Shown: in pieces, positions 1 to 64,000 of the stretch
Position numbering within the stretch: the first letter of the stretch is position 1
How the letters are laid out: each line of letters begins with the position of its first letter
Assembly: GCF_004803915.1 (NCBI RefSeq)
Contig: NZ_CP039396.1
Coordinates: 3,348,001-3,412,000 of the forward strand
Source of the DNA: Duncaniella dubosii
GTDB taxonomy: Bacteria; Bacteroidota; Bacteroidia; Bacteroidales; Muribaculaceae
Reading direction: 5' to 3'
DNA length: 64,000 bases
Notes under the pieces: model-generated
The model's database searches: none
Told to the model about the DNA's origin: nothing
What the model saw: only the letters and a program-made list of their open reading frames with translations
Position numbers and translations under genes: made by a program

Positions 1-344
1 TCAAACTGTTTCAACAGGGTCATCTGCTTATCCATGCTCCCCTGAAACATGTCCTTGACTGCCGTAGCGTCAAACTCCTGCTTGCGCTCCAACAGAGAAT
101 CAAATGCGGAATTGATGGCAAGCAGCAGTTTCTCAATCTTGGCGTTGGTTTCAACCGCCTCTTTGCTCTTTCCGTTCAGACGGCTTTCACGGGGATTCCA
201 TAATTCGGGAGTGCAGGACAGCTTACATCCGAACTGTGTCATTGTGCGGTTTACCGTGATGCGTCCCATGATGGGAGCCTTTCCCGATTTGTCCAGTCCG
301 CTCTTTTTGAGGTAGAGCAACACCTTGAATTTTTCTACTTTCAT
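1..344 (-). CDS. Tyrosine integrase, N-terminal part, cut by window edge
   Basis: Reading from 344 toward the left edge gives an open frame of 114 codons starting MKVEKFKVLLYLKKSG. It contains the PIMGRITVNRT and CKLSCTPELWN segments typical of the arm-binding N-terminal domain of Bacteroides tyrosine recombinases. The catalytic domain would lie beyond position 1 and cannot be seen. The ATG at 342-344 sits 20 bases after a TAATTTTG -7 box, which supports the start. It resembles the complete integrase at 16265-17494 in domain layout (MARSTFKVLFYMNGS, PIMGRVTING) but is clearly a different protein. Role by family: integration and excision of a mobile element. Whether the gene is complete is unknown. 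Confidence 0.8.
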   Translation of the reverse strand, partial: MKVEKFKVLLYLKKSGLDKSGKAPIMGRITVNRTMTQFGCKLSCTPELWNPRESRLNGKSKEAVETNAKIEKLLLAINSAFDSLLERKQEFDATAVKDMFQGSMDKQMTLLKQF

Positions 345-363
345 ACGCTTATATTTTTTAGTG

Positions 364-402
364 CAAAATTACTTGCCGTATAAGCGTTCCTTGATATGCA
401 AA
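364..402 (-). promoter_or_regulatory. Integrase promoter with TATCAAGG box
   Basis: On the minus strand TTTGCATATCAAGG is followed by a TAATTTTG -7 box. The spacer between TTTG and the -7 box is 27 bases. The same box at the same 27-base spacing precedes the integrase at 16265 and the primase-helicase at 18173. Confidence 0.6.
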
Positions 403-611
403 ACATTGTGTATGAGCGCAAACAAAACGGTGAGGGTTTCTTTTCATTGCCTGCCGTTACCTATTCCCGTTTCGGTAACTGCCCGGCTAACGGTTTGGTA
501 ACAGAACAACCTCAATATTCCGTTGCCGTTTGCATTTTCTATACTTGGCAGAATGCTGAAACAAAGCTCATTTCAAACGGTTTACGTTTTATATTTACCT
601 GTTCGCTTTCC

Positions 612-818
612 CTTGCAGAACCTATCACTTTCCATATCGGTCGGCATACATTCGCTACTCTTTCGCTGAGTAACCATGTTCCGATTGAAAGCATCTCGAA
701 GATGCTCGGTCATTCCGACATACGGACAACTCAGATCTACGCTAAAATGCAGGACAAGACCATATATGAGGATATGGCAACAATGCGCAACAAATTTGAC
801 TGCGCCATGATGAACTGA
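612..818 (+). pseudogene. Tyrosine integrase C-terminal fragment
   Basis: The last ~65 codons encode the end of a tyrosine recombinase catalytic domain: HIGRHTFATL carries the H-x-x-R box, MLGHSDIRTTQIYAKM carries the GH motif and the nucleophilic Tyr. The open frame runs back to 396, but upstream of about 612 it has no integrase similarity I can see, so this is a 3' remnant fused to unrelated DNA. It lies back to back with the integrase at 1-344. It resembles the integrase at 16265 in this region but is not identical, so it is not a simple duplicate. Confidence 0.75.
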
Positions 819-839
819 CAGCAGACAGTGGGAAAGAAA

Positions 840-881
840 AATAACGGCAACCGGGCTATCAGCTTGGCTGCCGTTATTGTT
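840..881 (+). terminator. Terminator after integrase fragment
   Basis: ATAACGGCA at 841-849 pairs with TGCCGTTAT at 869-877, with a flanking A-T pair, and the hairpin is followed by TGTTTC. It lies 20 bases after the stop of the integrase remnant. Confidence 0.55.
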
Positions 882-903
882 TCAGTCGAATTTGGGTCGG
901 TAG

Positions 904-1636
904 GGGTCAAGCCGAAATTCCGGTGCATTTGTTAAAATTCGAGAGCTGAAATGTTAAAGTTTAGGCGTAGAGTTTGACGAGCCGGAAGATAAAGAAATCA
1001 CGGTCACGGACCCCTCGCATCTGCGAACGGAAGATTTTGACTTTGGAGTTGAATGCTTCGGCCGAGGCATTAGTTGCGCGACGTCGGAAATAATTGAGGA
1101 TAGTTGGGGCGTGGTTCTTGAACGTCTTGATGACAGAGCGGAAGTTGTTGTTGCCCAATGCCATTACTTTTTCATACCACTTGTTCATCCGACCCATTGC
1201 TTTGGTGGGTGATATCTTTGCGTTGAAGATTTGGCGCATTTCCATAGCCAGATGGTATGCAGCTTTCAGTATCGGATAGTGTTTGAACAGAATGTTTGCG
1301 CGATGACGCTGTATGTCAGTCCATTTGTTCTGCGACATCATCAGGGTGTGCTTGCTGCGGGCAAGGATCTGGCGCATGGTCTCGCCGTTGGAATATGTAA
1401 TTGGAGGCTCTGATTTGTCACGGCTGTTGTCTTCGGCAATGAGCTGTCGGCGGATGTCTATGCGAATTTTGTCGACAGCCTCGTTATAGACCTGCTGCAC
1501 ATGGAAGCGGTCGTTAACGACGTGGGCGTTGTAGAATACCTCGGCGGCTATCAGCATCATCGAGGGCGACAGATCGCATGTGACCTCCCTGACTTTTCGT
1601 CTCAGGGTCTTGCCCATCGCTCCGATGAGTATGGAG
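904..1636 (-). mobile_element. ISAon1-like IS remnant (3' end only)
   Basis: The 25-bp terminal repeat at 904-928 begins GGGTCAAGCCGAAATTCC and is the same as the ends of the full-length element at 26309-27731. This copy keeps 733 bp, corresponding to 26999-27731 of the full copy, and stops exactly where IS66 copy 1 begins. The encoded protein is identical to the full copy over the shared part, so the truncation is recent. Confidence 0.85.
961..1636 (-). pseudogene. ISAon1-like transposase, truncated at IS66 junction
   Basis: The C-terminal part of an ISL3-type DDE transposase. It keeps the second catalytic Asp region (REVTCDLSPSM) and the Glu region (NASAEAFNSKVK), ending DFFIFRLVKLYA. The N-terminal part with the first catalytic Asp (SLDET in the copy at 26710) is missing because IS66 copy 1 abuts at 1637. 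The open frame continues into IS66 sequence to 1698, but that extension is foreign. This protein cannot be active. Confidence 0.85.
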
Positions 1637-1683
1637 GTACAACCATCCGCGATAGCATATTGACGAACTCCGAAAGAGAGTTG

Positions 1684-1691
1684 TATCTTTG
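1684..1691 (+). promoter_or_regulatory. IS66 tnpA -7 box
   Basis: TATCTTTG fits the Bacteroidota TAnnTTTG -7 element and sits 15 bases before the ATG at 1707. The same box occurs in the other copies (19248-19255 and, on the minus strand, 8250-8257). It argues against the in-frame TTG at 1689 as the start, because that codon overlaps the box. Confidence 0.55.
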
Positions 1692-1706
1692 TCGACAAAA
1701 AGAATC

Positions 1707-2123
1707 ATGGGTTATAACAAGTCTTTGTCCGATGTCTATTCAGAGACATGGACGCGTTACAAGAATCAATGCGAGACAGACGGCTATATCGCATTGAACC
1801 GTTTCTGTGCCGGTACCGGCGTCAACGTCCAGCGGCTTTATGAGTGGCTTCGGCGCCGCAAAATCAGCATAAGCGATTATCAACGCAGTCTGCCGGAGAG
1901 ACCGGATTCGTCGCGGGAAGGTGGCGGGCCGTTATTCCGGGAGGTTAAGGTTCCCGGTATTCAGGTTGCGGATGAGAGCCGGGATGTCGGTGCCACCAGT
2001 GTCGTGCGTGACGTGCACATCGAACTCGGTTGGGGCCGAGGCGTGAGTCTGGGAGAGATAAGCGCGGAGGGGCTGGCGCTTCTGGTGGATGTCATGACAC
2101 GCAGGAGTGATGTGGAGTCTTGA
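1707..2123 (+). CDS. tnpA: IS66 accessory protein TnpA (copy 1)
   Basis: A 138-residue protein. The first ~60 residues contain a helix-turn-helix-like segment (FCAGTGVNVQRLYEWLRRRK), consistent with binding the IS ends. The C-terminal part (HIELGWGRGVSLGEISAEGL) matches the usual end of IS66 first-ORF proteins. The start is set at the ATG after the -7 box. Its stop overlaps the start of tnpB, suggesting translational coupling. By family, TnpA is needed together with TnpB and TnpC for full transposition of IS66. Confidence 0.8.
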   Translation: MGYNKSLSDVYSETWTRYKNQCETDGYIALNRFCAGTGVNVQRLYEWLRRRKISISDYQRSLPERPDSSREGGGPLFREVKVPGIQVADESRDVGATSVVRDVHIELGWGRGVSLGEISAEGLALLVDVMTRRSDVES

Positions 2124-2466
2124 GGCGGATATGCGGCTCTGGGTATGCCGGCAGCCGGTATCGATGCGCTACGGCATCCGGGGTCTGGCCCAGATGGTGT
2201 GGTCGTGGAAGGGGCATTCTCCGGCATCGGGCGATGTGTATGTGTTTTTCTCAAAGGACCGCAAGACCATGAAGGCGTTGAAATGGGATGGCGACGGATT
2301 TTTGATGTACACAAAAAGACTGTCGCGAGGCCGTTTCCGGGAGGTGCTCAAAAAGGGCGATGACGGCGTGCGCAGGCTCCAATGGGACGATTTCTATATG
2401 CTGATGAGGGGCCTCACGCCTGTGAAGGTGATGGTCGAAAATCGCTTCAGAATGGCCGTAAAATAA
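2110..2466 (+). CDS. tnpB: IS66 accessory protein TnpB (copy 1)
   Basis: 118 residues with the core of the IS66 Orf2 family (PF05717 type): PVSMRYGIRGLAQMV, SGDVYVFFSKDRKTMKALKWDG, and a C-terminal WDDFYMLMRG. The ATG at 2110 lies inside the last codons of tnpA, 14 bases before the end of tnpA's stop; a GTG directly upstream at 2107 is the alternative start. Exact biochemical role of TnpB is not established for the family; it is required for efficient transposition in studied members. Confidence 0.85.
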   Translation: MWSLEADMRLWVCRQPVSMRYGIRGLAQMVWSWKGHSPASGDVYVFFSKDRKTMKALKWDGDGFLMYTKRLSRGRFREVLKKGDDGVRRLQWDDFYMLMRGLTPVKVMVENRFRMAVK

Positions 2467-2544
2467 GGCTTAATAATTTGTTAATCAAATAAATAAATGG
2501 CGTGGAAAGTTGCAAATGTCAGATATTTTTTGTAACTTTACACC

Positions 2545-4146
2545 ATGAAAAAGAACGAGTTGATAGAGTTTCTGCAACGTCAGATCGAGTTCCTTCAAGG
2601 GCGGCTCGACGAGGCGTTGGCCTCTGTCAGCTCGCTTACTTTATCCAATGAAAAGCTGCAGTCGACCAACGAGAAGCTTGTGGCGACTGTAGATGAACTG
2701 CGCAAGCAAATGGCCTCAATGGAGGAGGCTATGAAAGGCAAAAGTGCGGAACTGAGCAAAGAGAAAGCCGCGCGTCAGGCAGTGCAGCGTCTGCAGGGCT
2801 CGCCGTCGGAGCGTCAGAAGAAACCGGTGACGACTCCTGCCACATCCGAAACTCGACAGCAGAAGCCAGAGAAGAAACGTACCAACAACGGCGCCAAAAG
2901 GAAGACGCATCCGGAGTGTGAGGTGGAGACCATTATAGTGGAGCCTGACAGTCCGGACTTCAATCCCGAGGCGGCGACGTTTATCGGCGAGTGCGATGTC
3001 GTGCGCTACGTCATGGAGCCGATGCGCTTCAAAAAAATTATCTACAAGGTCAGAAAATACGTGCAGGACGAGAAAATATACAAAGGTTCCGCACCCGCCA
3101 CACCGCTGCTTAACTCGCAGTATACATCTTCCTTCATAGCCGGACTCGCCGAGCTACGCTATCTCCACTGCATGCCACTTGAAAATGCTGTCGAATACTT
3201 CCGTGCCCACGGCTTCGACCTTGACAAAGGCACCGCACAGAAGCTCGTAAGTAAGGTAAGGGTACATCTGGAAAATCTATACAAGGCGCTGGGTCAGGCA
3301 ATAGTCGCGGACAATTATATCTGCGGTGACGAGACCTATCAGAAAGTGCGGCTGCAGGTGGCAACTCCTTCGGGAAGAAAGATCAAGAAAGGCTACATAT
3401 GGGTGTTCGTCGGCATGACAACCGGGCTTGTGTACTTCTTCTATGACGACGGCTCCCGCTCGGCCGAAGTCTTCGAGCAACACATAAAAGGCTTCAACGG
3501 AGCCTTCCAGTGCGACTATTACTCGGGATACCGGCATATCGGAATCGGTGGGATGAGCGGGATAAAACGCTTGCCATGCCTGCAGCACATCAAGCGAAAG
3601 TTTCTCGATCTGAAAGACAATCCAAAGGCGCAGGAAATAGCAAAGCTCTTCGGACTCCTTTACCACTTCGAGCATCAGCACCGCATAGGCAAAGACGGAT
3701 GGACGGCGGGAAAGCACCTTGAGTGGAGACAACGATACTCCAAGGTGATGCTCGAGAAAATCCGCATGAGACTGACAGCAGTCAAAGACCGCATCGGCGT
3801 GCCACCCGACGACCCGCTGCTCGCCGCCACCGAACATGCACTCAAACAATGGGACGAGATACCACGCATCTTTGCCTCACCCACCTACAGACTCGACAAC
3901 AACGAAGTCGAGCGAATCAACCGCTACATATCCCTGACCCGTCGCCGACTTACAATCGGCTCCCACTCCGGAGCCGAAGCCGCCGCCCTGTACCACTCTC
4001 TTGCGATCACCTGCCACCGCTGCGGAGTCAACGTCTTCGACTACTTCTGCGACATAATCGACCGATGTGCCGCATGGCCGCCAAACACCCCGATCGAAAA
4101 ATACCGCGACCTGCTTCCCGACCGCTGGAAACTCTCACAAAAATAG
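2545..4146 (+). CDS. tnpC: IS66 transposase TnpC (copy 1)
   Basis: 533 residues, the usual IS66 size. The first ~75 residues form a Leu/Lys/Glu-rich coiled coil (IEFLQRQIEFLQGRLDEAL), followed by a basic Pro/Lys/Thr-rich linker. The DDE core is visible: Asp in CGDETYQKV, Asp in FQCDYYSGY and Glu in DNNEVERINR. The C-terminal segment has the IS66_C layout ending FDYFCDIIDRCAAWPPN. A leader of 78 bases separates it from tnpB, with TAACTTTA 13 bases before the ATG as a possible promoter. Intact and probably able to act on all three copies in the window. Confidence 0.95.
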   Translation: MKKNELIEFLQRQIEFLQGRLDEALASVSSLTLSNEKLQSTNEKLVATVDELRKQMASMEEAMKGKSAELSKEKAARQAVQRLQGSPSERQKKPVTTPATSETRQQKPEKKRTNNGAKRKTHPECEVETIIVEPDSPDFNPEAATFIGECDVVRYVMEPMRFKKIIYKVRKYVQDEKIYKGSAPATPLLNSQYTSSFIAGLAELRYLHCMPLENAVEYFRAHGFDLDKGTAQKLVSKVRVHLENLYKALGQAIVADNYICGDETYQKVRLQVATPSGRKIKKGYIWVFVGMTTGLVYFFYDDGSRSAEVFEQHIKGFNGAFQCDYYSGYRHIGIGGMSGIKRLPCLQHIKRKFLDLKDNPKAQEIAKLFGLLYHFEHQHRIGKDGWTAGKHLEWRQRYSKVMLEKIRMRLTAVKDRIGVPPDDPLLAATEHALKQWDEIPRIFASPTYRLDNNEVERINRYISLTRRRLTIGSHSGAEAAALYHSLAITCHRCGVNVFDYFCDIIDRCAAWPPNTPIEKYRDLLPDRWKLSQK

Positions 4147-4175
4147 CCGCCCAAAACCTGGACGGCTATTTTTTT
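4141..4175 (+). terminator. IS66 terminator (copy 1)
   Basis: AAATAGCCG (4141-4149) pairs with CGGCTATTT (4163-4171), followed by a T run. The tnpC stop codon is inside the left arm. The other copies have it at 5766-5800 (-) and 21705-21739 (+). Confidence 0.8.
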
Positions 4176-4218
4176 AAGCTATACCTGCTGTCGCGGACGG
4201 TTGTACCAACCTCTTTGG

Positions 4219-4276
4219 CTTATTGGGGAATTTTCAGCGTTGCTTGCAATGCGGCTCGGACAAATTCCCTAATAAG
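4219..4276. repeat. Imperfect inverted repeat near primase gene end
   Basis: cttattggggaattt (4219-4233) and aaattccctaataag (4262-4276) are inverted copies matching at 14 of 15 positions, with a 28-base spacer holding a small ttgc-tt-gcaa hairpin. It lies 53 bases past the stop of the toprim gene (minus strand) and 13 bases from IS66 copy 1. It has no T run. Possible roles are transfer origin or a transcript-end structure; the sequence alone does not decide. Confidence 0.5.
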
Positions 4277-4328
4277 CTACGGCATTTTCCGTTGGTAAAT
4301 ATCCGTGCGGCTGCAAGCATACCTCTCC

Positions 4329-5294
4329 CTACATTTTCAGCCCTCGTTTTTTCGGTGGCTGCATCATCCGCCTTGCGGATTGGACTTGCTTCTCCTGCTT
4401 TATCGGCTCTGCCGATTGGAACAAGGGCTTACCGCACAGGTAGTCGTTCAGGTCTTTGTACCCGTTGTAGTTTTGGGAGAAGTCCCTGATACGTCCGGCA
4501 AACTCTCCTGCCAGTTCCCAATACGCTTTCCGTCCTGCCTCGTCATTGTCGAGCAGACTGTGTATGCGCTCGTACCCGTGCAGCACGTCTATGGCTTTGG
4601 ATACGTTGGAAACGGAATTGAGAATAACGTAATCCTGCCTGTCAAGGTTGGGCATGGTCGGGCAGTTCTTCATCCGCAAGGTGAGGAATGAAAGATAGTC
4701 CGTCATCCCCTCAAACACGAGGCATTTCTCTCTCGGCTCTCCCGACTGTCGGATATGGCTGATGTCCTTCGGGGCGATACAGCCCTTGAAGAAACGGTTG
4801 CGCACTTCATAGCCTCCTGCCACATTCGGGAACCCTATGGCGAAATAAGGTTTACCGTTGTGGACGAAGTGCAGTTCCTTACATTCCGCTTGCGCCAATG
4901 CGGTGTTTATTCCACACTCCTGCAAGTAACGGAGCAATGCAGGGTGCGTGAGTTCTCTCACTTCCAAATGTTGGAAACTCGGTTCGGATGCCTGCTGGCG
5001 AAAAGAGAAAGACACGGGACGGACGTGCGGTGCTTGTTCCGCTATCTTGCCAAGCAGGTAAGGCACATAGTCCGAACCGTAAAGCTCCTGCGCCAAAGCG
5101 ATGATGTTGCCGCCCTTGCCTGTTCCGAAGTCGTACCATTGGTTGAGTTCGGTGTTCACCTTGAACGATGCTTCCGTTTCCTCCCTGAACGGTGATTTGT
5201 ACCAAAGGCTTTTGCCCTGCTGCTTGACGGGGTTGTAGCCCAAACTTTGCAGATAGTCTGCGATATGTATCTTCTTTGCTTCCTGTGTAGTCAT
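4329..5294 (-). CDS. Toprim-domain primase of mobilizable element
   Basis: 321 residues. The N-terminal third resembles the CHC2 zinc-finger fold of DnaG-like primases (IADYLQSLGYNPV, FKVNTELNQWYDFGTGKGGNII), but the usual Cys/His ligands are replaced by Asp and Thr, so zinc is probably not bound. A toprim domain follows: ECLVFEG-type motif at CLVFEGMTDYLSF and the acidic LLDNDEAGRKA. Such proteins accompany a primase-helicase gene in Bacteroides mobilizable transposons and plasmids. In the pre-inversion order the primase-helicase would lie directly upstream on the same strand, 255 bases away, so the two fit one replication module. Confidence 0.8.
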   Translation of the reverse strand: MTTQEAKKIHIADYLQSLGYNPVKQQGKSLWYKSPFREETEASFKVNTELNQWYDFGTGKGGNIIALAQELYGSDYVPYLLGKIAEQAPHVRPVSFSFRQQASEPSFQHLEVRELTHPALLRYLQECGINTALAQAECKELHFVHNGKPYFAIGFPNVAGGYEVRNRFFKGCIAPKDISHIRQSGEPREKCLVFEGMTDYLSFLTLRMKNCPTMPNLDRQDYVILNSVSNVSKAIDVLHGYERIHSLLDNDEAGRKAYWELAGEFAGRIRDFSQNYNGYKDLNDYLCGKPLFQSAEPIKQEKQVQSARRMMQPPKKRGLKM

Positions 5295-5380
5295 AATCTT
5301 CCTATGGTTTTAATGGTGAATGAAAATCGTTGATTCGTTGAATGGTATATGTAAGATACTTATATCCAAATAGATATATT

Positions 5381-5532
5381 CTCAACATCCGCTCAACAAA
5401 CCACTCGCCAAAAGAGAAACAGACAATCGCTCGTGGCTTTATGACTCAACTTCTCTTTTGGTCTGTTGAGATTTTGTTGAGAGTGTATATTGTTTATTAT
5501 CAGTATGGTTATATCCTTATTCAACAATTCAA
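5381..5532. repeat. TCAACA repeat cluster between the two primase genes
   Basis: CTCAACA occurs at 5381-5387 and 5392-5398, its complement TGTTGAG at 5464-5470 and 5475-5481, and TTCAACA twice near 5520-5532. Between them CCAAAAGAGAA (5408-5418) and TTCTCTTTTGG (5451-5461) form a perfect 11-bp inverted repeat nested inside the CTCAACA pairs. No gene is seen here (5295-5548). The repeats could bind a replication initiator or regulator; this is inference from position and symmetry. Confidence 0.5.
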
Positions 5533-5548
5533 CAAAAAGACAATGGAT

Positions 5549-5734
5549 TTACAGCGTTTCAAGCTGCTGCCTTGTGACGGTATAGAAGCGTCCCACTCTC
5601 CTTATCGGCTCATACCGACACTCCCGATTGTAGTTCAGTTGGTAGGTGGTGTATGTAAGTCCGTTCGGTGCAGGTGTGAGCTTCCAGCACTCCTGCAATA
5701 CCTTTCTTACTTGGTATTTCTCCGCCTTGACATA
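5549..5734 (-). pseudogene. Primase-helicase, C-terminal piece separated by inversion
   Basis: The minus-strand frame starting at the IS66 boundary reads TYVKAEKYQVRKVLQECW and ends TRQQLETL stop at 5549. Its first codons repeat the end of the primase-helicase half at 18173-19200 (NTYVK). Joining 18173-19200 to 5726-5549 after removing one copy of the 8-bp duplication gives a continuous 401-codon frame with no correction. This is therefore the missing tail, now about 13.5 kb away in opposite orientation. It has no start of its own in native sequence. Confidence 0.9.
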
Positions 5735-5794
5735 GTACAACCGTCCGCGACAGCAGGTATAGCTTAAAAAAATAGCCGTCCAGGTTTTGGGCGG

Positions 5795-7396
5795 CTATTT
5801 TTGTGAGAGTTTCCAGCGGTCGGGAAGCAGGTCGCGGTATTTTTCGATCGGGGTGTTTGGCGGCCATGCGGCACATCGGTCGATTATGTCGCAGAAGTAG
5901 TCGAAGACGTTGACTCCGCAGCGGTGGCAGGTGATCGCAAGAGAGTGGTACAGGGCGGCGGCTTCGGCTCCGGAGTGGGAGCCGATTGTAAGTCGGCGAC
6001 GGGTCAGGGATATGTAGCGGTTGATTCGCTCGACTTCGTTGTTGTCGAGTCTGTAGGTGGGTGAGGCAAAGATGCGTGGTATCTCGTCCCATTGTTTGAG
6101 TGCATGTTCGGTGGCGGCGAGCAGCGGGTCGTCGGGTGGCACGCCGATGCGGTCTTTGACTGCTGTCAGTCTCATGCGGATTTTCTCGAGCATCACCTTG
6201 GAGTATCGTTGTCTCCACTCAAGGTGCTTTCCCGCCGTCCATCCGTCTTTGCCTATGCGGTGCTGATGCTCGAAGTGGTAAAGGAGTCCGAAGAGCTTTG
6301 CTATTTCCTGCGCCTTTGGATTGTCTTTCAGATCGAGAAACTTTCGCTTGATGTGCTGCAGGCATGGCAAGCGTTTTATCCCGCTCATCCCACCGATTCC
6401 GATATGCCGGTATCCCGAGTAATAGTCGCACTGGAAGGCTCCGTTGAAGCCTTTTATGTGTTGCTCGAAGACTTCGGCCGAGCGGGAGCCGTCGTCATAG
6501 AAGAAGTACACAAGCCCGGTTGTCATGCCGACGAACACCCATATGTAGCCTTTCTTGATCTTTCTTCCCGAAGGAGTTGCCACCTGCAGCCGCACTTTCT
6601 GATAGGTCTCGTCACCGCAGATATAATTGTCCGCGACTATTGCCTGACCCAGCGCCTTGTATAGATTTTCCAGATGTACCCTTACCTTACTTACGAGCTT
6701 CTGTGCGGTGCCTTTGTCAAGGTCGAAGCCGTGGGCACGGAAGTATTCGACAGCATTTTCAAGTGGCATGCAGTGGAGATAGCGTAGCTCGGCGAGTCCG
6801 GCTATGAAGGAAGATGTATACTGCGAGTTAAGCAGCGGTGTGGCGGGTGCGGAACCTTTGTATATTTTCTCGTCCTGCACGTATTTTCTGACCTTGTAGA
6901 TAATTTTTTTGAAGCGCATCGGCTCCATGACGTAGCGCACGACATCGCACTCGCCGATAAACGTCGCCGCCTCGGGATTGAAGTCCGGACTGTCAGGCTC
7001 CACTATAATGGTCTCCACCTCACACTCCGGATGCGTCTTCCTTTTGGCGCCGTTGTTGGTACGTTTCTTCTCTGGCTTCTGCTGTCGAGTTTCGGATGTG
7101 GCAGGAGTCGTCACCGGTTTCTTCTGACGCTCCGACGGCGAGCCCTGCAGACGCTGCACTGCCTGACGCGCGGCTTTCTCTTTGCTCAGTTCCGCACTTT
7201 TGCCTTTCATAGCCTCCTCCATTGAGGCCATTTGCTTGCGCAGTTCATCTACAGTCGCCACAAGCTTCTCGTTGGTCGACTGCAGCTTTTCATTGGATAA
7301 AGTAAGCGAGCTGACAGAGGCCAACGCCTCGTCGAGCCGCCCTTGAAGGAACTCGATCTGACGTTGCAGAAACTCTATCAACTCGTTCTTTTTCAT
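5795..7396 (-). CDS. tnpC: IS66 transposase TnpC (copy 2)
   Basis: Same 533-residue protein as copy 1, including Ile in the MRFKKIIYK segment where copy 3 has Phe. All catalytic Asp/Asp/Glu positions are intact, so this copy should encode an active enzyme. Confidence 0.95.
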   Translation of the reverse strand: MKKNELIEFLQRQIEFLQGRLDEALASVSSLTLSNEKLQSTNEKLVATVDELRKQMASMEEAMKGKSAELSKEKAARQAVQRLQGSPSERQKKPVTTPATSETRQQKPEKKRTNNGAKRKTHPECEVETIIVEPDSPDFNPEAATFIGECDVVRYVMEPMRFKKIIYKVRKYVQDEKIYKGSAPATPLLNSQYTSSFIAGLAELRYLHCMPLENAVEYFRAHGFDLDKGTAQKLVSKVRVHLENLYKALGQAIVADNYICGDETYQKVRLQVATPSGRKIKKGYIWVFVGMTTGLVYFFYDDGSRSAEVFEQHIKGFNGAFQCDYYSGYRHIGIGGMSGIKRLPCLQHIKRKFLDLKDNPKAQEIAKLFGLLYHFEHQHRIGKDGWTAGKHLEWRQRYSKVMLEKIRMRLTAVKDRIGVPPDDPLLAATEHALKQWDEIPRIFASPTYRLDNNEVERINRYISLTRRRLTIGSHSGAEAAALYHSLAITCHRCGVNVFDYFCDIIDRCAAWPPNTPIEKYRDLLPDRWKLSQK

Positions 7397-7474
7397 GGTG
7401 TAAAGTTACAAAAAATATCTGACATTTGCAACTTTCCACGCCATTTATTTATTTGATTAACAAATTATTAAGCC

Positions 7475-7831
7475 TTATTTTACGGCCATTCTGAAGCGAT
7501 TTTCGACCATCACCTTCACAGGCGTGAGGCCCCTCATCAGCATATAGAAATCGTCCCATTGGAGCCTGCGCACGCCGTCATCGCCCTTTTTGAGCACCTC
7601 CCGGAAACGGCCTCGCGACAGTCTTTTTGTGTACATCAAAAATCCGTCGCCATCCCATTTCAACGCCTTCATGGTCTTGCGGTCCTTTGAGAAAAACACA
7701 TACACATCGCCCGATGCCGGAGAATGCCCCTTCCACGACCACACCATCTGGGCCAGACCCCGGATGCCGTAGCGCATCGATACCGGCTGCCGGCATACCC
7801 AGAGCCGCATATCCGCCTCAAGACTCCACAT
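7475..7831 (-). CDS. tnpB: IS66 accessory protein TnpB (copy 2)
   Basis: 118 residues, identical to the protein of copy 1, overlapping the end of tnpA in the same way. It lies 78 bases before tnpC. Confidence 0.85.
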   Translation of the reverse strand: MWSLEADMRLWVCRQPVSMRYGIRGLAQMVWSWKGHSPASGDVYVFFSKDRKTMKALKWDGDGFLMYTKRLSRGRFREVLKKGDDGVRRLQWDDFYMLMRGLTPVKVMVENRFRMAVK

Positions 7832-8234
7832 CACTCCTGCGTGTCATGACATCCACCAGAAGCGCCAGCCCCTCCGCGCTTATCTCTCCCAGACTCACGC
7901 CTCGGCCCCAACCGAGTTCGATGTGCACGTCACGCACGACACTGGTGGCACCGACATCCCGGCTCTCATCCGCAACCTGAATACCGGGAACCTTAACCTC
8001 CCGGAATAACGGCCCGCCACCTTCCCGCGACGAATCCGGTCTCTCCGGCAGACTGCGTTGATAATCGCTTATGCTGATTTTGCGGCGCCGAAGCCACTCA
8101 TAAAGCCGCTGGACGTTGACGCCGGTACCGGCACAGAAACGGTTCAATGCGATATAGCCGTCTGTCTCGCATTGATTCTTGTAACGCGTCCATGTCTCTG
8201 AATAGACATCGGACAAAGACTTGTTATAACCCAT
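7818..8234 (-). CDS. tnpA: IS66 accessory protein TnpA (copy 2)
   Basis: 138 residues, identical to the protein of copy 1. Its promoter region lies at the element's right end, next to the interrupted receptor half, and points away from that half. Confidence 0.8.
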   Translation of the reverse strand: MGYNKSLSDVYSETWTRYKNQCETDGYIALNRFCAGTGVNVQRLYEWLRRRKISISDYQRSLPERPDSSREGGGPLFREVKVPGIQVADESRDVGATSVVRDVHIELGWGRGVSLGEISAEGLALLVDVMTRRSDVES

Positions 8235-8304
8235 GATTCTTTTTGTCGACAAAGATACAACTCTCTTTCGGAGTTCGTCAATATGCTATCGCGGATGGTT
8301 GTAC

Positions 8305-9597
8305 AATTATAAGAATAAACAGGGGGGCATTGGCGAGGCGACCTTGCATGCCAATTATACTGATAAATTCGGAATACTTCGGTTGATAGAATGTGATATG
8401 GATCAGACTGTAAGACAAAGAAATCTGAACACCGGCGGAACTGCATCTATAATCGCCGTTGCAGTGCCTCATTTTATGTTCAACCTCAACGGCGGCTTCG
8501 ATGCGCAATGGCAGCAGGCTAAAACGGAACTGAATCTGGCTGAAAATCTTACATCAGGAAATCAACGAACTTGGCAGTTAGGTGCCAACATCACACCTAA
8601 GTTCTTTCTGCATTACGGTCAGCGATTCCAATGGCTGATATACATGCCTGTCGGTTTTGAATATTATACATCGACAGACGGAGAATGGGAATATGACAAA
8701 ATGTTCTTTTCGTTCAAACCTTACACAAATCTCACTTTCAAACCATCGGAGCGTTTGTCTTTTGCGTTGACATCAACCTGCGAGGAATCTATGCCCGCAG
8801 CCCTTTCCCTCATGGCACAGAGGCGATATATTGATTATCGTACTTCTATTTCGAATCCGTACCAACTTGAGGCTAAAATCAACAGGACTATAAAAACGGC
8901 CTTAAGTGCAAGTTACCAAAGCGTGCTCGATATGCTGTTTGGAGGTGTGACATTAACACATGCTTATTCCTATAATAGCTTATCCAATGGATATGATGTG
9001 ACTGACGATATTATCGAGTATATAAGACTGCCGTATGCCACAAGTGGTAATATCTGGCAGGGAGACCAGACATTTTCCAAAGGATTTTTCAAATGGAATT
9101 CCAAGATAAGCGAATCGTTTACAATCGGCTCAAGTCAGAATGAGTTTTATGTCGATGATGCCATGCACAGAGGGCGAAGCAATTATCTGCGAGCGAACAT
9201 TTCCTTTACAGCTTCTTTCGCCCGATGGATTACTTTTGAGACTTCAAATGAATTTTCATTATCCAAGACATTTACCGACGGTATAGCCAACGGAAATGCG
9301 AAACATACATTCACCAATTCAACATCTTTCGTTATCTGGCCCTGTAAGCAACTTAGCCTGATGCCGACTGTAATGTATTATTATAACGACTATTCAGCGA
9401 GTTATAGAAACAATACTTTCCTCAACTGCAATATAGAATATTCCTTAGGGAACGCAATATTATCCCTCAAATGTAGCAATTTGTTGGATTGCAGAATATT
9501 TCGCCGCTATAATGATAACGGAATCATACAGTATTCAAGTCAATATAGTCTGCGTGGCCGTACAATCATGCTTGGCATTAGATTCAGCATAAAATAA
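8305..9597 (+). pseudogene. TonB-dependent receptor, C-terminal half
   Basis: About 430 codons of outer-membrane beta-barrel sequence: alternating aromatic strands (YMPVGFEYYTSTDGEWEYDK), ending RTIMLGIRFSIK with the terminal aromatic-rich strand. There is no plug domain. The N-terminal half is on the opposite strand at 22836-21771. Joining the halves without one 8-bp duplication gives INYK-NKQGG in frame, total ~783 residues after one base is restored in the N-terminal half. The frame also continues upstream into the IS66 end, giving a chimeric leader that is probably not a natural start. GLPGLI follows 35 bases later. Confidence 0.9.
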
Positions 9598-9632
9598 CAA
9601 CTATGAAAATTATCAACTAAAAAAACACCAAT

Positions 9633-10517
9633 ATGAGAATGATTAAAAAGACACTTTTAGCTTTAGCATCTTTAATGATGCTCTCATGTGTGTATGTCTC
9701 AGCACAGGTCACAGTTACCTATGCAATGGATACACCGACATTCACACTTGCCCATGAGGATACCGACAAAGCACAAGCACTTGACTCCTGTTATCTAACA
9801 ATCACCTATCGATTCAAATACAAGGCAACTGAGAAAGACGATTCGCTCAGTCAAGAAGACCTGATGGATCTGCAACTCGGACGTAAATACAACGCCTTCT
9901 TCAGTCGCAATCTCCGTGATCTTGACATCCGGAACACTAAAGAACTCAAAACCACAATGCAATTCCAGACCGTGCCGGAGAATTATGTCGGATTTGACCT
10001 TCTTGTCAATCATGCTGATTCGACGACCATTGTCACCCATCGTGTTCCCTATACTTCTCAAGTTATTGAATATACGGAGAATACTCCCGCTCCTGTATGG
10101 ACGTACGTTCTTGAAGACACAGCCACAGTGATGGGCTACCACTGTCATGCGGCTAAATGTACCTACGGAGGGCGCGAATGGAAAGTATATTACACCAATG
10201 ACATTCCGTTGCCATACGGTCCGTGGAAACTAAACGGAGTCAAGGGCCTTGTTCTTAAAGCAGAGGATTCCGAGCATAATTTTGTGTTTGAGGCAGAAGG
10301 CTTAACGCAAAAAACGCAGCCGATAATCCGTTATGACTGGAACCGTAAAACCATGAATAAAGAAGACTGGAAGCGATTTGAGCGTGAAATGTATCAAAAC
10401 GCAGGAGCATTTGTCCGCAATACCGGCGCACGGATTATAATTATGGATAATAGTGAGCAAGGTTTCCATCGTCTGAATGAAGATTGGTCACAGTTCTATA
10501 ACCCATTAGAAAAATAA
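9633..10517 (+). CDS. GLPGLI family secreted protein
   Basis: 294 residues with an N-terminal signal peptide (LLALASLMMLSCVYVSAQ) and the GLPGLI-family pattern: repeated Tyr-rich strands, a motif resembling the family signature at LPYGPWKLNGVKGLVLKA, and EWKVYYTNDIPLPYGPW. Function of the family is unknown. In Bacteroidota these genes commonly follow a TonB receptor and lie near a sensor kinase/regulator pair, which is the arrangement obtained here when the 5735-21770 inversion is undone. Frame intact. Confidence 0.85.
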   Translation: MRMIKKTLLALASLMMLSCVYVSAQVTVTYAMDTPTFTLAHEDTDKAQALDSCYLTITYRFKYKATEKDDSLSQEDLMDLQLGRKYNAFFSRNLRDLDIRNTKELKTTMQFQTVPENYVGFDLLVNHADSTTIVTHRVPYTSQVIEYTENTPAPVWTYVLEDTATVMGYHCHAAKCTYGGREWKVYYTNDIPLPYGPWKLNGVKGLVLKAEDSEHNFVFEAEGLTQKTQPIIRYDWNRKTMNKEDWKRFEREMYQNAGAFVRNTGARIIIMDNSEQGFHRLNEDWSQFYNPLEK

Positions 10518-10630
10518 CATGGAAAAAGGCAACTCTATAATCAACAGCACAGGCTAAGCATTAATACTAAAATTTATAACACATTAAAGGAACTCTGAAA
10601 TAAACAGTTAATCATACAAACAAAAATTCG

Positions 10631-10654
10631 GTCCTCGGCAGCTTTGTCGGGGAC
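10631..10654 (+). promoter_or_regulatory. Hairpin in leader of NtrC-like gene
   Basis: GTCCTCGGCA and TGTCGGGGAC can form a 10-pair stem with three G-T wobbles and a GCTT loop, ending 37 bases before the ATG at 10692. No T run follows. It could be a leader structure or the end of the upstream transcript. Confidence 0.4.
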
Positions 10655-10691
10655 TGTTAATGAATAACCTCAAATGTTTAATTATAATCTT

Positions 10692-11966
10692 ATGAACAAG
10701 GTACTCATTGTTGATGCCTCCGAATCAGACCGTCGGCTTATGTCGGGCTTGCTTGTCAAGTCCGGCTATGAGCCGATTGCAGTCGAGACTATGGAGGCAG
10801 CAAAGGACGAGGTGGCGAAACTGCCACCGGGCGCAGTGATTGTCGCGGCGATGAAATTCGTCCGTGGCACAGCACAGGAGTTAATCAACTGGCAGAAGAC
10901 TGAGGGATACGGTTTTCCCGTAGTCGCCATAGTGGACAATCTCAACCCATTGGATATTGCCGATGTGATGAAAGACGGCGGTGCCGTCAACATCATTCAG
11001 CGTCCGGCAATGGACAAGCAGCTTGTCGAAACAGTGGGCAGGTATGCAAGACCGGGCAGAACAATGCTGTTACTCCCTGACGAGCTTATACCACGCCAAA
11101 GCGAGGCATTTGCCGTGATTGAACGGGCAATAAGAAATATTGCCGCAACGGATGTCAATGCCGTCATTTTCGGCGAATGCGGCTCTGGAAAAGAGCAGAT
11201 TGCAAAAGAGATTTACAGGCTAAGTTCACGGTCACAAAAGCCTTGCACCGTCATAGAAGCCGGCGGCGCGGCACTTGTCGGCAACCACGACCCTGCAAAT
11301 TTGCGCAGCGAAGTGCTTAACCGTATGGAAGGGTACTTCAAGAAGGCTGACGGCGGTACGATCATAATCAAGAACGTGCAGTTGCTGACCTTCGAGAAAC
11401 AATCGGTGCTTCTGCACATACTTGAAAACGAGCATCCGAATGTGAGGGTTATATGCACCGCAGACCCCGAACTGCGCCGTATGGTGTCTGAAAAGACGTT
11501 CCGCCCAAATCTGTTCTATATTCTCCGGCAAATTGATATAACAGTGCCGCCATTACGGGAGGTGACCGAAGACATCGTGCCGTTGTCAGACTATTTCCTG
11601 ACACATTTTGCCCACAGCAAAGGACAGCACAGGAAAAAGCTCGATGCCTCGGCAGTCAAAGCGTTGAAGCTGCACCCGTGGCCCGGCAATGTAAGGGAAC
11701 TTAAAGATACCGTACTTTATGCCGCCTTCCATTCAAAAACCGATGTAATATCGGCAGCCGACCTCAATTTCAGCCAGTCGGAGCCGGATGCCGATGACAG
11801 CCTTGTTCTGCGCAAGCCGCAAAAAGACAAGGAGAAAATCATTGAGGCGTACCGTCGCAGTGGCTCTTGGACAGGTGCGGCAAAGCTGTTGGGGATCTCG
11901 GAACGCGCTCTGATAGAACAGCGTAAAAAACACTGTATCGGCAAGAAGGGCGAGCCGGAGGTTTGA
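10692..11966 (+). CDS. NtrC/RteB-like regulator with degenerate receiver
   Basis: 424 residues. Residues 1-115 fold like a response-regulator receiver (KVLIVDASESDRRLM), but the phospho-acceptor position reads AVIVAAMKF, with Ala where Asp is expected. Residues ~145-350 form an AAA+ domain with Walker A GECGSGKE and a Walker B-like GGTIIIKNV. The GAFTGA loop that contacts sigma-54 is absent; ALVGNHDPANLR occupies that region. The C-terminus has a Fis-type helix-turn-helix (TGAAKLLGISERALIEQRKK). It resembles RteB-type regulators of Bacteroides conjugative transposons in layout. It probably acts without phosphorylation and without sigma-54. The ATG at 10692 is preferred to an upstream one at 10674 because the receiver begins there. 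Confidence 0.75.
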   Translation: MNKVLIVDASESDRRLMSGLLVKSGYEPIAVETMEAAKDEVAKLPPGAVIVAAMKFVRGTAQELINWQKTEGYGFPVVAIVDNLNPLDIADVMKDGGAVNIIQRPAMDKQLVETVGRYARPGRTMLLLPDELIPRQSEAFAVIERAIRNIAATDVNAVIFGECGSGKEQIAKEIYRLSSRSQKPCTVIEAGGAALVGNHDPANLRSEVLNRMEGYFKKADGGTIIIKNVQLLTFEKQSVLLHILENEHPNVRVICTADPELRRMVSEKTFRPNLFYILRQIDITVPPLREVTEDIVPLSDYFLTHFAHSKGQHRKKLDASAVKALKLHPWPGNVRELKDTVLYAAFHSKTDVISAADLNFSQSEPDADDSLVLRKPQKDKEKIIEAYRRSGSWTGAAKLLGISERALIEQRKKHCIGKKGEPEV

Positions 11967-11992
11967 CAGCTCACCAAAAATCACTAACTTTG
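11962..11992 (+). promoter_or_regulatory. Promoter of structured RNA A
   Basis: TTTG (11962-11965), 19-base spacer, TAACTTTG (11985-11992). The -33 box overlaps the stop codon of the NtrC-like gene. It predicts a start near 12000. Confidence 0.65.
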
Positions 11993-11999
11993 CAGTGAT

Positions 12000-12210
12000 T
12001 TTGAAATAGTAGCGATTGGAGAGCCAATCGTTTATAACATATATCATAACATAACACCGCATTTTGTTTAAGTGAAAATCTGGTACATTGGAACTTGTAA
12101 GAGCAAATGCGTGAAAGTTGTGCTATGCGCAAGCATAGCGTGCTGTCACGTTCTCTTACACGGGTTTACCAGAGCCTTCACTTATGAACTGTGATTAGCA
12201 CGCTATTTTT
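12000..12210 (+). ncRNA. Candidate structured RNA A (pair with 15767-15982)
   Basis: There is no coding frame. A 5' hairpin CGATTGG-AGAG-CCAATCG lies at 12013-12030. A long nested helix spans 12070-12183: AAGTGAA/TTCACTT, TCTGGTA/TACCAGA, TAAGAG/CTCTTA, CGTGA/TCACG and an apical GCTATGC-GCAA-GCATAGC stem with a GNRA loop. ATAGCGTGCT (12136-12145) can also pair with AGCACGCTAT directly before TTTTT at 12206-12210. The minus-strand unit at 15982-15767 shares the promoter box, ATAACATAAC, the apical stem and the 3' GCACGCTA-TTTTT end, with compensatory changes in three helices. Function unknown. Confidence 0.7.
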
Positions 12211-12305
12211 CTACCTTATCTGATCCAATTCATGTTGTATCCTATCTCTATTAATTATTTATCACACCTTTCATCGTCAATACCGCGAACTTTCCGTATT
12301 ATAGA

Positions 12306-12337
12306 TTTGTTTTGCAACTGAAAAATAGTTACATTTG
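12306..12337 (+). promoter_or_regulatory. hicAB promoter
   Basis: TTTG (12306-12309), 20-base spacer, TACATTTG (12330-12337), 16 bases before the hicA start. Confidence 0.6.
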
Positions 12338-12353
12338 TGCCAAAATAAAATGA

Positions 12354-12608
12354 ATGGGAACAAAAGAAAAATTGATAGCCCGATTCTCAACATTGCCCAG
12401 CGATTTCACGTGGGAGGAAATGAGACGTTTGCTTGTTGCTTTGGGATATGTTCCGGGCAACAAGGGCAAGACCTCCGGCTCCCGTGTAATATTCAAGGGT
12501 GCCGGTTTGAAGCCCATAATGCTTCACAAGCCCCATCCCGGCAATATCATCAAAGGGTATGTTATGAAACAGGTTTATGATTATCTTAAAAATGAAAGAC
12601 TGATATGA
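12354..12608 (+). CDS. hicA: HicA-type mRNA interferase toxin
   Basis: 84 residues with the HicA layout: an N-terminal helix pair (FTWEEMRRLLVALGY), central strands (GSRVIFKGAG) and the catalytic His segment LHKPHPGNIIKGYVMKQV. HicA proteins have a dsRBD-like fold and cut mRNA when not held by HicB. The ATG at 12354 fits the family N-terminus better than an overlapping reading in another frame. Its stop overlaps the hicB start by ATGA, which is typical of coupled toxin-antitoxin pairs. Confidence 0.88.
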   Translation: MGTKEKLIARFSTLPSDFTWEEMRRLLVALGYVPGNKGKTSGSRVIFKGAGLKPIMLHKPHPGNIIKGYVMKQVYDYLKNERLI

Positions 12609-12943
12609 ATACACTGAAATATAAGGATTTTATAGGCTCGGTAGCCTTCAGCGAAGCCGATAATGTATTTTTTGGTAAAATTGAAGGCATTGACGGACTT
12701 GTAAATTTCGAGGGAGAGAGCGTTGCGGAACTCACCAATGCCTTTCATGAGGCAGTTGACGATTACCTTGCATATTGCTCCGAAGAAGGAATAGAGCCTC
12801 ACAAAAGCTATTCCGGCTCTTTGAACGTGCGTCTTACTCCCGACATTCACTCCCGTGTAGCTTACCTCGCAAAACAGGCTGGAGTATCCATCAACTCGTT
12901 CATACGCACGGCTGTGGAAAAACAGATTGCTGCCATGCTCTGA
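12605..12943 (+). CDS. hicB: HicB-type antitoxin
   Basis: 112 residues. The N-terminal HicB fold (YKDFIGSVAFSEADNVFFGKIEGI, FHEAVDDYLAYC) is followed by a C-terminal ribbon-helix-helix-like part (LNVRLTPDIHSRVAYLAKQAG, SINSFIRTAVEKQ), suited to DNA binding and autorepression of the pair. It overlaps hicA by 4 bases. It sits between structured RNA A and the ATPase gene. Confidence 0.88.
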   Translation: MNTLKYKDFIGSVAFSEADNVFFGKIEGIDGLVNFEGESVAELTNAFHEAVDDYLAYCSEEGIEPHKSYSGSLNVRLTPDIHSRVAYLAKQAGVSINSFIRTAVEKQIAAML

Positions 12944-13014
12944 AATAATCTAACGCTCCGAGCCTTATCGAATTCAACACGATATTATATTAAAATAGCC
13001 AATCAATAGAAGGA

Positions 13015-13081
13015 TATTGAATAAAATATTATCTATTTTATTCAATACAGAGATATAGCTGAATAAAATTAGCTATATTTG
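13015..13081 (+). promoter_or_regulatory. Operator-promoter region of ATPase gene
   Basis: TATTGAATAAAATA (13015-13028) and TATTTTATTCAATA (13034-13047) form a perfect 14-bp inverted repeat with a 5-base loop. A third partial copy, TGAATAAAAT, is at 13060-13069, and a TATATTTG -7 box at 13074-13081 precedes the ATG at 13101. The arrangement suggests a repressor or autoregulatory site. Confidence 0.55.
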
Positions 13082-13100
13082 CAGTCTAAAACAGATTGCA

Positions 13101-14338
13101 ATGAAGACAACGATACTCAATCAGCGGGCAGAGCGTGACGAACTTATGTCGCGCCCTTATCAGCAACGGCATACAAGGTATGACGCCGACGAGCTATTAC
13201 AAAATACGCTTATCAAACTTATAACCGGGCCTCGCCGAGTGGGCAAATCGGTATTTGCTCTGCTTATGTTGCAGGGCAAGAATTTCGCTTATCTCAATTT
13301 CGACGACAATCAGTTGCTTGAAAAATGGGATGAATACTTGGCGATGTCGGCACTTGAAGATGTCTATCCCGGCTATGACTTCATGCTGCTTGATGAAGTC
13401 CAGAATCTTCCCGCTGGGATCTGTGGGTCAGCAAACTCTACCGACGCGGCAAGAACCTCATAATCACGGGCAGTAATGCCAATATGTTGAGTCGCGAAAT
13501 GGCTACCGTTCTTACAGGGCGTTATCTCCAGATAGAAATGCTCCCGTTCAGCCTTGAAGAAACGATGAACTGGAAAAATGTCAATCCGCAACTGGAAGAA
13601 CAGGCTGCGCAGGCTATAACGCTTGCTGATGACTATATGCGCAACGGCGGTTACCCGGAAACAATCCCGGCACGTAGCATCACCAAGAGCTATCTTTCTA
13701 CGCTGTTTGATTCCATTCTGCTGAAAGATGTAGCCAAACGCCATAAGGTGAGGAACACCACCGACCTGTATAATCTTGCCACTTACCTGCTCTCCAACTT
13801 CTGCAACCCTATATCTGCAAATGACCTTGCCGGAGAGCTGGGATTGTCAAGTGTCGCAACGACAAAGAAATTCTGTGACTATCTGACAGAACCGTATCTG
13901 TTCTTCTACATGCCTCGCTTCAACAACAAACTGAAATTGATGACTAAAGCACCTAAAAAAGTGTATGTGGTTGACAACGGCTTTGTGCAAAGCACGGCTT
14001 TCAACCTCAGTGAAAACCTCGGCAGACTGTTGGAGAACCAAGTGTTTGTCGAATTGCTGCGCCGTGGCTATATTCCTGGTAAAACACTGTTCTATTACCG
14101 CACACGCAACGATAAAGAGATAGACTTCGTTACCCGCAAAGGCACAAAGGTCGAGCAACTGATCCAAGTCTGCTACGACATGACCTCCGAGAAAACCCGC
14201 AAACGCGAACTCGACGCCCTCGTCGAAGCCGCCGAAGAACTCCACTGCGACAACCTCCTTGTTATCACCAATTCGCAAGAAGAAAAAATCGAGTGGAAAA
14301 ATGAATTAATTTCAGCAATTACCGCCAATAAGTTTTAA
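13101..14338 (+). pseudogene. AAA ATPase with DUF4143 (one-base frameshift)
   Basis: Two consecutive frames encode one ~412-residue protein. The first has Walker A (ITGPRRVGKSVFALLML) and Walker B (FMLLDEVQNLP). It shifts near 13410-13416, where the other frame continues WDLWVSKLYRRGKNLIITGSN (through sensor 1), a winged-helix region (ANDLAGELGLSSVAT) and the C-terminal DUF4143 nuclease-like domain (NQVFVELLRRGY, KEIDFVTRKG). One missing base in a cccg-ctggg stretch explains the break. It may be a real mutation or an assembly indel. Such ATPases are common in Bacteroidota mobile DNA; their function is unclear. Confidence 0.85.
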
Positions 14339-14352
14339 TAGTAAAAATAAAT

Positions 14353-15198
14353 ATGAGTGACTTTACATATGAATTACCGGAAGATAAAGTTTTCTTCGAT
14401 GCCGTAATGTCAATACTTGCTCATGATATTCAGTATAGGGATACCGGATATTATCATCTCCTTAGAGATGGCTACTGTGAAATTTCAGATAGTAGTACAT
14501 TCTCACAAAAGAGATGGAATGCGATGTACACAACTGTAAATTTCTATATTCCCAAAGATGTCTTTGCCTCTAACGCTTCGTTGCTCCCTGAAGCTAAGAA
14601 CATACTATTAAAGGTCTGCCAAACAGTTATGCCTCCAAACGCAGGATATGATGTTATGAAGATTAACATATCTCCTTCCCTGAGTATTGGGCAGCACGAT
14701 ATATTGAACGATATTATTTCAACAGCTAACAATAGTAAATTAGACATTCTTTCTGATGATGTTAAACAGAAAGGTAAGGAAATGTCAGAATTATATGTGA
14801 CATTATATTGCGTTGAGAACTCATTGCGAAACTTTATTGATACCGTGTTGTCAAATGCTTTAGGCGACAATTATTTTTCTTTGATTTCTGTTCCAAACGA
14901 CATTGCGAAAGGAATTGCCACACGAAAAAAAGAAGAGAGTCAAAATAAGTGGTTACCGCTTCGTGGTGATAAAGACATATATTATTTGGATTTTATAGAT
15001 TTAGCTAAATTAATTCAAAATAATTGGGAGTATTTTAAAGCTTACTTTCCAAGTCAGGGGTGGATATCAACCAAAATTGAGGAGCTTTACAAAGTTCGAT
15101 GCTTAATCGCACACAATAGCTACGCTGGAGACGATGAGAAAGATATGGTTGCTCTTTATTACAAACAAATCGTTAAACAAATTGGGAGTCATATCTGA
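14353..15198 (+). CDS. Swt1-type HEPN domain protein
   Basis: 281 residues, AT-richer than its neighbours. The N-terminal ~130 residues are unrecognised. The C-terminal half matches the Swt1-like HEPN layout: helix YVTLYCVENSLRNFIDTVL, then SVPNDIAKGIATRKKEE, YYLDFIDLAKLIQNNWEYF and the motif VRCLIAHN, which carries the R-x4-H signature of HEPN ribonucleases. HEPN proteins of this kind occur in defence, toxin-antitoxin and phage-exclusion loci. It begins 14 bases after the ATPase stop, so the two may be co-transcribed. Catalytic activity is inferred only from the motif. Confidence 0.7.
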   Translation: MSDFTYELPEDKVFFDAVMSILAHDIQYRDTGYYHLLRDGYCEISDSSTFSQKRWNAMYTTVNFYIPKDVFASNASLLPEAKNILLKVCQTVMPPNAGYDVMKINISPSLSIGQHDILNDIISTANNSKLDILSDDVKQKGKEMSELYVTLYCVENSLRNFIDTVLSNALGDNYFSLISVPNDIAKGIATRKKEESQNKWLPLRGDKDIYYLDFIDLAKLIQNNWEYFKAYFPSQGWISTKIEELYKVRCLIAHNSYAGDDEKDMVALYYKQIVKQIGSHI

Positions 15199-15264
15199 AA
15201 TCGTATCAAAAATTTATTTCTGATCGTTTTTATAAGACAATATAATTTTGTATCTTTGTAATCC

Positions 15265-15457
15265 CAATGGAAATAATGGGGCAGAACATTGAAATAATGC
15301 CGTGTGCAATTCGTGAACAACGGAAATGGCGGCATTGCAATATTCTGAATACTACTTAGTTACAACGATATTCCGCAGTTCCAGGCGGATCACGATAAGA
15401 TTTATCAAATCGAAGGAAACCTCTGAAAATCAACGATTTTCGGAGGTTTTGCTTTTT
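15265..15457 (+). ncRNA. Candidate small RNA with own promoter and terminator
   Basis: A TATCTTTG -7 box (15250-15257) with a T-rich -33 region 19 bases upstream predicts a start near 15265. A strong terminator ends at 15457. The ~190 bases between hold no convincing gene, but they contain a 7-bp pairing AATGCCG/CGGCATT and a GATAA-gat-TTATC hairpin. It does not resemble RNAs A and B beyond general features. No known family recognised. Confidence 0.45.
15418..15457 (+). terminator. Strong rho-independent terminator
   Basis: CCTCTGAAAATC (15420-15431) pairs with GATTTTCGGAGG (15435-15446) in a 12-pair stem with a 3-base loop, followed by TTTTGCTTTTT. Confidence 0.85.
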
Positions 15458-15503
15458 GCCTCCCACCCTAAATCAGCGCAATATATGGCAATATCCGGTG
15501 TGC

Positions 15504-15546
15504 AAAAAGGGAGCAAGGAATTTTATACTGAAATTGCTCCCTTTTT
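15504..15546. terminator. Bidirectional terminator
   Basis: AAAAAGGGAGCAA (15504-15516) and TTGCTCCCTTTTT (15534-15546) are perfect inverted copies with A and T runs on both sides. The left arm recurs alone at 15742-15754. The rest of 15547-15766 shows no gene I can support. Confidence 0.7.
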
Positions 15547-15766
15547 AGAGGTTATTGGATTGCTTTTCAGTATTTTGCGCCGATTGTGATTGCATTTCTC
15601 CTGCTCCCAGAGGGAGCTTCCGAGGGAACGGTTTGCAGACATTTCGGTACTTTTGTCAAAGTATGCCTTACTCTGTATTCGGCTTGTCAACCACATGTCC
15701 GCACTGACTTTTTTAAGAATATTCCATTTGAATAATTGTTAAAAAAGGGAGCAAAATCGGGAAGGC

Positions 15767-15982
15767 AAAAACTAGCGTGCAATTCACGCCATCTCTCTTG
15801 AAGGTTCTGGACTACCTATTGTCGAAAAGGTGTGTATGCACGCTATGCAGTAAGCATAGCATAAGCATCACGCCAAGCTCGTTCTTATAAATTGTCCAGA
15901 TTTACAATAGAACTTATGCGGAAGTTATGTTATCCTATAAATTTGATGCGATTGACTCTACAACCGCAGTCTTTGCTATTTT
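15767..15982 (-). ncRNA. Candidate structured RNA B (pair with 12000-12210)
   Basis: On the minus strand the unit starts after TAACTTTG and ends GCACGCTAGTTTTT. Paired regions are: 5' hairpin GCGGTTG/CAATCGC (15948-15967), TCTGGAC/GTCCAGA (15894-15900 with 15806-15812), GGTGTG/CACGCC, ATGC/GCAT, and the apical GCTATGC-loop-GCATAGC (15842-15860). Compared with RNA A the first two helices differ in sequence but keep pairing, and the long-range pair TAGCGTGCA/TGCACGCTA replaces TAGCGTGCT/AGCACGCTA. A GCGTG-AATTG-CACGC hairpin before the T run can act as terminator. It faces RNA A across the HicAB/ATPase/HEPN cassette. Confidence 0.7.
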
Positions 15983-15989
15983 ACAATTG

Positions 15990-15997
15990 CAAAGTTA
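15990..15997 (-). promoter_or_regulatory. -7 box of structured RNA B
   Basis: TAACTTTG on the minus strand, followed by GCA as in RNA A. No good TTTG -33 box is seen at the normal distance. Confidence 0.5.
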
Positions 15998-16194
15998 CTA
16001 CAAAATCTTTGGAATAACCGAGAAAAGAGGTTGAAATGTCACTGAAATGGCTATCATTAAAGCGTTTACAGTGCCAAATGAAGCCAACCGCAAAAAACGG
16101 GAAACGCAAAGGAAAGCAGTTCTATGAAGCAGAACGGTTTTCAAATCGTTACCCGAAGCGGGACGCATTTTTAACGCTCCCTGCATTGATTGCG

Positions 16195-16249
16195 CCGTTC
16201 TGCGCCGATTTGCTTATCAAGGTCTAACTCGTTGAGTAATAACTTTGCA
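16195..16249 (+). promoter_or_regulatory. Integrase upstream box, shared with primase-helicase
   Basis: This 55-bp stretch matches 18083-18137 at 38 positions without gaps. The conserved blocks are CCGTTCTGC, GATTTGC, TATCAAGG and TAACTTTGCA. TTTG lies 27 bases before the -7 box, so TATCAAGG occupies the place of a normal -33 element. Confidence 0.65.
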
Positions 16250-16264
16250 AACAAAAAAACGAGT

Positions 16265-17494
16265 ATGGCAAGAAGTACATTCAAAGTGCTGTTCTACATG
16301 AACGGCAGCAAGGAGAAAAACGGCATTGTCCCCATCATGGGACGAGTGACAATCAACGGGACTGTGGCGCAGTTCAGTTGCAAACAGAGTGTCCCGAAAA
16401 CGCTTTGGGACATCAAGGGCAACCGAGCCAAAGGCAAGAGCAAGGAGGCACGGGACATCAACCTCGCTTTGGACAACATCAAGGCGCAAATCATCAAGCA
16501 CTACCAACGCCTGTCCGACCGTGAAGCGTTTGTAACTGCGGAAATGGTGCGCAATGCCTATCAGGGCATCGGAAGCGAGTACGAGACATTGCTCAAAGCA
16601 TTCGACCGTGAAAACGAGGTGTTCAAGAAACGTGTCGGCAAGGACAGGGTTATGGCAACCTACCGTTCACGGGTGGTGGCGAGAAACCATGTGGCTGCGT
16701 TCATCAAGTCTTTCTATAGACGGATGGACATGTCCATGCTGGAGATTACGCCCGACTTCATCAAGGAGTTTGCCGCCTACCTCTCAACGGAAGCGGGACT
16801 GCACAACGGGACGATATGGGAAAAGTGTATGTGGCTGAAAGGTGTTGTCATGCGTGCGCACTTCAACGGGCTGATACCGAGAAACCCGTTTGCCCAGTTC
16901 CACATCAGCCCGAATGTGAAGGAGCGTGAATACCTGACGGAAGATGAACTGAAAGCGTTGATGACGCACGAGCTCGGGGATGCCAAGCTGTCCTATATCC
17001 GTGATATTTTCGTCTTCGCCAGCTTCACCGCCCTCTCTTTCGTGGACATCAAGGAACTGACCAATGACAACATCGTGGAAGTGAACGGTGAGAAGTGGAT
17101 ATTATCCAAACGGCACAAGACAAAAGTGCCGTTCCAAGTGAAGCTGCTGGATATTCCCTTACAGATAATAGAGCGTTACCGCCCCATGCAGGAGGATAAC
17201 CTCGTGTTCCCCAATCTCAACTACTGGTCTATCTGCAAACCTCTGAAAAAGGTGATGAAAGAGTGTGGGATAACAAAGGACATCTCGTTTCATTGCTCAA
17301 GGCATGGGTTCGCGACCCTTGCTTTGAGTATGGGTATGCCGATTGAGAGCGTGAGCCGTGTTTTGGGACACACGAACATAGTCACGACCCAAATCTACGC
17401 CAAAATCACAACGCAGAAGTTGGACAACGACCTTACCATGTTAGGCAACAGGCTGAACCAATCGTTTAACAACGTATCAATGGCAGGACAATGA
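16265..17494 (+). CDS. Tyrosine recombinase (integrase) of mobilizable element
   Basis: 409 residues, the usual size for Bacteroides integrases. The N-terminal arm-binding domain is at 1-90 (PIMGRVTINGTVAQF), a SAM-like core-binding domain to ~210, and the catalytic domain after. H-x-x-R is at HCSRHGFATL, GH at VLGHTNIVTT and the nucleophilic Tyr at QIYAKI. The first catalytic Arg position reads TALSFVDIK, with Ser, as known for IntDOT-like enzymes. The start at 16265 follows the promoter box and matches the N-terminus of relatives; an open frame extends upstream to 16190 but lacks similarity. The next gene overlaps it by ATGA. Confidence 0.9.
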   Translation: MARSTFKVLFYMNGSKEKNGIVPIMGRVTINGTVAQFSCKQSVPKTLWDIKGNRAKGKSKEARDINLALDNIKAQIIKHYQRLSDREAFVTAEMVRNAYQGIGSEYETLLKAFDRENEVFKKRVGKDRVMATYRSRVVARNHVAAFIKSFYRRMDMSMLEITPDFIKEFAAYLSTEAGLHNGTIWEKCMWLKGVVMRAHFNGLIPRNPFAQFHISPNVKEREYLTEDELKALMTHELGDAKLSYIRDIFVFASFTALSFVDIKELTNDNIVEVNGEKWILSKRHKTKVPFQVKLLDIPLQIIERYRPMQEDNLVFPNLNYWSICKPLKKVMKECGITKDISFHCSRHGFATLALSMGMPIESVSRVLGHTNIVTTQIYAKITTQKLDNDLTMLGNRLNQSFNNVSMAGQ

Positions 17495-17865
17495 AAAGGA
17501 ATGTAATCGAAATCACAGAACACGGTACGATAACTATACCGAGTGAAACGATATGGATGAGCGAAGCGGAACTTGTCAGCCTGTTCGGTGTTATCGCTCC
17601 ATCCGTCCGTGCAGCAATCAAAGCAGTCTATAAAAGCGGAATACTGAAAGAGTATGAGGTGCAACGGTATATCCACCTATCGGACAAAATCGGTGTGGAG
17701 GTTTATAGCCTTGAAATGGTTGTCGCTCTCGCTTTCCGTATTAACTCATACGGAGCGGAACGAGTACGGAATGCCGTAATTGAAAAGTTGTACTTGCGAA
17801 AAGAGAAAACAAGCATCTTCTTTTCGCTGGGTAATTGTATAAAATCATCTGAATATCAAGCATGA
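17491..17865 (+). CDS. RhuM-like small protein downstream of integrase
   Basis: 124 residues. The segment WMSEAELVSLFGVIAPSVRA followed by AIKAVYKSGILKE and EVYSLEMVVALAFRINSYGA resembles the N-terminal helix-turn-helix part of RhuM-like proteins found in Bacteroidota mobile elements. The rest of the long RhuM protein is absent. It overlaps the integrase stop by 4 bases, so translation is probably coupled. It could regulate excision or the shared upstream box, but nothing in the sequence proves this. Confidence 0.6.
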   Translation: MKRNVIEITEHGTITIPSETIWMSEAELVSLFGVIAPSVRAAIKAVYKSGILKEYEVQRYIHLSDKIGVEVYSLEMVVALAFRINSYGAERVRNAVIEKLYLRKEKTSIFFSLGNCIKSSEYQA

Positions 17866-17981
17866 AGTGTATTGCTATGACGACATGAAGTAATGAAACC
17901 GATGCGTATTCCCATTGCCGACGATGTATCCATATACATAATTGAGTAGGCGTTTTGCTATTCATTCATACGGATTCGATA

Positions 17982-18029
17982 ATCCCGAAGAAACAACCGT
18001 CATAGAGGGGTGCTTCTTCGGGATTTTTT
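17982..18029 (+). terminator. Terminator of integrase operon
   Basis: ATCCCGAAGAA (17982-17992) pairs with TTCTTCGGGAT (18014-18024), 11 perfect pairs, followed by TTTTTT. Confidence 0.85.
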
Positions 18030-18082
18030 ATGGTTATGTTCTCCGATATACTGCAAGTTTTTCATACCGTGTGTTTTTTGCT

Positions 18083-18137
18083 CCGTTCTGCAGTGATTTG
18101 CGTATCAAGGTTTTAAGCAGCTCACTCTAACTTTGCA
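18083..18137 (+). promoter_or_regulatory. Primase-helicase upstream box
   Basis: The second copy of the 55-bp element at 16195-16249, with GATTTGC, TATCAAGG and TAACTTTGCA at the same spacing. It ends 35 bases before the ATG of the primase-helicase half. Confidence 0.65.
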
Positions 18138-18172
18138 TACGATTATTTATCAACCGTTTAAGCGTATGAACT

Positions 18173-19200
18173 ATGAGTAAACCAGACATCAGCAAGGAGG
18201 AGTTTATCCGGGTGGGTACGACCCTCTACAAGTTAGTGAACCAGCCCCGACTGAACGGTGGCTATGTGAAGAAACGCATCGTGTGGAACAACGAGACCCT
18301 ACGGCAGGACTACGGCAAGCACTTTCTCGCCACCGTCCCCAAGTATGACGGCTTCTGCACAGTTCCCGACCATGTGAATTACCGTCCGATAGTGGACAAG
18401 TTCCTGAACCTCTATGAACCTATAGACCACAAACCGATGAAGGGTAATTTCCCCTCTATATGTTCGTTAGTAAAGCACATCTTCGGGGAACAATACGAGT
18501 TGGGCATGGACTACCTGCAACTGCTCTACCTGCAACCCATTCAAAAGTTGCCAATCCTGCTGTTGGTGTCGGAAGAACGCAACACTGGCAAAAGTACGTT
18601 CCTGAACTTTCTGAAAGCCCTGTTTCAGAACAACGTGACATTCAACACCAACGAGGACTTCCGCAGCCAGTTCAATTCCGACTGGGCTGGCAAGCTGCTT
18701 ATCGTGGTGGATGAGGTGTTGTTAAGTCGTAGGGAGGACAGCGAGCGGTTGAAGAACCTCAGTACCACGTTATCCTACAAGGTGGAAGCCAAAGGCAAAG
18801 ACCGTGATGAAATAGCGTTCTTCGCCAAGTTCGTATTATGTTCCAACAACGAGTATCTGCCCGTCATCATAGACGCAGAGGAAACACGCTATTGGGTACG
18901 CAAGATAGACCGCTTGCAGTCGGACGATACCGACTTCCTGCAAAAACTGAAAACGGAAATTCCTGCTTTCCTCTACCATTTGCAGCACAGGCAGCTCTCC
19001 ACCGAAAAAGAGAGTCGTATGTGGTTTGCACCACCACTTCTGCATACCGAAGCCTTGCAGAAGATAATCCGCAGCAACCGCAACAGATTGGAGATTGAGA
19101 TGTGCGAACTTATACTTGACATTATGGTAAGCACGGGTATCGACTCTTTCTCTTTTTGCTGCAATGACATTCTCACGCTGTTGGCAAACACATATGTCAA
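18173..19200 (+). pseudogene. Primase-helicase, N-terminal part cut by IS66
   Basis: 342 codons before IS66 copy 3. It encodes a superfamily-3-like helicase of the kind found with mobilizable elements (DUF5906-type): Walker A-like SEERNTGKSTFLNFL, Walker B LLIVVDEVLLSRRED, then KVEAKGKDRDEIAFFAKFVLCSNN with the sensor Asn pair, and an Arg-finger-like ETRYWVRKI. The frame is broken at TYVK by IS66; the remaining 58 residues are at 5726-5549. The 8 bases tatgtcaa at the break are found again at that piece. By role it would unwind and prime DNA for replication of the circular element together with the toprim protein at 4329-5294. Confidence 0.88.
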
Positions 19201-19270
19201 GTACAACCATCCGCGATAGCATATTGACGAACTCCGAAAGAGAGTTGTATCTTTGTCGACAAAAAGAATC

Positions 19271-19687
19271 ATGGGTTATAACAAGTCTTTGTCCGATGTC
19301 TATTCAGAGACATGGACGCGTTACAAGAATCAATGCGAGACAGACGGCTATATCGCATTGAACCGTTTCTGTGCCGGTACCGGCGTCAACGTCCAGCGGC
19401 TTTATGAGTGGCTTCGGCGCCGCAAAATCAGCATAAGCGATTATCAACGCAGTCTGCCGGAGAGACCGGATTCGTCGCGGGAAGGTGGCGGGCCGTTATT
19501 CCGGGAGGTTAAGGTTCCCGGTATTCAGGTTGCGGATGAGAGCCGGGATGTCGGTGCCACCAGTGTCGTGCGTGACGTGCACATCGAACTCGGTTGGGGC
19601 CGAGGCGTGAGTCTGGGAGAGATAAGCGCGGAGGGGCTGGCGCTTCTGGTGGATGTCATGACACGCAGGAGTGATGTGGAGTCTTGA
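19271..19687 (+). CDS. tnpA: IS66 accessory protein TnpA (copy 3)
   Basis: 138 residues, identical to the other copies. It is read in the same direction as the interrupted primase-helicase half, from its own TATCTTTG box at 19248-19255. Confidence 0.8.
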   Translation: MGYNKSLSDVYSETWTRYKNQCETDGYIALNRFCAGTGVNVQRLYEWLRRRKISISDYQRSLPERPDSSREGGGPLFREVKVPGIQVADESRDVGATSVVRDVHIELGWGRGVSLGEISAEGLALLVDVMTRRSDVES

Positions 19688-20030
19688 GGCGGATATGCGG
19701 CTCTGGGTATGCCGGCAGCCGGTATCGATGCGCTACGGCATCCGGGGTCTGGCCCAGATGGTGTGGTCGTGGAAGGGGCATTCTCCGGCATCGGGCGATG
19801 TGTATGTGTTTTTCTCAAAGGACCGCAAGACCATGAAGGCGTTGAAATGGGATGGCGACGGATTTTTGATGTACACAAAAAGACTGTCGCGAGGCCGTTT
19901 CCGGGAGGTGCTCAAAAAGGGCGATGACGGCGTGCGCAGGCTCCAATGGGACGATTTCTATATGCTGATGAGGGGCCTCACGCCTGTGAAGGTGATGGTC
20001 GAAAATCGCTTCAGAATGGCCGTAAAATAA
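19674..20030 (+). CDS. tnpB: IS66 accessory protein TnpB (copy 3)
   Basis: 118 residues, identical to the other copies, overlapping tnpA and 78 bases upstream of tnpC. Confidence 0.85.
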   Translation: MWSLEADMRLWVCRQPVSMRYGIRGLAQMVWSWKGHSPASGDVYVFFSKDRKTMKALKWDGDGFLMYTKRLSRGRFREVLKKGDDGVRRLQWDDFYMLMRGLTPVKVMVENRFRMAVK

Positions 20031-20108
20031 GGCTTAATAATTTGTTAATCAAATAAATAAATGGCGTGGAAAGTTGCAAATGTCAGATATTTTTTGTAAC
20101 TTTACACC

Positions 20109-21710
20109 ATGAAAAAGAACGAGTTGATAGAGTTTCTGCAACGTCAGATCGAGTTCCTTCAAGGGCGGCTCGACGAGGCGTTGGCCTCTGTCAGCTCGCT
20201 TACTTTATCCAATGAAAAGCTGCAGTCGACCAACGAGAAGCTTGTGGCGACTGTAGATGAACTGCGCAAGCAAATGGCCTCAATGGAGGAGGCTATGAAA
20301 GGCAAAAGTGCGGAACTGAGCAAAGAGAAAGCCGCGCGTCAGGCAGTGCAGCGTCTGCAGGGCTCGCCGTCGGAGCGTCAGAAGAAACCGGTGACGACTC
20401 CTGCCACATCCGAAACTCGACAGCAGAAGCCAGAGAAGAAACGTACCAACAACGGCGCCAAAAGGAAGACGCATCCGGAGTGTGAGGTGGAGACCATTAT
20501 AGTGGAGCCTGACAGTCCGGACTTCAATCCCGAGGCGGCGACGTTTATCGGCGAGTGCGATGTCGTGCGCTACGTCATGGAGCCGATGCGCTTCAAAAAA
20601 TTTATCTACAAGGTCAGAAAATACGTGCAGGACGAGAAAATATACAAAGGTTCCGCACCCGCCACACCGCTGCTTAACTCGCAGTATACATCTTCCTTCA
20701 TAGCCGGACTCGCCGAGCTACGCTATCTCCACTGCATGCCACTTGAAAATGCTGTCGAATACTTCCGTGCCCACGGCTTCGACCTTGACAAAGGCACCGC
20801 ACAGAAGCTCGTAAGTAAGGTAAGGGTACATCTGGAAAATCTATACAAGGCGCTGGGTCAGGCAATAGTCGCGGACAATTATATCTGCGGTGACGAGACC
20901 TATCAGAAAGTGCGGCTGCAGGTGGCAACTCCTTCGGGAAGAAAGATCAAGAAAGGCTACATATGGGTGTTCGTCGGCATGACAACCGGGCTTGTGTACT
21001 TCTTCTATGACGACGGCTCCCGCTCGGCCGAAGTCTTCGAGCAACACATAAAAGGCTTCAACGGAGCCTTCCAGTGCGACTATTACTCGGGATACCGGCA
21101 TATCGGAATCGGTGGGATGAGCGGGATAAAACGCTTGCCATGCCTGCAGCACATCAAGCGAAAGTTTCTCGATCTGAAAGACAATCCAAAGGCGCAGGAA
21201 ATAGCAAAGCTCTTCGGACTCCTTTACCACTTCGAGCATCAGCACCGCATAGGCAAAGACGGATGGACGGCGGGAAAGCACCTTGAGTGGAGACAACGAT
21301 ACTCCAAGGTGATGCTCGAGAAAATCCGCATGAGACTGACAGCAGTCAAAGACCGCATCGGCGTGCCACCCGACGACCCGCTGCTCGCCGCCACCGAACA
21401 TGCACTCAAACAATGGGACGAGATACCACGCATCTTTGCCTCACCCACCTACAGACTCGACAACAACGAAGTCGAGCGAATCAACCGCTACATATCCCTG
21501 ACCCGTCGCCGACTTACAATCGGCTCCCACTCCGGAGCCGAAGCCGCCGCCCTGTACCACTCTCTTGCGATCACCTGCCACCGCTGCGGAGTCAACGTCT
21601 TCGACTACTTCTGCGACATAATCGACCGATGTGCCGCATGGCCGCCAAACACCCCGATCGAAAAATACCGCGACCTGCTTCCCGACCGCTGGAAACTCTC
21701 ACAAAAATAG
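20109..21710 (+). CDS. tnpC: IS66 transposase TnpC (copy 3)
   Basis: 533 residues. It differs from copies 1 and 2 only by Phe instead of Ile in MRFKKFIYK, outside the DDE residues. Because copies 2 and 3 exchanged ends, this single marker cannot by itself place the crossover. Confidence 0.95.
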   Translation: MKKNELIEFLQRQIEFLQGRLDEALASVSSLTLSNEKLQSTNEKLVATVDELRKQMASMEEAMKGKSAELSKEKAARQAVQRLQGSPSERQKKPVTTPATSETRQQKPEKKRTNNGAKRKTHPECEVETIIVEPDSPDFNPEAATFIGECDVVRYVMEPMRFKKFIYKVRKYVQDEKIYKGSAPATPLLNSQYTSSFIAGLAELRYLHCMPLENAVEYFRAHGFDLDKGTAQKLVSKVRVHLENLYKALGQAIVADNYICGDETYQKVRLQVATPSGRKIKKGYIWVFVGMTTGLVYFFYDDGSRSAEVFEQHIKGFNGAFQCDYYSGYRHIGIGGMSGIKRLPCLQHIKRKFLDLKDNPKAQEIAKLFGLLYHFEHQHRIGKDGWTAGKHLEWRQRYSKVMLEKIRMRLTAVKDRIGVPPDDPLLAATEHALKQWDEIPRIFASPTYRLDNNEVERINRYISLTRRRLTIGSHSGAEAAALYHSLAITCHRCGVNVFDYFCDIIDRCAAWPPNTPIEKYRDLLPDRWKLSQK

Positions 21711-21770
21711 CCGCCCAAAACCTGGACGGCTATTTTTTTAAGCTATACCTGCTGTCGCGGACGGTTGTAC

Positions 21771-22836
21771 TTATAATTTATCTTCAGCACATCATCTATA
21801 TTAAATGAATGTCCTGAGAATTGCTGTCCTATCAAATCGTTGATAGATCCGTCGCCATGAGGAAACGACGCACTTGCTATAAAAGCATTTTTAATATATC
21901 TATCTTTACCATTCAGCTTGTAGACCGCATGTGCTCCTACGAATTGCTGACGCATACCGGCTCTGTTCGACTCATCTACGACAAATCGAGAGATACTGTC
22001 CGCAAGATAAGCGGTTTGCTCTGCCGCCTCTCTTTTTTCTTTATCAAAAGGTAATTGAGATTAAACGCCAATGTCTTGTCTTCGTCTAACTTGAAAAGTT
22101 GATTTATCGACAGGCTATGTGAGTTGTTACGATATGCGTAAGTGTCATTCAGCCCCGGAGAATCAGGGAAAAGTATCCCCGTTCCGTAAGATGAATTGAA
22201 TGTCACGGGTGCACCAATATCCTGTCTCAAGTCATTGCCAATGTTGTTCGTCTTATAAACAGAGATATTTTGGGCTTTGCGCCGGAAATTCATGAGGGTG
22301 GCGGAGGCATCCCAAGATATATTGGGCTGTGTCCCGATTGCTGCTTGAAGTGTGGATGACCATATACCGAGAGCATTTTGTTTAAGCTTTATGTTCATAG
22401 CGGGAGCATTGCCGCTCTTCACTCCTTGCAGCAATTTCACATCCTGATGATTTTGCAGTACTTGAACTGAACCTATATCATTTGCATCGATATTTCTTGT
22501 AGCTACACCATAATTTCCGCCAAGCATATCAAGCCCCTCGATATAAAACTCATTTATCCATTGTCCGTTATAAGTTATCTGGCCATCGGCTTTTACTTCA
22601 ATACCCGGCATCTTTCGCAACAAGTCTTCAAGAGTCTTGTCGTTTTTACCTCTGTATGTAGCAGCAGAATACGAAATTGTATCGCCGGACTGTCGGATTT
22701 TTTTAGCAGTAACAATTACTTCCTTTAGTTCAAGGGCGTTGATAATTGAATCCAGTGATTCGGTACTGACCTCCTGCGCCATCGCCATAAGAGCGATGGA
22801 CACAAAGATGAATAGTATTTTGAATCGTTTGAACAT
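21771..22836 (-). pseudogene. TonB-dependent receptor, N-terminal half (frameshifted)
   Basis: Signal peptide (ILFIFVSIALMAMAQ), no carboxypeptidase-like domain, then a TonB plug: VIVTAKKIRQSGDTISY, LEDLLRKMPGIEV, EFYIEGLDMLGGNYG, VQVLQNHQDVKLLQG. The frame shifts at an A4 run (22046-22049); adding one base gives NLNYLFDKEKREAAEQ and continues to the IS66 junction at INYK. The barrel is at 8305-9597. The divergent kinase gene begins 131 bases away. The natural product would be an outer-membrane importer or sensor receptor; the substrate is not evident. Confidence 0.9.
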
Positions 22837-22859
22837 AATTTGTCTTAAAAAGTCAAGTG

Positions 22860-22867
22860 CAAAATTA
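22860..22867 (-). promoter_or_regulatory. Receptor -7 box
   Basis: TAATTTTG on the minus strand, 23 bases before the receptor ATG. No clear -33 TTTG is present, which suits an activator-dependent promoter next to the repeats at 22888-22927. Confidence 0.5.
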
Positions 22868-22887
22868 CGGCAAACTCTTTCTCCAAA

Positions 22888-22927
22888 GTCTTAGTTGAAT
22901 CTCCTTTAGTCTTAGTTAGTCTTAGTT
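22888..22927. promoter_or_regulatory. Three GTCTTAGTT repeats between receptor and kinase
   Basis: GTCTTAGTT occurs at 22888-22896, 22909-22917 and 22919-22927, with start-to-start spacing of 21 and 10 bases. This equals two turns and one turn of the helix, the pattern used by OmpR/PhoB-type regulators. The array lies directly upstream of the receptor promoter and in front of the kinase-regulator operon, so the regulator at 24272-24964 is the obvious candidate to bind. Confidence 0.6.
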
Positions 22928-22967
22928 TGGGGTGATTTTATCGTAATTTTTCATTAATTTTGTTGAC

Positions 22968-24285
22968 ATGAAACGTTTTAGGACTATCACAATCATTTGT
23001 TTGTCAATCATTGCTATTTTGGTGACGGCTAACTTCTGGTATATGCATCGCCTATACGAATCCATAAGGATGCAGACTCTTCGGACCGTAAAAGAATGTG
23101 TGAGGAGGGCAGATGTGCTGGAAATTATCGACAGGAAGGCTCTTGCTTCTGGCCTAAAGGAAGATTTTTCAATAAAAGTCGGAATTGTTGTTAAAGGCGA
23201 AATAGATTCGGGGGAAACTTTGACTTTATTCACGAAATGGATAAAGTCAACCAAACTATGAGTGAAGAATTCCACTCAGTGGAACAAACGGACGTCACGA
23301 TACCGACTCGTAATTATAATCGACTGGCATTACTCCTTCAAAATGAGCTCAAAAACTATGGTATTAAACTTAACCGGGTGGCAATAGTTCCATTTGGCGA
23401 AAATGCTGGTCAAATCAAAGGACTGTGGCATATCGACTTTTCTATAACGGAAGGGGAACCGCCTCTTTATACTGTTTATTTCTCTCCCTTCAAAAGCATG
23501 TCCTCAGACAAATGGCGGGAATTTTGGCGACATCATCCGCTGTTCTCGCACTAATGATTTTCCTAATATGGTATCTTTTACACTGGGTTGGAAAACTGCG
23601 TAGTATTGAGCAGATGAAGGATGATTTCACTCACAACATGACTCACGAACTGAAAACTCCGGTGGCCGTGGCTTATTCTGCGGCGGATTCAATGCTCCGA
23701 TACTATGACCAGAGTGACGAGGTAAGGAATAAACAGTTCCTTAAGATTATTATGCAAAGACTGAGTTTCCTTTCCGGCATGATTGAGAATATTCTGTCAA
23801 TGAGTATGGAACGCTTCAAAGCGATGAAACTCAGCATTGAGAATGTGGAGGTAAAACCAATTGTCGTAGAGGTCGCGGGAATGATTGAGCTTAAAGCCGA
23901 CAAACCGGTGAAGATTGATATTGAAATCCCGGACAATCTTTCGGTCATGGCAGATTCATTACATTTCGGCAATGTCCTGTCAAATCTGATAGACAACGCC
24001 GTGAAATATTCCGAAGATACTGTCAACATAAAAATTATGGCTGACAACAACTCAATTGTAATTGCAGACAACGGCATAGGAATAGACAAGGACAATCTCC
24101 CTTATATATTTGATAAGTTCTATCGTGTCACCTCAGGAGACCGTTATGAGGTTGGAGGTTACGGGCTTGGTCTTTTCTATGTAAAGCAGATTGTTGAATT
24201 ACTTGGCTGGAGCATAGATGTGACAAGCAAACCGGGAGTCGGAACGAAATTCACAATTAAATTTAAGAACAATGAGGAAAGATAA
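22968..24285 (+). pseudogene. Sensor histidine kinase (two one-base frameshifts)
   Basis: Three frames together encode one ~439-residue kinase. An N-terminal membrane helix (IICLSIIAILVTANFW) is followed by a periplasmic domain, a second helix (AVLALMIFLIWYLLHWV), the H-box (FTHNMTHELKTPVAVAY), N-box (LSNLIDNAVKYS) and G-boxes (ADNGIGIDKDN, GGYGLGLFYVK). Breaks are at a G5 run (23210-23214) and an A4 run (23492-23495); one base added at each gives an uninterrupted frame. A TAATTTTG -7 box ends 5 bases before the ATG. It overlaps the regulator gene by 14 bases. Real mutations and assembly indels are both possible. Confidence 0.88.
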
Positions 24286-24964
24286 GATATTGCTCGTAGA
24301 AGATGACTCAACTCTTTCATTTATTGTGCAGGATGCGCTGACCCGTGAAGGTTTTGATGTCGTTTGTGCTTCAAACGGAGAGTTCGGGCTTAAACTCTTC
24401 AAGGAGTCCGAACCGGATATTATTGTTGCAGACGTGATGATGCCAAAGATGGACGGTTTTGAGATGGTAAGGCTTATCCGTCTTACAGCACCGGCTGTAC
24501 CCGTGCTTTTTTTGACCGCCAGAACTGCGCTTGACGATGTGGTGAAAGGGTTTGAGCTTGGAGCCAACGACTACATCCGCAAACCGTTTCAGATACTCGA
24601 ACTTGTTGTGAGAATTAAGGCTTTATTGAAGCGTAATTCTCAGGGCATTACCGAAGATACGAATCTCAATATCGGAGATAGCTCACTTGACTTTGCATCA
24701 CAACGACTTGTAATAAGAGAAGAGGCTATCGAACTGACACATACCGAAGCTGTAATCATTGATGAACTATTCCGCCATCCAAATGAAGTAGTCGAGGCTA
24801 AGACACTTATGTATCGCATTTGGCAGAACGATGATTATAACAACCTCAACCGTCTTCACGGATTTATCTATAAACTCCGCAAATACCTGTCTAAATCAAC
24901 CTCGCTGGAACTTCTGAATGTTCGAGGGATAGGCTATAAATTAGCCACCTCCAAGCAGGAATAA
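24272..24964 (+). CDS. OmpR/PhoB-type response regulator
   Basis: 230 residues. The receiver has the acidic pair EDD, phospho-acceptor Asp in IIVADVMMPKMDGF, Thr in LFLTARTALDD and Lys in DYIRKPFQ. The C-terminal winged helix is typical (IELTHTEAVIIDELF, LHGFIYKLRKYL, LLNVRGIGYKL). The start overlaps the end of the kinase frame, so the two are an operon. Likely targets are the GTCTTAGTT repeats at 22888-22927 controlling the divergent receptor. Confidence 0.93.
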   Translation: MRKDKILLVEDDSTLSFIVQDALTREGFDVVCASNGEFGLKLFKESEPDIIVADVMMPKMDGFEMVRLIRLTAPAVPVLFLTARTALDDVVKGFELGANDYIRKPFQILELVVRIKALLKRNSQGITEDTNLNIGDSSLDFASQRLVIREEAIELTHTEAVIIDELFRHPNEVVEAKTLMYRIWQNDDYNNLNRLHGFIYKLRKYLSKSTSLELLNVRGIGYKLATSKQE

Positions 24965-25247
24965 TACGGTATCAAAGCCATTGAAGATAAAAAGCAGACA
25001 AATGGAGGACGGTATTTCCATCTGTCTGCTGTTGAATTATAGTCCTATAAGTCGAATGGGGCGTTGAGGGTTAGTCATAGGTCGATAACGAAATTGAGGT
25101 TCTGCGACCATCGACTTTTTCGTGTCTGTGGCTGATGACAGGCTGCGGTTGGCTTGATTTCCTCGCCGTCTGCGGTTTCATCATGTTTTGGAGCCAGCTC
25201 AGCGGTAATTTTGCGGTCGAGGGCGGCGAGTTCGGATTTGGGGACTT

Positions 25248-25682
25248 TCAAAGCCTTTTCTTGATTATTGCCTCGTATCGCTCGAAGTGTTCTGCCAGCA
25301 CGTTGTTGACAAACGATTTGATTGAACACGGCGAACCATTCTCATAGGAGATAATACGTTTGATTTTCTGAATGAAGTCAGGATTGATTTCGACCATCAG
25401 AAAACGCAGTTTCGGACGCAGATATGCGGTGTTCGCTATATATTTCTGCCAATACTCGCTTTCTGCATTAACCGAGGTAACCGATGTGGTCTTGTTTACA
25501 GGATCGGGCTTTGGCGGTTCTGTTTTGCTTTCCGTCGGTTGTGCCTTGACCTCCGACTGCGGATTTTCAGATGTTTTTTCCTCTGTGGATTTCTTTTTCA
25601 TTGAAGATATTCCGGACGGATCATCACGGAACGAGCGGATGAATTCTTCCGGGTCGATATCTGACTCATATACTTTGGCCAT
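25248..25682 (-). CDS. DUF3408 conjugative-transposon protein
   Basis: 144 residues. The N-terminal half is acidic and Lys/Thr/Pro-rich. The C-terminal part (KLRFLMVEINPDFIQKIKRIISYE, SIKSFVNNVLAEHFERYEAI) matches the DUF3408 pattern of the TraB-position proteins in CTnDOT-like elements, with a ribbon-helix-helix-like end. No partner transfer genes (TraA/ParA, DUF4134) are present on either side, so this is a stranded piece of a conjugative element. A weak overlapping frame from 25329 to 25075 is not supported as a gene. Confidence 0.7.
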   Translation of the reverse strand: MAKVYESDIDPEEFIRSFRDDPSGISSMKKKSTEEKTSENPQSEVKAQPTESKTEPPKPDPVNKTTSVTSVNAESEYWQKYIANTAYLRPKLRFLMVEINPDFIQKIKRIISYENGSPCSIKSFVNNVLAEHFERYEAIIKKRL

Positions 25683-26308
25683 AGTGCATTGTTTAAGGGT
25701 TGATGGTTGGATAAGGACATAGCGGTAGCCGTCAGCGTATCTCCTGACACGGATAGACCGGGCTTATATCGGCAGGGCGCAGTGCCGGCATCGTCTATGC
25801 TTTGGTTGAATTACAGCATTCTCCGTCACCGATGGGCGACCATCCTCCGCTGTCGGGAGGGCATCGGCTGATCAAGCCGGGGTTGGATATCGTCGTATCA
25901 TTGTCATAATTCTTTAATTGTTTATGGATTAAGTGGTAGTTTACAATCTATATACCTATGGCTGTATAGCCATGAAGTTACTATAGATAGTAAGTATATT
26001 ATTCCTTTTATACTTTGGTTATTCCTTTGGATAGATGACCATTAAGGATAATACAAATGTCGTAATGCAAGCAGTTCTATTATAAATACCAAGGATTGAA
26101 CTCTGCAAAAGGATATGGTATATTCCTTTATCATATCTATCTTTCAAAATTACCAATGTACTCCGGTAAGATTTATGAACATTACTGCGGTTCGTTGGAT
26201 AGTTCCTGAATAGTGTCGGTAATTTGAACTCCTTGAAGGCAGTAGTATCCGTCAATCTCTATATAAAGATACAAAATATTTTTCAAAAAGTTTCATGGTA
26301 ATTTTTAC
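25683..26308. other. AT-rich intergenic region with small palindromes
   Basis: I see no gene. The left third (25700-25910) is GC-rich and the right part is AT-rich. It contains ATGGCT-gtat-AGCCAT and TTACTAT-ag-ATAGTAA hairpins near 25965-26000 and several ATTCCTTT repeats. It may be the promoter region of a lost transfer gene. Confidence 0.5.
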
Positions 26309-26363
26309 GGGTCAAGCCGAAATTCCGGTGCATGGATTTTAGGAAAAGTGTTAAATTTGCGTC

Positions 26364-26735
26364 ATGAAGACTAGTGAAGCATTTTGGCAGTTTCTGCCCG
26401 CAGGCCTAAATGAGCTGTTTGAGATGGTCAGGTTTGAAAAGACAGATCAATCCTACGACATATGGCTTGACGAGAAGAAGAAACTTTCCGACGAGGATTA
26501 CCGCAATCCTAACATAGTAGCGAGAGGCTACACGGATTATGTAACGATACAGGACTATCCCATGCGTGGCAGGCCGGTCTATCTTCATATGCGCAAGAAC
26601 AAATGGTGGGACAAGAAAACAAACGAGATATTCTCCTACAACCTTGAGCTTCCCAACGAAGAAGGGACACGACTCAGTGCCGAGTTCGTGGCTTTTTTAA
26701 AAGACGAAGGTGGAGACGACAGCTCTGTCGATTAA
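26364..26735 (+). CDS. ISAon1-type transposase N-terminal region protein
   Basis: 123 residues beginning MKTSEAFWQFLPAGL, with VTIQDYPMRGRPVYLHMRKNKWW, the pattern I associate with the separately encoded N-terminal region of ISAon1-like transposases. It is probably the end-binding part. It overlaps the start of the DDE gene by 26 bases in another frame. Confidence 0.75.
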   Translation: MKTSEAFWQFLPAGLNELFEMVRFEKTDQSYDIWLDEKKKLSDEDYRNPNIVARGYTDYVTIQDYPMRGRPVYLHMRKNKWWDKKTNEIFSYNLELPNEEGTRLSAEFVAFLKDEGGDDSSVD

Positions 26736-27674
26736 GCACATAGCGCAGATGTACTGCGTAAACGGCAAGTGTTTTGCTGACTTATACCGCAATAAGCTGA
26801 GCGGCTACGCCCAGTGGTGCGAGAGAGAACTCGGCAGTGGGATTTACTTCAACGCCGTCAACATCGGGTCGTACATGAGCCTTGACGAGACGTGTCTGAG
26901 CAACGGCGAGGTATGGACATTCCTCACCAATAAGGACGGGCACGGCGGCAGGGGTACACTTGCCGCTGCAATCCCGGCACAAAAAGCGACGAGATCATCT
27001 CCATACTCATCGGAGCGATGGGCAAGACCCTGAGACGAAAAGTCAGGGAGGTCACATGCGATCTGTCGCCCTCGATGATGCTGATAGCCGCCGAGGTATT
27101 CTACAACGCCCACGTCGTTAACGACCGCTTCCATGTGCAGCAGGTCTATAACGAGGCTGTCGACAAAATTCGCATAGACATCCGCCGACAGCTCATTGCC
27201 GAAGACAACAGCCGTGACAAATCAGAGCCTCCAATTACATATTCCAACGGCGAGACCATGCGCCAGATCCTTGCCCGCAGCAAGCACACCCTGATGATGT
27301 CGCAGAACAAATGGACTGACATACAGCGTCATCGCGCAAACATTCTGTTCAAACACTATCCGATACTGAAAGCTGCATACCATCTGGCTATGGAAATGCG
27401 CCAAATCTTCAACGCAAAGATATCACCCACCAAAGCAATGGGTCGGATGAACAAGTGGTATGAAAAAGTAATGGCATTGGGCAACAACAACTTCCGCTCT
27501 GTCATCAAGACGTTCAAGAACCACGCCCCAACTATCCTCAATTATTTCCGACGTCGCGCAACTAATGCCTCGGCCGAAGCATTCAACTCCAAAGTCAAAA
27601 TCTTCCGTTCGCAGATGCGAGGGGTCCGTGACCGTGATTTCTTTATCTTCCGGCTCGTCAAACTCTACGCCTAA
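26710..27674 (+). pseudogene. ISAon1-like DDE transposase (one-base frameshift)
   Basis: The first ~88 residues (METTALSIKHIAQMYCVNGK to GRGTLAAAI) include the first catalytic Asp in SLDET. The frame then breaks at ccc (26973-26975). The other frame continues PGTKSDEIISILIGAMGKTL with the second Asp (VTCDLSPSM) and the Glu (ASAEAFNSK) to 27674. One added C restores 321 residues. A -1 frameshift signal is conceivable but no good slippery heptamer sits at the break. The copy at 904-1636 lacks this region, so it cannot decide. Confidence 0.82.
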
Positions 27675-27787
27675 ACTTTAACATTTCAGCTCTCGAATTT
27701 TAACAAATGCACCGGAATTTCGGCTTGACCCAAAATAAGCATCAAATATACAATTTTTTAACATTTGCACGCGGGGTAAAAAAGAAG

Positions 27788-27820
27788 AAAGAGCTGAGTT
27801 TGCGTGACTTAGCTCTTTCA
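27788..27820 (-). terminator. tRNA-Gln terminator
   Basis: GAAAGAGCT and AGCTCTTTC form a stem; on the minus strand it is followed by TTCTTTTTT just downstream of the tRNA. Confidence 0.7.
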
Positions 27821-27826
27821 TTGTGT

Positions 27827-27896
27827 TGCCTTGGAAGGATTCGAACCCTCACAGGCGGAACCAGAATCCGACGTGCTACCATTACACCACAAGGCA
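27827..27896 (-). tRNA. tRNA-Gln (anticodon CTG)
   Basis: The minus strand folds as a cloverleaf: acceptor TGCCTTG/CAAGGCA, D arm GTGT-AATGGTA-GCAC, anticodon loop TTCTGGT, T arm GAGGG-TTCGAAT-CCTTC. CCA is not encoded. It lies 96 bases from the ISAon1-like element. Confidence 0.88.
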
Positions 27897-27945
27897 ATTT
27901 TTATTGTTTTGTCATCAGGAGTGGCGTTGTTTCCTTTTGACGGTG

Positions 27946-27977
27946 CAAAGGTAGGGGTAATATTTGAACTGTGCAAA
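27946..27977 (-). promoter_or_regulatory. tRNA-Gln promoter
   Basis: Minus strand TTTG, exactly 20 bases, TACCTTTG. A textbook Bacteroidota promoter 50 bases before the tRNA. From here to 28266 I see no gene. Confidence 0.75.
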
Positions 27978-28266
27978 TTTTTTCAAAGTTTTTTTCAAAA
28001 AAGTAAAAAAAATTCCAATTCAGGACAAAATCCTCCATTCTCAAGCTCCAATCCCAATCCAATGCTCAGATTTAGGGGCTGAATCTTCAGAAAAACATCA
28101 AGGTCGGCAACTCTGCTAAAATTAATTTTACGGCAGATTCAATCAGAGTCACAAAACATCGCCTCTACCCCATTGCATATTTCCTATTAATTATGATTCG
28201 GTAATACCCGTAGACAATAAAATTTCATACACTTCTCCCTCCAAGCATAAATTCAATACAAACAGT

Positions 28267-28893
28267 TCAATCGCCACAGCTGTCGAGTCCCAACTGTTCG
28301 AGTCCATCAATATCATCATAATCCGGGGCACATTCCGATTTCGGTTCTATACGGCGTAAAACACGAGCGGGGTTACCACCAACAATCGTATAGGCATCAA
28401 CATCCTTCGTGACCACGCTTGCCGCCCCGACCACCGCATTATCGCCAATAGTAGCACCGGGGAGTATTGTCGCGCCCGCGCCGATCCATGCATTCCGGCC
28501 TATATGTATAGGCCTACAGGTGATAATCTGACGTTCATACAAATCATGATTGTTGGATATGAGCTGTACATTTGCAGCAATCATCGCCCCATCATCAATT
28601 GTTATTCCTCCGGCCGACATCATAAGACATCCCGGCATTACAACTACATTGCGTCCAATCTTCACCATATTAGGTCTTACAGCCGTCAATGGAGCATGAA
28701 CCACGCTTCCCTCTCCTAAATCAGAAAATATCCTGTGCATCAGACACGCATACTCTTCCGTTGCAGGCATCGTATGATTGAATTTGAAAACGAGCCGGGC
28801 ATACTCATTCGCGAGTGCAAGTTCTTCGGGAGTCTGTTTTGTCACATCAATCCTCACCTCCACACTTTTTGATCCTTTATCAATATTTTCCAT
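28267..28893 (-). CDS. Left-handed beta-helix acetyltransferase
   Basis: 208 residues. Hexapeptide repeats (VKIGRNVVVMPGCLMM, IDDGAMIAANVQLIS, IGRNAWIGAGATILPGATIG, GDNAVVGAASVVTKDV) form the LbH fold of maltose/galactoside O-acetyltransferases. NNHDLYER carries the catalytic His and GGNPARVLRRI is the usual C-terminal signature. It would transfer acetyl from acetyl-CoA to a sugar or related hydroxyl in the cytoplasm. The ~45-residue N-terminal extension and acidic C-terminus are less typical. It stands alone, so its substrate is open. Confidence 0.85.
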   Translation of the reverse strand: MENIDKGSKSVEVRIDVTKQTPEELALANEYARLVFKFNHTMPATEEYACLMHRIFSDLGEGSVVHAPLTAVRPNMVKIGRNVVVMPGCLMMSAGGITIDDGAMIAANVQLISNNHDLYERQIITCRPIHIGRNAWIGAGATILPGATIGDNAVVGAASVVTKDVDAYTIVGGNPARVLRRIEPKSECAPDYDDIDGLEQLGLDSCGD

Positions 28894-29238
28894 ATAATAC
28901 CGAATTTAAAAGTAAATACAATAAACATAACATGCCCGTTATTTCCTTTGTTGATTATACCGGGCCATTACCATTATCACGCAAAACGGCTGAGATGAGC
29001 AAAGCCATAAATACAATCAGGCATCCCGGAAAGCTAACAGAACTATATCTTTGAGCGGCGTAAATTTACAAATTTAATATCAAATCCGTCAAAAAGCCGG
29101 GCATTATATCACTCTTTCATTCAATTTATTGCAATATAGCCTACCATATTTTACACTATTTAACATCAGAGGGGGTAAATAACAACCATTATCAATCGCG
29201 CCGTGTTATAATTATGAACTTGTAAACTATTTATTGTC

Positions 29239-30762
29239 ATGAGATACATCTCCACCATCACATTATTGGCCATAAGCCATCTATTAAGTCCCGCAAAAGA
29301 TATAACAGGCACATTGATTGACGAAACAGGTCAACCGGCTTCATTTGTCAATGTCATACTCATGAAAGATTCTACATTTATTGACGGCAAGACCACCGAT
29401 GATACCGGTTTATTCATATTTGAAAATGCCGACTCTTTAGCCAACAAAGTCAAGATTACGATGATCGGCTATGAAGATATGATGCTGCCAATTCCTGAAA
29501 ACGGCAACTATAACACCATTTCTCTAAAACCTTCCACTGTCATGTTGGGGGAGGTTGTCGTAAAAGGTGATTTGCCGTCAACACGAATCAAAGGAAACGC
29601 TTTTGTCACAAGGGTAGAAAATAGCATACTTTCCACCACCGGGTCTGCCAACGATGTATTGAAAAACATCCCAATGGTGACTGGCACAGACGGCAAGTTC
29701 AGTGTATTCGGGCGCGGAGATGCAATCATATATGTCAATGGCAGACTTGTCAGAAGCTCCGATGAAGTCGGGCAACTTTCCTCCGGCGACATAAAGGAAA
29801 TTCAGGTCATCAACAATCCCGGCGCACAATACGGTGCAAATGTCAATGCAGTCATTCGCATAGTGACCAAGAAGCCCGTTGGCGAGGGATTCAGCGTTTC
29901 CGCTTATACGGACAACATATATAACAAGTGGTTCACTACAAAGGAACAGCTTAATCTCAAATACAGAACAGGCGGTCTGGAAATCTTCGGCATGGGCTAT
30001 TTCAGACATGGAAAAACATACGATGAAGAATACACCCTAACCACAAGTTATGGCAAGTCTTTACTTGAAATGATTTCTGACCAGTCTGTTTCAACAACAC
30101 AATCAGACATTACAGGCAAAATTGGATTCAACTATCAGTTAAATGAGAATCATAGCCTTGGGGCATATTATCAGCATGACTATAACAGAGGCCATCATTT
30201 CGGTCATTACCTGAATGATATTAAGGAGAACGAAGAACTATTCGAATCAAGTGTTTCCGACCTCAAAGGCTGGTTCAAGGCTTTACCATGTAACAGCGCC
30301 AACATTTATTACAACGGCACGATAGGAAAATTCACTGTCGATGTCAACGCTGATTATATGCAGACAAAAGACAATGACCGTTCATATCAGTACGAACAAA
30401 ACGAGTCTTCCGATAACCGGAATGTAACTACCTTCAACACAACCCGAAACCGTCTCTTTGCCGAAAAAGCATCCATATCATACGAATTACCTAAAGGCAA
30501 CATTCTAATCGGAGAAGAATACACCAATTCCCGAAGCCGCAATGACTTCAGAAATCCCGAAAGCATACTCAACTCGGAACTTACAGATGTAAGGGAGAGC
30601 AATATGGGCGTTTTTGCAGAAGTGAGCCAGACCTTCGGAAAGTTCAGCGCCACAGCCGGAGCACGCTACAAACACGTCAAATCAGATTACCGCCTGAACG
30701 GCAGATTCGTTGACGGCCAAAGCAAGACTTATAGCAATCTCTTTCCATCAGCCAACCTAACT
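29239..30762 (+). pseudogene. TonB-linked receptor truncated by MITE-like repeat
   Basis: A signal peptide, then a carboxypeptidase-like domain (GTLIDETGQPASFVNVILM), a plug (VVKGDLPSTRIKGNAFVTRVEN, DVLKNIPMVTG, FGRGDAIIYVNGR, IKEIQVINNPGAQYGANVNAVI) and barrel strands. The frame ends at NLFPSANLT, where a TAG at 30763-30765 is created by the repeat starting at 30764. About 250-300 C-terminal residues with the closing strands are missing and are not found downstream. Outer-membrane insertion of the 508-residue product is unlikely. Confidence 0.85.
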
Positions 30763-30763
30763 T

Positions 30764-31128
30764 AGAGCTTGTTTAAAAACAAATGTGAAAACCGGAGTCC
30801 ATTCTCTTGAGGTGGATTTCGGGATGAATTGAAGGAGCAATGCTGTAGCATTGTGACTGAAATTCAGCACGAAAGGCATCCAAGAGAATGGATGCAGACA
30901 AGTATTTATCCAGCCTCAATAATAAAGGTTAAAATGTATAATAACGATAACAAAAGTTACAATCTGCTGCATGGATGTCTTTTTGGCTCCCCTGTCCCTA
31001 ATCTTCAGTCACAACCTTTAGCTCGCCGACCGCAGGGGAGGCAATGCCACAGCATTGCTCCTTCAGATTATGAACAGGATAGCTCAATCCATCCACTCCG
31101 ATTTCACATTTGTTTTTAAACAACCTCT
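30764..31128. mobile_element. MITE-like 365-bp palindromic repeat
   Basis: The ends agagcttgtttaaaaacaaa and, inverted, agaggttgtttaaaaacaaa match for 34 bp with three differences; flanking TT and AA extend the symmetry. Inside are further inverted pairs: CATTCTCTTG/CAAGAGAATG and AAGGAGCAATGCTGT/ACAGCATTGCTCCTT. There is no transposase. It carries the stop that truncates the receptor. Confidence 0.7.
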
Positions 31129-31179
31129 AAAGCATGTCTCCGCGGAATCGCCCCGTTTATCGATTCGAGAAAACTTTTA

Positions 31180-31554
31180 TCAGTCAACGACTTTTTTCGC
31201 CAGATTACCGCTGACATCTTCCAGATGCTCCCGCCCCCATTCCGACAGCTCGTCGAGAATGGGAATCAGCGTCATGCCAAGTCCCGTCAAATCATATTCC
31301 ACCCTCGGGGGCACTTCCGCATAAAGCACACGCCTGACGAGACCAATAGCCTCAAGGGTCTTCAGATGCCCCGAAAGCACCTTGGGCGATATGTCAGGGA
31401 TAGCCCTTGACAATTCATTGAAACGCATCACACCGAACTCATCGAGAATAACAAGTAACAGCATCGACCACTTATTGGCGAAATGCGCTATGACGTTACG
31501 CATGGGGCAAGTGGCCACACACGAATATTTTTCTGATTTTTTTACATCTTCCAT
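31180..31554 (-). CDS. HxlR family transcriptional regulator
   Basis: 124 residues from MEDVKKSEKY. The HxlR winged helix is clear: CPMRNVIAHFANKWSMLLLV with a conserved Cys, FNELSRAIPDISPKVLSGHLKTLE as recognition region, LVRRVLYAEVPPRVEYDLTGLG as wing, LIPILDELSEWGREH at the dimer helix. Such regulators often sense electrophiles or oxidants through the N-terminal Cys. It is divergent from the DJ-1/PfpI gene 230 bases away, its likely target. An upstream in-frame ATG at 31572 is possible. Confidence 0.88.
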   Translation of the reverse strand: MEDVKKSEKYSCVATCPMRNVIAHFANKWSMLLLVILDEFGVMRFNELSRAIPDISPKVLSGHLKTLEAIGLVRRVLYAEVPPRVEYDLTGLGMTLIPILDELSEWGREHLEDVSGNLAKKVVD

Positions 31555-31784
31555 CTGCCTGACATTTAACAACAGTGAGTTTAAAGTAAGCGGCTACTTC
31601 CAAGGTAACCTCTTGTATGATAACTTTTTGATATATACTTTTGCAACCGGTTTCGGCAGCGTATCCTACGGCTATCAGCCGACATGCGTGCCAATCACCA
31701 CCCGTAAATGGCCATTTTACGCTATCAAAAAGATAGTTGCTATCTATCTTGCAAAATTAACAAAACATTATCAAACCACAAATT

Positions 31785-32417
31785 ATGACAGAAACCACCA
31801 TCAATATCCCCGCAAACTCCCGCCCATCCGGCAAAGCCTCGTTCGTAATGCTCGGCACCGGTTTTGATGAAATAGAAGCCCTCGCCACAGTCGATGTCAT
31901 GCGCAGAGGCGGCATTGAAACATACACCGTATCAATGACCGACGACCGTCTCGTAAAAGGAGCGACCGGCAACCTCGTCGTCGCCGACATGTGCAAAACC
32001 GACATGAACCCGGAATTCATTGACTGGTTGATTTTTCCCGGCGCAGGCAAAGGCCAAGCCGCTGTGAACCCTGACGGGCATCTCCGGAAAATCATAACGG
32101 ATCATTGGAACAACGGTGGAAACATAGCTGCAATCTGCGCCGCACCCGCACTCATACTCGGGCCTCTTGGAATCATAAAAGGAATCGAGGCCACAGGCTA
32201 CCCATTCCTGAAAGACGATTTCGAAAAACACGGAGGCATCTATTCCGGCAGCCCAATAGTCGCAAACGGTCATCTCATCACATCCAAAGGACCGGGGACA
32301 ACCCTTGAATTTGCACTCACAATTGTCCGCAAGGCAAAAGGGAAAGAAACCGAGACAGCTTTAAGAGAAGGAATGCTCATCCCCGAATGCAACCATTCCG
32401 AATGCTGCTGCAACTGA
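31785..32417 (+). CDS. DJ-1/PfpI family protein (YajL-like)
   Basis: 210 residues. DJ-1 fold with the Glu in GFDEIEALATVDVMRRGG and the nucleophilic Cys in GNIAAICAAPALIL after LIFPGAGKG; HGGIYSGSPIVANGHLITSKGPGTTLEFALTI-type C-terminal half is standard. The tail HSECCCN adds three Cys, which is unusual. Family roles include protection against carbonyl or oxidative damage. Pairing with HxlR suggests stress-induced expression. Confidence 0.88.
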   Translation: MTETTINIPANSRPSGKASFVMLGTGFDEIEALATVDVMRRGGIETYTVSMTDDRLVKGATGNLVVADMCKTDMNPEFIDWLIFPGAGKGQAAVNPDGHLRKIITDHWNNGGNIAAICAAPALILGPLGIIKGIEATGYPFLKDDFEKHGGIYSGSPIVANGHLITSKGPGTTLEFALTIVRKAKGKETETALREGMLIPECNHSECCCN

Positions 32418-32441
32418 CAGACCCAAGCCACATAATCCAAC

Positions 32442-32468
32442 GGAGGGGCGAACCCGGTTCGCTCCTCC
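32442..32468 (+). terminator. Hairpin after DJ-1 gene
   Basis: GGAGG and GCGAACC pair with GGTTCGC and CCTCC around one mismatch. Only a weak T-containing tail follows. The rest of 32469-32667 has no gene. Confidence 0.45.
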
Positions 32469-32667
32469 TATAATTTATAAGTATCCGATCAACCCTACCC
32501 CCTTCCGAAAAGCATCTTGAAAGACCGTCTTGAACCTACCCCGCATCTGTCTGACCATGCAAAGTGACAATAGAGGAAATTTATGCTTTAAAACATAAAA
32601 TTAACATACGGACAAAGTACAATAAGTAATTTAAATGTCGTTTTTACACTTTTTATTCTAAAAAAGA

Positions 32668-32697
32668 TTTGCTTTTGCAAAAAAATGTATATCTTTG
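32668..32697 (+). promoter_or_regulatory. PUL promoter with long leader
   Basis: TTTG (32668-32671), 18 bases, TATCTTTG (32690-32697). The next ATG of a recognisable gene is at 32867, giving a leader of about 160 bases with no obvious riboswitch. Confidence 0.5.
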
Positions 32698-32866
32698 CAT
32701 CGGGTTATGAGTCTTTAAGTCAAAGTATATCATCAAAAATACGCTTGCCTTCGCAAAACCCGCCGATGTCAGTGTGCGCCCGTAATCATCCTCAGTAAAT
32801 CAGGGCGGACAAAACGTGTAAATAGCAACAATAACTCAATTACAAATACACCTTAAGTCCAAAGAA

Positions 32867-33757
32867 ATGACCTCCAAACGTCTGCTCAGTCTACTACTGG
32901 CTACATTGCTGGTATTGCCTGTCTTTGCACAAGAGAAGAAATGCGACCATCGCTATAAAGTGGCCGCATGCGACTGGATGATGCTGAAACGCCAGAAAAT
33001 CGGCTCGTTTAAATTAATGAAAGAACTAAAAGGCGACGGTGTCGAAATGGATGCCGGCGGTCTTGGTGCGCGTGACACGTTTGACAACAAATTCCATCAG
33101 CAACATTTCCGTGTGCTCTTCCGCCACACCGCCGACAGTCTTGGCATTGAAGTCCCCTCGGTGGCCATGTCAGGATTTTTCGGACAATCATTCATTGAAA
33201 AGAAAACCTATGCCGAACTGATCGACGACTGCCTCTCTACGATGGAAGCCATGAATGCCAAGGTAGCCTTCCTGCCTTTAGGCGGCATAAAGGAAGACTG
33301 GACTGTCAAAGGCCCGGCACGCAACGAACTCGTGAAGCGACTCCGCGAATCAGGCGAGAAAGCCAAAGCAAAAGGGATGGTAATCGGAATCCGCGTCCCG
33401 TTACCTGCGAAAGACGCTAAAAAACTGCTGAAGGAAATCGATTCCGACGGCATAAAAATCTATTTCAATCTACAGGACGTTCTCGATGCCGGACGCAACC
33501 CCGTCAAAGAGCTGAAGGCAATCGGCAAAGACAACATCTGTCAGATCCACCTCAGCAACACCGACGGATTCAATCTCAAAGATGATCCGCAAGTCGACCT
33601 TCCGGCCATAAAGAAAGCTCTTGACAAAATGGGATGGAGCGGTTGGCTGGTGGTCGAGCGTTCGAGAGACAAAGACCATGTTAGAAACGTCAAACACAAC
33701 TTTGGTAACAACATACGATATATAAAAGAAGTGTTTCAGGCAGGTGACTGTATCTGA
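32867..33757 (+). CDS. Secreted sugar phosphate isomerase/epimerase-like protein
   Basis: 296 residues with a signal peptide (LLSLLLATLLVLPVFAQ). The mature part is a xylose-isomerase-like TIM barrel (PF01261 type): LKGDGVEMDAGGLG, NAKVAFLPLGG, IKIYFNLQDVLDAGRNP, ICQIHLSNTDG, WSGWLVVERSRD. The Glu, Asp and His positions fit the metal site of the fold. Export to the periplasm is common for such proteins in Bacteroidota. It opens the pectin-type locus; its substrate is probably a sugar derivative released there, which is inference. Confidence 0.8.
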   Translation: MTSKRLLSLLLATLLVLPVFAQEKKCDHRYKVAACDWMMLKRQKIGSFKLMKELKGDGVEMDAGGLGARDTFDNKFHQQHFRVLFRHTADSLGIEVPSVAMSGFFGQSFIEKKTYAELIDDCLSTMEAMNAKVAFLPLGGIKEDWTVKGPARNELVKRLRESGEKAKAKGMVIGIRVPLPAKDAKKLLKEIDSDGIKIYFNLQDVLDAGRNPVKELKAIGKDNICQIHLSNTDGFNLKDDPQVDLPAIKKALDKMGWSGWLVVERSRDKDHVRNVKHNFGNNIRYIKEVFQAGDCI

Positions 33758-33859
33758 TGTTTCCACCGCAAGCTCTTTCACTTCATTATTTACGTCGAAA
33801 CTATTTTAACGAAATAATTTTCATTTTATAACCATAACCAAAACTATTGATCAAGAACC

Positions 33860-35332
33860 ATGAACCACAGAATCAAATGGCTCAGTAGTATTTGCTATGC
33901 CCCGATGATGCTGGCCCTTGTGACATCGTGCGCTGAAGGTGTCGATGACAACGAGCGTTTCAGTGCCGGAGTAAGCAATGCCCAGTTGGAGTCACCGGAA
34001 CTTGACCCGACTAAATTCAAGACCCAGATCAACTCTGACGGGTCGGAAAGTGTCGAAGTAACATGGCCTGTAGTCTTCGGTGCAGGAGGCTATCTCGCCA
34101 ACGTGCAGGATGTGACAAATCCGGCCAACCCGGTCTACATCATCAAGGACAGTGTGATCGATGGCTGCCGATTCTCATTCCCGCGCTTGGTCGACACCAA
34201 GTATGAAGTGAGTGTCAGCACACTCGGAAACGAGAAGCTTAACAATGCTGCTTCTCTTACTCCCAGCATCGCTGCCTACAGCACATTCCTTCCCGCAACC
34301 ATCATTCCGGAAGGAGTTGAAATTTCTCAGTTCATCGCTGAAAACCTCGTCGAGTCTGCCGAAGAAGTTGCTTTCGAGCTTGAAGCCGGCAAGACATATC
34401 AGCTTTCAGGTGCAGTCGACTTCAATCTTACCCCCGTAACTCTGCGTGGCGACAAATACAACCGTCCCATCGTTGTTATCTCAGGGAAAGAAGGCTACAT
34501 CACAACTCAAGCCGGTCTTAAGCTCAAGAATATCAACTTTGACATGTCAGCTGCCGAAGCACAGAGCTTCATCACTCTAAGCGGAACTCCGAGCGAAAGC
34601 ATCACCACAGAAGCTCTCGGATTCAAGGAACTCGGTGCAAACCAGAACAGCTACGTCATCATGGGACAGGTTTCTGTCGAATCCTGCAACTTCCGCAACA
34701 TGCCGGGCAGCTTTATCTGGGGCAACAAGCAACCCTATAGCCTGAATGACTTCCGCATCACCGACTGCATCGTTCAGCTCAACAACTCTTCGTCAGCAAC
34801 ATTTATCAACTTTGCTGATGCAGGTACAGGGTGTATCAAGAGCCTCACCCTTAAGAACAGCACTTTCTACAACCTTGTAGAAAATAATTCAGCCTACTTC
34901 ATCCGCTACTCACATCCCTCAAACGCTGACCCGCAGAAGATTTTCGGTACAGGTGCCACAGCGCTCCACACCCTCGACCATTGCACGCTTGACCGCACAT
35001 TCTCCGGCAAGGATTTCGCCAACAACATGACGACTGTCGATAGATTCAATGTAGTCATGAAGGGCAACATATTCTATGACGTATTCCGTCTCTACCAGTA
35101 CATCAGAAGCAACAACGTCAAAGTCACTACCGAAAACAACGTCGTATGGGGCAACTTCGCCGGTATTCCTAACAACAACGACCTCAAATATGCCGAAAAC
35201 ATCAATCCGGAATTCGCAGGTCCGACCATTCAGGAGTTTAACCTTGACGAAGCCAAGGGAGGAGTCAACTACCGTCCGCAGAACGCCACATGCGTCGACA
35301 ACAAGATCGGCGACCCCCGCTGGTATGAATAA
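33860..35332 (+). CDS. Surface lipoprotein with DUF4957/DUF5123-like beta-helix
   Basis: 490 residues. A lipobox (LALVTSCAEG) follows the signal sequence. Residues ~45-140 resemble a fibronectin-like domain (EVTWPVVFGAGGYLANV). The remainder is a right-handed beta-helix with repeated strands (VTLRGDKYNRPIVVISG, VSVESCNFRNMPGSF, LTLKNSTFYNLVENN, LDHCTLDRTF) ending GVNYRPQNATCVDNKIGDPRW, the typical close of DUF5123 proteins. It lies 21 bases before susC. Such proteins accompany pectin loci and may bind polysaccharide at the cell surface. Confidence 0.75.
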   Translation: MNHRIKWLSSICYAPMMLALVTSCAEGVDDNERFSAGVSNAQLESPELDPTKFKTQINSDGSESVEVTWPVVFGAGGYLANVQDVTNPANPVYIIKDSVIDGCRFSFPRLVDTKYEVSVSTLGNEKLNNAASLTPSIAAYSTFLPATIIPEGVEISQFIAENLVESAEEVAFELEAGKTYQLSGAVDFNLTPVTLRGDKYNRPIVVISGKEGYITTQAGLKLKNINFDMSAAEAQSFITLSGTPSESITTEALGFKELGANQNSYVIMGQVSVESCNFRNMPGSFIWGNKQPYSLNDFRITDCIVQLNNSSSATFINFADAGTGCIKSLTLKNSTFYNLVENNSAYFIRYSHPSNADPQKIFGTGATALHTLDHCTLDRTFSGKDFANNMTTVDRFNVVMKGNIFYDVFRLYQYIRSNNVKVTTENNVVWGNFAGIPNNNDLKYAENINPEFAGPTIQEFNLDEAKGGVNYRPQNATCVDNKIGDPRWYE

Positions 35333-35353
35333 AAATCTTAAATTACAACATTC

Positions 35354-38300
35354 ATGAAACACTATATAGCAAAAATCAGCCTTGTTCTCCTGGCTATTCT
35401 GCTGACCGTACCGACATTCGCACAGGATGTCCTCTATCAAGGTACAGTCGTTGATTCTCAGGACGAACCTCTGATCGGCGCGACAGTGCGCGTGCCCGAC
35501 ACAAAAATAGTAACGATAACCGATATTGACGGAAATTTCTCAATCAGAGTCCCGAAAGGCAAGAGTGTTGAAATTTCATACATCGGCTATCTCCCTGTAA
35601 CCGTCACAAACTTCAACGAGACCAAAATCGTCCTTAAGGAAGATTCCGAATCGCTCGACGAAGTCGTTGTCGTAGGCTACGGCACTCAGAAGAAAGCCCA
35701 CCTCACAGGTGCGATTTCGACAGTGCCGATGGACGACATCAAGGACCTTGCCGACGGCAATCTCGCCTCTTCTCTCAGCGGTCTTGTCAACGGTCTTAGC
35801 GTAGTCGGCGGCGATTCGCGTCCCGGCGACCCCGCTTCTGTCTACGTGCGTGGTGTCCGCAGCCTCGGCGATGTCGGCTCTACAGTTCAGCAGCCCCTCT
35901 TCGTTATCGACGGAGTAGTCTATAACAACGATGTCAAGGTCGGCAACATCACCACCAATCCCGGTGCCGACGCCTTCAACAACCTTGACCCCAACGACGT
36001 TGAGAGCATCACCGTCCTCAAGGACGCATCGGCGGCTGTCTACGGTTCGCGTGCGGCAAACGGCGTTATCCTCGTGACCACCAAGAAAGGCAAGCTTGGC
36101 GAACCCGTCATCAGCTACAGCGGCACATTCGGTTTCACCGACGCTGTTTCAAACCCCAAGATGCTCAGTGCATACGACTATGGCCGTCTCTACAATGCCG
36201 TTGCAGCAGCCGACCCCACCAACACAACTCTCAACCGTCTCAACGACCTCTTTCAGGCCGACGAACTTCAGGCAATGCGCCGTCTCAACTACGACCTGCT
36301 CGACGACTACTGGAAGACAGGTTTCACAATGAAACACAATGTAGGCATCAGTGGTGCTACCGAAAAAGCCAACTACTATGCAAGCATCGGCTACTACGAT
36401 CAGGACGGCAACCTCGGCAAGCTCGAATATAACCGCTGGAACTACCGTGCAGGTGTCGACCTTACACTCAAGAAGTGGGTAAAGGCAAGTGTCCAGATTT
36501 CAGGTGACTACGGCGACAAGAACAATCCTCTTGTGAAAGTAGGCGGAACAAACGCTGAAAAACAGTACAATCTGCTTCTCACTCATCCCCGCTACATCCC
36601 CGAATATGTCAACGGACATCCAATGGCTGTTTATGGTCCGACAAACACACGTGTAAACGCCGATCAGGACTACTCTTTCTCTGTTCTTCAGAACTCAGGC
36701 GACTACAGCAAGAACAAGACTTCGAATCTCCAGATCAACACAGGTCTCGAACTCGACTTCGGATTCGTCCCCGCTCTCAAAGGTCTTAAGGCCCGTTTCA
36801 ACTATGCCAAGAGCATCAACACATCAAAGACCAACCAGTTCGGTTCTGCATATAACATCTATTATATGAGCGAACGCGCCGGTTCAGGCTCACACCTCTA
36901 CACCCCAATCGCCGGTGAAGAGGCAGCCTACGAAGCTCTCATGACTCCGGGCAACTTCCTCCTCGGCAACAACGGTGTGCCTGTGGCCAACGGCCCCGAA
37001 GGAGGCTTCCTCAACCGCACAATGGACCGCTCTGACAGCTATCAGATGAACTTCACCGTCAACTACAACCGTGATTTCGGCCCCCACTCTGTCGGCGCAC
37101 TCTTCTCGATCGAAAAGAGCGAGTTTGAGAACGAATATCTCGAAGGTCAGGTGACCTATCCCTACGAATTCGGAACAGGCCAGTCAAACTCTGTCGGCAA
37201 GGACTCTCAGGCCACCACAGTCTTCACCCGTTCGGAAGCCGGCAGCCTCTCATACATCTTCCGTGCAAACTACGCCTACAGCAACAAGTATCTCTTCGAA
37301 GCGCTCCTCCGCATCGACTCGTCGACCAAGTTCGCTCCCGAGAACTACTGGGGCACATTCCCCTCTGTTTCGCTCGGCTGGGTCATCTCTGAAGAAGATT
37401 TCTTCAAGGACATCACTTGGATTGACTTCCTCAAAATCCGCGCCTCATACGGTCTTACCGGCCGCGACAACACCCTCGCATGGCAGTGGCTTCAGACCTA
37501 CGGCACCGACAAGGACAAAGGTCCGGTATTCGGCACAGGTAACGATAACCAATCAGGCAGCCACATTTCAATGAACGACAAATCGTCTGTCAACCGCAAC
37601 GCACACTGGGACAAGAGCCACAAGTTCAATGCAGGTATCGACATGAACGTTATCCACAGCCACCTCAACCTTGCTATTGACGGCTACTACACATGGGACC
37701 GTGAAATGCTCATGCCTTTCAAAGCCTCTGTCCCCGGAACTATCGGCATACAATCTGCCCCGATGAACTACGGTAAGATGAACCAGTATGGCGTTGAACT
37801 TTCTGTCAACTGGCGCAGCAACATCGGCAAGGACTTCCGCTACAAAATCGGACTCAACACCGGTCTTTCCGACAACAAGGTGCTTCTCATGGACTGGGAA
37901 ACCAACTACATCTACCGTCAAATCACACACGGCCACCGCTCCGACATGGGCACATGGGGAATGCAGTGTCTCGGTATGTTCCGCAGCTTCCAGGACATCG
38001 ACGAATACTTCGCCAAGTATAACATCACCTCTTACATGGGCATGACAAAAGACCAAGTTCGTCCCGGTATGCTTATCTATAAGGATGTCCGCGGTCCTCA
38101 GCAGCCCGACGGCACTTATGCAGCTCCCGACGGCATCGTCGACCGCGACAATGACCAAGTCCAGCTCTCAAGCCGTTCGAATCCCTACGGCATGACACTC
38201 AACCTCAACGCTGAGTATAAGAACTTCTCAATCACCGCTCAGCTCAGCGGCCAGTGGGGAGGATACACCACAGTTCCTTCTGCCGCTCTCAAGCCCGGCG

Positions 38301-38698
38301 ACTCGATCGAGTATACCAACATGCCTTCGTTCTGGAATCCTGACAATATGTTTGTCTACAACGACATCTATGATGCCCAGAACCGTCTGCTCCTTGAATC
38401 GAACCGCGACGCTTACTATCCGAACCTCGCTTATTCAAGCGTCAACAGCGTTAGCTCGACATTCTGGCGCGTAAGCGCGGCATCGGTCCGTCTGACCCGT
38501 CTGACCCTCGCCTACTCTATTCCTTCGAAATTCACAAAGATGGTAGGCATCAACTCGGCACGCTTCAACGTCACCGGCCAGAACCTTCTTAACTTCCTCA
38601 ATCCTTATCCCGAAAACTTCATGAGCCCGATGGCAGGCAACTACGGCAGCTACCCCAACCTCCGCAGATTCACCGTCGGTGTCAACCTCTCATTCTAA
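35354..38698 (+). CDS. susC: SusC/RagA TonB-linked outer-membrane transporter
   Basis: 1114 residues. Signal peptide (AILLTVPTFAQ), carboxypeptidase-like domain (GTVVDSQDEPLIGATVRVP), TonB box region (SLDEVVVVGYGTQKKAHLTGA), plug (PLFVIDGVVYNND, VESITVLKDASAAVYGSRAANGVILVTTKKG), then the barrel, ending RRFTVGVNLSF. It imports large oligosaccharides with energy from TonB. SusD follows 12 bases later. GC content is high and typical of strongly expressed PUL genes. Substrate is inferred as pectic oligosaccharide from the lyase downstream. Confidence 0.95.
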   Translation: MKHYIAKISLVLLAILLTVPTFAQDVLYQGTVVDSQDEPLIGATVRVPDTKIVTITDIDGNFSIRVPKGKSVEISYIGYLPVTVTNFNETKIVLKEDSESLDEVVVVGYGTQKKAHLTGAISTVPMDDIKDLADGNLASSLSGLVNGLSVVGGDSRPGDPASVYVRGVRSLGDVGSTVQQPLFVIDGVVYNNDVKVGNITTNPGADAFNNLDPNDVESITVLKDASAAVYGSRAANGVILVTTKKGKLGEPVISYSGTFGFTDAVSNPKMLSAYDYGRLYNAVAAADPTNTTLNRLNDLFQADELQAMRRLNYDLLDDYWKTGFTMKHNVGISGATEKANYYASIGYYDQDGNLGKLEYNRWNYRAGVDLTLKKWVKASVQISGDYGDKNNPLVKVGGTNAEKQYNLLLTHPRYIPEYVNGHPMAVYGPTNTRVNADQDYSFSVLQNSGDYSKNKTSNLQINTGLELDFGFVPALKGLKARFNYAKSINTSKTNQFGSAYNIYYMSERAGSGSHLYTPIAGEEAAYEALMTPGNFLLGNNGVPVANGPEGGFLNRTMDRSDSYQMNFTVNYNRDFGPHSVGALFSIEKSEFENEYLEGQVTYPYEFGTGQSNSVGKDSQATTVFTRSEAGSLSYIFRANYAYSNKYLFEALLRIDSSTKFAPENYWGTFPSVSLGWVISEEDFFKDITWIDFLKIRASYGLTGRDNTLAWQWLQTYGTDKDKGPVFGTGNDNQSGSHISMNDKSSVNRNAHWDKSHKFNAGIDMNVIHSHLNLAIDGYYTWDREMLMPFKASVPGTIGIQSAPMNYGKMNQYGVELSVNWRSNIGKDFRYKIGLNTGLSDNKVLLMDWETNYIYRQITHGHRSDMGTWGMQCLGMFRSFQDIDEYFAKYNITSYMGMTKDQVRPGMLIYKDVRGPQQPDGTYAAPDGIVDRDNDQVQLSSRSNPYGMTLNLNAEYKNFSITAQLSGQWGGYTTVPSAALKPGDSIEYTNMPSFWNPDNMFVYNDIYDAQNRLLLESNRDAYYPNLAYSSVNSVSSTFWRVSAASVRLTRLTLAYSIPSKFTKMVGINSARFNVTGQNLLNFLNPYPENFMSPMAGNYGSYPNLRRFTVGVNLSF

Positions 38699-38710
38699 TA
38701 ACCACACAAG

Positions 38711-40921
38711 ATGAAATTCAAGACATATTCAATAGCTGCAATGGCTTGTCTGGCTCTTTCGTCATGTTCCGACGACTTCCTCAAGGACATGAAGAACTAT
38801 GAATCGACAACCCCCGAAGCATACAATTATTATTCAGGAGCCCTCGGCCGTCTCGCCGATGTCTATGCCCTCGCCCTCCCCTACGGCAACAGCAGCAGTG
38901 TTCCCATATGGCAAGTACCGAGCAACGGACGCGCAGACGACGAATCTAAATCGACTGAGGAATACAGCGGTTTCGGTTGCTACGTCAACGGAGAGATAAC
39001 ACTGTCGTCAACATCGCAGACCAACTCAGTCCCCGACTATTTCCAAGGACAGGCACGCAAGGTGCGCAACTCCACATGGGGCCGCATCCGCAACGTCAAC
39101 GATGTAATCGCCGGAATCTCCGGAAGCACTCTGACAGAAGAGCAGAAAAACGAGCTTCTCGGTCAGGCTTACTTCCTCCGCGCTTGGTGCTACTACCTCA
39201 TGTTCAAGTGGTATGGCGGTGTGCCCATCATCACTGAAGTGCAGAATCCCGTTCCCGGCAAGAGCACAGCCCGCTCGACCACCAGAGAGACCTTCGATTT
39301 CATCTGCGAAGACCTTGACCACGCTGCCGAACTCCTCGCCCCCTTCACTGCAAACGGCGGCTGGACATCGACCGACTACGGACGCGCTACAACAGCGGCC
39401 GCCCTCGCACTCAAGGGCCGCATGATGGTGCTATACGCAAGCCCCCTCTTCAACCGCGCCAACGACAAGTCGCGCTGGGAGGCTGCCTACAAGTTCTTTC
39501 AGGAAGCAATCCCTGAAATCAACAAGTGTGGCAACCACCTCGCATATGAAGGCAATCCCGGTGAGAACGCATCAAACTGGGCCAAGATGTTTATCGAAGA
39601 CGGTATCAACCCTGAGGCAATCTACGTGGCTCTCTACAATCAGATTGCAACAGGCGGTACTCCCGACTATTCCAAGAACAATGACTGGGAACAGGGCATA
39701 CGTCCCTCCAACACTCTCGGCAGCGGCGGCAAAGTCCCCTCGGCGGCTATAATCGACCTCTTCCCGATGAAAGACGGCAAGCGTCCTTCAAGCTACAACA
39801 GCTACACTGTTCTCAGCCCGTCAGCCATCGAGTATAACCCCGATCTGCCATTCCTTGACCGCGATCCGCGTTTCTACCGCACCTTCGCCTTCCCCGGTGT
39901 ATGCTGGGCGTTCAACGGTAACCCGATGAATGATGAGAACCATAATGCTTACAACGGCCCGGACTATCAGCTCTGGAACTACGTGTGGTATTCTGATGCT
40001 TCAGACCGTGGTAATATCGAGAGCGGCAACACATACGGCCCTGACGGACTTATGGGCAATGTCAAGGGAATGTATGTCCGCAAGCGTACCGACGACCTCC
40101 ATGTCAACACCTCGGCCCGCTATGCCTACACTCAGGGCACAGGCTTCAAGTACTCGGCAGCTCCCTACATGGAAATCCGCTATACCGAAGTGCTCCTCAA
40201 CTATGCCGAGGCAGCCTGCCAGTCAGGCCACAGTGACGTAGCCGTCGATCAACTCAAGCGCATCCGCGGCCGTGTCGGCTACACAGCTGAAAACAACTAC
40301 GGTCTCCAGACCGGTCTTGAAGGTAACGAAGCCGCATGTATGGCAGCCATCCTCTACGAGCGTCAGATCGAGTTTGCTTACGAAGGCAAGCGTTTCGACG
40401 ACCTCCGTCGCTGGATGCTCTTCGACGGTGGCACACAGACCGTCCCCGGAGCACCCTCGACATGGAAACTCACAGGCTGGGGTGGCAACACCTGTCAGTA
40501 TCTCGGCTTCGAGCCACTCAACGGAACCCGCCGCGAAAATATGGAATTCCGTGTACAGGACAAGTATAATGGCGGTCTTGGCGGTGACAAATGGGTCATC
40601 GGTGGCAAGAACCCCGACCCGCTGGCAGACGTAAGCCGTCCGGCAGCTGTCGACTACCGCAACGAGCTTGAGCCTCAGCTCAAGAATCTTGCGGACTTCT
40701 ACACCACTTACCTTGAGCGTGCAGTGAAGAAGGGCGACAACTATAACTCGGCTCACGCGCAGCTATACATGAACTACCAGCCGCAATATTATTTCCCCGG
40801 CTTTGCCTATGGTGTATCTGTCAACAACGAAGGTCTCGAACAGACTATCGGATGGATGGATGCCTCGACAAATGCCACTGGAACATTCGACCCCCTTGCA
40901 GAAACCGTTACTGAAAAGTAA
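38711..40921 (+). CDS. susD: SusD/RagB glycan-binding lipoprotein
   Basis: 736 residues, longer than the usual 500-650. Lipobox CLALSSCSDDFL; TPR-like helices (EEQKNELLGQAYFLRAWCYYLMFKWYGG is the SusD signature region); SusD-like end segment (EVLLNYAEAACQSG, QLKRIRGRVGYT, LYERQIEFAYEGKRFDDLRRW). It caps the SusC pore and binds the incoming glycan. A terminator follows. Confidence 0.95.
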   Translation: MKFKTYSIAAMACLALSSCSDDFLKDMKNYESTTPEAYNYYSGALGRLADVYALALPYGNSSSVPIWQVPSNGRADDESKSTEEYSGFGCYVNGEITLSSTSQTNSVPDYFQGQARKVRNSTWGRIRNVNDVIAGISGSTLTEEQKNELLGQAYFLRAWCYYLMFKWYGGVPIITEVQNPVPGKSTARSTTRETFDFICEDLDHAAELLAPFTANGGWTSTDYGRATTAAALALKGRMMVLYASPLFNRANDKSRWEAAYKFFQEAIPEINKCGNHLAYEGNPGENASNWAKMFIEDGINPEAIYVALYNQIATGGTPDYSKNNDWEQGIRPSNTLGSGGKVPSAAIIDLFPMKDGKRPSSYNSYTVLSPSAIEYNPDLPFLDRDPRFYRTFAFPGVCWAFNGNPMNDENHNAYNGPDYQLWNYVWYSDASDRGNIESGNTYGPDGLMGNVKGMYVRKRTDDLHVNTSARYAYTQGTGFKYSAAPYMEIRYTEVLLNYAEAACQSGHSDVAVDQLKRIRGRVGYTAENNYGLQTGLEGNEAACMAAILYERQIEFAYEGKRFDDLRRWMLFDGGTQTVPGAPSTWKLTGWGGNTCQYLGFEPLNGTRRENMEFRVQDKYNGGLGGDKWVIGGKNPDPLADVSRPAAVDYRNELEPQLKNLADFYTTYLERAVKKGDNYNSAHAQLYMNYQPQYYFPGFAYGVSVNNEGLEQTIGWMDASTNATGTFDPLAETVTEK

Positions 40922-40941
40922 TTACAAAGATTAGATAGATA

Positions 40942-40990
40942 AATCGTGGGGAACGGATGGTGATTTCAACCATATTCCCCACGATTTTTT
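40942..40990 (+). terminator. Terminator after susD
   Basis: AATCGTGGGGAA pairs with TTCCCCACGATT, with an inner ATGGT/ACCAT stem, followed by TTTTTT. Confidence 0.85.
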
Positions 40991-41106
40991 AACAAAGTTT
41001 GGAATTTTCGTCCGTTAAACTTTTTCCCTGCAGGGCAATCTAACAATCTGTATATTAACAATCCGATTTATCACAATTCTAATCTGTTTTAAAATCTGAG
41101 AAATCA

Positions 41107-42843
41107 ATGAACCGTCAACTCACCATGTGGACTGTGGCTGCAATGATGGCAATTCCCTCTGCCATGATGGCACAGTATCCGCAGCTAACACCTGAAGCCA
41201 AGGAGTATTATCAGAAAATGATTACTTCGGCTCGCGAACACGCCGACTCAGCGTGGGCTGTCGCAAAGCCGATTGTCGAAAAGGAAGCCCGCGAAGGCCG
41301 GCCCTATGTGCCTTGGGCGTCACGTCCCGATGATCTGGTGAAAGCTACAATCCCGGCATTCCCCGGAGCGGAAGGCGGAGGCATGTACACTCCCGGTGGA
41401 CGCGGAGGCAAAGTCATCACTGTCACAAATCTCAACGACAGCGGCCCCGGCTCATTCCGTGAGGCTTGTGAAACCGGCGGCGCACGCATCATTGTCTTCA
41501 ATGTGGCAGGTGTCATAAACCTCAAGACTCCACTCTACGTGCGTGCCCCCTATGTCACAATTGCCGGACAGACCGCACCGGGCGATGGTATCTGCATCGC
41601 AGGCGAGTCATTCCAAGTCGACACACATGACGTGATTGTACGTCACATGCGTTTCCGCCGAGGTGACACACGTGTGCATAACCGCGAAGACTCTTTCGGA
41701 GGAAACCCAGTCGGAAATATCATGATCGACCACTGCTCGGCCGAATGGGGTCTTGATGAAAACATTTCGTTCTACCGTCACATGTACGACCCAAGCGAAG
41801 GCCAGTATAAGACAACCGAACTGAAACTCCCCACCGTCAATGTCACCATTCAGAACACTATTTCTGCAAAGGCTCTTGACACCTACAACCACGCTTTCGG
41901 CTCGACACTCGGAGGTGAAAACTGTATGTTTACCCGCAACCTCTGGGCAAGCAACTCTGGCCGTAACCCGTCAATCGGCTGGAACGGTGTGTTTAACTTC
42001 GTAAACAACGTTGTCTATAACTGGGTACACCGTTCATCGGACGGCGGCGACTACACAGCGAAGTTCAACATGATCAACAACTACTACAAACCCGGTCCTG
42101 CGACTCCGAAAGAAGGCAACATCGGTCATCGAATCCTCAAGCCCGAAGCCGGCAGAAGCAAACTTGACCACAAGGTATATGGCCGCGTATATGCCGAAGG
42201 CAACATCATGGAGGGCTATCCCGAAATCTCTGCCGACAACTGGGCAGGAGGTATCCAGATCGAAACTGACCCGAACACAGGAGAATTTACCGATTATATG
42301 CGTGCAAAGACTCCGTTTGAGATGCCTTACGTCCGCGTCACTTCTGCCGAGGATGCCTATGACTTCATACTGAAGAACGTCGGCGCTACAATCCCGACAC
42401 GCGACATCATTGACGAACGCATCATCGAGGAAGTCCGCACAGGTGTCCCCTACTACGACAAGAAACTTGCCAAGAATTACAACGGTGACACTTCGGGACT
42501 CGCTGAAAAATCAAGAGCCGAAGACGGTTCGTTCAAATATCGCCGTCTGCCGAAAGATTCTTATAAAGTTGGTATCATCACCGATCCGATGCAGATGGGC
42601 GGTTATCCGGAATACAAGGGTACTCCATACGTCGATTCCGACAACGACGGCATGCCCGATGAATGGGAAATCGCCAACGGTCTGAATCCCCACGACCCGT
42701 CTGACGCAAACGGCGACATCACCGGCGACGGATATACCAACATCGAGAAGTATATCAATGGTATCAGCACCAAGACATACATCGACTGGAAGGATCTCCG
42801 CAACAACTACGATACCCTTGCAGCCAAAGGCAAACTCATGTAA
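41107..42843 (+). CDS. Pectate lyase-like protein (PL1 type)
   Basis: 578 residues with a signal peptide (WTVAAMMAIPSAMMAQ). The catalytic beta-helix begins at the hallmark FPGAEGGGMYTPGGRGGKV, followed by TNLNDSGPGSFREAC, GVINLKTPLYV, TIAGQTAPGDGICI, VIVRHMRFRRGD and the Asp-containing IMIDHCSAEWGLDENIS, as in PL1 subfamilies of Bacteroidota. The C-terminus has calcium-type repeats (DSDNDGMPDEWEIANGLNP, DANGDITGDGYTNIEKYI). It would cleave polygalacturonate by beta-elimination at the surface or in the periplasm. Confidence 0.85.
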   Translation: MNRQLTMWTVAAMMAIPSAMMAQYPQLTPEAKEYYQKMITSAREHADSAWAVAKPIVEKEAREGRPYVPWASRPDDLVKATIPAFPGAEGGGMYTPGGRGGKVITVTNLNDSGPGSFREACETGGARIIVFNVAGVINLKTPLYVRAPYVTIAGQTAPGDGICIAGESFQVDTHDVIVRHMRFRRGDTRVHNREDSFGGNPVGNIMIDHCSAEWGLDENISFYRHMYDPSEGQYKTTELKLPTVNVTIQNTISAKALDTYNHAFGSTLGGENCMFTRNLWASNSGRNPSIGWNGVFNFVNNVVYNWVHRSSDGGDYTAKFNMINNYYKPGPATPKEGNIGHRILKPEAGRSKLDHKVYGRVYAEGNIMEGYPEISADNWAGGIQIETDPNTGEFTDYMRAKTPFEMPYVRVTSAEDAYDFILKNVGATIPTRDIIDERIIEEVRTGVPYYDKKLAKNYNGDTSGLAEKSRAEDGSFKYRRLPKDSYKVGIITDPMQMGGYPEYKGTPYVDSDNDGMPDEWEIANGLNPHDPSDANGDITGDGYTNIEKYINGISTKTYIDWKDLRNNYDTLAAKGKLM

Positions 42844-42867
42844 TCTGAAAAATCCATCAACGTTATC

Positions 42868-43536
42868 ATGATTTACAAATCCTGTATAATCGGTCTTTTG
42901 CTTTCGGCTGTCGCCTTGCATGCAGAGGCCGTAGAGCTAAACAAGGAAGGCCGTGATCCGGCTTACGTAGAGTCAATCGTCAACCGCTCCAAGAAAATCG
43001 TCGACAAGCTCGGCATTTCCGACCAGAAAAAGGCCGACGATGTGACCACCATCATTGCCAACCGCTATTTCAAGCTCAACGACATCTACACCGCCCGCGA
43101 TGCAAAGGTGAAATCAGCCAAGGAAACCCTCACCGGCGACGCGAAGAACGAAGCTGTCCAAGCCGCACAAAACGAGAAAGACGCCGCCCTCTACCGCAGT
43201 CACTTCGAATTTCCGGCAGACCTTTCGCTCTACCTCACACCCGAACAGATCGATGCCGTGAAAGACGGCATGACCTATGGTGTGGTCAAGGTGACCTACG
43301 ACTCGCATCTCGACATGATTCCGACCCTCACCGACGAGGAGAAGGCTCAGATCATGGCTTGGCTCATCGAGGCACGCGAACTTGCGATGGATGCCGAGAC
43401 TTCAAATAAAAAGCATGAGGTCTTCGGTAAATACAAAGGACGCATAAACAACTATCTCGCCAAGCGCGGATATGATCTCAAAAAGGAACGCGAGGCATGG
43501 TATGAACGTATCAAGGCTCGCGGAGGCACTATCTGA
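42868..43536 (+). CDS. DUF3826 secreted protein
   Basis: 222 residues with a signal peptide (LLLSAVALHAEA). The mature part is helical and charged (RSKKIVDKLGISDQKKADDV, LSLYLTPEQIDAVKDGMTYG, LTDEEKAQIMAWLIEARELAMDA), fitting the DUF3826 family that recurs in pectin loci. Function unknown. It starts 24 bases after the lyase and is probably co-transcribed with it. Confidence 0.8.
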   Translation: MIYKSCIIGLLLSAVALHAEAVELNKEGRDPAYVESIVNRSKKIVDKLGISDQKKADDVTTIIANRYFKLNDIYTARDAKVKSAKETLTGDAKNEAVQAAQNEKDAALYRSHFEFPADLSLYLTPEQIDAVKDGMTYGVVKVTYDSHLDMIPTLTDEEKAQIMAWLIEARELAMDAETSNKKHEVFGKYKGRINNYLAKRGYDLKKEREAWYERIKARGGTI

Positions 43537-43698
43537 TACCTCTTCCGTGAAATGATCGGTGCTGAAATCACGTTGCTGATATACAAGGCGCGTCGGTTTC
43601 AGCACCTGATTATATAATTATTACCCATAATCTGACAGAGTGTCGTTTTTTCAACTGCCTTTATGCTCCTCACGACACTTCGTCAAAACCTTAAAATC

Positions 43699-46600
43699 AT
43701 GAACAATAAATTTCTGTCTGTTACCTTGGCCGGAGTCATTGCATTCGGCTTGCAGGCGCGGGATTTTCCGCTTGCAGTGAAAGACGGCAAGATCAGCTAT
43801 ATAGCCGACGAACTTGGCAACCGTGTGCTCGATTTCTCGACATGCGGTTATCGGAACTCATCGCAACCAATACCCGATGTCAACACCGTGGTGTTCGTTC
43901 CTTGGAAAGCGGGCGACAACACTGCACGCATACAGCGGGCCATCGACTATGCCGCTTCTCTTCCAATCGGCAAAGACGGCTTCCGTGGCGCAGTGCTGCT
44001 TGACAAAGGCGAATTTGAAATCAGCGAAAGCCTCCGCATCTGCGCGTCGGGAATAGTGCTTCGCGGAAGCGGCGAAACTGCGACAACAATCAAAAAAAAC
44101 GGAGTCGACCGAGGCGCACTGCTCTACATCGAAGGTATCTACAATCCTGTCGTGACCGACACACTCCGTCTTGACGCCTCCTATATCCCGGTCAACTCCA
44201 CTACCCTGCCGGTAAAATCCATCGGAAAGCTGAAGGATGGCGACCGTGTGTTTGTCACCCGTAATTCCACGGCCGAATGGATTCAGTCGGTCGGCTGTGA
44301 CATTTTCGGCGGTGCGATCAGCGCCCTCGGATGGAAACCCGGCGACCTTGACATGAACTGGGACAGAAGCATAAGCTCTACCGCTCCCGGCTCACTGACA
44401 ATCGACGCACCACTGACCGTCGCTCTTGACAGCAAATGGGGCGAGACACTTGTGCTTCCCTACACATGGACAGGCCGTATCTCTGACATAGGCATAGAAA
44501 ACCTGTCAATGGTATCATCGTATGACTCACGATATGCAAAAGATGAAGACCACTGCTGGGACGGCATCTCGATTGCCAACGCCGAAAACTGCTGGGTGCG
44601 TCAGGTTGATTTCAAATACTTCGCCGGAAGCGCTGTCATAGTGCAAGGCTCTGCATCGAAAGTGACTGTCGAAGACTGTATCGCAACCGATCCGGTATCG
44701 GAAATCGGAGGTATGCGCCGCTCGACTTTCCTCACGCTCGGACAGCAGACACTGTTTCAGCGCTGTCTGTCGCGCCACGGCATTCATGATTTCGCCGCAG
44801 GATTCCTCGCCCCCGGGCCTAACGCATTTGTCCAGTGTAAGGCCGAAGAGGCACTTGGCTTCAGCGGTGCGATTGACGCATGGGCACCGGGGCTGCTCTT
44901 TGACATCGTGAACATCGACGGCAACAACCTTACATTTAAAAATCTCGGACAGGACAAGAACGGTGCCGGATGGAACACGGCCAATTCTGTCTTCTGGCAG
45001 TGTACGGCCTCAGAAATCGAGAACTATTCACCCGCTCCCGATGCAATCAACGTCGCGTTCGGATGCTGGGCTCAATTTTCAGGCGATGGCGAGTGGGCAC
45101 AGTCCAACAACCATGTGCAGCCCCGTAGCCTTTTCTACTCACAGCTCTCAGACCGTCTCGGCCATGACGTTGATTCCACACAGTCGCGCATTCTGCCGAG
45201 AGCCACAAACGCCACCAGCAGCCCGACTGTCGAAGCGGCCATGCAGCTCGCAAAGGAAGCCTACATTCCACGTCTCACGCTTAAGAAATGGATTGAAGAC
45301 GCTCCGTTCACAGCCTCTACCTCTTCCGAAGGAATCAAAAGCATTGACGACATCAAGTTCAAGGAAACCTCTATGGCCCGGACCGAGAGCCACAGCTATG
45401 ATATAATCAACGGACGCATGGCTATCGACGGTGCTGTCATGACAGGCGGCCGCCATGAAGTGCCTTGGTGGAACGGTAAGATCAAATACAGCTATCTTCC
45501 CAAAGCCAAGCCACATGTCACACGCTTCGTACCCGGACGTGAGGGACTCGGACTGACCGACCGCATCGACTCAACGCTTACTTATATGGTCGACAACAAC
45601 ATCACCGTCCTTGACCACAACTACGGACTCTGGTATGAACGCCGACGTGATGACCACGAACGCATCCGCCGTCGCGACGGCGACGTATGGGCACCGTTCT
45701 ACGAGCAACCGTTCGCCCGAAGCGGAAAAGGAACGGCATGGGACGGACTGAGCAAATATGACCTCACCCGCCCGAACGCATGGTACTGGAACCGACTCAA
45801 CCGGTTCGCTGAAAAAGGTGCAGGTCTCGGCAAGCTTCTTTTCAACGAACACTATTTCCAGCACAACATCCTCGAAGCCGGTGCCCACTGGGTGGATTCG
45901 CCGTGGCGCTCGGCCAACAACATCAATGCCACCGACTTCCCTGAGCCGGTGCCGTTCGCAGGGGACAAGCGTATCTTTGTCGCCGACATGTTCTATGACG
46001 TCAACCATCCCGTGCGTCGCGACCTCCATAGCAATTTCATCCGCATGAATCTTGATAATTTTGCCGATAATCCGAATGTGGTTCATCTTATCAGCGCCGA
46101 GTTCACAGGTCCTCAGCATTTTGTGGAATTCTGGCTTGACACTATTGACGAATGGGAAAAGGAGACCGGCAAGAAAGCCAACGTAGCTCTCAGCACTACA
46201 AAAGATGTGCAGGATGCCATTCTTGCCAACCCGAAATACCGCAACATCGTCGACATTATCGACATCCGCTACTGGCACTACAAGACCGACGGCATCTATG
46301 CCCCGGAAGGAGGCAAGAATCTTGCACCACGCCAGCACGCGCGCAAGATGAAAGTCGGGAAAGTGACATTCAAGGAAGCATATAAGGCTGTGAGCGAATA
46401 TCGCAGCAAATATCCCGAGAAAGCCGTCACATATTATGCCCAGAACTACCCTGATATGGCTTGGGCCGTATTTATGGCCGGAGGTTCTCTCGCTGGAATT
46501 CCGGTGAAAGATGCAGATTTCCTCAAGGATGCGACCGGAATGAATATCATCGATTCGGCAAGCGATGATTTCAAGCTGCTTGGCAACAAGGACGGCTGTA

Positions 46601-46782
46601 TAATCTATTCGCAGGGAGCAAACAGCATTCCTCTTGAGCTCACATCAGGAAAATATCGCGTCACATCCTTCAATCCAAAGACCGGTGAAGAGACCGTGGT
46701 CAACAAGAGTCTGAAACTCAAAGCGCCCTACACTTTTGAAACATCTGACACCAATGCGGTCTACTGGTTCAAGAAAATTTAA
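43699..46782 (+). CDS. Large beta-helix protein with DUF6298-like C-terminal domain
   Basis: 1027 residues from MNNKFLSVTLAGVIAFGLQARD; a longer upstream start at 43663 would put an odd leader before the signal peptide. Residues ~60-480 form a pectate-lyase-3-like right-handed beta-helix (NTARIQRAIDYAAS, GAVLLDKGEFEIS, IVLRGSGETATTI, ISIANAENCWVRQVDFKYF). Residues ~540-1000 look like a TIM-barrel-type glycosidase region (NNITVLDHNYGLWYERRRDD, LLFNEHYFQHNILEAG), ending in a small beta domain. I associate this with DUF6298 proteins of rhamnogalacturonan loci. The two-domain build suggests side-chain or backbone attack on pectin; activity is not proven. Confidence 0.65.
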   Translation: MNNKFLSVTLAGVIAFGLQARDFPLAVKDGKISYIADELGNRVLDFSTCGYRNSSQPIPDVNTVVFVPWKAGDNTARIQRAIDYAASLPIGKDGFRGAVLLDKGEFEISESLRICASGIVLRGSGETATTIKKNGVDRGALLYIEGIYNPVVTDTLRLDASYIPVNSTTLPVKSIGKLKDGDRVFVTRNSTAEWIQSVGCDIFGGAISALGWKPGDLDMNWDRSISSTAPGSLTIDAPLTVALDSKWGETLVLPYTWTGRISDIGIENLSMVSSYDSRYAKDEDHCWDGISIANAENCWVRQVDFKYFAGSAVIVQGSASKVTVEDCIATDPVSEIGGMRRSTFLTLGQQTLFQRCLSRHGIHDFAAGFLAPGPNAFVQCKAEEALGFSGAIDAWAPGLLFDIVNIDGNNLTFKNLGQDKNGAGWNTANSVFWQCTASEIENYSPAPDAINVAFGCWAQFSGDGEWAQSNNHVQPRSLFYSQLSDRLGHDVDSTQSRILPRATNATSSPTVEAAMQLAKEAYIPRLTLKKWIEDAPFTASTSSEGIKSIDDIKFKETSMARTESHSYDIINGRMAIDGAVMTGGRHEVPWWNGKIKYSYLPKAKPHVTRFVPGREGLGLTDRIDSTLTYMVDNNITVLDHNYGLWYERRRDDHERIRRRDGDVWAPFYEQPFARSGKGTAWDGLSKYDLTRPNAWYWNRLNRFAEKGAGLGKLLFNEHYFQHNILEAGAHWVDSPWRSANNINATDFPEPVPFAGDKRIFVADMFYDVNHPVRRDLHSNFIRMNLDNFADNPNVVHLISAEFTGPQHFVEFWLDTIDEWEKETGKKANVALSTTKDVQDAILANPKYRNIVDIIDIRYWHYKTDGIYAPEGGKNLAPRQHARKMKVGKVTFKEAYKAVSEYRSKYPEKAVTYYAQNYPDMAWAVFMAGGSLAGIPVKDADFLKDATGMNIIDSASDDFKLLGNKDGCIIYSQGANSIPLELTSGKYRVTSFNPKTGEETVVNKSLKLKAPYTFETSDTNAVYWFKKI

Positions 46783-46839
46783 ACAACTGCCACGATTGAA
46801 AAGCTGACTTCACGTTACTACATAGGGTCAGAGAAAATA

Positions 46840-46899
46840 AAGTCAATATAAAAGACAAGGCCACGAAAAATTTCGTGGCCTTGTCTTTTATATTGACTT
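46840..46899. terminator. Perfect 29-bp palindrome, bidirectional terminator
   Basis: The arms from 46840 and to 46899 are perfectly complementary around an AA centre and include AAGGCCACGAAA/TTTCGTGGCCTT. It lies between convergent genes, 57 bases after one stop and 46 before the other. Confidence 0.8.
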
Positions 46900-46945
46900 C
46901 TTCAGATCTTATATATGATAGGTATGGCAGACAGAAAACGGCAGT

Positions 46946-48232
46946 CTAATCCTTCAGCCAGTTCCAGCGCTCAGCCCAATCCGAAAGCACATCTTCACGC
47001 CATTTCTCTACAGTTGCAGCACCCTGCCACTTATCACGAAAAAGAGACTTGTCAGAGCTATCCGACCACCAGTTTCCACCGAGTACATAGCTATCCTTTA
47101 GCTTTTCACCGGGCCATTGCGGAGAAACAACTATGCTGCCACGCAGACCGTCCATCGCAGGAATCAGAGGGGCAGAGAGTCGATATTCAAATGTGCCGGG
47201 AGCTTTCGGGGCATATCTTACAGCATACTCCCATCCCCCGAGATAGACACCATCCCAACTCTGACCGTCGATTGTCATTTTGAAAGCGACAGCGCCTATA
47301 GGCACAACACCGGCTATACCCTTAAAGCGGAACTCAGCGATTGAATATACGGGGACAGTGTCGCGGGTAGTTGTCATATATGTGAAAACCGTGCGCGGAC
47401 TGTGGGTTATACGCTCAAATTGGCCACCCCACGACTCGGCATCGGGACGCGAGGAATCTCCGTTCATCATGTAAAGCAGCGAAGGAGTATCGCCCATCTT
47501 GACATTTCCGTCGTAATATGATTTGAAATCCTCGCCAAGCGCACCTGCCCCACTGATGGTCCGATCGTAATAATGCTTGTTGAAGCGGTCGTCGCGTTTA
47601 GCATCGCTGATAAATCCGCGATACGACGCATTGTTTTCAATCATCCATAAGTCCGGGAAATTCTCCGCGATATAGCAGTAAGCGTTAGCACCCCACTTCT
47701 TGTTCGGACCACCAATCCAGTAGACACGGATTTTAGACATGATATCGGGAGCATCGTGAAGCGCCTGAGCCACATCTTCGAGCGCACCCCATACGAGCAC
47801 ATAGAGAGGTCGTGAGTCCTGCCGTCTGGCAGCCTCTACAATAGCCGTCGATCCATCGGTCGGAGTGCTGAATCCACAGTAAGGAGCCATGCTATCCGCT
47901 CCCTGACGGCAAAGCGAACGGAGCGAGTCAGGGCTGAGCAAACCGGGCGCACGGGAAGAAAGCCGTGGATAGTCCTTCTCATAGACATCAATCATCCTCA
48001 TAATCTCCGACTTCGAACCGTTGCCGAAAGATGGAGTCGAGACAAGCGCCTCAATGTCAAAAAGATCGTTATACATAAGAAGATGAGCCATCGACTGGTT
48101 ATCGTCGGCATCCGTACCGCCTATATCCGTAGTGACAAGAATGCGGTGACGCTCAGCAGCAACTGCCGCCGAATACGACATAAGCGACAGAAAAATGGAG
48201 AAAACCAGACTGGTGATTGATTTGCGATTCAT
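46946..48232 (-). CDS. DUF1593 nucleoside-hydrolase-like secreted protein
   Basis: 428 residues from MNRKSITSLVFSIFLSLMS, a signal peptide. HRILVTTDIGGTDADDNQSMAHLL carries the Asp cluster of nucleoside-hydrolase-like folds. IEALVSTPSFGNGSKSEI, LYVLVWGALEDVAQAL and IRVYWIGGPNKKWGANAY match DUF1593 (Sde182-type) proteins of polysaccharide loci. A C-terminal beta domain follows (SIAEFRFKGIAGVVPIGAVAF). It is convergent with the pectin locus and may act on released sugars. An ATG 18 bases upstream is possible. Confidence 0.8.
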   Translation of the reverse strand: MNRKSITSLVFSIFLSLMSYSAAVAAERHRILVTTDIGGTDADDNQSMAHLLMYNDLFDIEALVSTPSFGNGSKSEIMRMIDVYEKDYPRLSSRAPGLLSPDSLRSLCRQGADSMAPYCGFSTPTDGSTAIVEAARRQDSRPLYVLVWGALEDVAQALHDAPDIMSKIRVYWIGGPNKKWGANAYCYIAENFPDLWMIENNASYRGFISDAKRDDRFNKHYYDRTISGAGALGEDFKSYYDGNVKMGDTPSLLYMMNGDSSRPDAESWGGQFERITHSPRTVFTYMTTTRDTVPVYSIAEFRFKGIAGVVPIGAVAFKMTIDGQSWDGVYLGGWEYAVRYAPKAPGTFEYRLSAPLIPAMDGLRGSIVVSPQWPGEKLKDSYVLGGNWWSDSSDKSLFRDKWQGAATVEKWREDVLSDWAERWNWLKD

Positions 48233-48499
48233 TTCGTTTCTATATTGCATTTAGTTTTAATATGGTATTGAAATTAACATGCAATTGCACATTTCCGTGC
48301 AATATACTGTGTTAATGGAGTCTGTACAAAATTACGAAAAAATCATTATTTTCAAAAACTGCAAAACTCATTGGACCATTCCTGTAATTATATATATTAT
48401 CCATGTGAACAAGCTTATTAACGCTAAAGCATGACTATAAATCAGCATCAGATTATCGCATTTTTAATGTCACCATTTTCTATGGTTTTGTAAATTGTG

Positions 48500-48507
48500 T
48501 AACTTTG
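48500..48507 (+). promoter_or_regulatory. -7 box of TPR-LuxR gene
   Basis: TAACTTTG, 8 bases before the ATG at 48516. It overlaps an upstream in-frame start at 48495, favouring the later one. Confidence 0.5.
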
Positions 48508-48515
48508 TGCCTGAT

Positions 48516-50159
48516 ATGAAATACTTAACCTTGATTATACTTACATTGGTTGTCGGCATGGTTTCATGTAAACGTTCAACCGACCATACACAAATCCTTG
48601 CAGAAGCTGAAAGGATTGCATATATCTTCTCAGACAGTGCGTTAGCATTGGTAAACGACATCGAGCCGTCTGATTTTAAGGAGGATTCACTGAGAGCGTT
48701 GTATCATCTTGTAACAGCTTCGGCACATAAGGCCAAGGAAAGCTCAATGGTGTCGGACTCTCTAATCCGTTTTTCTTTCGATTATTATAGAGATCGCGAC
48801 AATAACCGTTTCTTGCAAAGCGGCGACCTTTATGCCTTGTATCTTTTCTGGGTAGGTGACGGAAAAAGGGCCTTGGGATTGCTTGACTCCATAGTTGCGC
48901 TTCCTGATATACCACAAAGACTAATGATACAATTACTCCAATCAAGAATCGGAATCGGTGGAGCTGAATTTGACAGCAAAAACAATCTCAGATACATAAA
49001 ACGATTACTTGAACTGGACAATGATTCGGCCAATCAGATTGAATACACGTATCAGCTATGTGAAAATTATCAGTACGCCGGACATGGCGATTCCGCATTG
49101 ATTATAATTGACAGGTTGATTGATCACGCCCGCATGAATCATCTCGGAAATGAGCATTTTAAGTATACCTATGAGAAAGTCGGTATTTTAGAAGAAATCG
49201 GACGATATGACGAGAGCAATGCTCAGGTGGATTATATACTGCAACACGCCCCTCACAATTCTGCAATACCCTACCTACATTTATGGAAAGCTTTGAATTA
49301 TTTCAATACGGGAGCATTCGCCAAGGCAACACACGAATTGGCGATAGCCGACAGCTGCGCCAAAGACAGAATCGATGTGGACAATAATTATTACGAAAGT
49401 TTTGTCGGTCCTCTCAGAGAATTTCTTGAGTACAGAAAAAATGGCAGGATAAAACTAATCCAGCTGGCGACACTGAACAATAGCCAGCGCGACCGTTTCA
49501 ACCGGATGGAATCAACACGATGGGAGACCGAACAAAACGCACTGCGACAAGAAAACCGTGCGTTGACATTGAAGGCTCAGAATGAACGCAACACCGCAAT
49601 CCTGATTATTGTCCTGCTTGCATCCATAATCATAAGCCTTGGAGCTGTATGGAACATACAGAAACGCAAACGAAAGACAATCGAAGCCGAAGAAAGAGCA
49701 GAAACCTTGCAAAAGATGGTAGATGAGCTGAGCGCACCAGCCACGCCGTCAAACGGACATGAATCATTGCGACGTGCCATGCTCCAGCAACTCGGAATCA
49801 TCAAAATGGTCGCTGAGACACCGACGGAACAGAACCGTGAGATGCTTAGGAAAATATCGTCAATCGGCAGCGACACCAACGGAGCACTTGTCAACTGGAA
49901 AAACGTATATGAAATAATCGACAACCTGTATTCAGGATTCTATTCACTGCTTCATGAGCGGTATGGAAATGTGCTGACCGAAAAAGAAGAACAGATCATA
50001 GTCCTTATGATAGCCGGATTCTCGACTAAAGAAATCAGTGTCATCACTTCGCAGACGACAGCCACTATCTACGTCCGAAAATCATCGGTAAGGAAAAAGC
50101 TCGGAGTCCCCGAAAAGGAGGATATCGTAGCTTTTCTCCGACATGAGGCTTCTGTTTAG
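48516..50159 (+). CDS. Membrane TPR protein with LuxR-type DNA-binding domain
   Basis: 547 residues. A lipoprotein-like N-terminus (TLIILTLVVGMVSCKRS) places the first half outside the cytoplasm; it holds TPR-like helical repeats. One membrane helix follows (AILIIVLLASIIISLGAVW), then a coiled coil (KTIEAEERAETLQKMVDEL) and a C-terminal LuxR/GerE-like helix-turn-helix (LTEKEEQIIVLMIAGFSTKEI, TIYVRKSSVRKKLGV). This layout fits one-step signal transducers common in Bacteroidota. The TonB receptor gene directly downstream, with direct repeats before its promoter, is a plausible target. Confidence 0.8.
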   Translation: MKYLTLIILTLVVGMVSCKRSTDHTQILAEAERIAYIFSDSALALVNDIEPSDFKEDSLRALYHLVTASAHKAKESSMVSDSLIRFSFDYYRDRDNNRFLQSGDLYALYLFWVGDGKRALGLLDSIVALPDIPQRLMIQLLQSRIGIGGAEFDSKNNLRYIKRLLELDNDSANQIEYTYQLCENYQYAGHGDSALIIIDRLIDHARMNHLGNEHFKYTYEKVGILEEIGRYDESNAQVDYILQHAPHNSAIPYLHLWKALNYFNTGAFAKATHELAIADSCAKDRIDVDNNYYESFVGPLREFLEYRKNGRIKLIQLATLNNSQRDRFNRMESTRWETEQNALRQENRALTLKAQNERNTAILIIVLLASIIISLGAVWNIQKRKRKTIEAEERAETLQKMVDELSAPATPSNGHESLRRAMLQQLGIIKMVAETPTEQNREMLRKISSIGSDTNGALVNWKNVYEIIDNLYSGFYSLLHERYGNVLTEKEEQIIVLMIAGFSTKEISVITSQTTATIYVRKSSVRKKLGVPEKEDIVAFLRHEASV

Positions 50160-50184
50160 AACCATTTGGATACTTCATGATAGC

Positions 50185-50251
50185 ATTAAGACTTTTAAGA
50201 CAGACACATACTGATATTCAATATGTTATAAAAAGTCTATTAAGACTTTTA
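50185..50251. promoter_or_regulatory. ATTAAGACTTTTA direct repeats before TonB receptor
   Basis: ATTAAGACTTTTA occurs at 50185-50197 and 50239-50251, 54 bases apart. The second copy is part of a palindrome AAAAGTCT-atta-AGACTTTT (50231-50250) and ends 2 bases before the -33 TTTG at 50254, suiting an activator site. Confidence 0.55.
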
Positions 50252-50253
50252 GC

Positions 50254-50286
50254 TTTGGCGTTAAGATAGGTTTGGATATAATTTTG
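50254..50286 (+). promoter_or_regulatory. TonB receptor promoter
   Basis: TTTG (50254-50257), 21 bases, TAATTTTG (50279-50286). Predicted start near 50293, which favours the ATG at 50318 over the one at 50291. Confidence 0.6.
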
Positions 50287-50317
50287 CGGTATGAAATCAT
50301 TTAAATCATATCGCAAT

Positions 50318-52408
50318 ATGTCAACGACAATCTTTAACAAAATCATTATTGCAGTAGCCGCAACAGCCATCCATGCCATAGCAATCGCACAGGAGGCAGT
50401 GGACTCTATCCCCGCACATGAACTAAACGAAGTCGTAGTCCAAGCACCCAAAGTCATCCGCAAGGCCGATATGGATGTCTACTATCCGTCGCGAAGCGCC
50501 ATAGAGAATTCCCGCAACGGCATGCAGCTCCTCACCAACCTCATGATTCCATCGCTGACTGTAACAGATGCGCTCGGAACAATAACAGCTGCCGGTCAGT
50601 CCGTACAGATACGCATCAACGGACGTGCATCTTCAGTCGATGAGGTCAAAGCCCTGTTGCCGGAGACCATAAAACGCGTCGAGTGGATCAACAATCCGGG
50701 ATTGCGTTACAACGGTGCGAACTATGTGTTGAACTTCATCGTTGCAAATCCCACACTCGGCGGTTCACTTCAGGCTGAGGGTCGGCAGGCTCTGAATTCC
50801 GCATGGGGCGACTATTTCGCCGACAGTAAGTTCAACAACGGTCGTTCGCAATTTGAAGTCGGCTCTCTCTTCAAACTGACCGATAATGTCAAATCTCACC
50901 GTGATTACAAGGAGACTTTCACATATCCCGACGGAAATTCTTTGACAAGAACGGAATCTCCGCTCGGCGGACACGTTGACAATACATTCGGCCGTCTGTG
51001 GAGTTCTTACAGCTATATCAAGCCTGACACCACGACATTTTATGTCTCCGCGAGCGTAGCTCCTACATTCAGCGACAACTGGATGTCAAACGGCCTCTTA
51101 TCACTCAGTGACGGCACAGACGACATAATCCTCACCGACTCACATGGCTCCAAGGGAACAACACCAAAATTCTCGGCATATCTCGAACATCATTTTGCCG
51201 GTAAGCACACCATCGTGGTGGATTTCAACAGCTCCCTCTACTTCGGCAAATCCTATTCCGATTATATTGAGCAGCTTCCTGATCATTCTGACTTCCTGAC
51301 AGACATCCACACCATGATCAAGGACCAAAATCAGGCTTACGGCTTAGAGGCAAACTATATCCGGAAGTGGAGAAACTCACGTCTGACCATAGGCGCATCA
51401 TATACTGCAAACCGAAACCGTTCAACTTATGAGAATCTTGGAGGCGAAATTTTCCATCAGCGTCAGGATAAAGTCTACTTCTTCACCGAATATTTCCAAC
51501 GGCTAAATAATGTCACCGTCACTGCCGGACTTGGAGCCCAGTATACCGACTATCTGTTTAAAGAGACTAACCAAGGCAACCATTCATGGAATCTCCGGCC
51601 GCAAGCCACTGTGTCCTATCGTCTTAATCAAGACCACCAGTTTAGACTAAGCTTTCAGTCATGGCAATCAACGCCTTCTCTTTCAGAATCAAATATAGCG
51701 CCACAACAGATTGACGGATTCCAATGGCGCATCGGTAACCCCAATCTGAAAACCGCAAGTTCCTACATGCTGACATTTCGCTATAATTTCAACCTTCCGC
51801 GCGTTGCCGGGACATTCGGAGTACGCGCCTTCAACAGCCCGAATGCGATCACTCCATATCTTTACTGGGATGAAAACAAACTCATCACATCATACGAAAA
51901 CAGCCGTGGTCTGCGGAATCTCACATTTTTCCTGTCGCCACAAATCGAGATCATCCCTGACTGGATGATGGCAAGCGGACATATCCAGTATCGTGTTGAA
52001 TGTATGAAAGGCTCCGGCTACAGACTTTACAATCATAATTGGAGCGGCAACGCCAACATCATGCTGTCTCACTGGGGTTTTGAACTTATCGGCCAATATG
52101 TCCGCGCGCAACACGATCTTTGGGGCGAAAAAATCAGCTGGGGAGAAAACCTGTCAATCATACAGTTTTCATATAATTGGAAAAACTGGCAGTTCAGCAC
52201 AGGAATAATAATGCCATTCGGAAAATATGATCAAGGCTCAAAAATGCTGAGCAAATGGAACACAAACGAACAGCACATGCGCCTCGACATGAGAATGCCA
52301 TATATAAGTGTCAGCTACAATTTCCAATGGGGACGTCAGAAACGCGGAGCACATAAGCTCATAAACGCCGATGCAGATGTCAATACATCAACAGCAGGCG
52401 GCAGATAA
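50318..52408 (+). CDS. TonB-dependent outer-membrane receptor
   Basis: 696 residues from MSTTIFNKIIIAVAATAIHA, a signal peptide ending near AIAQE. There is no carboxypeptidase-like domain. The plug is short (HELNEVVVQAPKVIRKADMD, VQIRINGRASSVDEVKALLP, IKRVEWINNPGLRYNGANYV) and a barrel of the outer-membrane beta-barrel family follows, ending ISVSYNFQWGR plus a 20-residue polar tail. Substrate unknown. It is the only gene after the TPR-LuxR regulator and is probably its target. Confidence 0.85.
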   Translation: MSTTIFNKIIIAVAATAIHAIAIAQEAVDSIPAHELNEVVVQAPKVIRKADMDVYYPSRSAIENSRNGMQLLTNLMIPSLTVTDALGTITAAGQSVQIRINGRASSVDEVKALLPETIKRVEWINNPGLRYNGANYVLNFIVANPTLGGSLQAEGRQALNSAWGDYFADSKFNNGRSQFEVGSLFKLTDNVKSHRDYKETFTYPDGNSLTRTESPLGGHVDNTFGRLWSSYSYIKPDTTTFYVSASVAPTFSDNWMSNGLLSLSDGTDDIILTDSHGSKGTTPKFSAYLEHHFAGKHTIVVDFNSSLYFGKSYSDYIEQLPDHSDFLTDIHTMIKDQNQAYGLEANYIRKWRNSRLTIGASYTANRNRSTYENLGGEIFHQRQDKVYFFTEYFQRLNNVTVTAGLGAQYTDYLFKETNQGNHSWNLRPQATVSYRLNQDHQFRLSFQSWQSTPSLSESNIAPQQIDGFQWRIGNPNLKTASSYMLTFRYNFNLPRVAGTFGVRAFNSPNAITPYLYWDENKLITSYENSRGLRNLTFFLSPQIEIIPDWMMASGHIQYRVECMKGSGYRLYNHNWSGNANIMLSHWGFELIGQYVRAQHDLWGEKISWGENLSIIQFSYNWKNWQFSTGIIMPFGKYDQGSKMLSKWNTNEQHMRLDMRMPYISVSYNFQWGRQKRGAHKLINADADVNTSTAGGR

Positions 52409-52506
52409 CATATAGGAGATAATATATATGCAGATAATCATGGACAAAAGTCCTACCATCATTGTCCGGCAAAATCTGCGCAGACATACGGAATGAATCT
52501 AAAAAA

Positions 52507-52537
52507 CAAAATGGTCACTCGATGAGTGACCATTTTG
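52507..52537. terminator. Terminator next to tRNA-Arg
   Basis: CAAAATGGTCACTC and GAGTGACCATTTTG form a perfect 14-pair stem with a GAT loop, directly after the 3' end of the tRNA; A and T pairs at the base make it work in both directions. Confidence 0.75.
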
Positions 52538-52611
52538 TGATCCGGATGCGACTCGAACGCATGACCGTCTGCTTAGAAGGCAGATGCTCTATCCAGCTGA
52601 GCTACCGGACC
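52538..52611 (-). tRNA. tRNA-Arg (anticodon TCT)
   Basis: Minus strand cloverleaf: acceptor GGTCCGG/CCGGATC, anticodon loop CTTCTAA in a TCTGC/GCAGA stem, T loop TTCGAGT. CCA is not encoded. Confidence 0.93.
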
Positions 52612-52694
52612 AAATATCTTGAAAATCCAAACGGAATAATCGAAATTTGTCCATAGAAAAACGCCTCGGCATGGCCGCTCGGCTTTTCTGCGTG

Positions 52695-52726
52695 CAAAGG
52701 TAAGGATTTTTATCGAGTTTTCCAAA
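52695..52726 (-). promoter_or_regulatory. tRNA-Arg promoter
   Basis: Minus strand TTTG, 20 bases, TACCTTTG, the same layout as the tRNA-Gln promoter. 52727-52950 shows no gene. Confidence 0.7.
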
Positions 52727-52950
52727 ACTATACTCACATTGAAACGGTCACACCACAAAATTTATTTCTGTCATTGCCTTTTAACAATCTGAAATGTCAT
52801 CACCGACAGAGATTCCAACCTATATGAAAAGATCTACTTTTGACAAGAATCACTAATATCGCACTTACCGGTTGGTTCTGCATTGTTTCAAAAATTCAGT
52901 CCTGACAGAATTTACACTGCAAAATAAACCTCCGTTCAAAAAATTAGCAC

Positions 52951-52958
52951 TACCTTTG
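52951..52958 (+). promoter_or_regulatory. -7 box upstream of EamA gene
   Basis: TACCTTTG followed by a leader of about 160 bases to the ATG at 53127. No TTTG at the normal distance and no recognisable riboswitch. Confidence 0.4.
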
Positions 52959-53126
52959 CACCTTCGTAACAGGATTATCTGATTTTTTGGCCTGACTGCC
53001 TTGAAAACATCAAAACAATATAGCATCTGCCAAATCATCTTCCGTCACCTCTCCCTCATAAATGCGACAGCAAAAAACACATTCCTGCTGTCCACCAAGA
53101 GACCGAAAAAAATCTGATTTTAAATT

Positions 53127-54002
53127 ATGTGGGTTACACTTGCAATTGTTTCCGCCCTGTGCCTCGGGTTCTATGATGTGATGAAAAAGCTATCGCTCGA
53201 CGGCAATAACGTACTCGGCGTATTGTTTCTAAACACAGTATTCAGTTCCATTCTGATGCTGCCGATAATAATCATAGGCGTATCTCAAGGCAACTACGGA
53301 CTCGGAAACAGCCTCGAAGGTCATGGCGCTATACTGATTAAATCAGGAATCGTATTGACCTCATGGCTATTAGGCTATGCGAGCATCAAGCATCTTCCCC
53401 TGACTATCGCCGGACCTGTAAACGCCTCACGTCCGGTCCTCGTGCTCGTCGGAGCTTTGCTCATATTCGGCGAAAGACTCAACCTCTGGCAATGGGCCGG
53501 TGTGATACTCGGATTCTGGTCATTGTTTTTCATCAGCCGCGTAGGCGGCAAAGAAGGATTCTCCCTTAAATCAAGCAAATGGGTATGGATGGCCATCGGC
53601 GCTACAGCAATGGGTGCGGTCAGTGCGCTCTACGACAAATACCTGTTGACCCGCTACGAACCGCTTGAGGTACAGGCTTGGTATTCGCTCTACCAAATGG
53701 TCATAATGGGCATCACAATCGGTCTGATACTCAGGAATAACCACGGAGCTACCCCGCTCCGCTGGCGATGGACCATCCCCCTCATCTCGGTCTTTCTTAC
53801 CGTGGCAGACATAGCATACTTCTACAGCCTTTCCATCGAGGGGTCAATGATTGCCGTGGTGTCGATGATCAGACGTGGAAGTGTAATCGTGTCATTCTTC
53901 TATGGTGTAATAGCCCTCCACGAAAAAAATATCAGACTCAAGCTTATAGACCTTACCCTCTTGCTCATAGGTCTTACCTTCCTCGTCATAGGCAGCATGT
54001 AG
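53127..54002 (+). CDS. EamA/DMT family membrane transporter
   Basis: 291 residues, almost wholly hydrophobic, with about ten membrane helices in two EamA repeats (WVTLAIVSALCLGFYDVMKK begins the first; WVWMAIGATAMGAVSALYDK the second). The conserved RPVLVLVGALLIFGERLNLWQWAGVILGFW segment ends repeat one in shortened form: FGERLNLWQW. Drug/metabolite transporters of this type export amino acids, nucleosides or other small molecules. No partner gene gives the substrate. Confidence 0.88.
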   Translation: MWVTLAIVSALCLGFYDVMKKLSLDGNNVLGVLFLNTVFSSILMLPIIIIGVSQGNYGLGNSLEGHGAILIKSGIVLTSWLLGYASIKHLPLTIAGPVNASRPVLVLVGALLIFGERLNLWQWAGVILGFWSLFFISRVGGKEGFSLKSSKWVWMAIGATAMGAVSALYDKYLLTRYEPLEVQAWYSLYQMVIMGITIGLILRNNHGATPLRWRWTIPLISVFLTVADIAYFYSLSIEGSMIAVVSMIRRGSVIVSFFYGVIALHEKNIRLKLIDLTLLLIGLTFLVIGSM

Positions 54003-54018
54003 AGCCGCCTGATAGATT

Positions 54019-55041
54019 TCATTTCCTTGCCGGTGGCATTTTAGAAAACCGCAATGTCGTCTTCAGCAACGGAAACGACAGGGTGAGGATAGCATTGTCT
54101 GTCACCGACGCATGAATGTCCCTGTCAATTGTCTCAAAAGTCGCATCAGTCCATTCAAGATCATAATGGTCAATGAAGACCGTAGGCTTCAGACGGCCTT
54201 TGACCATCATCGGCATCCATTGGTCGCGCCGGGTCTCAGCCCCGTCCACATAGATTATATCATAACCGTCACCGTTCCCGACAAGCGCAAGGAGATAACG
54301 CCCTCCCGGACGGGCATAGACCGGATCGTTTTCACGGTCAAGATAGCGCCAGTAGCCCTCAATCTCATCGTCAGACTGTGACAGATATTCCGTCAGCTTA
54401 TCTGCTGTCCATGTAGAAGCAAACGCATGCTGTGGACTCATGACACTCTCCACCGAGAACGACGACAGAGTAAGATGTCCCCTGCCCCACACAATCAGCC
54501 GCTCCGGATTGTCGGCCGAAGCCAACGGCACACTGAATATATCATCCACGCTTTTCCCTCCGCCGGCCACATTCAACACACTGCTACGCCTGTCAATCTC
54601 AACACGCAGGGTATTATAGACTCCCGACGAAGATTCAAACCGGCTCACATCTTTCTCAGCGACAGGCAATCCGTTCCTGTACAATGAAATGATATTCTGC
54701 CGACGGTCAAGAATATCGCCGAAAGCACTGTTGCCATGACGCAACGTCAGCCGCAGCGTATCATTGCCTGCCACCATGTCAATACCCCAATAGGCAGGTG
54801 CAAGTCCGGGACGTTCGCCTATCCCCTCCATCGCACCGCGGACATCAATCATCGTCGAGCTGATTCCTTCGCCACATTCTATGCCGACCGACACTGACGA
54901 ATCACACAACACTACAGGGGTATCCACATAAAAACGTTTGGTCAACGTCCGCCCGCAGGCAGACATTGACCAGAATAAAATCATTAACGATGTCAGAATT
55001 CCGGAAAGTCCAACCGGAGGGAGAGAGGTGGTGTGTTTCAT
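54019..55041 (-). CDS. Secreted or lipid-anchored protein of unknown function
   Basis: 340 residues with a hydrophobic N-terminus (GILTSLMILFWSMSACG) and a possible lipobox Cys. The rest is predominantly beta-strand-like (TLRLTLRHGNSAFGDILDRR, TLRVEIDRRSSVLNVAGGG, PERLIVWGRGHLTLSSFSV). I do not recognise a family. Its start overlaps the end of the purF-like gene by 4 bases, so it is the second gene of that operon; a link to purine metabolism does not follow from this. No frame defects. Confidence 0.6.
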   Translation of the reverse strand: MKHTTSLPPVGLSGILTSLMILFWSMSACGRTLTKRFYVDTPVVLCDSSVSVGIECGEGISSTMIDVRGAMEGIGERPGLAPAYWGIDMVAGNDTLRLTLRHGNSAFGDILDRRQNIISLYRNGLPVAEKDVSRFESSSGVYNTLRVEIDRRSSVLNVAGGGKSVDDIFSVPLASADNPERLIVWGRGHLTLSSFSVESVMSPQHAFASTWTADKLTEYLSQSDDEIEGYWRYLDRENDPVYARPGGRYLLALVGNGDGYDIIYVDGAETRRDQWMPMMVKGRLKPTVFIDHYDLEWTDATFETIDRDIHASVTDNAILTLSFPLLKTTLRFSKMPPARK

Positions 55042-56927
55042 CGTTTATCGGTATTGCCTTCGTAAAAATTGATATATGCACGGTTGACCAGACGGATTCC
55101 ACCCGGCGTCGGATAATCGCCGGAGAAATACCAGTCGCCGGGACAATCGGGAATGGCCTCGCGAAGACCGTCGAGCGTCTGATAGATAATATCGACTTCC
55201 GCATTTATCAACCCGTCGGCTGTAAGCATCTCCACAATCTTGCGCGAAATCTCTTCCTGCGTGAATGGAGCGTAGATAGCCTTTACACAATTGCGCAGTT
55301 CGATGTCAAGCACACCTTCCATTTCCTTGCAACGGCGGTAGGTGTCGTCAAGCACATAATCCATTCCTCTGTCCTTCAGCAATTCGACAGCCGCACGGAA
55401 GGCTATGAACTCACCCATTCTCGACATGTCGATTCCATAGTAGTCAGGATAGCGCACCTGAGGCGATGATGACACCACGACAATCTTGCGCGGATGCAAA
55501 CGGTCGAGCATCTTGAGAATCGACTGTTTGAGTGTCGTACCGCGCACGATACTGTCGTCAATCACCACGAGATTGTCCACATTGTTCTCTACAATACCGT
55601 AGGTCACGTCGTAGACATGGGCGGCAAGGTCGTTGCGCGACTCACCTTCAGCTATAAACGTACGCAACTTTATGTCCTTGATAGCGACCTTTTCGACCCG
55701 CAGGTCACGGCGCATGATTTCTGACAGAAGTTCAGGTGTGAGTGTCCCCGCATCCTGAGCGTCGAGAATCTCGCGCTCCTTTCTTTTGTCGAGTTCCCGC
55801 ATAAGGCCTCCGACCATACCGATAAACGCGACTTCCGCAGTATTCGGGATAAACGAGAACACCGAATGGCCTAAATCTCCGTCGATACTCTTCATGATTG
55901 CCGGAACGACATTCCATCCAAGCTGTTTGCGCTCACGATAGATATCCGCATCGCTGCCTCGCGAAAAATATATACGCTCGAACGAGCAGCGACGGTTTTC
56001 TCCTTCACCGAGAATATCGGAAACCTTCATCTGTCCGCCCTTGGTGACTATGAGCGCCTTTCCGGGCATAAGTTCATGCACATCGCGACGGGCGACATTG
56101 AATACGGTCTGTATAACAGGACGCTCCGAAGCAAGCACCACCACCTCATCATCATGATAGTAGAATGCAGGGCGGATGCCGTGGCGGTCACGCAGGGCAA
56201 ACATATCGCCCGAACCTGTAGCACCACAAATCACAAATCCACCGTCCCACTGCGGAGCGGTCGATGACAGCACACGCTGCATGTCGAGATTGTCCTCTAT
56301 GGTCCGGCTCAGTTTCTGACCTTCCATTGAATCTCGATACTGACGATAGATGCGATGGTTCTCTTTGTCGAGTGAGTCGCCAAGCTGTTCGAGAAGCACC
56401 ACCGTGTCACTATAGATGCGGGGGTGCTGACCGCACGCAACCACGCCGTCAAACACCTGATCGACGTTTGTCATATTGAAATTGCCACACATCAGCAGAT
56501 TTCGCGAACGCCAGTTGTTGCGACGCAGGAACGGATGACAGTATGACAGTCCGCTCTTGCCAGTGGTCGAATAGCGCAGATGTCCCATATAGATTTCTCC
56601 AAGGAAAGGGGCATATCTCTCGACCCATTCAGCATCGCGGTCAACGATTCCGGCCTTCTCGACCTTATCCTTTACGGTTTCGAAAATCTCCTGTATGGCA
56701 TCCTTACCGAGAGCGCGTTCGCGAAACACGTATTCATTCCCGGGAACAGAGTGCATTTTCACGACTCCGATTCCCGCACCTTCCTGCCCGCGGTTGTGTT
56801 GCTTCTCCATGAGAAGATAAAGCTTGCTTATACCGTAGGCGTAAGATCCGTATTTCTTTTTATAGTATTCAAGAGGCTTGAGCAGACGCACCATCGCCAC
56901 TCCGCACTCGTGTTTAAGTATCTCCAT
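55038..56927 (-). CDS. purF: Amidophosphoribosyltransferase-like protein
   Basis: 629 residues, longer than typical PurF (~500). The N-terminal glutamine amidohydrolase domain has HECGVAMVRL with Cys-8 as probable nucleophile after propeptide cleavage, plus QHNRGQEGAGIG, MGHLRYSTTGKSG and LRDRHGIRPAFYY. The phosphoribosyltransferase domain has the PRPP loop LVVIDDSIVRGTTLKQS. It would make phosphoribosylamine from PRPP and glutamine, the first step of purine synthesis. A ~60-residue C-terminal extension is present. It may be a second PurF paralogue, as seen in Bacteroidales. Confidence 0.88.
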   Translation of the reverse strand: MEILKHECGVAMVRLLKPLEYYKKKYGSYAYGISKLYLLMEKQHNRGQEGAGIGVVKMHSVPGNEYVFRERALGKDAIQEIFETVKDKVEKAGIVDRDAEWVERYAPFLGEIYMGHLRYSTTGKSGLSYCHPFLRRNNWRSRNLLMCGNFNMTNVDQVFDGVVACGQHPRIYSDTVVLLEQLGDSLDKENHRIYRQYRDSMEGQKLSRTIEDNLDMQRVLSSTAPQWDGGFVICGATGSGDMFALRDRHGIRPAFYYHDDEVVVLASERPVIQTVFNVARRDVHELMPGKALIVTKGGQMKVSDILGEGENRRCSFERIYFSRGSDADIYRERKQLGWNVVPAIMKSIDGDLGHSVFSFIPNTAEVAFIGMVGGLMRELDKRKEREILDAQDAGTLTPELLSEIMRRDLRVEKVAIKDIKLRTFIAEGESRNDLAAHVYDVTYGIVENNVDNLVVIDDSIVRGTTLKQSILKMLDRLHPRKIVVVSSSPQVRYPDYYGIDMSRMGEFIAFRAAVELLKDRGMDYVLDDTYRRCKEMEGVLDIELRNCVKAIYAPFTQEEISRKIVEMLTADGLINAEVDIIYQTLDGLREAIPDCPGDWYFSGDYPTPGGIRLVNRAYINFYEGNTDKR

Positions 56928-56963
56928 ATTCCGGATATAGATAGAAGATTAAATTAATAAATG

Positions 56964-56971
56964 CAAATATA
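56964..56971 (-). promoter_or_regulatory. purF -7 box
   Basis: TATATTTG on the minus strand, 36 bases before the ATG. Confidence 0.5.
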
Positions 56972-57091
56972 GAAAATTTTTTCCTGAAACTCTTTATTCA
57001 GCTTAGCCAAAACAGCCGCTCTCCGGCCATCGTCGCCACATCGGAGACATCCGGACAGAGAGCGGATAGTGTGCTGCAGTTGCTGTCACTT

Positions 57092-57133
57092 GTATAAAAC
57101 CAATGTGTGGCGCAATGTCACTTGCACCACACA
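57092..57133 (-). terminator. glnN terminator
   Basis: TGTGTGG (57104-57110) pairs with CCACACA (57127-57133); on the minus strand TTGGTTTTAT follows. It begins 10 bases after the glnN stop. Confidence 0.55.
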
Positions 57134-57142
57134 TTTTTTGAT

Positions 57143-59332
57143 TTAACGAATGAAAAGCAGTTCGCGATACTTAGGCAAAGGCCACATTTCGTTATCGACA
57201 AGAAGCTCAAGCTTATCTATATGATAGCGGATAACTTCCAGGCAAGGGGCTACATCGTGAGAATAAGCAAGCGCCTTTTCTCTCTCTGTCTCAATCTGGT
57301 TCGCTTCCTTTCGGGCGTTGACCATCTTGGCGACCTCTTCCTTGATAACAGAGCAGTGACGCATGATCTTCTCTACCGTAACCGCATCCTGCGAAGAAAG
57401 CTCCTCACCCTTGTTGCCGGGGAACAGAGTGCGAATCTTCACCATATTGTCAAGAAGGATAGACAGATAGCGGGTGGCTACGGGGATAATGTGATTTATG
57501 GCAAGATCACCGAGCACACGGGCTTCAATCTGAATCTTTTTGGTATACATCTCCCATTTAACCTCGTTGCGGGCTTCGAGTTCCACATGGTTCATGACAC
57601 CTGTCTTACGGAACATCTCAACCGACGACGGACGCAGGTAGGCATCGAAAATAAGTGCGGGATTAGTCTCGCAGTCAAGACCTCGGCGGGCAGCCTCTTC
57701 CTTCCACTCATCCGAATAACCGTTGCCGTCGAAATGGATCGGTTCTGAATAGAGAAGCAGAGCCTTGATTTCGGCAAGGAGCGCATGCTGGAGTTCTTCG
57801 CCTGCGTCAAGACGTGAATCAACCTTCTGTTTGAAATCGGCCAGCTGCTCAGCCATAGCCGCATTCAGGGCAATCATTGCCGAAGCACAGTTAGCGCTCG
57901 AACCGACAGCACGGAACTCAAAACGGTTTCCTGTAAAGGCGAATGGCGAGGTACGGTTACGGTCAGTGTTGTCAATCATAAGTTCGGGAATCTGAGCCAC
58001 TCCGAGGTTGAGCTCTTCTTTTCCTGCGAGAGCAATCAGATCATCCTTATCCGAATTCTTGATTTTGTTTATGATTTCCGAAAGCTGGCTTCCGGCGAAA
58101 ATCGAGATGATTGCAGGGGGCGCTTCATTGGCACCGAGACGATGGCAGTTTGTCGCCGACATGATCGATGCCTTCAGAAGAGCATTGTGACGGTAGACAG
58201 CAGCCATGACATTGGCAACAAACGTGATGAACTGAAGATTATCCTTCGGGGTCTTGCCGGGTGCGAAAAGGAGCGTGCCTGTGTCAGTGCCGAGACTCCA
58301 GTTATTGTGCTTTCCTGAACCGTTGATTCCGGCAAATGGCTTTTCGTGGAGAAGCACACGGAAATTATGACGGCGCGCAACCTCGCTCATAAGCGACATG
58401 ATGAGCATGTTGTGGTCATTGGCAAGGTTGGTTTCCTCAAAAATCGGAGCAAGCTCAAACTGGTTTGGAGCAACCTCGTTGTGGCGGGTCTTGGCCGGAA
58501 TACCAAGTTTGTGAGCCTCGATCTCAAGATCGAGCATGAAAGCCTCGACACGCGAAGGAATAGCACCGAAATAGTGATCCTCAAGCTGCTGGTTCTTCGC
58601 CGACTCATGACCCATGAGCGTACGGCCTGTCAACACGAGGTCTGGACGCGCTGCATAGAGAGCCTCGTCAACGAGGAAATATTCCTGCTCCCAGCCGAGA
58701 TTCGAAATGACATGGTTTACTTTCGGGTCGAAATAGCGGGCAACGGCCGTACCGGCTTTGTCGACAGCGGAAAGCGCGCGCAGAAGCGGAGTCTTATAGT
58801 CGAGCGACTCTCCTGTATATGAAATGAAGATTGTCGGGATACAAAGTGTATTATCCATCAGGAAGGCAGGCGACGAAATATCCCATGCCGAATATCCGCG
58901 GGCCTCGAAAGTGTTACGGATACCGCCATTGGGGAAGCTTGACGCGTCCGGTTCCTGCTGGACAAGGAGTTTACCTGAAAATTCCTCCACCATGCCACCT
59001 TTGCCGTCATGCTCCACGAAGCCGTCATGTTTCTCGGCTGTGGTCTCGGTCAGAGGCTGAAACCAGTGGGTGTAGTGACGGGCACCATTGTCGATGGCCC
59101 AGCGTTTCATACCTTCGGCCACACTGTCGGCTACCTTGCGCGACAGCGGCTCTTTGTTGTCAATGGCGTTGATGAGGGCTTTATAGGTATCAATCGGAAG
59201 ATACTCATACATCTTGGCACGGTTGAACACTTTGCTTGCATAGTACTCTTGCGGACGTGCTTTAGGAATATCAACAGGAACTGCTTTGCGGTTGGAAGCC
59301 TCTTCAACAACTTTGAACCTTAAACTTGACAT
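57143..59332 (-). CDS. glnN: Glutamine synthetase type III
   Basis: 729 residues, the type III size. Recognisable segments are KRWAIDNGARHYTHWFQPLT, FPNGGIRNTFEARGYSAWD, NLGWEQEYFLVD (metal-binding Glu), KTRHNEVAPNQFELAPIFE, LHEKPFAGINGSGKHNNWS and NRTSPFAFTGNRFEFRAVG. The enzyme makes glutamine from glutamate, ammonia and ATP in the cytoplasm and is a main ammonia-assimilation enzyme in Bacteroidales. It stands alone, upstream of the convergent-free stretch before purF. Confidence 0.96.
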   Translation of the reverse strand: MSSLRFKVVEEASNRKAVPVDIPKARPQEYYASKVFNRAKMYEYLPIDTYKALINAIDNKEPLSRKVADSVAEGMKRWAIDNGARHYTHWFQPLTETTAEKHDGFVEHDGKGGMVEEFSGKLLVQQEPDASSFPNGGIRNTFEARGYSAWDISSPAFLMDNTLCIPTIFISYTGESLDYKTPLLRALSAVDKAGTAVARYFDPKVNHVISNLGWEQEYFLVDEALYAARPDLVLTGRTLMGHESAKNQQLEDHYFGAIPSRVEAFMLDLEIEAHKLGIPAKTRHNEVAPNQFELAPIFEETNLANDHNMLIMSLMSEVARRHNFRVLLHEKPFAGINGSGKHNNWSLGTDTGTLLFAPGKTPKDNLQFITFVANVMAAVYRHNALLKASIMSATNCHRLGANEAPPAIISIFAGSQLSEIINKIKNSDKDDLIALAGKEELNLGVAQIPELMIDNTDRNRTSPFAFTGNRFEFRAVGSSANCASAMIALNAAMAEQLADFKQKVDSRLDAGEELQHALLAEIKALLLYSEPIHFDGNGYSDEWKEEAARRGLDCETNPALIFDAYLRPSSVEMFRKTGVMNHVELEARNEVKWEMYTKKIQIEARVLGDLAINHIIPVATRYLSILLDNMVKIRTLFPGNKGEELSSQDAVTVEKIMRHCSVIKEEVAKMVNARKEANQIETEREKALAYSHDVAPCLEVIRYHIDKLELLVDNEMWPLPKYRELLFIR

Positions 59333-59387
59333 AATGTGTTGGGATTAAGAAATTATGGTAACTTTTACTTATTTGCTTTATATATTC

Positions 59388-60617
59388 TTATGATTTTCCT
59401 GTGAGACGGTCGACACAACGGCGCGTATTTTCGTGGGTATTGAATGCCGTCAGACGGAAATAGCCTTCACCCGAAGGTCCGAAACCGCTGCCGGGAGTGC
59501 CTACTATATGATAGCGTTCAAGCAGATGATCAAAAAATTTCCACGACGACATGCCGTCAGGAGTCTTTAGCCATACATAGGGGGAATTTACACCGCCAAC
59601 GACCTCATAGCCGGCCTCTGCCAGTCCGACGCGAAGCATCCGGGCGTTTTCAAGATAATAATCAATACTTTCCTTAACCTGTCGCTGACCTTCTGGAGTG
59701 TAAAGCGCTTCAGCGCCACGCTGTGTGAGGTAACTTGCGCCGTTGAATTTTGTTGTCTGCCGACGACGCCAGAGACCGTTGAGTGCAACTGACCGTCCCG
59801 CTTCGTCCACACCCTTGAGTTCTTTCGGCACTACGGTGTAACCGAGACGGATGCCTGTAAATCCGGCTGTCTTTGAATAGCTGCGGAATTCTATGGCCAC
59901 TTCCTTCGCTCCTTCGATTTCATAGATTGAATGGGGCACGTCGTCTTCACGGATATAAGCCTCATAGGCCGCATCAAACAGCAGCAACGCTCCGTGTTCA
60001 CGGCAATAATCGACCCAGACCTTCAGCTGTGCACGTGTCAGGGTAGTTCCAGTGGGATTATTCGGATAACACAGATAGATGACATCAGGATTGTTCACCG
60101 GGAGAGCAGGGACAAATGAATTTTCAGCCGTGCAAGGGAGGTATTCAATCTTGCTCCAACGGCCGTCCTCTCCAAGCTCTCCTGCACGGCCACCCATTAC
60201 ATTGGTATCGACATAGACGGGATAGACAGGGTCGGTCACTGCGACACGGTTGGCAGTAGAAAGTATGTCTCCGATATTACCGGTATCACTCTTGGCACCG
60301 TCGCTTATAAAAATTTCATCTGTGCCGATGTCTATGCCGCGACTTCTATAGTCAAACTCGGCAATTTTCTCACTGAGAAAGCCATAACCCTGTTCAGGAC
60401 CATAGCCATGAAAACTTTCACCTTTCGCCTCTTCATCGACAGCTGCGTGAAGAGCCTCTACGACGGCCGGACATAACGGACGGGTAACATCACCTATGCC
60501 CATTCTTATTATATCCGTACCCGGATTTGATTCGGTGTATACTTTTACACGCCGGGCCACCTCACTGAAAAGATATGAAGCCGGAAGCTTGGTGAAATTG
60601 TCATTAATCCTGAACAT
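59388..60617 (-). CDS. dapL: LL-diaminopimelate aminotransferase
   Basis: 409 residues from [20 protein letters not shown], preceded by AAGGTA; an open frame runs 50 codons further up but lacks similarity. It is a PLP aminotransferase of fold type [48 protein letters not shown], and the PLP Lys in [17 protein letters not shown]. It converts tetrahydrodipicolinate directly to LL-diaminopimelate for lysine and peptidoglycan. dapF, the next step, is 121 bases upstream on the same strand. Confidence 0.95.
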
Positions 60618-60738
60618 TACCTTATATTTTGAATTCTTATTTTTTGCTTTTTGATCAACAGATTTGAAATATCGCGGAAAAGCTGGACACCGGTATATGA
60701 AAATTCCAAATGCAAAGATACGCTTTATCGAAGACAAA

Positions 60739-61611
60739 TCAATGTTGTCGGTAATAAATACCGTCAAACACCTCTGTCGCGCCCCCTGTCATCATGACAT
60801 GACCGTCCTCTCCCCACTCTACCGCAAGGTCTCCGCCACGCAGATGTATGGTCACTTTTCGGTCGCAACGCCCTGTGAGGGCAGCAGCCACAGCCGATGC
60901 GCATGCGCCGGTTCCACAAGCGAGTGTCTCACCTGTACCACGCTCCCAGACCCTCATTCTGGCCTCGGAACGGGAAATCACTTCAAGAAACTCGATATTG
61001 GCACGATCAGGCCAGATAGCATGAGATTCAAGTTCCGGGCCCAAGACATCGAAATCCACATCTTCTATACGGTCCACGAATATGACACCGTGAGGATTAC
61101 CCATTGAGACAGCCGTGACTTTGATTTCGCCTTGTGAAGTTTTAACAACTTCCTCAACCATTCGTCCGGATTCGGTGTGAACAGGTATCAGCTCCGGGCG
61201 AAATTCCGGCTCTCCCATGTCTACAGTCACACTTTCAACCTCTCCGTCACCGCTCATATTAAGCGACAAAACCTTGATACCCGACAGGGTTTCAAGGCTT
61301 ATGCGTTTGCGGTCAGTGAGACCGTGGTCGTGGACATATCGGGCGATGCAACGGGAGGCGTTACCACACATGCGAGCCTCCGATCCATCATTGTTAAACA
61401 TTCTCATTTTGAAATCCGCGACTTCAGAAGGACATATCAGAACTATGCCGTCGCCTCCTACACCGAAATGGCGGTCGCTCATTTCGATGGCCAGCTCAGG
61501 CAGCCGGTCCGGAGTAGATTCCATACAATTTATATATATGTAATCATTGCCGATGCCGTGCATTTTGGTGAACCTAATCACCTCGGCGGCTTTTTTTGCA
61601 GATGAGGTCAT
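60739..61611 (-). CDS. dapF: Diaminopimelate epimerase
   Basis: 290 residues. The two active-site Cys are in [13 protein letters not shown] and [18 protein letters not shown]; the N-terminus [16 protein letters not shown] and [11 protein letters not shown] are standard. It converts LL- to meso-diaminopimelate and forms an operon with dapL. Confidence 0.96.
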
Positions 61612-61771
61612 AACTTTTAGATTTCTTTTTCATTATTTTTCAGAAACCGATGCAAAGTTAAGCATTTTGCTACAACAACAAGCCTTTTACTCTCATTTTT
61701 TTGTAAAAATATATCAATTTAAAGTATTTTAACACAAAGCGTTAATTTTCACTACTACACTTTTATCCGCT

Positions 61772-62350
61772 TTAATCCTGACTTTTCATCATCCGAAGCC
61801 ATTTGCGAAAGCCAAGCAGGGCGACAATGGTATAAATCCCATAAAGTATACAATAGAAATTTATACCTTTATAATAATATAGAGCGCAACACACAATGTC
61901 AACGACAAACCATGCCAGCCACTGCTCGACATATTTTCTTGCCAGCATCCACAGACCGACGATAGAGAGCGACGTGGTAAAAGCATCGGCCACAGGTACG
62001 GTCGAATCCGTAAATGTCACCAATATCCACCAGATAAACCACCACAATAACAGTGTGGCACAGACTGCGGCCACGCCTGTCAGCCATCCGATATGAGTTA
62101 TCCTAAGTGACCCGTTCTTACTTTTTGATGAGCCGCGTGTCCATGACACAAAGCCATAGACTGCTATAAGAAGATAGTAGATATTTATTCCAAAATCTGC
62201 ATACAGACCTTTGGAATAGTAGATCCACATCGAAATAGCCGGCATCACAACCGAGGCAATCCACACCTTGGCATCCGCATGGTATTCCCACCAAAGATAC
62301 AGCAGCCCGATTGTAAAGCCCAAAATTTCAAGTACGAGATCAAATGTCAT
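61772..62350 (-). CDS. pnuC: PnuC/PnuT family vitamin transporter
   Basis: 192 residues with about seven membrane helices. GFTIGLLYLWWEYHADAKVW and the WLAWFVVDIVCCALYYYKGI segment with its conserved Trp/Asp/Tyr match PnuC proteins, which move nicotinamide riboside or, for the PnuT branch, thiamine by facilitated diffusion. It follows a TonB receptor by 21 bases, an arrangement known for thiamine uptake in Bacteroidetes. The choice of vitamin cannot be settled here, because any riboswitch would lie beyond position 64000. Confidence 0.85.
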   Translation of the reverse strand: MTFDLVLEILGFTIGLLYLWWEYHADAKVWIASVVMPAISMWIYYSKGLYADFGINIYYLLIAVYGFVSWTRGSSKSKNGSLRITHIGWLTGVAAVCATLLLWWFIWWILVTFTDSTVPVADAFTTSLSIVGLWMLARKYVEQWLAWFVVDIVCCALYYYKGINFYCILYGIYTIVALLGFRKWLRMMKSQD

Positions 62351-62371
62351 ATAGCAAACAGTCTATTATTA

Positions 62372-64000
62372 TCAGAAACGAAGAGTGGCGGTGGCCATTA
62401 CATGGGTCGGCGCTTGAGCAGCATAGCCCGCATAGCGGTAAATCACCTTTTCACCATCGACAACCGTATATCCGGCACCGGCATAACCATTATTGAAATA
62501 TTTCTTGTCAAAAAGATTATAGACAGAAAATCCTATGCGCATCTCCCTCACACCATGAAAATTCCTGAACGTGTAGCCAAGATGGAGATCCGACACGAAA
62601 TAAGAATCGAGTTTCGCTTCCTCACTGCGAGCATTGTTCATGTATTGCTCTCCGACATAACGGCTCTGGAGAGAGGCATCAGCTCCGCGATAGTTGAAAT
62701 TAAACGCATTATTAAAGATAATGTCGGGCGAAAAGGCTATTGGCGTGTCGCCGAGAGAGAACGAAATAGGATTTGTCCACTCATCCTCATAAATGTATTC
62801 CACAAAATCCTTTATGCGGTTGCGCGAAAGGGTGAGATTGCAAGTCCAGTCAAACCATACGCAAGGCTTGAAAGCCCCCTGTAGCTCCACTCCCGCCCGA
62901 TATGAATCAGGAACGTTGACGCTGATCGGATTGCCTGTGTCGGAGAGTTCGCCTGTCGCCACAAGCTGGTCCTTATATAACATGTAATACAGGTTGATTC
63001 CTACAGAAAACAACTTGCGGTTAAAGGTATAGCCAAGCTCGAAATCGTTCATCCGCTCCGACTCGGGACGATGAACCGGATCGCCGTCGGTAAAGTTATC
63101 GCGCGTAGGTTCTTTCTGAGCGACAGCCCACGACGCAAACGCACGGTGACTGCCGGAAGTAAAGTTCACTCCGAGTTTCGGATTAAAGAAATCCCACCGA
63201 CGGTTGACATCAAGCACTGCCGGAGCGGCGATGTTCCAGTCCCAGTTGTCAGATTCACCTTTTATAGTATAATGTATATGGCGATACTGCAAGTCGGCGT
63301 ATGCCGAAAACCGGCTGTCGATCTCATAGTTTGCCCGAAGGAATAGATTGGAATCAAATTTACGGCCGCGATTGTCGTAATACTTCTGCAACGGATCAAT
63401 CGGCCCGATGTAGTTACGCACCCATTTCACCTGCCCGAAATGATGTCCGTCAAAATCAGTGACAGCACCGCCAAGCAAAAGATTCAAGCCGTCGCGGAGA
63501 TAATTAAGGCTCAGCTGTCCTCCATAAAAATCATTCACATTGTTTTTCAGACGGATCAGGTCGGACTTGCTGACGGTGTTGCCTTCAGCATCGACAAAAG
63601 GCTTCAGCCCATACTCCTCAAGCGTGCGCCGGGTCTTGTACTGGTCGTAATACCCGTTGTCGGCAGTATAGTGAAGAGCCACATTGAGATGAAGATAGCT
63701 TCCTAAACGCTGATGAAGCAACAGTTGGAAATGATGCTGGATATAATTGTCGTACTGGTCGGGATAGTAGGCCCGCCGACCGTTGTCATCGGTATATTCG
63801 CCACACGGATTGTAGCGTCGCCCGAACTCTTCCATCTGCTCCTTCGAGGCATAATCCCAAGCCATATAAGTCCTCTCCTTGCCACCGAACGCAAGCAGCC
63901 GGACAGTGGTATTATAGGAAGAATAGGCGGCCTGCCCAAAATAGCTCCACAGCTCCGAAGAAGCACGCTCGATATAGCCGTCAGATCCGAGATGACTGAG
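62372..64000 (-). CDS. TonB-dependent receptor, C-terminal part, cut by window edge
   Basis: 542 codons are open to the edge of the window. The sequence is receptor barrel (VRLLAFGGKERTYMAWDY, FLRANYEIDSRFSAYADLQY, FFNPKLGVNFTSG, FSVYNLFDKKYFNNGY) and ends VMATATLRF with the terminal Phe. The plug is outside the window. It lies 21 bases upstream of pnuC and probably brings the same vitamin across the outer membrane. Confidence 0.88.
   Translation of the reverse strand, partial: LSHLGSDGYIERASSELWSYFGQAAYSSYNTTVRLLAFGGKERTYMAWDYASKEQMEEFGRRYNPCGEYTDDNGRRAYYPDQYDNYIQHHFQLLLHQRLGSYLHLNVALHYTADNGYYDQYKTRRTLEEYGLKPFVDAEGNTVSKSDLIRLKNNVNDFYGGQLSLNYLRDGLNLLLGGAVTDFDGHHFGQVKWVRNYIGPIDPLQKYYDNRGRKFDSNLFLRANYEIDSRFSAYADLQYRHIHYTIKGESDNWDWNIAAPAVLDVNRRWDFFNPKLGVNFTSGSHRAFASWAVAQKEPTRDNFTDGDPVHRPESERMNDFELGYTFNRKLFSVGINLYYMLYKDQLVATGELSDTGNPISVNVPDSYRAGVELQGAFKPCVWFDWTCNLTLSRNRIKDFVEYIYEDEWTNPISFSLGDTPIAFSPDIIFNNAFNFNYRGADASLQSRYVGEQYMNNARSEEAKLDSYFVSDLHLGYTFRNFHGVREMRIGFSVYNLFDKKYFNNGYAGAGYTVVDGEKVIYRYAGYAAQAPTHVMATATLRF

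What the first reader, a model, noticed from the sequence alone, without database searches (positions are those of the whole stretch)
12000..15982. Two convergent copies of an apparently new structured RNA with compensatory base changes
RNA A (12000-12210, +) and RNA B (15982-15767, -) align from a TAACTTTGCA promoter to a GCACGCTA-TTTTT end. Three helices change sequence but keep pairing: CGATTGG/CCAATCG versus GCGGTTG/CAATCGC; TCTGGTA/TACCAGA versus TCTGGAC/GTCCAGA; and long-range TAGCGTGCT/AGCACGCTA versus TAGCGTGCA/TGCACGCTA. The apical GCTATGC/GCATAGC stem and ATAACATAAC are invariant. The 3' strand of the apical stem can pair either locally or with the terminator region, suggesting a switch. 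I recognise no known RNA family.
Basis: partly seen in the sequence, partly recalled or inferred. Interest (0 to 1): 0.85.

Follow-up and report, generated by a model that had tools for sequence, protein, structure and literature searches.

The report
Phylum-wide pseudoknotted leader RNA
The two matching stretches are members of a large family of folded RNAs, not listed in the RNA family library searched, that occurs across the Bacteroidota, usually just ahead of genes and, in conjugative elements, just behind a regulator gene; their conserved ability to pair in two mutually exclusive ways suggests that they act as an on/off gate for transcription.

Summary
Confirmed and enlarged. RNA A (12009-12210, +) and RNA B (15970-15768, -) are homologous ~203-nt structured RNAs without an Rfam 15 match. 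Homologues (own genome counted) occur in 27 of 297 family genomes, 79 of 393 of the order and 59 of 395 of the phylum. Model R2, built only from distant relatives, finds just A and B in the window at E<0.1. Class-1 copies usually follow an RteB-like sigma-54 regulator; two tetQ records show tetQ, rteA-position gene, rteB-position gene, RNA, DHFR-like gene, rteC. Among distant copies the next ORF is co-oriented in 139 of 159, often within 70 nt and without a promoter box between. In 181 of 184 distinct RNAs one strand can pair locally or with the strand before the U-tract. Best reading: a cis-acting, riboswitch-like attenuator whose terminator stem is a long-range pseudoknot; input unknown. In the window both copies look uncoupled from a target gene.

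The parts
11985..11994 (+). RNA A -7 promoter box TAACTTTGCA
   Evidence: Sequence. TAnnTTTG lies within -70..+25 of the RNA start in 120 of 160 aligned members; 0.06 expected per 95 nt.
12009..12210 (+). RNA A (model-defined span, 202 nt)
   Evidence: R1 181.8 bits (R1 includes it by construction); R2, built without it, E=1e-7.
12013..12030 (+). P1 hairpin CGATTGG/CCAATCG (12013-12019 with 12024-12030)
   Evidence: 6 of 7 pairs changed on both sides among 25 homologues.
12070..12183 (+). P2a outer helix AAGTG/CACTT (12070-12074 with 12179-12183)
   Evidence: 5 of 5 pairs changed on both sides; pairs at tree-null E below 0.05 in A2, A6 and A7.
12079..12173 (+). P2b inner, possibly kissing, helix TCTGGTA/TACCAGA (12079-12085 with 12167-12173)
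   Evidence: 3 of 7 pairs changed on both sides in A2; two pairs significant in A6.
12096..12160 (+). P3 TGTAAGAG/CTCTTACA (12096-12103 with 12153-12160)
   Evidence: RNA A fold; P3 significant in A6 and A7; poorly aligned in A2.
12109..12151 (+). P4 GCGTGA/TCACGT (12109-12114 with 12146-12151)
   Evidence: 81.3% of cells paired; 2 of 6 pairs changed on both sides.
12120..12141 (+). P5 apical hairpin, strand 1 (12120-12128) with strand 2 (12133-12141); proposed antiterminator
   Evidence: 100% paired but nearly invariant in class 1.
12136..12205 (+). PK long-range pseudoknot, strand 2 (12136-12144) with strand 3 (12197-12205); proposed terminator stem, exclusive with P5
   Evidence: A2 pair 134-194 E=0.02 and 136-192 E=0.22; both pairings available in 181 of 184 distinct RNAs.
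12206..12210 (+). RNA A terminal U-tract
   Evidence: Sequence. At least 5 T in the 8 nt after the helix in 74 of 82 (A6) and 72 of 81 (A7) rows.
10674..11966 (+). RteB-like sigma-54 activator with weak receiver match, ending 42 nt before the modelled RNA A
   Evidence: Pfam Sigma54_activat 3.5e-20, AAA_lid_14 2e-18; Response_reg 0.0075, below cut-off. A gene of this cluster ends within about 70 nt before the RNA in 22 of 31 class-1 sites.
12354..12943 (+). hicA and hicB, downstream of RNA A, with candidate promoters of their own
   Evidence: Pfam HicA_toxin, HicB; two TAnnTTTG in the gap.
15768..15970 (-). RNA B (model-defined span, 203 nt)
   Evidence: R1 197.9 bits (included by construction); R2, built without it, E=1.1e-5.
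15988..15997 (-). RNA B -7 promoter box
   Evidence: Sequence.
15837..15862 (-). RNA B P5 strand 1 (15862-15854) and strand 2 of PK (15845-15837)
   Evidence: Sequence and alignment A2.
15767..15781 (-). RNA B strand 3 (15781-15773), one G, then the U-tract (15771-15767)
   Evidence: Sequence; alignment A2.
16190..17494 (+). Tyrosine recombinase, divergent from RNA B
   Evidence: Pfam Phage_integrase 9.3e-17.

Best explanation
RNA A and RNA B are members of a Bacteroidota-wide family of ~200-nt structured RNAs that act in cis as transcription attenuators, riboswitch-like in layout. A promoter starts the RNA; the core folds (P2a, P2b, P3, P4). Strand 2 of the apical hairpin first pairs with strand 1 (P5); when strand 3 emerges just before the U-tract it can take strand 2, forming a long-range pseudoknot stem next to the U-tract that ends transcription. 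If the core is not docked, P5 holds and polymerase reads into the gene behind. Shown by computation: homology, conserved helices, availability of both pairings, promoter box, U-tract, position before genes. Inferred: that 2:3 terminates, that 1:2 antiterminates, that a signal selects between them. The signal is unknown; because the genes differ so much and often sit beside divergent HTH regulators or after RteB-like genes, I favour a general cue (a common metabolite, or an RNA-binding protein) added on top of gene-specific control. In the window hicAB seem to have their own promoter and RNA B has no co-oriented gene close by, so here the copies are probably by-products of element rearrangement, or act in trans.
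For: Next ORF co-oriented in 139 of 159 unique RNAs of A6 and A7 (nearly all class 2/3), opposite in 14, none in 6; of 62 with a gap of at most 70 nt only 1 has a TAnnTTTG in the gap, so those genes probably depend on read-through. Both exclusive pairings at <= -6 kcal/mol in 199 of 207 alignment rows, which are 184 distinct RNAs: 181 in at least one alignment, 176 in every alignment that holds them. Mean energies balanced, e.g. -13.2 and -12.8 in class 1. U-tract in about 90%, promoter box in 120 of 160. PK standard pairs at 92-100% per position in A6. Covariation. Specificity: of 80 viral loci chosen for a chance hairpin, 2 match R2, both strongly.
Against: Some members have a poor U-tract (8 of 82 and 9 of 81 rows with 4 or fewer T). 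Several class-1 members lead no gene closely or are followed by a promoter box of the next gene. Class 1 often also has a local terminator hairpin at the 3' end, read by eye, so termination may not need the pseudoknot. Outside class 1, strand 3 of another member pairs almost as well as the own one (-11.0 against -11.7 in A6, -11.7 against -11.9 in A7), so there pairing rests on invariance, not covariation. Downstream genes are so diverse that no ligand is suggested. No transcript data were seen.
Confidence: 0.55

Rival explanations
1. The RNA is a free-standing, trans-acting small RNA (promoter plus terminator); its position before genes reflects insertion near promoters, and in conjugative elements it regulates excision or transfer mRNAs.
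For: Own promoter box and U-tract; in the window and several class-1 loci the next gene has its own promoter box or lies far off; RNA B has no near co-oriented gene.
Against: 62 of 159 RNAs of A6 and A7 sit at most 70 nt before an ORF and only one of those gaps has a promoter box; orientation bias 139 to 14.
Confidence: 0.22
2. The RNA is a leader that controls translation or mRNA stability, not termination; the 3' pseudoknot is a structural end of the fold.
For: Some members lack a good U-tract; many have 100-400 nt between RNA and ORF.
Against: About 90% do carry a U-tract directly after the helix; the strand 1/2/3 competition is available in nearly all members.
Confidence: 0.15
3. The sequence acts as DNA or single-stranded DNA (recombination or transfer site) and not as RNA.
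For: Found in conjugative elements and near an integrase in the window.
Against: Promoter box and U-tract in a fixed orientation, orientation bias to the next gene, G-U pairs accepted in the helices, many copies before other kinds of genes.
Confidence: 0.03

Closest known systems
Riboswitches and transcription attenuators with exclusive antiterminator/terminator helices
   Same: Promoter-proximal leader, compact core, 1:2 versus 2:3 strand competition ending at a U-tract, close in front of genes.
   Different: No ligand known; the proposed terminator stem is a long-range pseudoknot crossing the core; genes downstream share no one pathway; no Rfam family matches.
RteR of CTnDOT
   Same: Small RNA of the same kind of conjugative element; described as a 90-nt trans-encoded RNA acting on the tra operon (passages of PMC7366714 and PMC9299015).
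   Different: This RNA is ~203 nt and lies between the rteB-position gene and the DHFR-like gene/rteC. The RteR paper is not held, so its sequence and place were not compared.
Rfam Bacteroidota RNAs (Flavo-1, Bacteroidales-1, 6S-Flavo, BTnc005, FopS and others)
   Same: Structured RNAs of the same phylum; named in passages of PMC2864571 or in Rfam output.
   Different: No Rfam family matches the RNA at gathering or at loose E-values.
Type III toxin-antitoxin RNAs (ToxI)
   Same: Promoter, pseudoknotted RNA, terminator, then gene (recalled; that ToxI lies upstream of ToxN is also in a passage of PMC8040213).
   Different: Downstream genes are TonB receptors, sigma factors, DHFR-like, secreted and many other proteins, not one ribonuclease family.

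Membership tests
Riboswitch | Cis position in a 5' leader | tested here: met
   139 of 159 next ORFs co-oriented; 62 within 70 nt. Not met cleanly for RNA A and B themselves.
Riboswitch | Two exclusive structures with an expression platform | tested here: met
   181 of 184 distinct RNAs can form both helices; by sequence only, not shown to switch.
Riboswitch | Direct binding of a small ligand | not testable with these tools
   No binding data; downstream genes do not point to one pathway.
Any Rfam 15 family | Score above the family's gathering cut-off | tested here: not met
   gathering; E-value mode; no match overlaps an RNA of this family in the stretches scanned.
RteR (CTnDOT sRNA) | 90-nt trans-encoded RNA acting on the tra operon | tested here: inconclusive
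   Length differs (about 203 nt); sequence and place of RteR not available.
Intrinsically terminated sRNA | Own promoter and terminator | tested here: met
   Promoter box 120 of 160; U-tract in about 90%; sequence features only, expression not shown.
Type III antitoxin RNA | Followed by a ToxN/AbiQ-type ribonuclease | tested here: not met
   Pfam of 61 downstream proteins: the 25 listed of 43 families hold no such toxin; 18 families were not shown.

The most novel reading that the evidence does not exclude
A new, phylum-wide riboswitch-like class of Bacteroidota: a multi-pseudoknot core senses a common metabolite or stress signal and closes a terminator made by a long-range pseudoknot. It has been copied in front of TonB-receptor, ECF-sigma and surface-protein operons beside divergent HTH regulators, and placed between rteB and rteC in tetQ-type conjugative elements as an extra gate in one of the best-studied transfer cascades.
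Probability: 0.35. Interest if true: 0.92.

Novelty: new variant of a known kind. Interest (0 to 1): 0.8.

Why it matters
A structured RNA this elaborate and common (59 of 395 sampled phylum genomes at E<=0.001, with only 6 candidates scored per genome) that is absent from Rfam 15 would be a large gap in the regulatory map of a dominant gut and soil phylum. It gives a testable cis-element for TonB-receptor and surface-protein operons. It also lies, unremarked in the papers and passages that I saw, inside the tetQ-rteA-rteB ... rteC region whose protein regulators are well studied. The strand-competition model predicts simple mutants.

Tried and rejected
Rfam look-ups at loose E-values gave only weak hits outside the RNAs. 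The alignment mixed strands and was replaced. One search merged two alignments with a one-column slip; its covariation list is discarded and A6 and A7 were analysed apart. The four alignments share members, so recounts distinct RNAs. A conserved upstream ORF inside the RNA was looked for by eye in a few sequences and not supported. Helices P6 (GGY/RCC around the P2b 3' strand), P7 (5' of P2a with the stretch before P4) and P8 (GAAAA/UUUUC around the P2b 5' strand) were seen by eye; on the alignments they are weak or uneven: P6 one pair 18 of 18 in A5, P7 0.47-0.84 paired in A6, close to the column expectation. They stay candidates. Pattern A7 fixes part of P2b and of strand 3, so A7 says nothing for these. 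Phage records: no match for RNA B or one class-3 RNA. IMG/VR matches looked at: L288, L273, L284 and L291 look like conjugative elements; L189 and L157 are unclear. A test in genomes of another phylum was tried and not run. Literature searches listed no paper that, in the listings and passages seen, describes an RNA between rteB and rteC or this family; supplements could not be read, and PMC8040213 reports thousands of candidate RNAs (passages) that I could not compare.
Full report
What is in the window. RNA A and RNA B lie at the stated places, with 173 identical of 282 gap-free aligned columns, flanks included, and fold better than all 200 shuffles each. Rfam 15 finds only two tRNAs in the window at gathering score, and at E<=5 nothing overlapping the two RNAs.

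Relatives. A DNA search with RNA A in the own genome gave two further clear copies beyond itself; 5 of 27 genus genomes matched at E<=0.001 and, with RNA B, 27 of 297 family genomes; the own genome is counted in each tally here and below. Twenty-five non-redundant copies were aligned (A2). Left out were L025 and L034, whose 5' part differs, copies at or above 97% identity to one kept, the very short matches L012 and L039, and three listed matches without a locus. I call this group class 1.

Structure of class 1. With nested helices P1, P2a, P2b, P4, P5 written down, 92.2% of 837 cells pair, 16 of 34 pairs have changes on both sides, 90 such cells against 25.3 in shuffles (0 of 500); sliding partners by 1-3 columns drops pairing to 27.8-42.9%. 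The long-range helix between the 3' strand of the apical stem and the strand before the U-tract pairs in 96.9% of 225 cells, with changes on both sides at 3 of 9 pairs. It crosses P2 and P4, so it is a pseudoknot, and it shares six columns with the apical stem P5: the two cannot both form in full. With my own R-scape-like test (APC-corrected G statistic; null alignments made by re-placing parsimony substitutions on a FastTree tree) two P2a pairs have E=0 and one pseudoknot pair E=0.02 in A2; another pseudoknot pair has 0.22. Three non-complementary pairs appear in the same list at E about 1.

How far the family reaches. Model R1 (from A2) found matches at E<=0.01 in 79 of 393 genomes of the order. 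The weaker matches fall into further classes. Class 2 (A5, 18 sequences): a DHFR/RibD-type ORF follows the RNA in 14 of the 16 members whose wider context was read. Class 3 (A4, 24 sequences) precedes varied genes. Model R2, built from A4 alone, matched 59 of 395 phylum genomes at E<=0.001, with only 6 candidates scored per genome. On the window R2 reports RNA A (E=1e-7) and RNA B (1.1e-5) and then nothing better than 0.27, an independent confirmation of the link between classes. With fuller scoring, five genomes, picked because they had shown many matches, hold 6-11 copies each, the own genome 11. The 80 listed carry Bacteroidota names as far as I know them (Chryseobacterium, Flavobacterium, Bacteroides, Parabacteroides, Mucilaginibacter, Algoriphagus and others) except one Pelotomaculum MAG (Bacillota), probably a binning error. 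R2 matches 79 of these 80 loci (81 matches). As a decoy, 80 viral loci chosen only for a chance hairpin (80 listed of 120 found) gave 2 matches at E<=0.1, both above 107 bits and so probably real members. Rfam again gave nothing on the RNAs in 18 loci at gathering, 20 at E<=0.5 and 15 at gathering. Genomes of other phyla were not searched.

Covariation across the phylum. In A6 (84 aligned R2 matches from 86 held sources) all pairs at E<=0.05 lie in P2a, P2b and P3. In A7 (81 matches) 11 pairs pass, 6 in P2a and 5 in P3, and no other pair at E<=0.2. The alignments were made with these nested helices in the model, which favours them; the long-range helix was not in either model. In A6 it is 92-100% paired per position but mostly invariant, so its covariation support comes from class 1 and from one A5 pair (94% paired against 59% expected).

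Context. In 22 of 31 class-1 sites a gene of the RteB-like cluster ends within about 70 nt before the RNA; three of the other nine sites are at contig ends. The window's copy is a sigma-54 activator with a weak receiver match. Four plasmid records matched RNA A; on the two that I read the order is tetQ, ATP-binding protein (rteA position), sigma-54 regulator (rteB position), RNA, dihydrofolate reductase family protein, RteC-domain protein; one of them is CTn214, GenBank OR675140. Among 159 unique RNAs of A6 and A7 the next ORF is co-oriented in 139, opposite in 14, absent in 6; 62 lie within 70 nt and only one of these gaps holds a TAnnTTTG box. A TAnnTTTG box is near the RNA start in 120 of 160 (0.06 expected per 95 nt), and at least 5 T in the 8 nt after the last helix in 74 of 82 and 72 of 81 rows. 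Of 94 small divergent upstream ORFs found for 164 aligned RNAs, 65 form one BLAST cluster; seven of it tested match Pfam helix-turn-helix families at E<=0.01, five of seven above a curated cut-off. Pfam on 61 downstream proteins of A7 loci: TonB plug 11, sigma-70 region 4 in 6, RibD_C 5, thioredoxin 5, many single families.

Mechanism. In class 3 strand 1 (GCUCACGC) and strand 3 (CCCACGC) are near-copies, both complementary to strand 2 (GCGUGGGC). Both pairings reach -6 kcal/mol or better with similar energies in 199 of 207 alignment rows, that is in 181 of 184 distinct RNAs, or 176 if a member must pass in every alignment that holds it; one further A5 member was too gapped to measure, and A7 fixes part of strand 3. 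In class 1 the own strand 3 pairs better than that of other members (-12.8 against -10.3); in A6 and A7 hardly so. With a U-tract after strand 3 and a gene soon after, this is the layout of an attenuator. I take 2:3 as terminator and 1:2 as antiterminator; this is inference. In the window hicAB have two candidate promoter boxes of their own and RNA B faces no co-oriented gene nearby, so the local copies may be uncoupled.

Novelty. Seven full-text searches listed no paper that I could recognise as naming it. I saw passages of PMC10865816, PMC1976400, PMC7366714, PMC10994844, PMC9299015, PMC5418344, PMC8040213, PMC2864571, PMC7160235, and outline with abstract plus passages of PMC9723704, which reports 64 structured 5' regions in F. 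psychrophilum that may include members. The RteR paper was not held.

Noticed in passing
window 15269-15450 (+): Weak full-length match to Rfam BTnc005 (25.8 bits, E=0.0059, far below the gathering score of 174.8), next to RNA B; may be another small RNA.
   Followed up: no
window 5610-8252 and 19253-21808: Nearly identical multi-ORF blocks (533-aa ORF plus 119- and 144-aa ORFs) in opposite orientation flank the region with the RNAs; they look like IS66-type copies (name recalled, not tested).
   Followed up: no
window 13101-14338: An AAA_14/DUF4143 gene is split over two frames.
   Followed up: no
window 14353-15198: A protein with a Swt1-like HEPN domain lies between the two RNAs, beside hicAB: perhaps a small defence-like island.
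   Followed up: no
L364-L367 (own genome) and L373-L378 (G400): A subgroup of the RNA carries an insertion of several tens of nt, often hairpin-like, inside the apical loop.
   Followed up: no
L098:226-634: Two copies of the RNA in tandem.
   Followed up: no
L383, L433, L440, L411: Short ORFs just after the RNA end in a shared KPKNP/KPKKP-like C-terminus; possibly a small peptide family.
   Followed up: no
L273, L284, L288, L291 (IMG/VR contigs): Contigs held as viral look like conjugative elements with an rteB-like gene and the RNA.
   Followed up: partly
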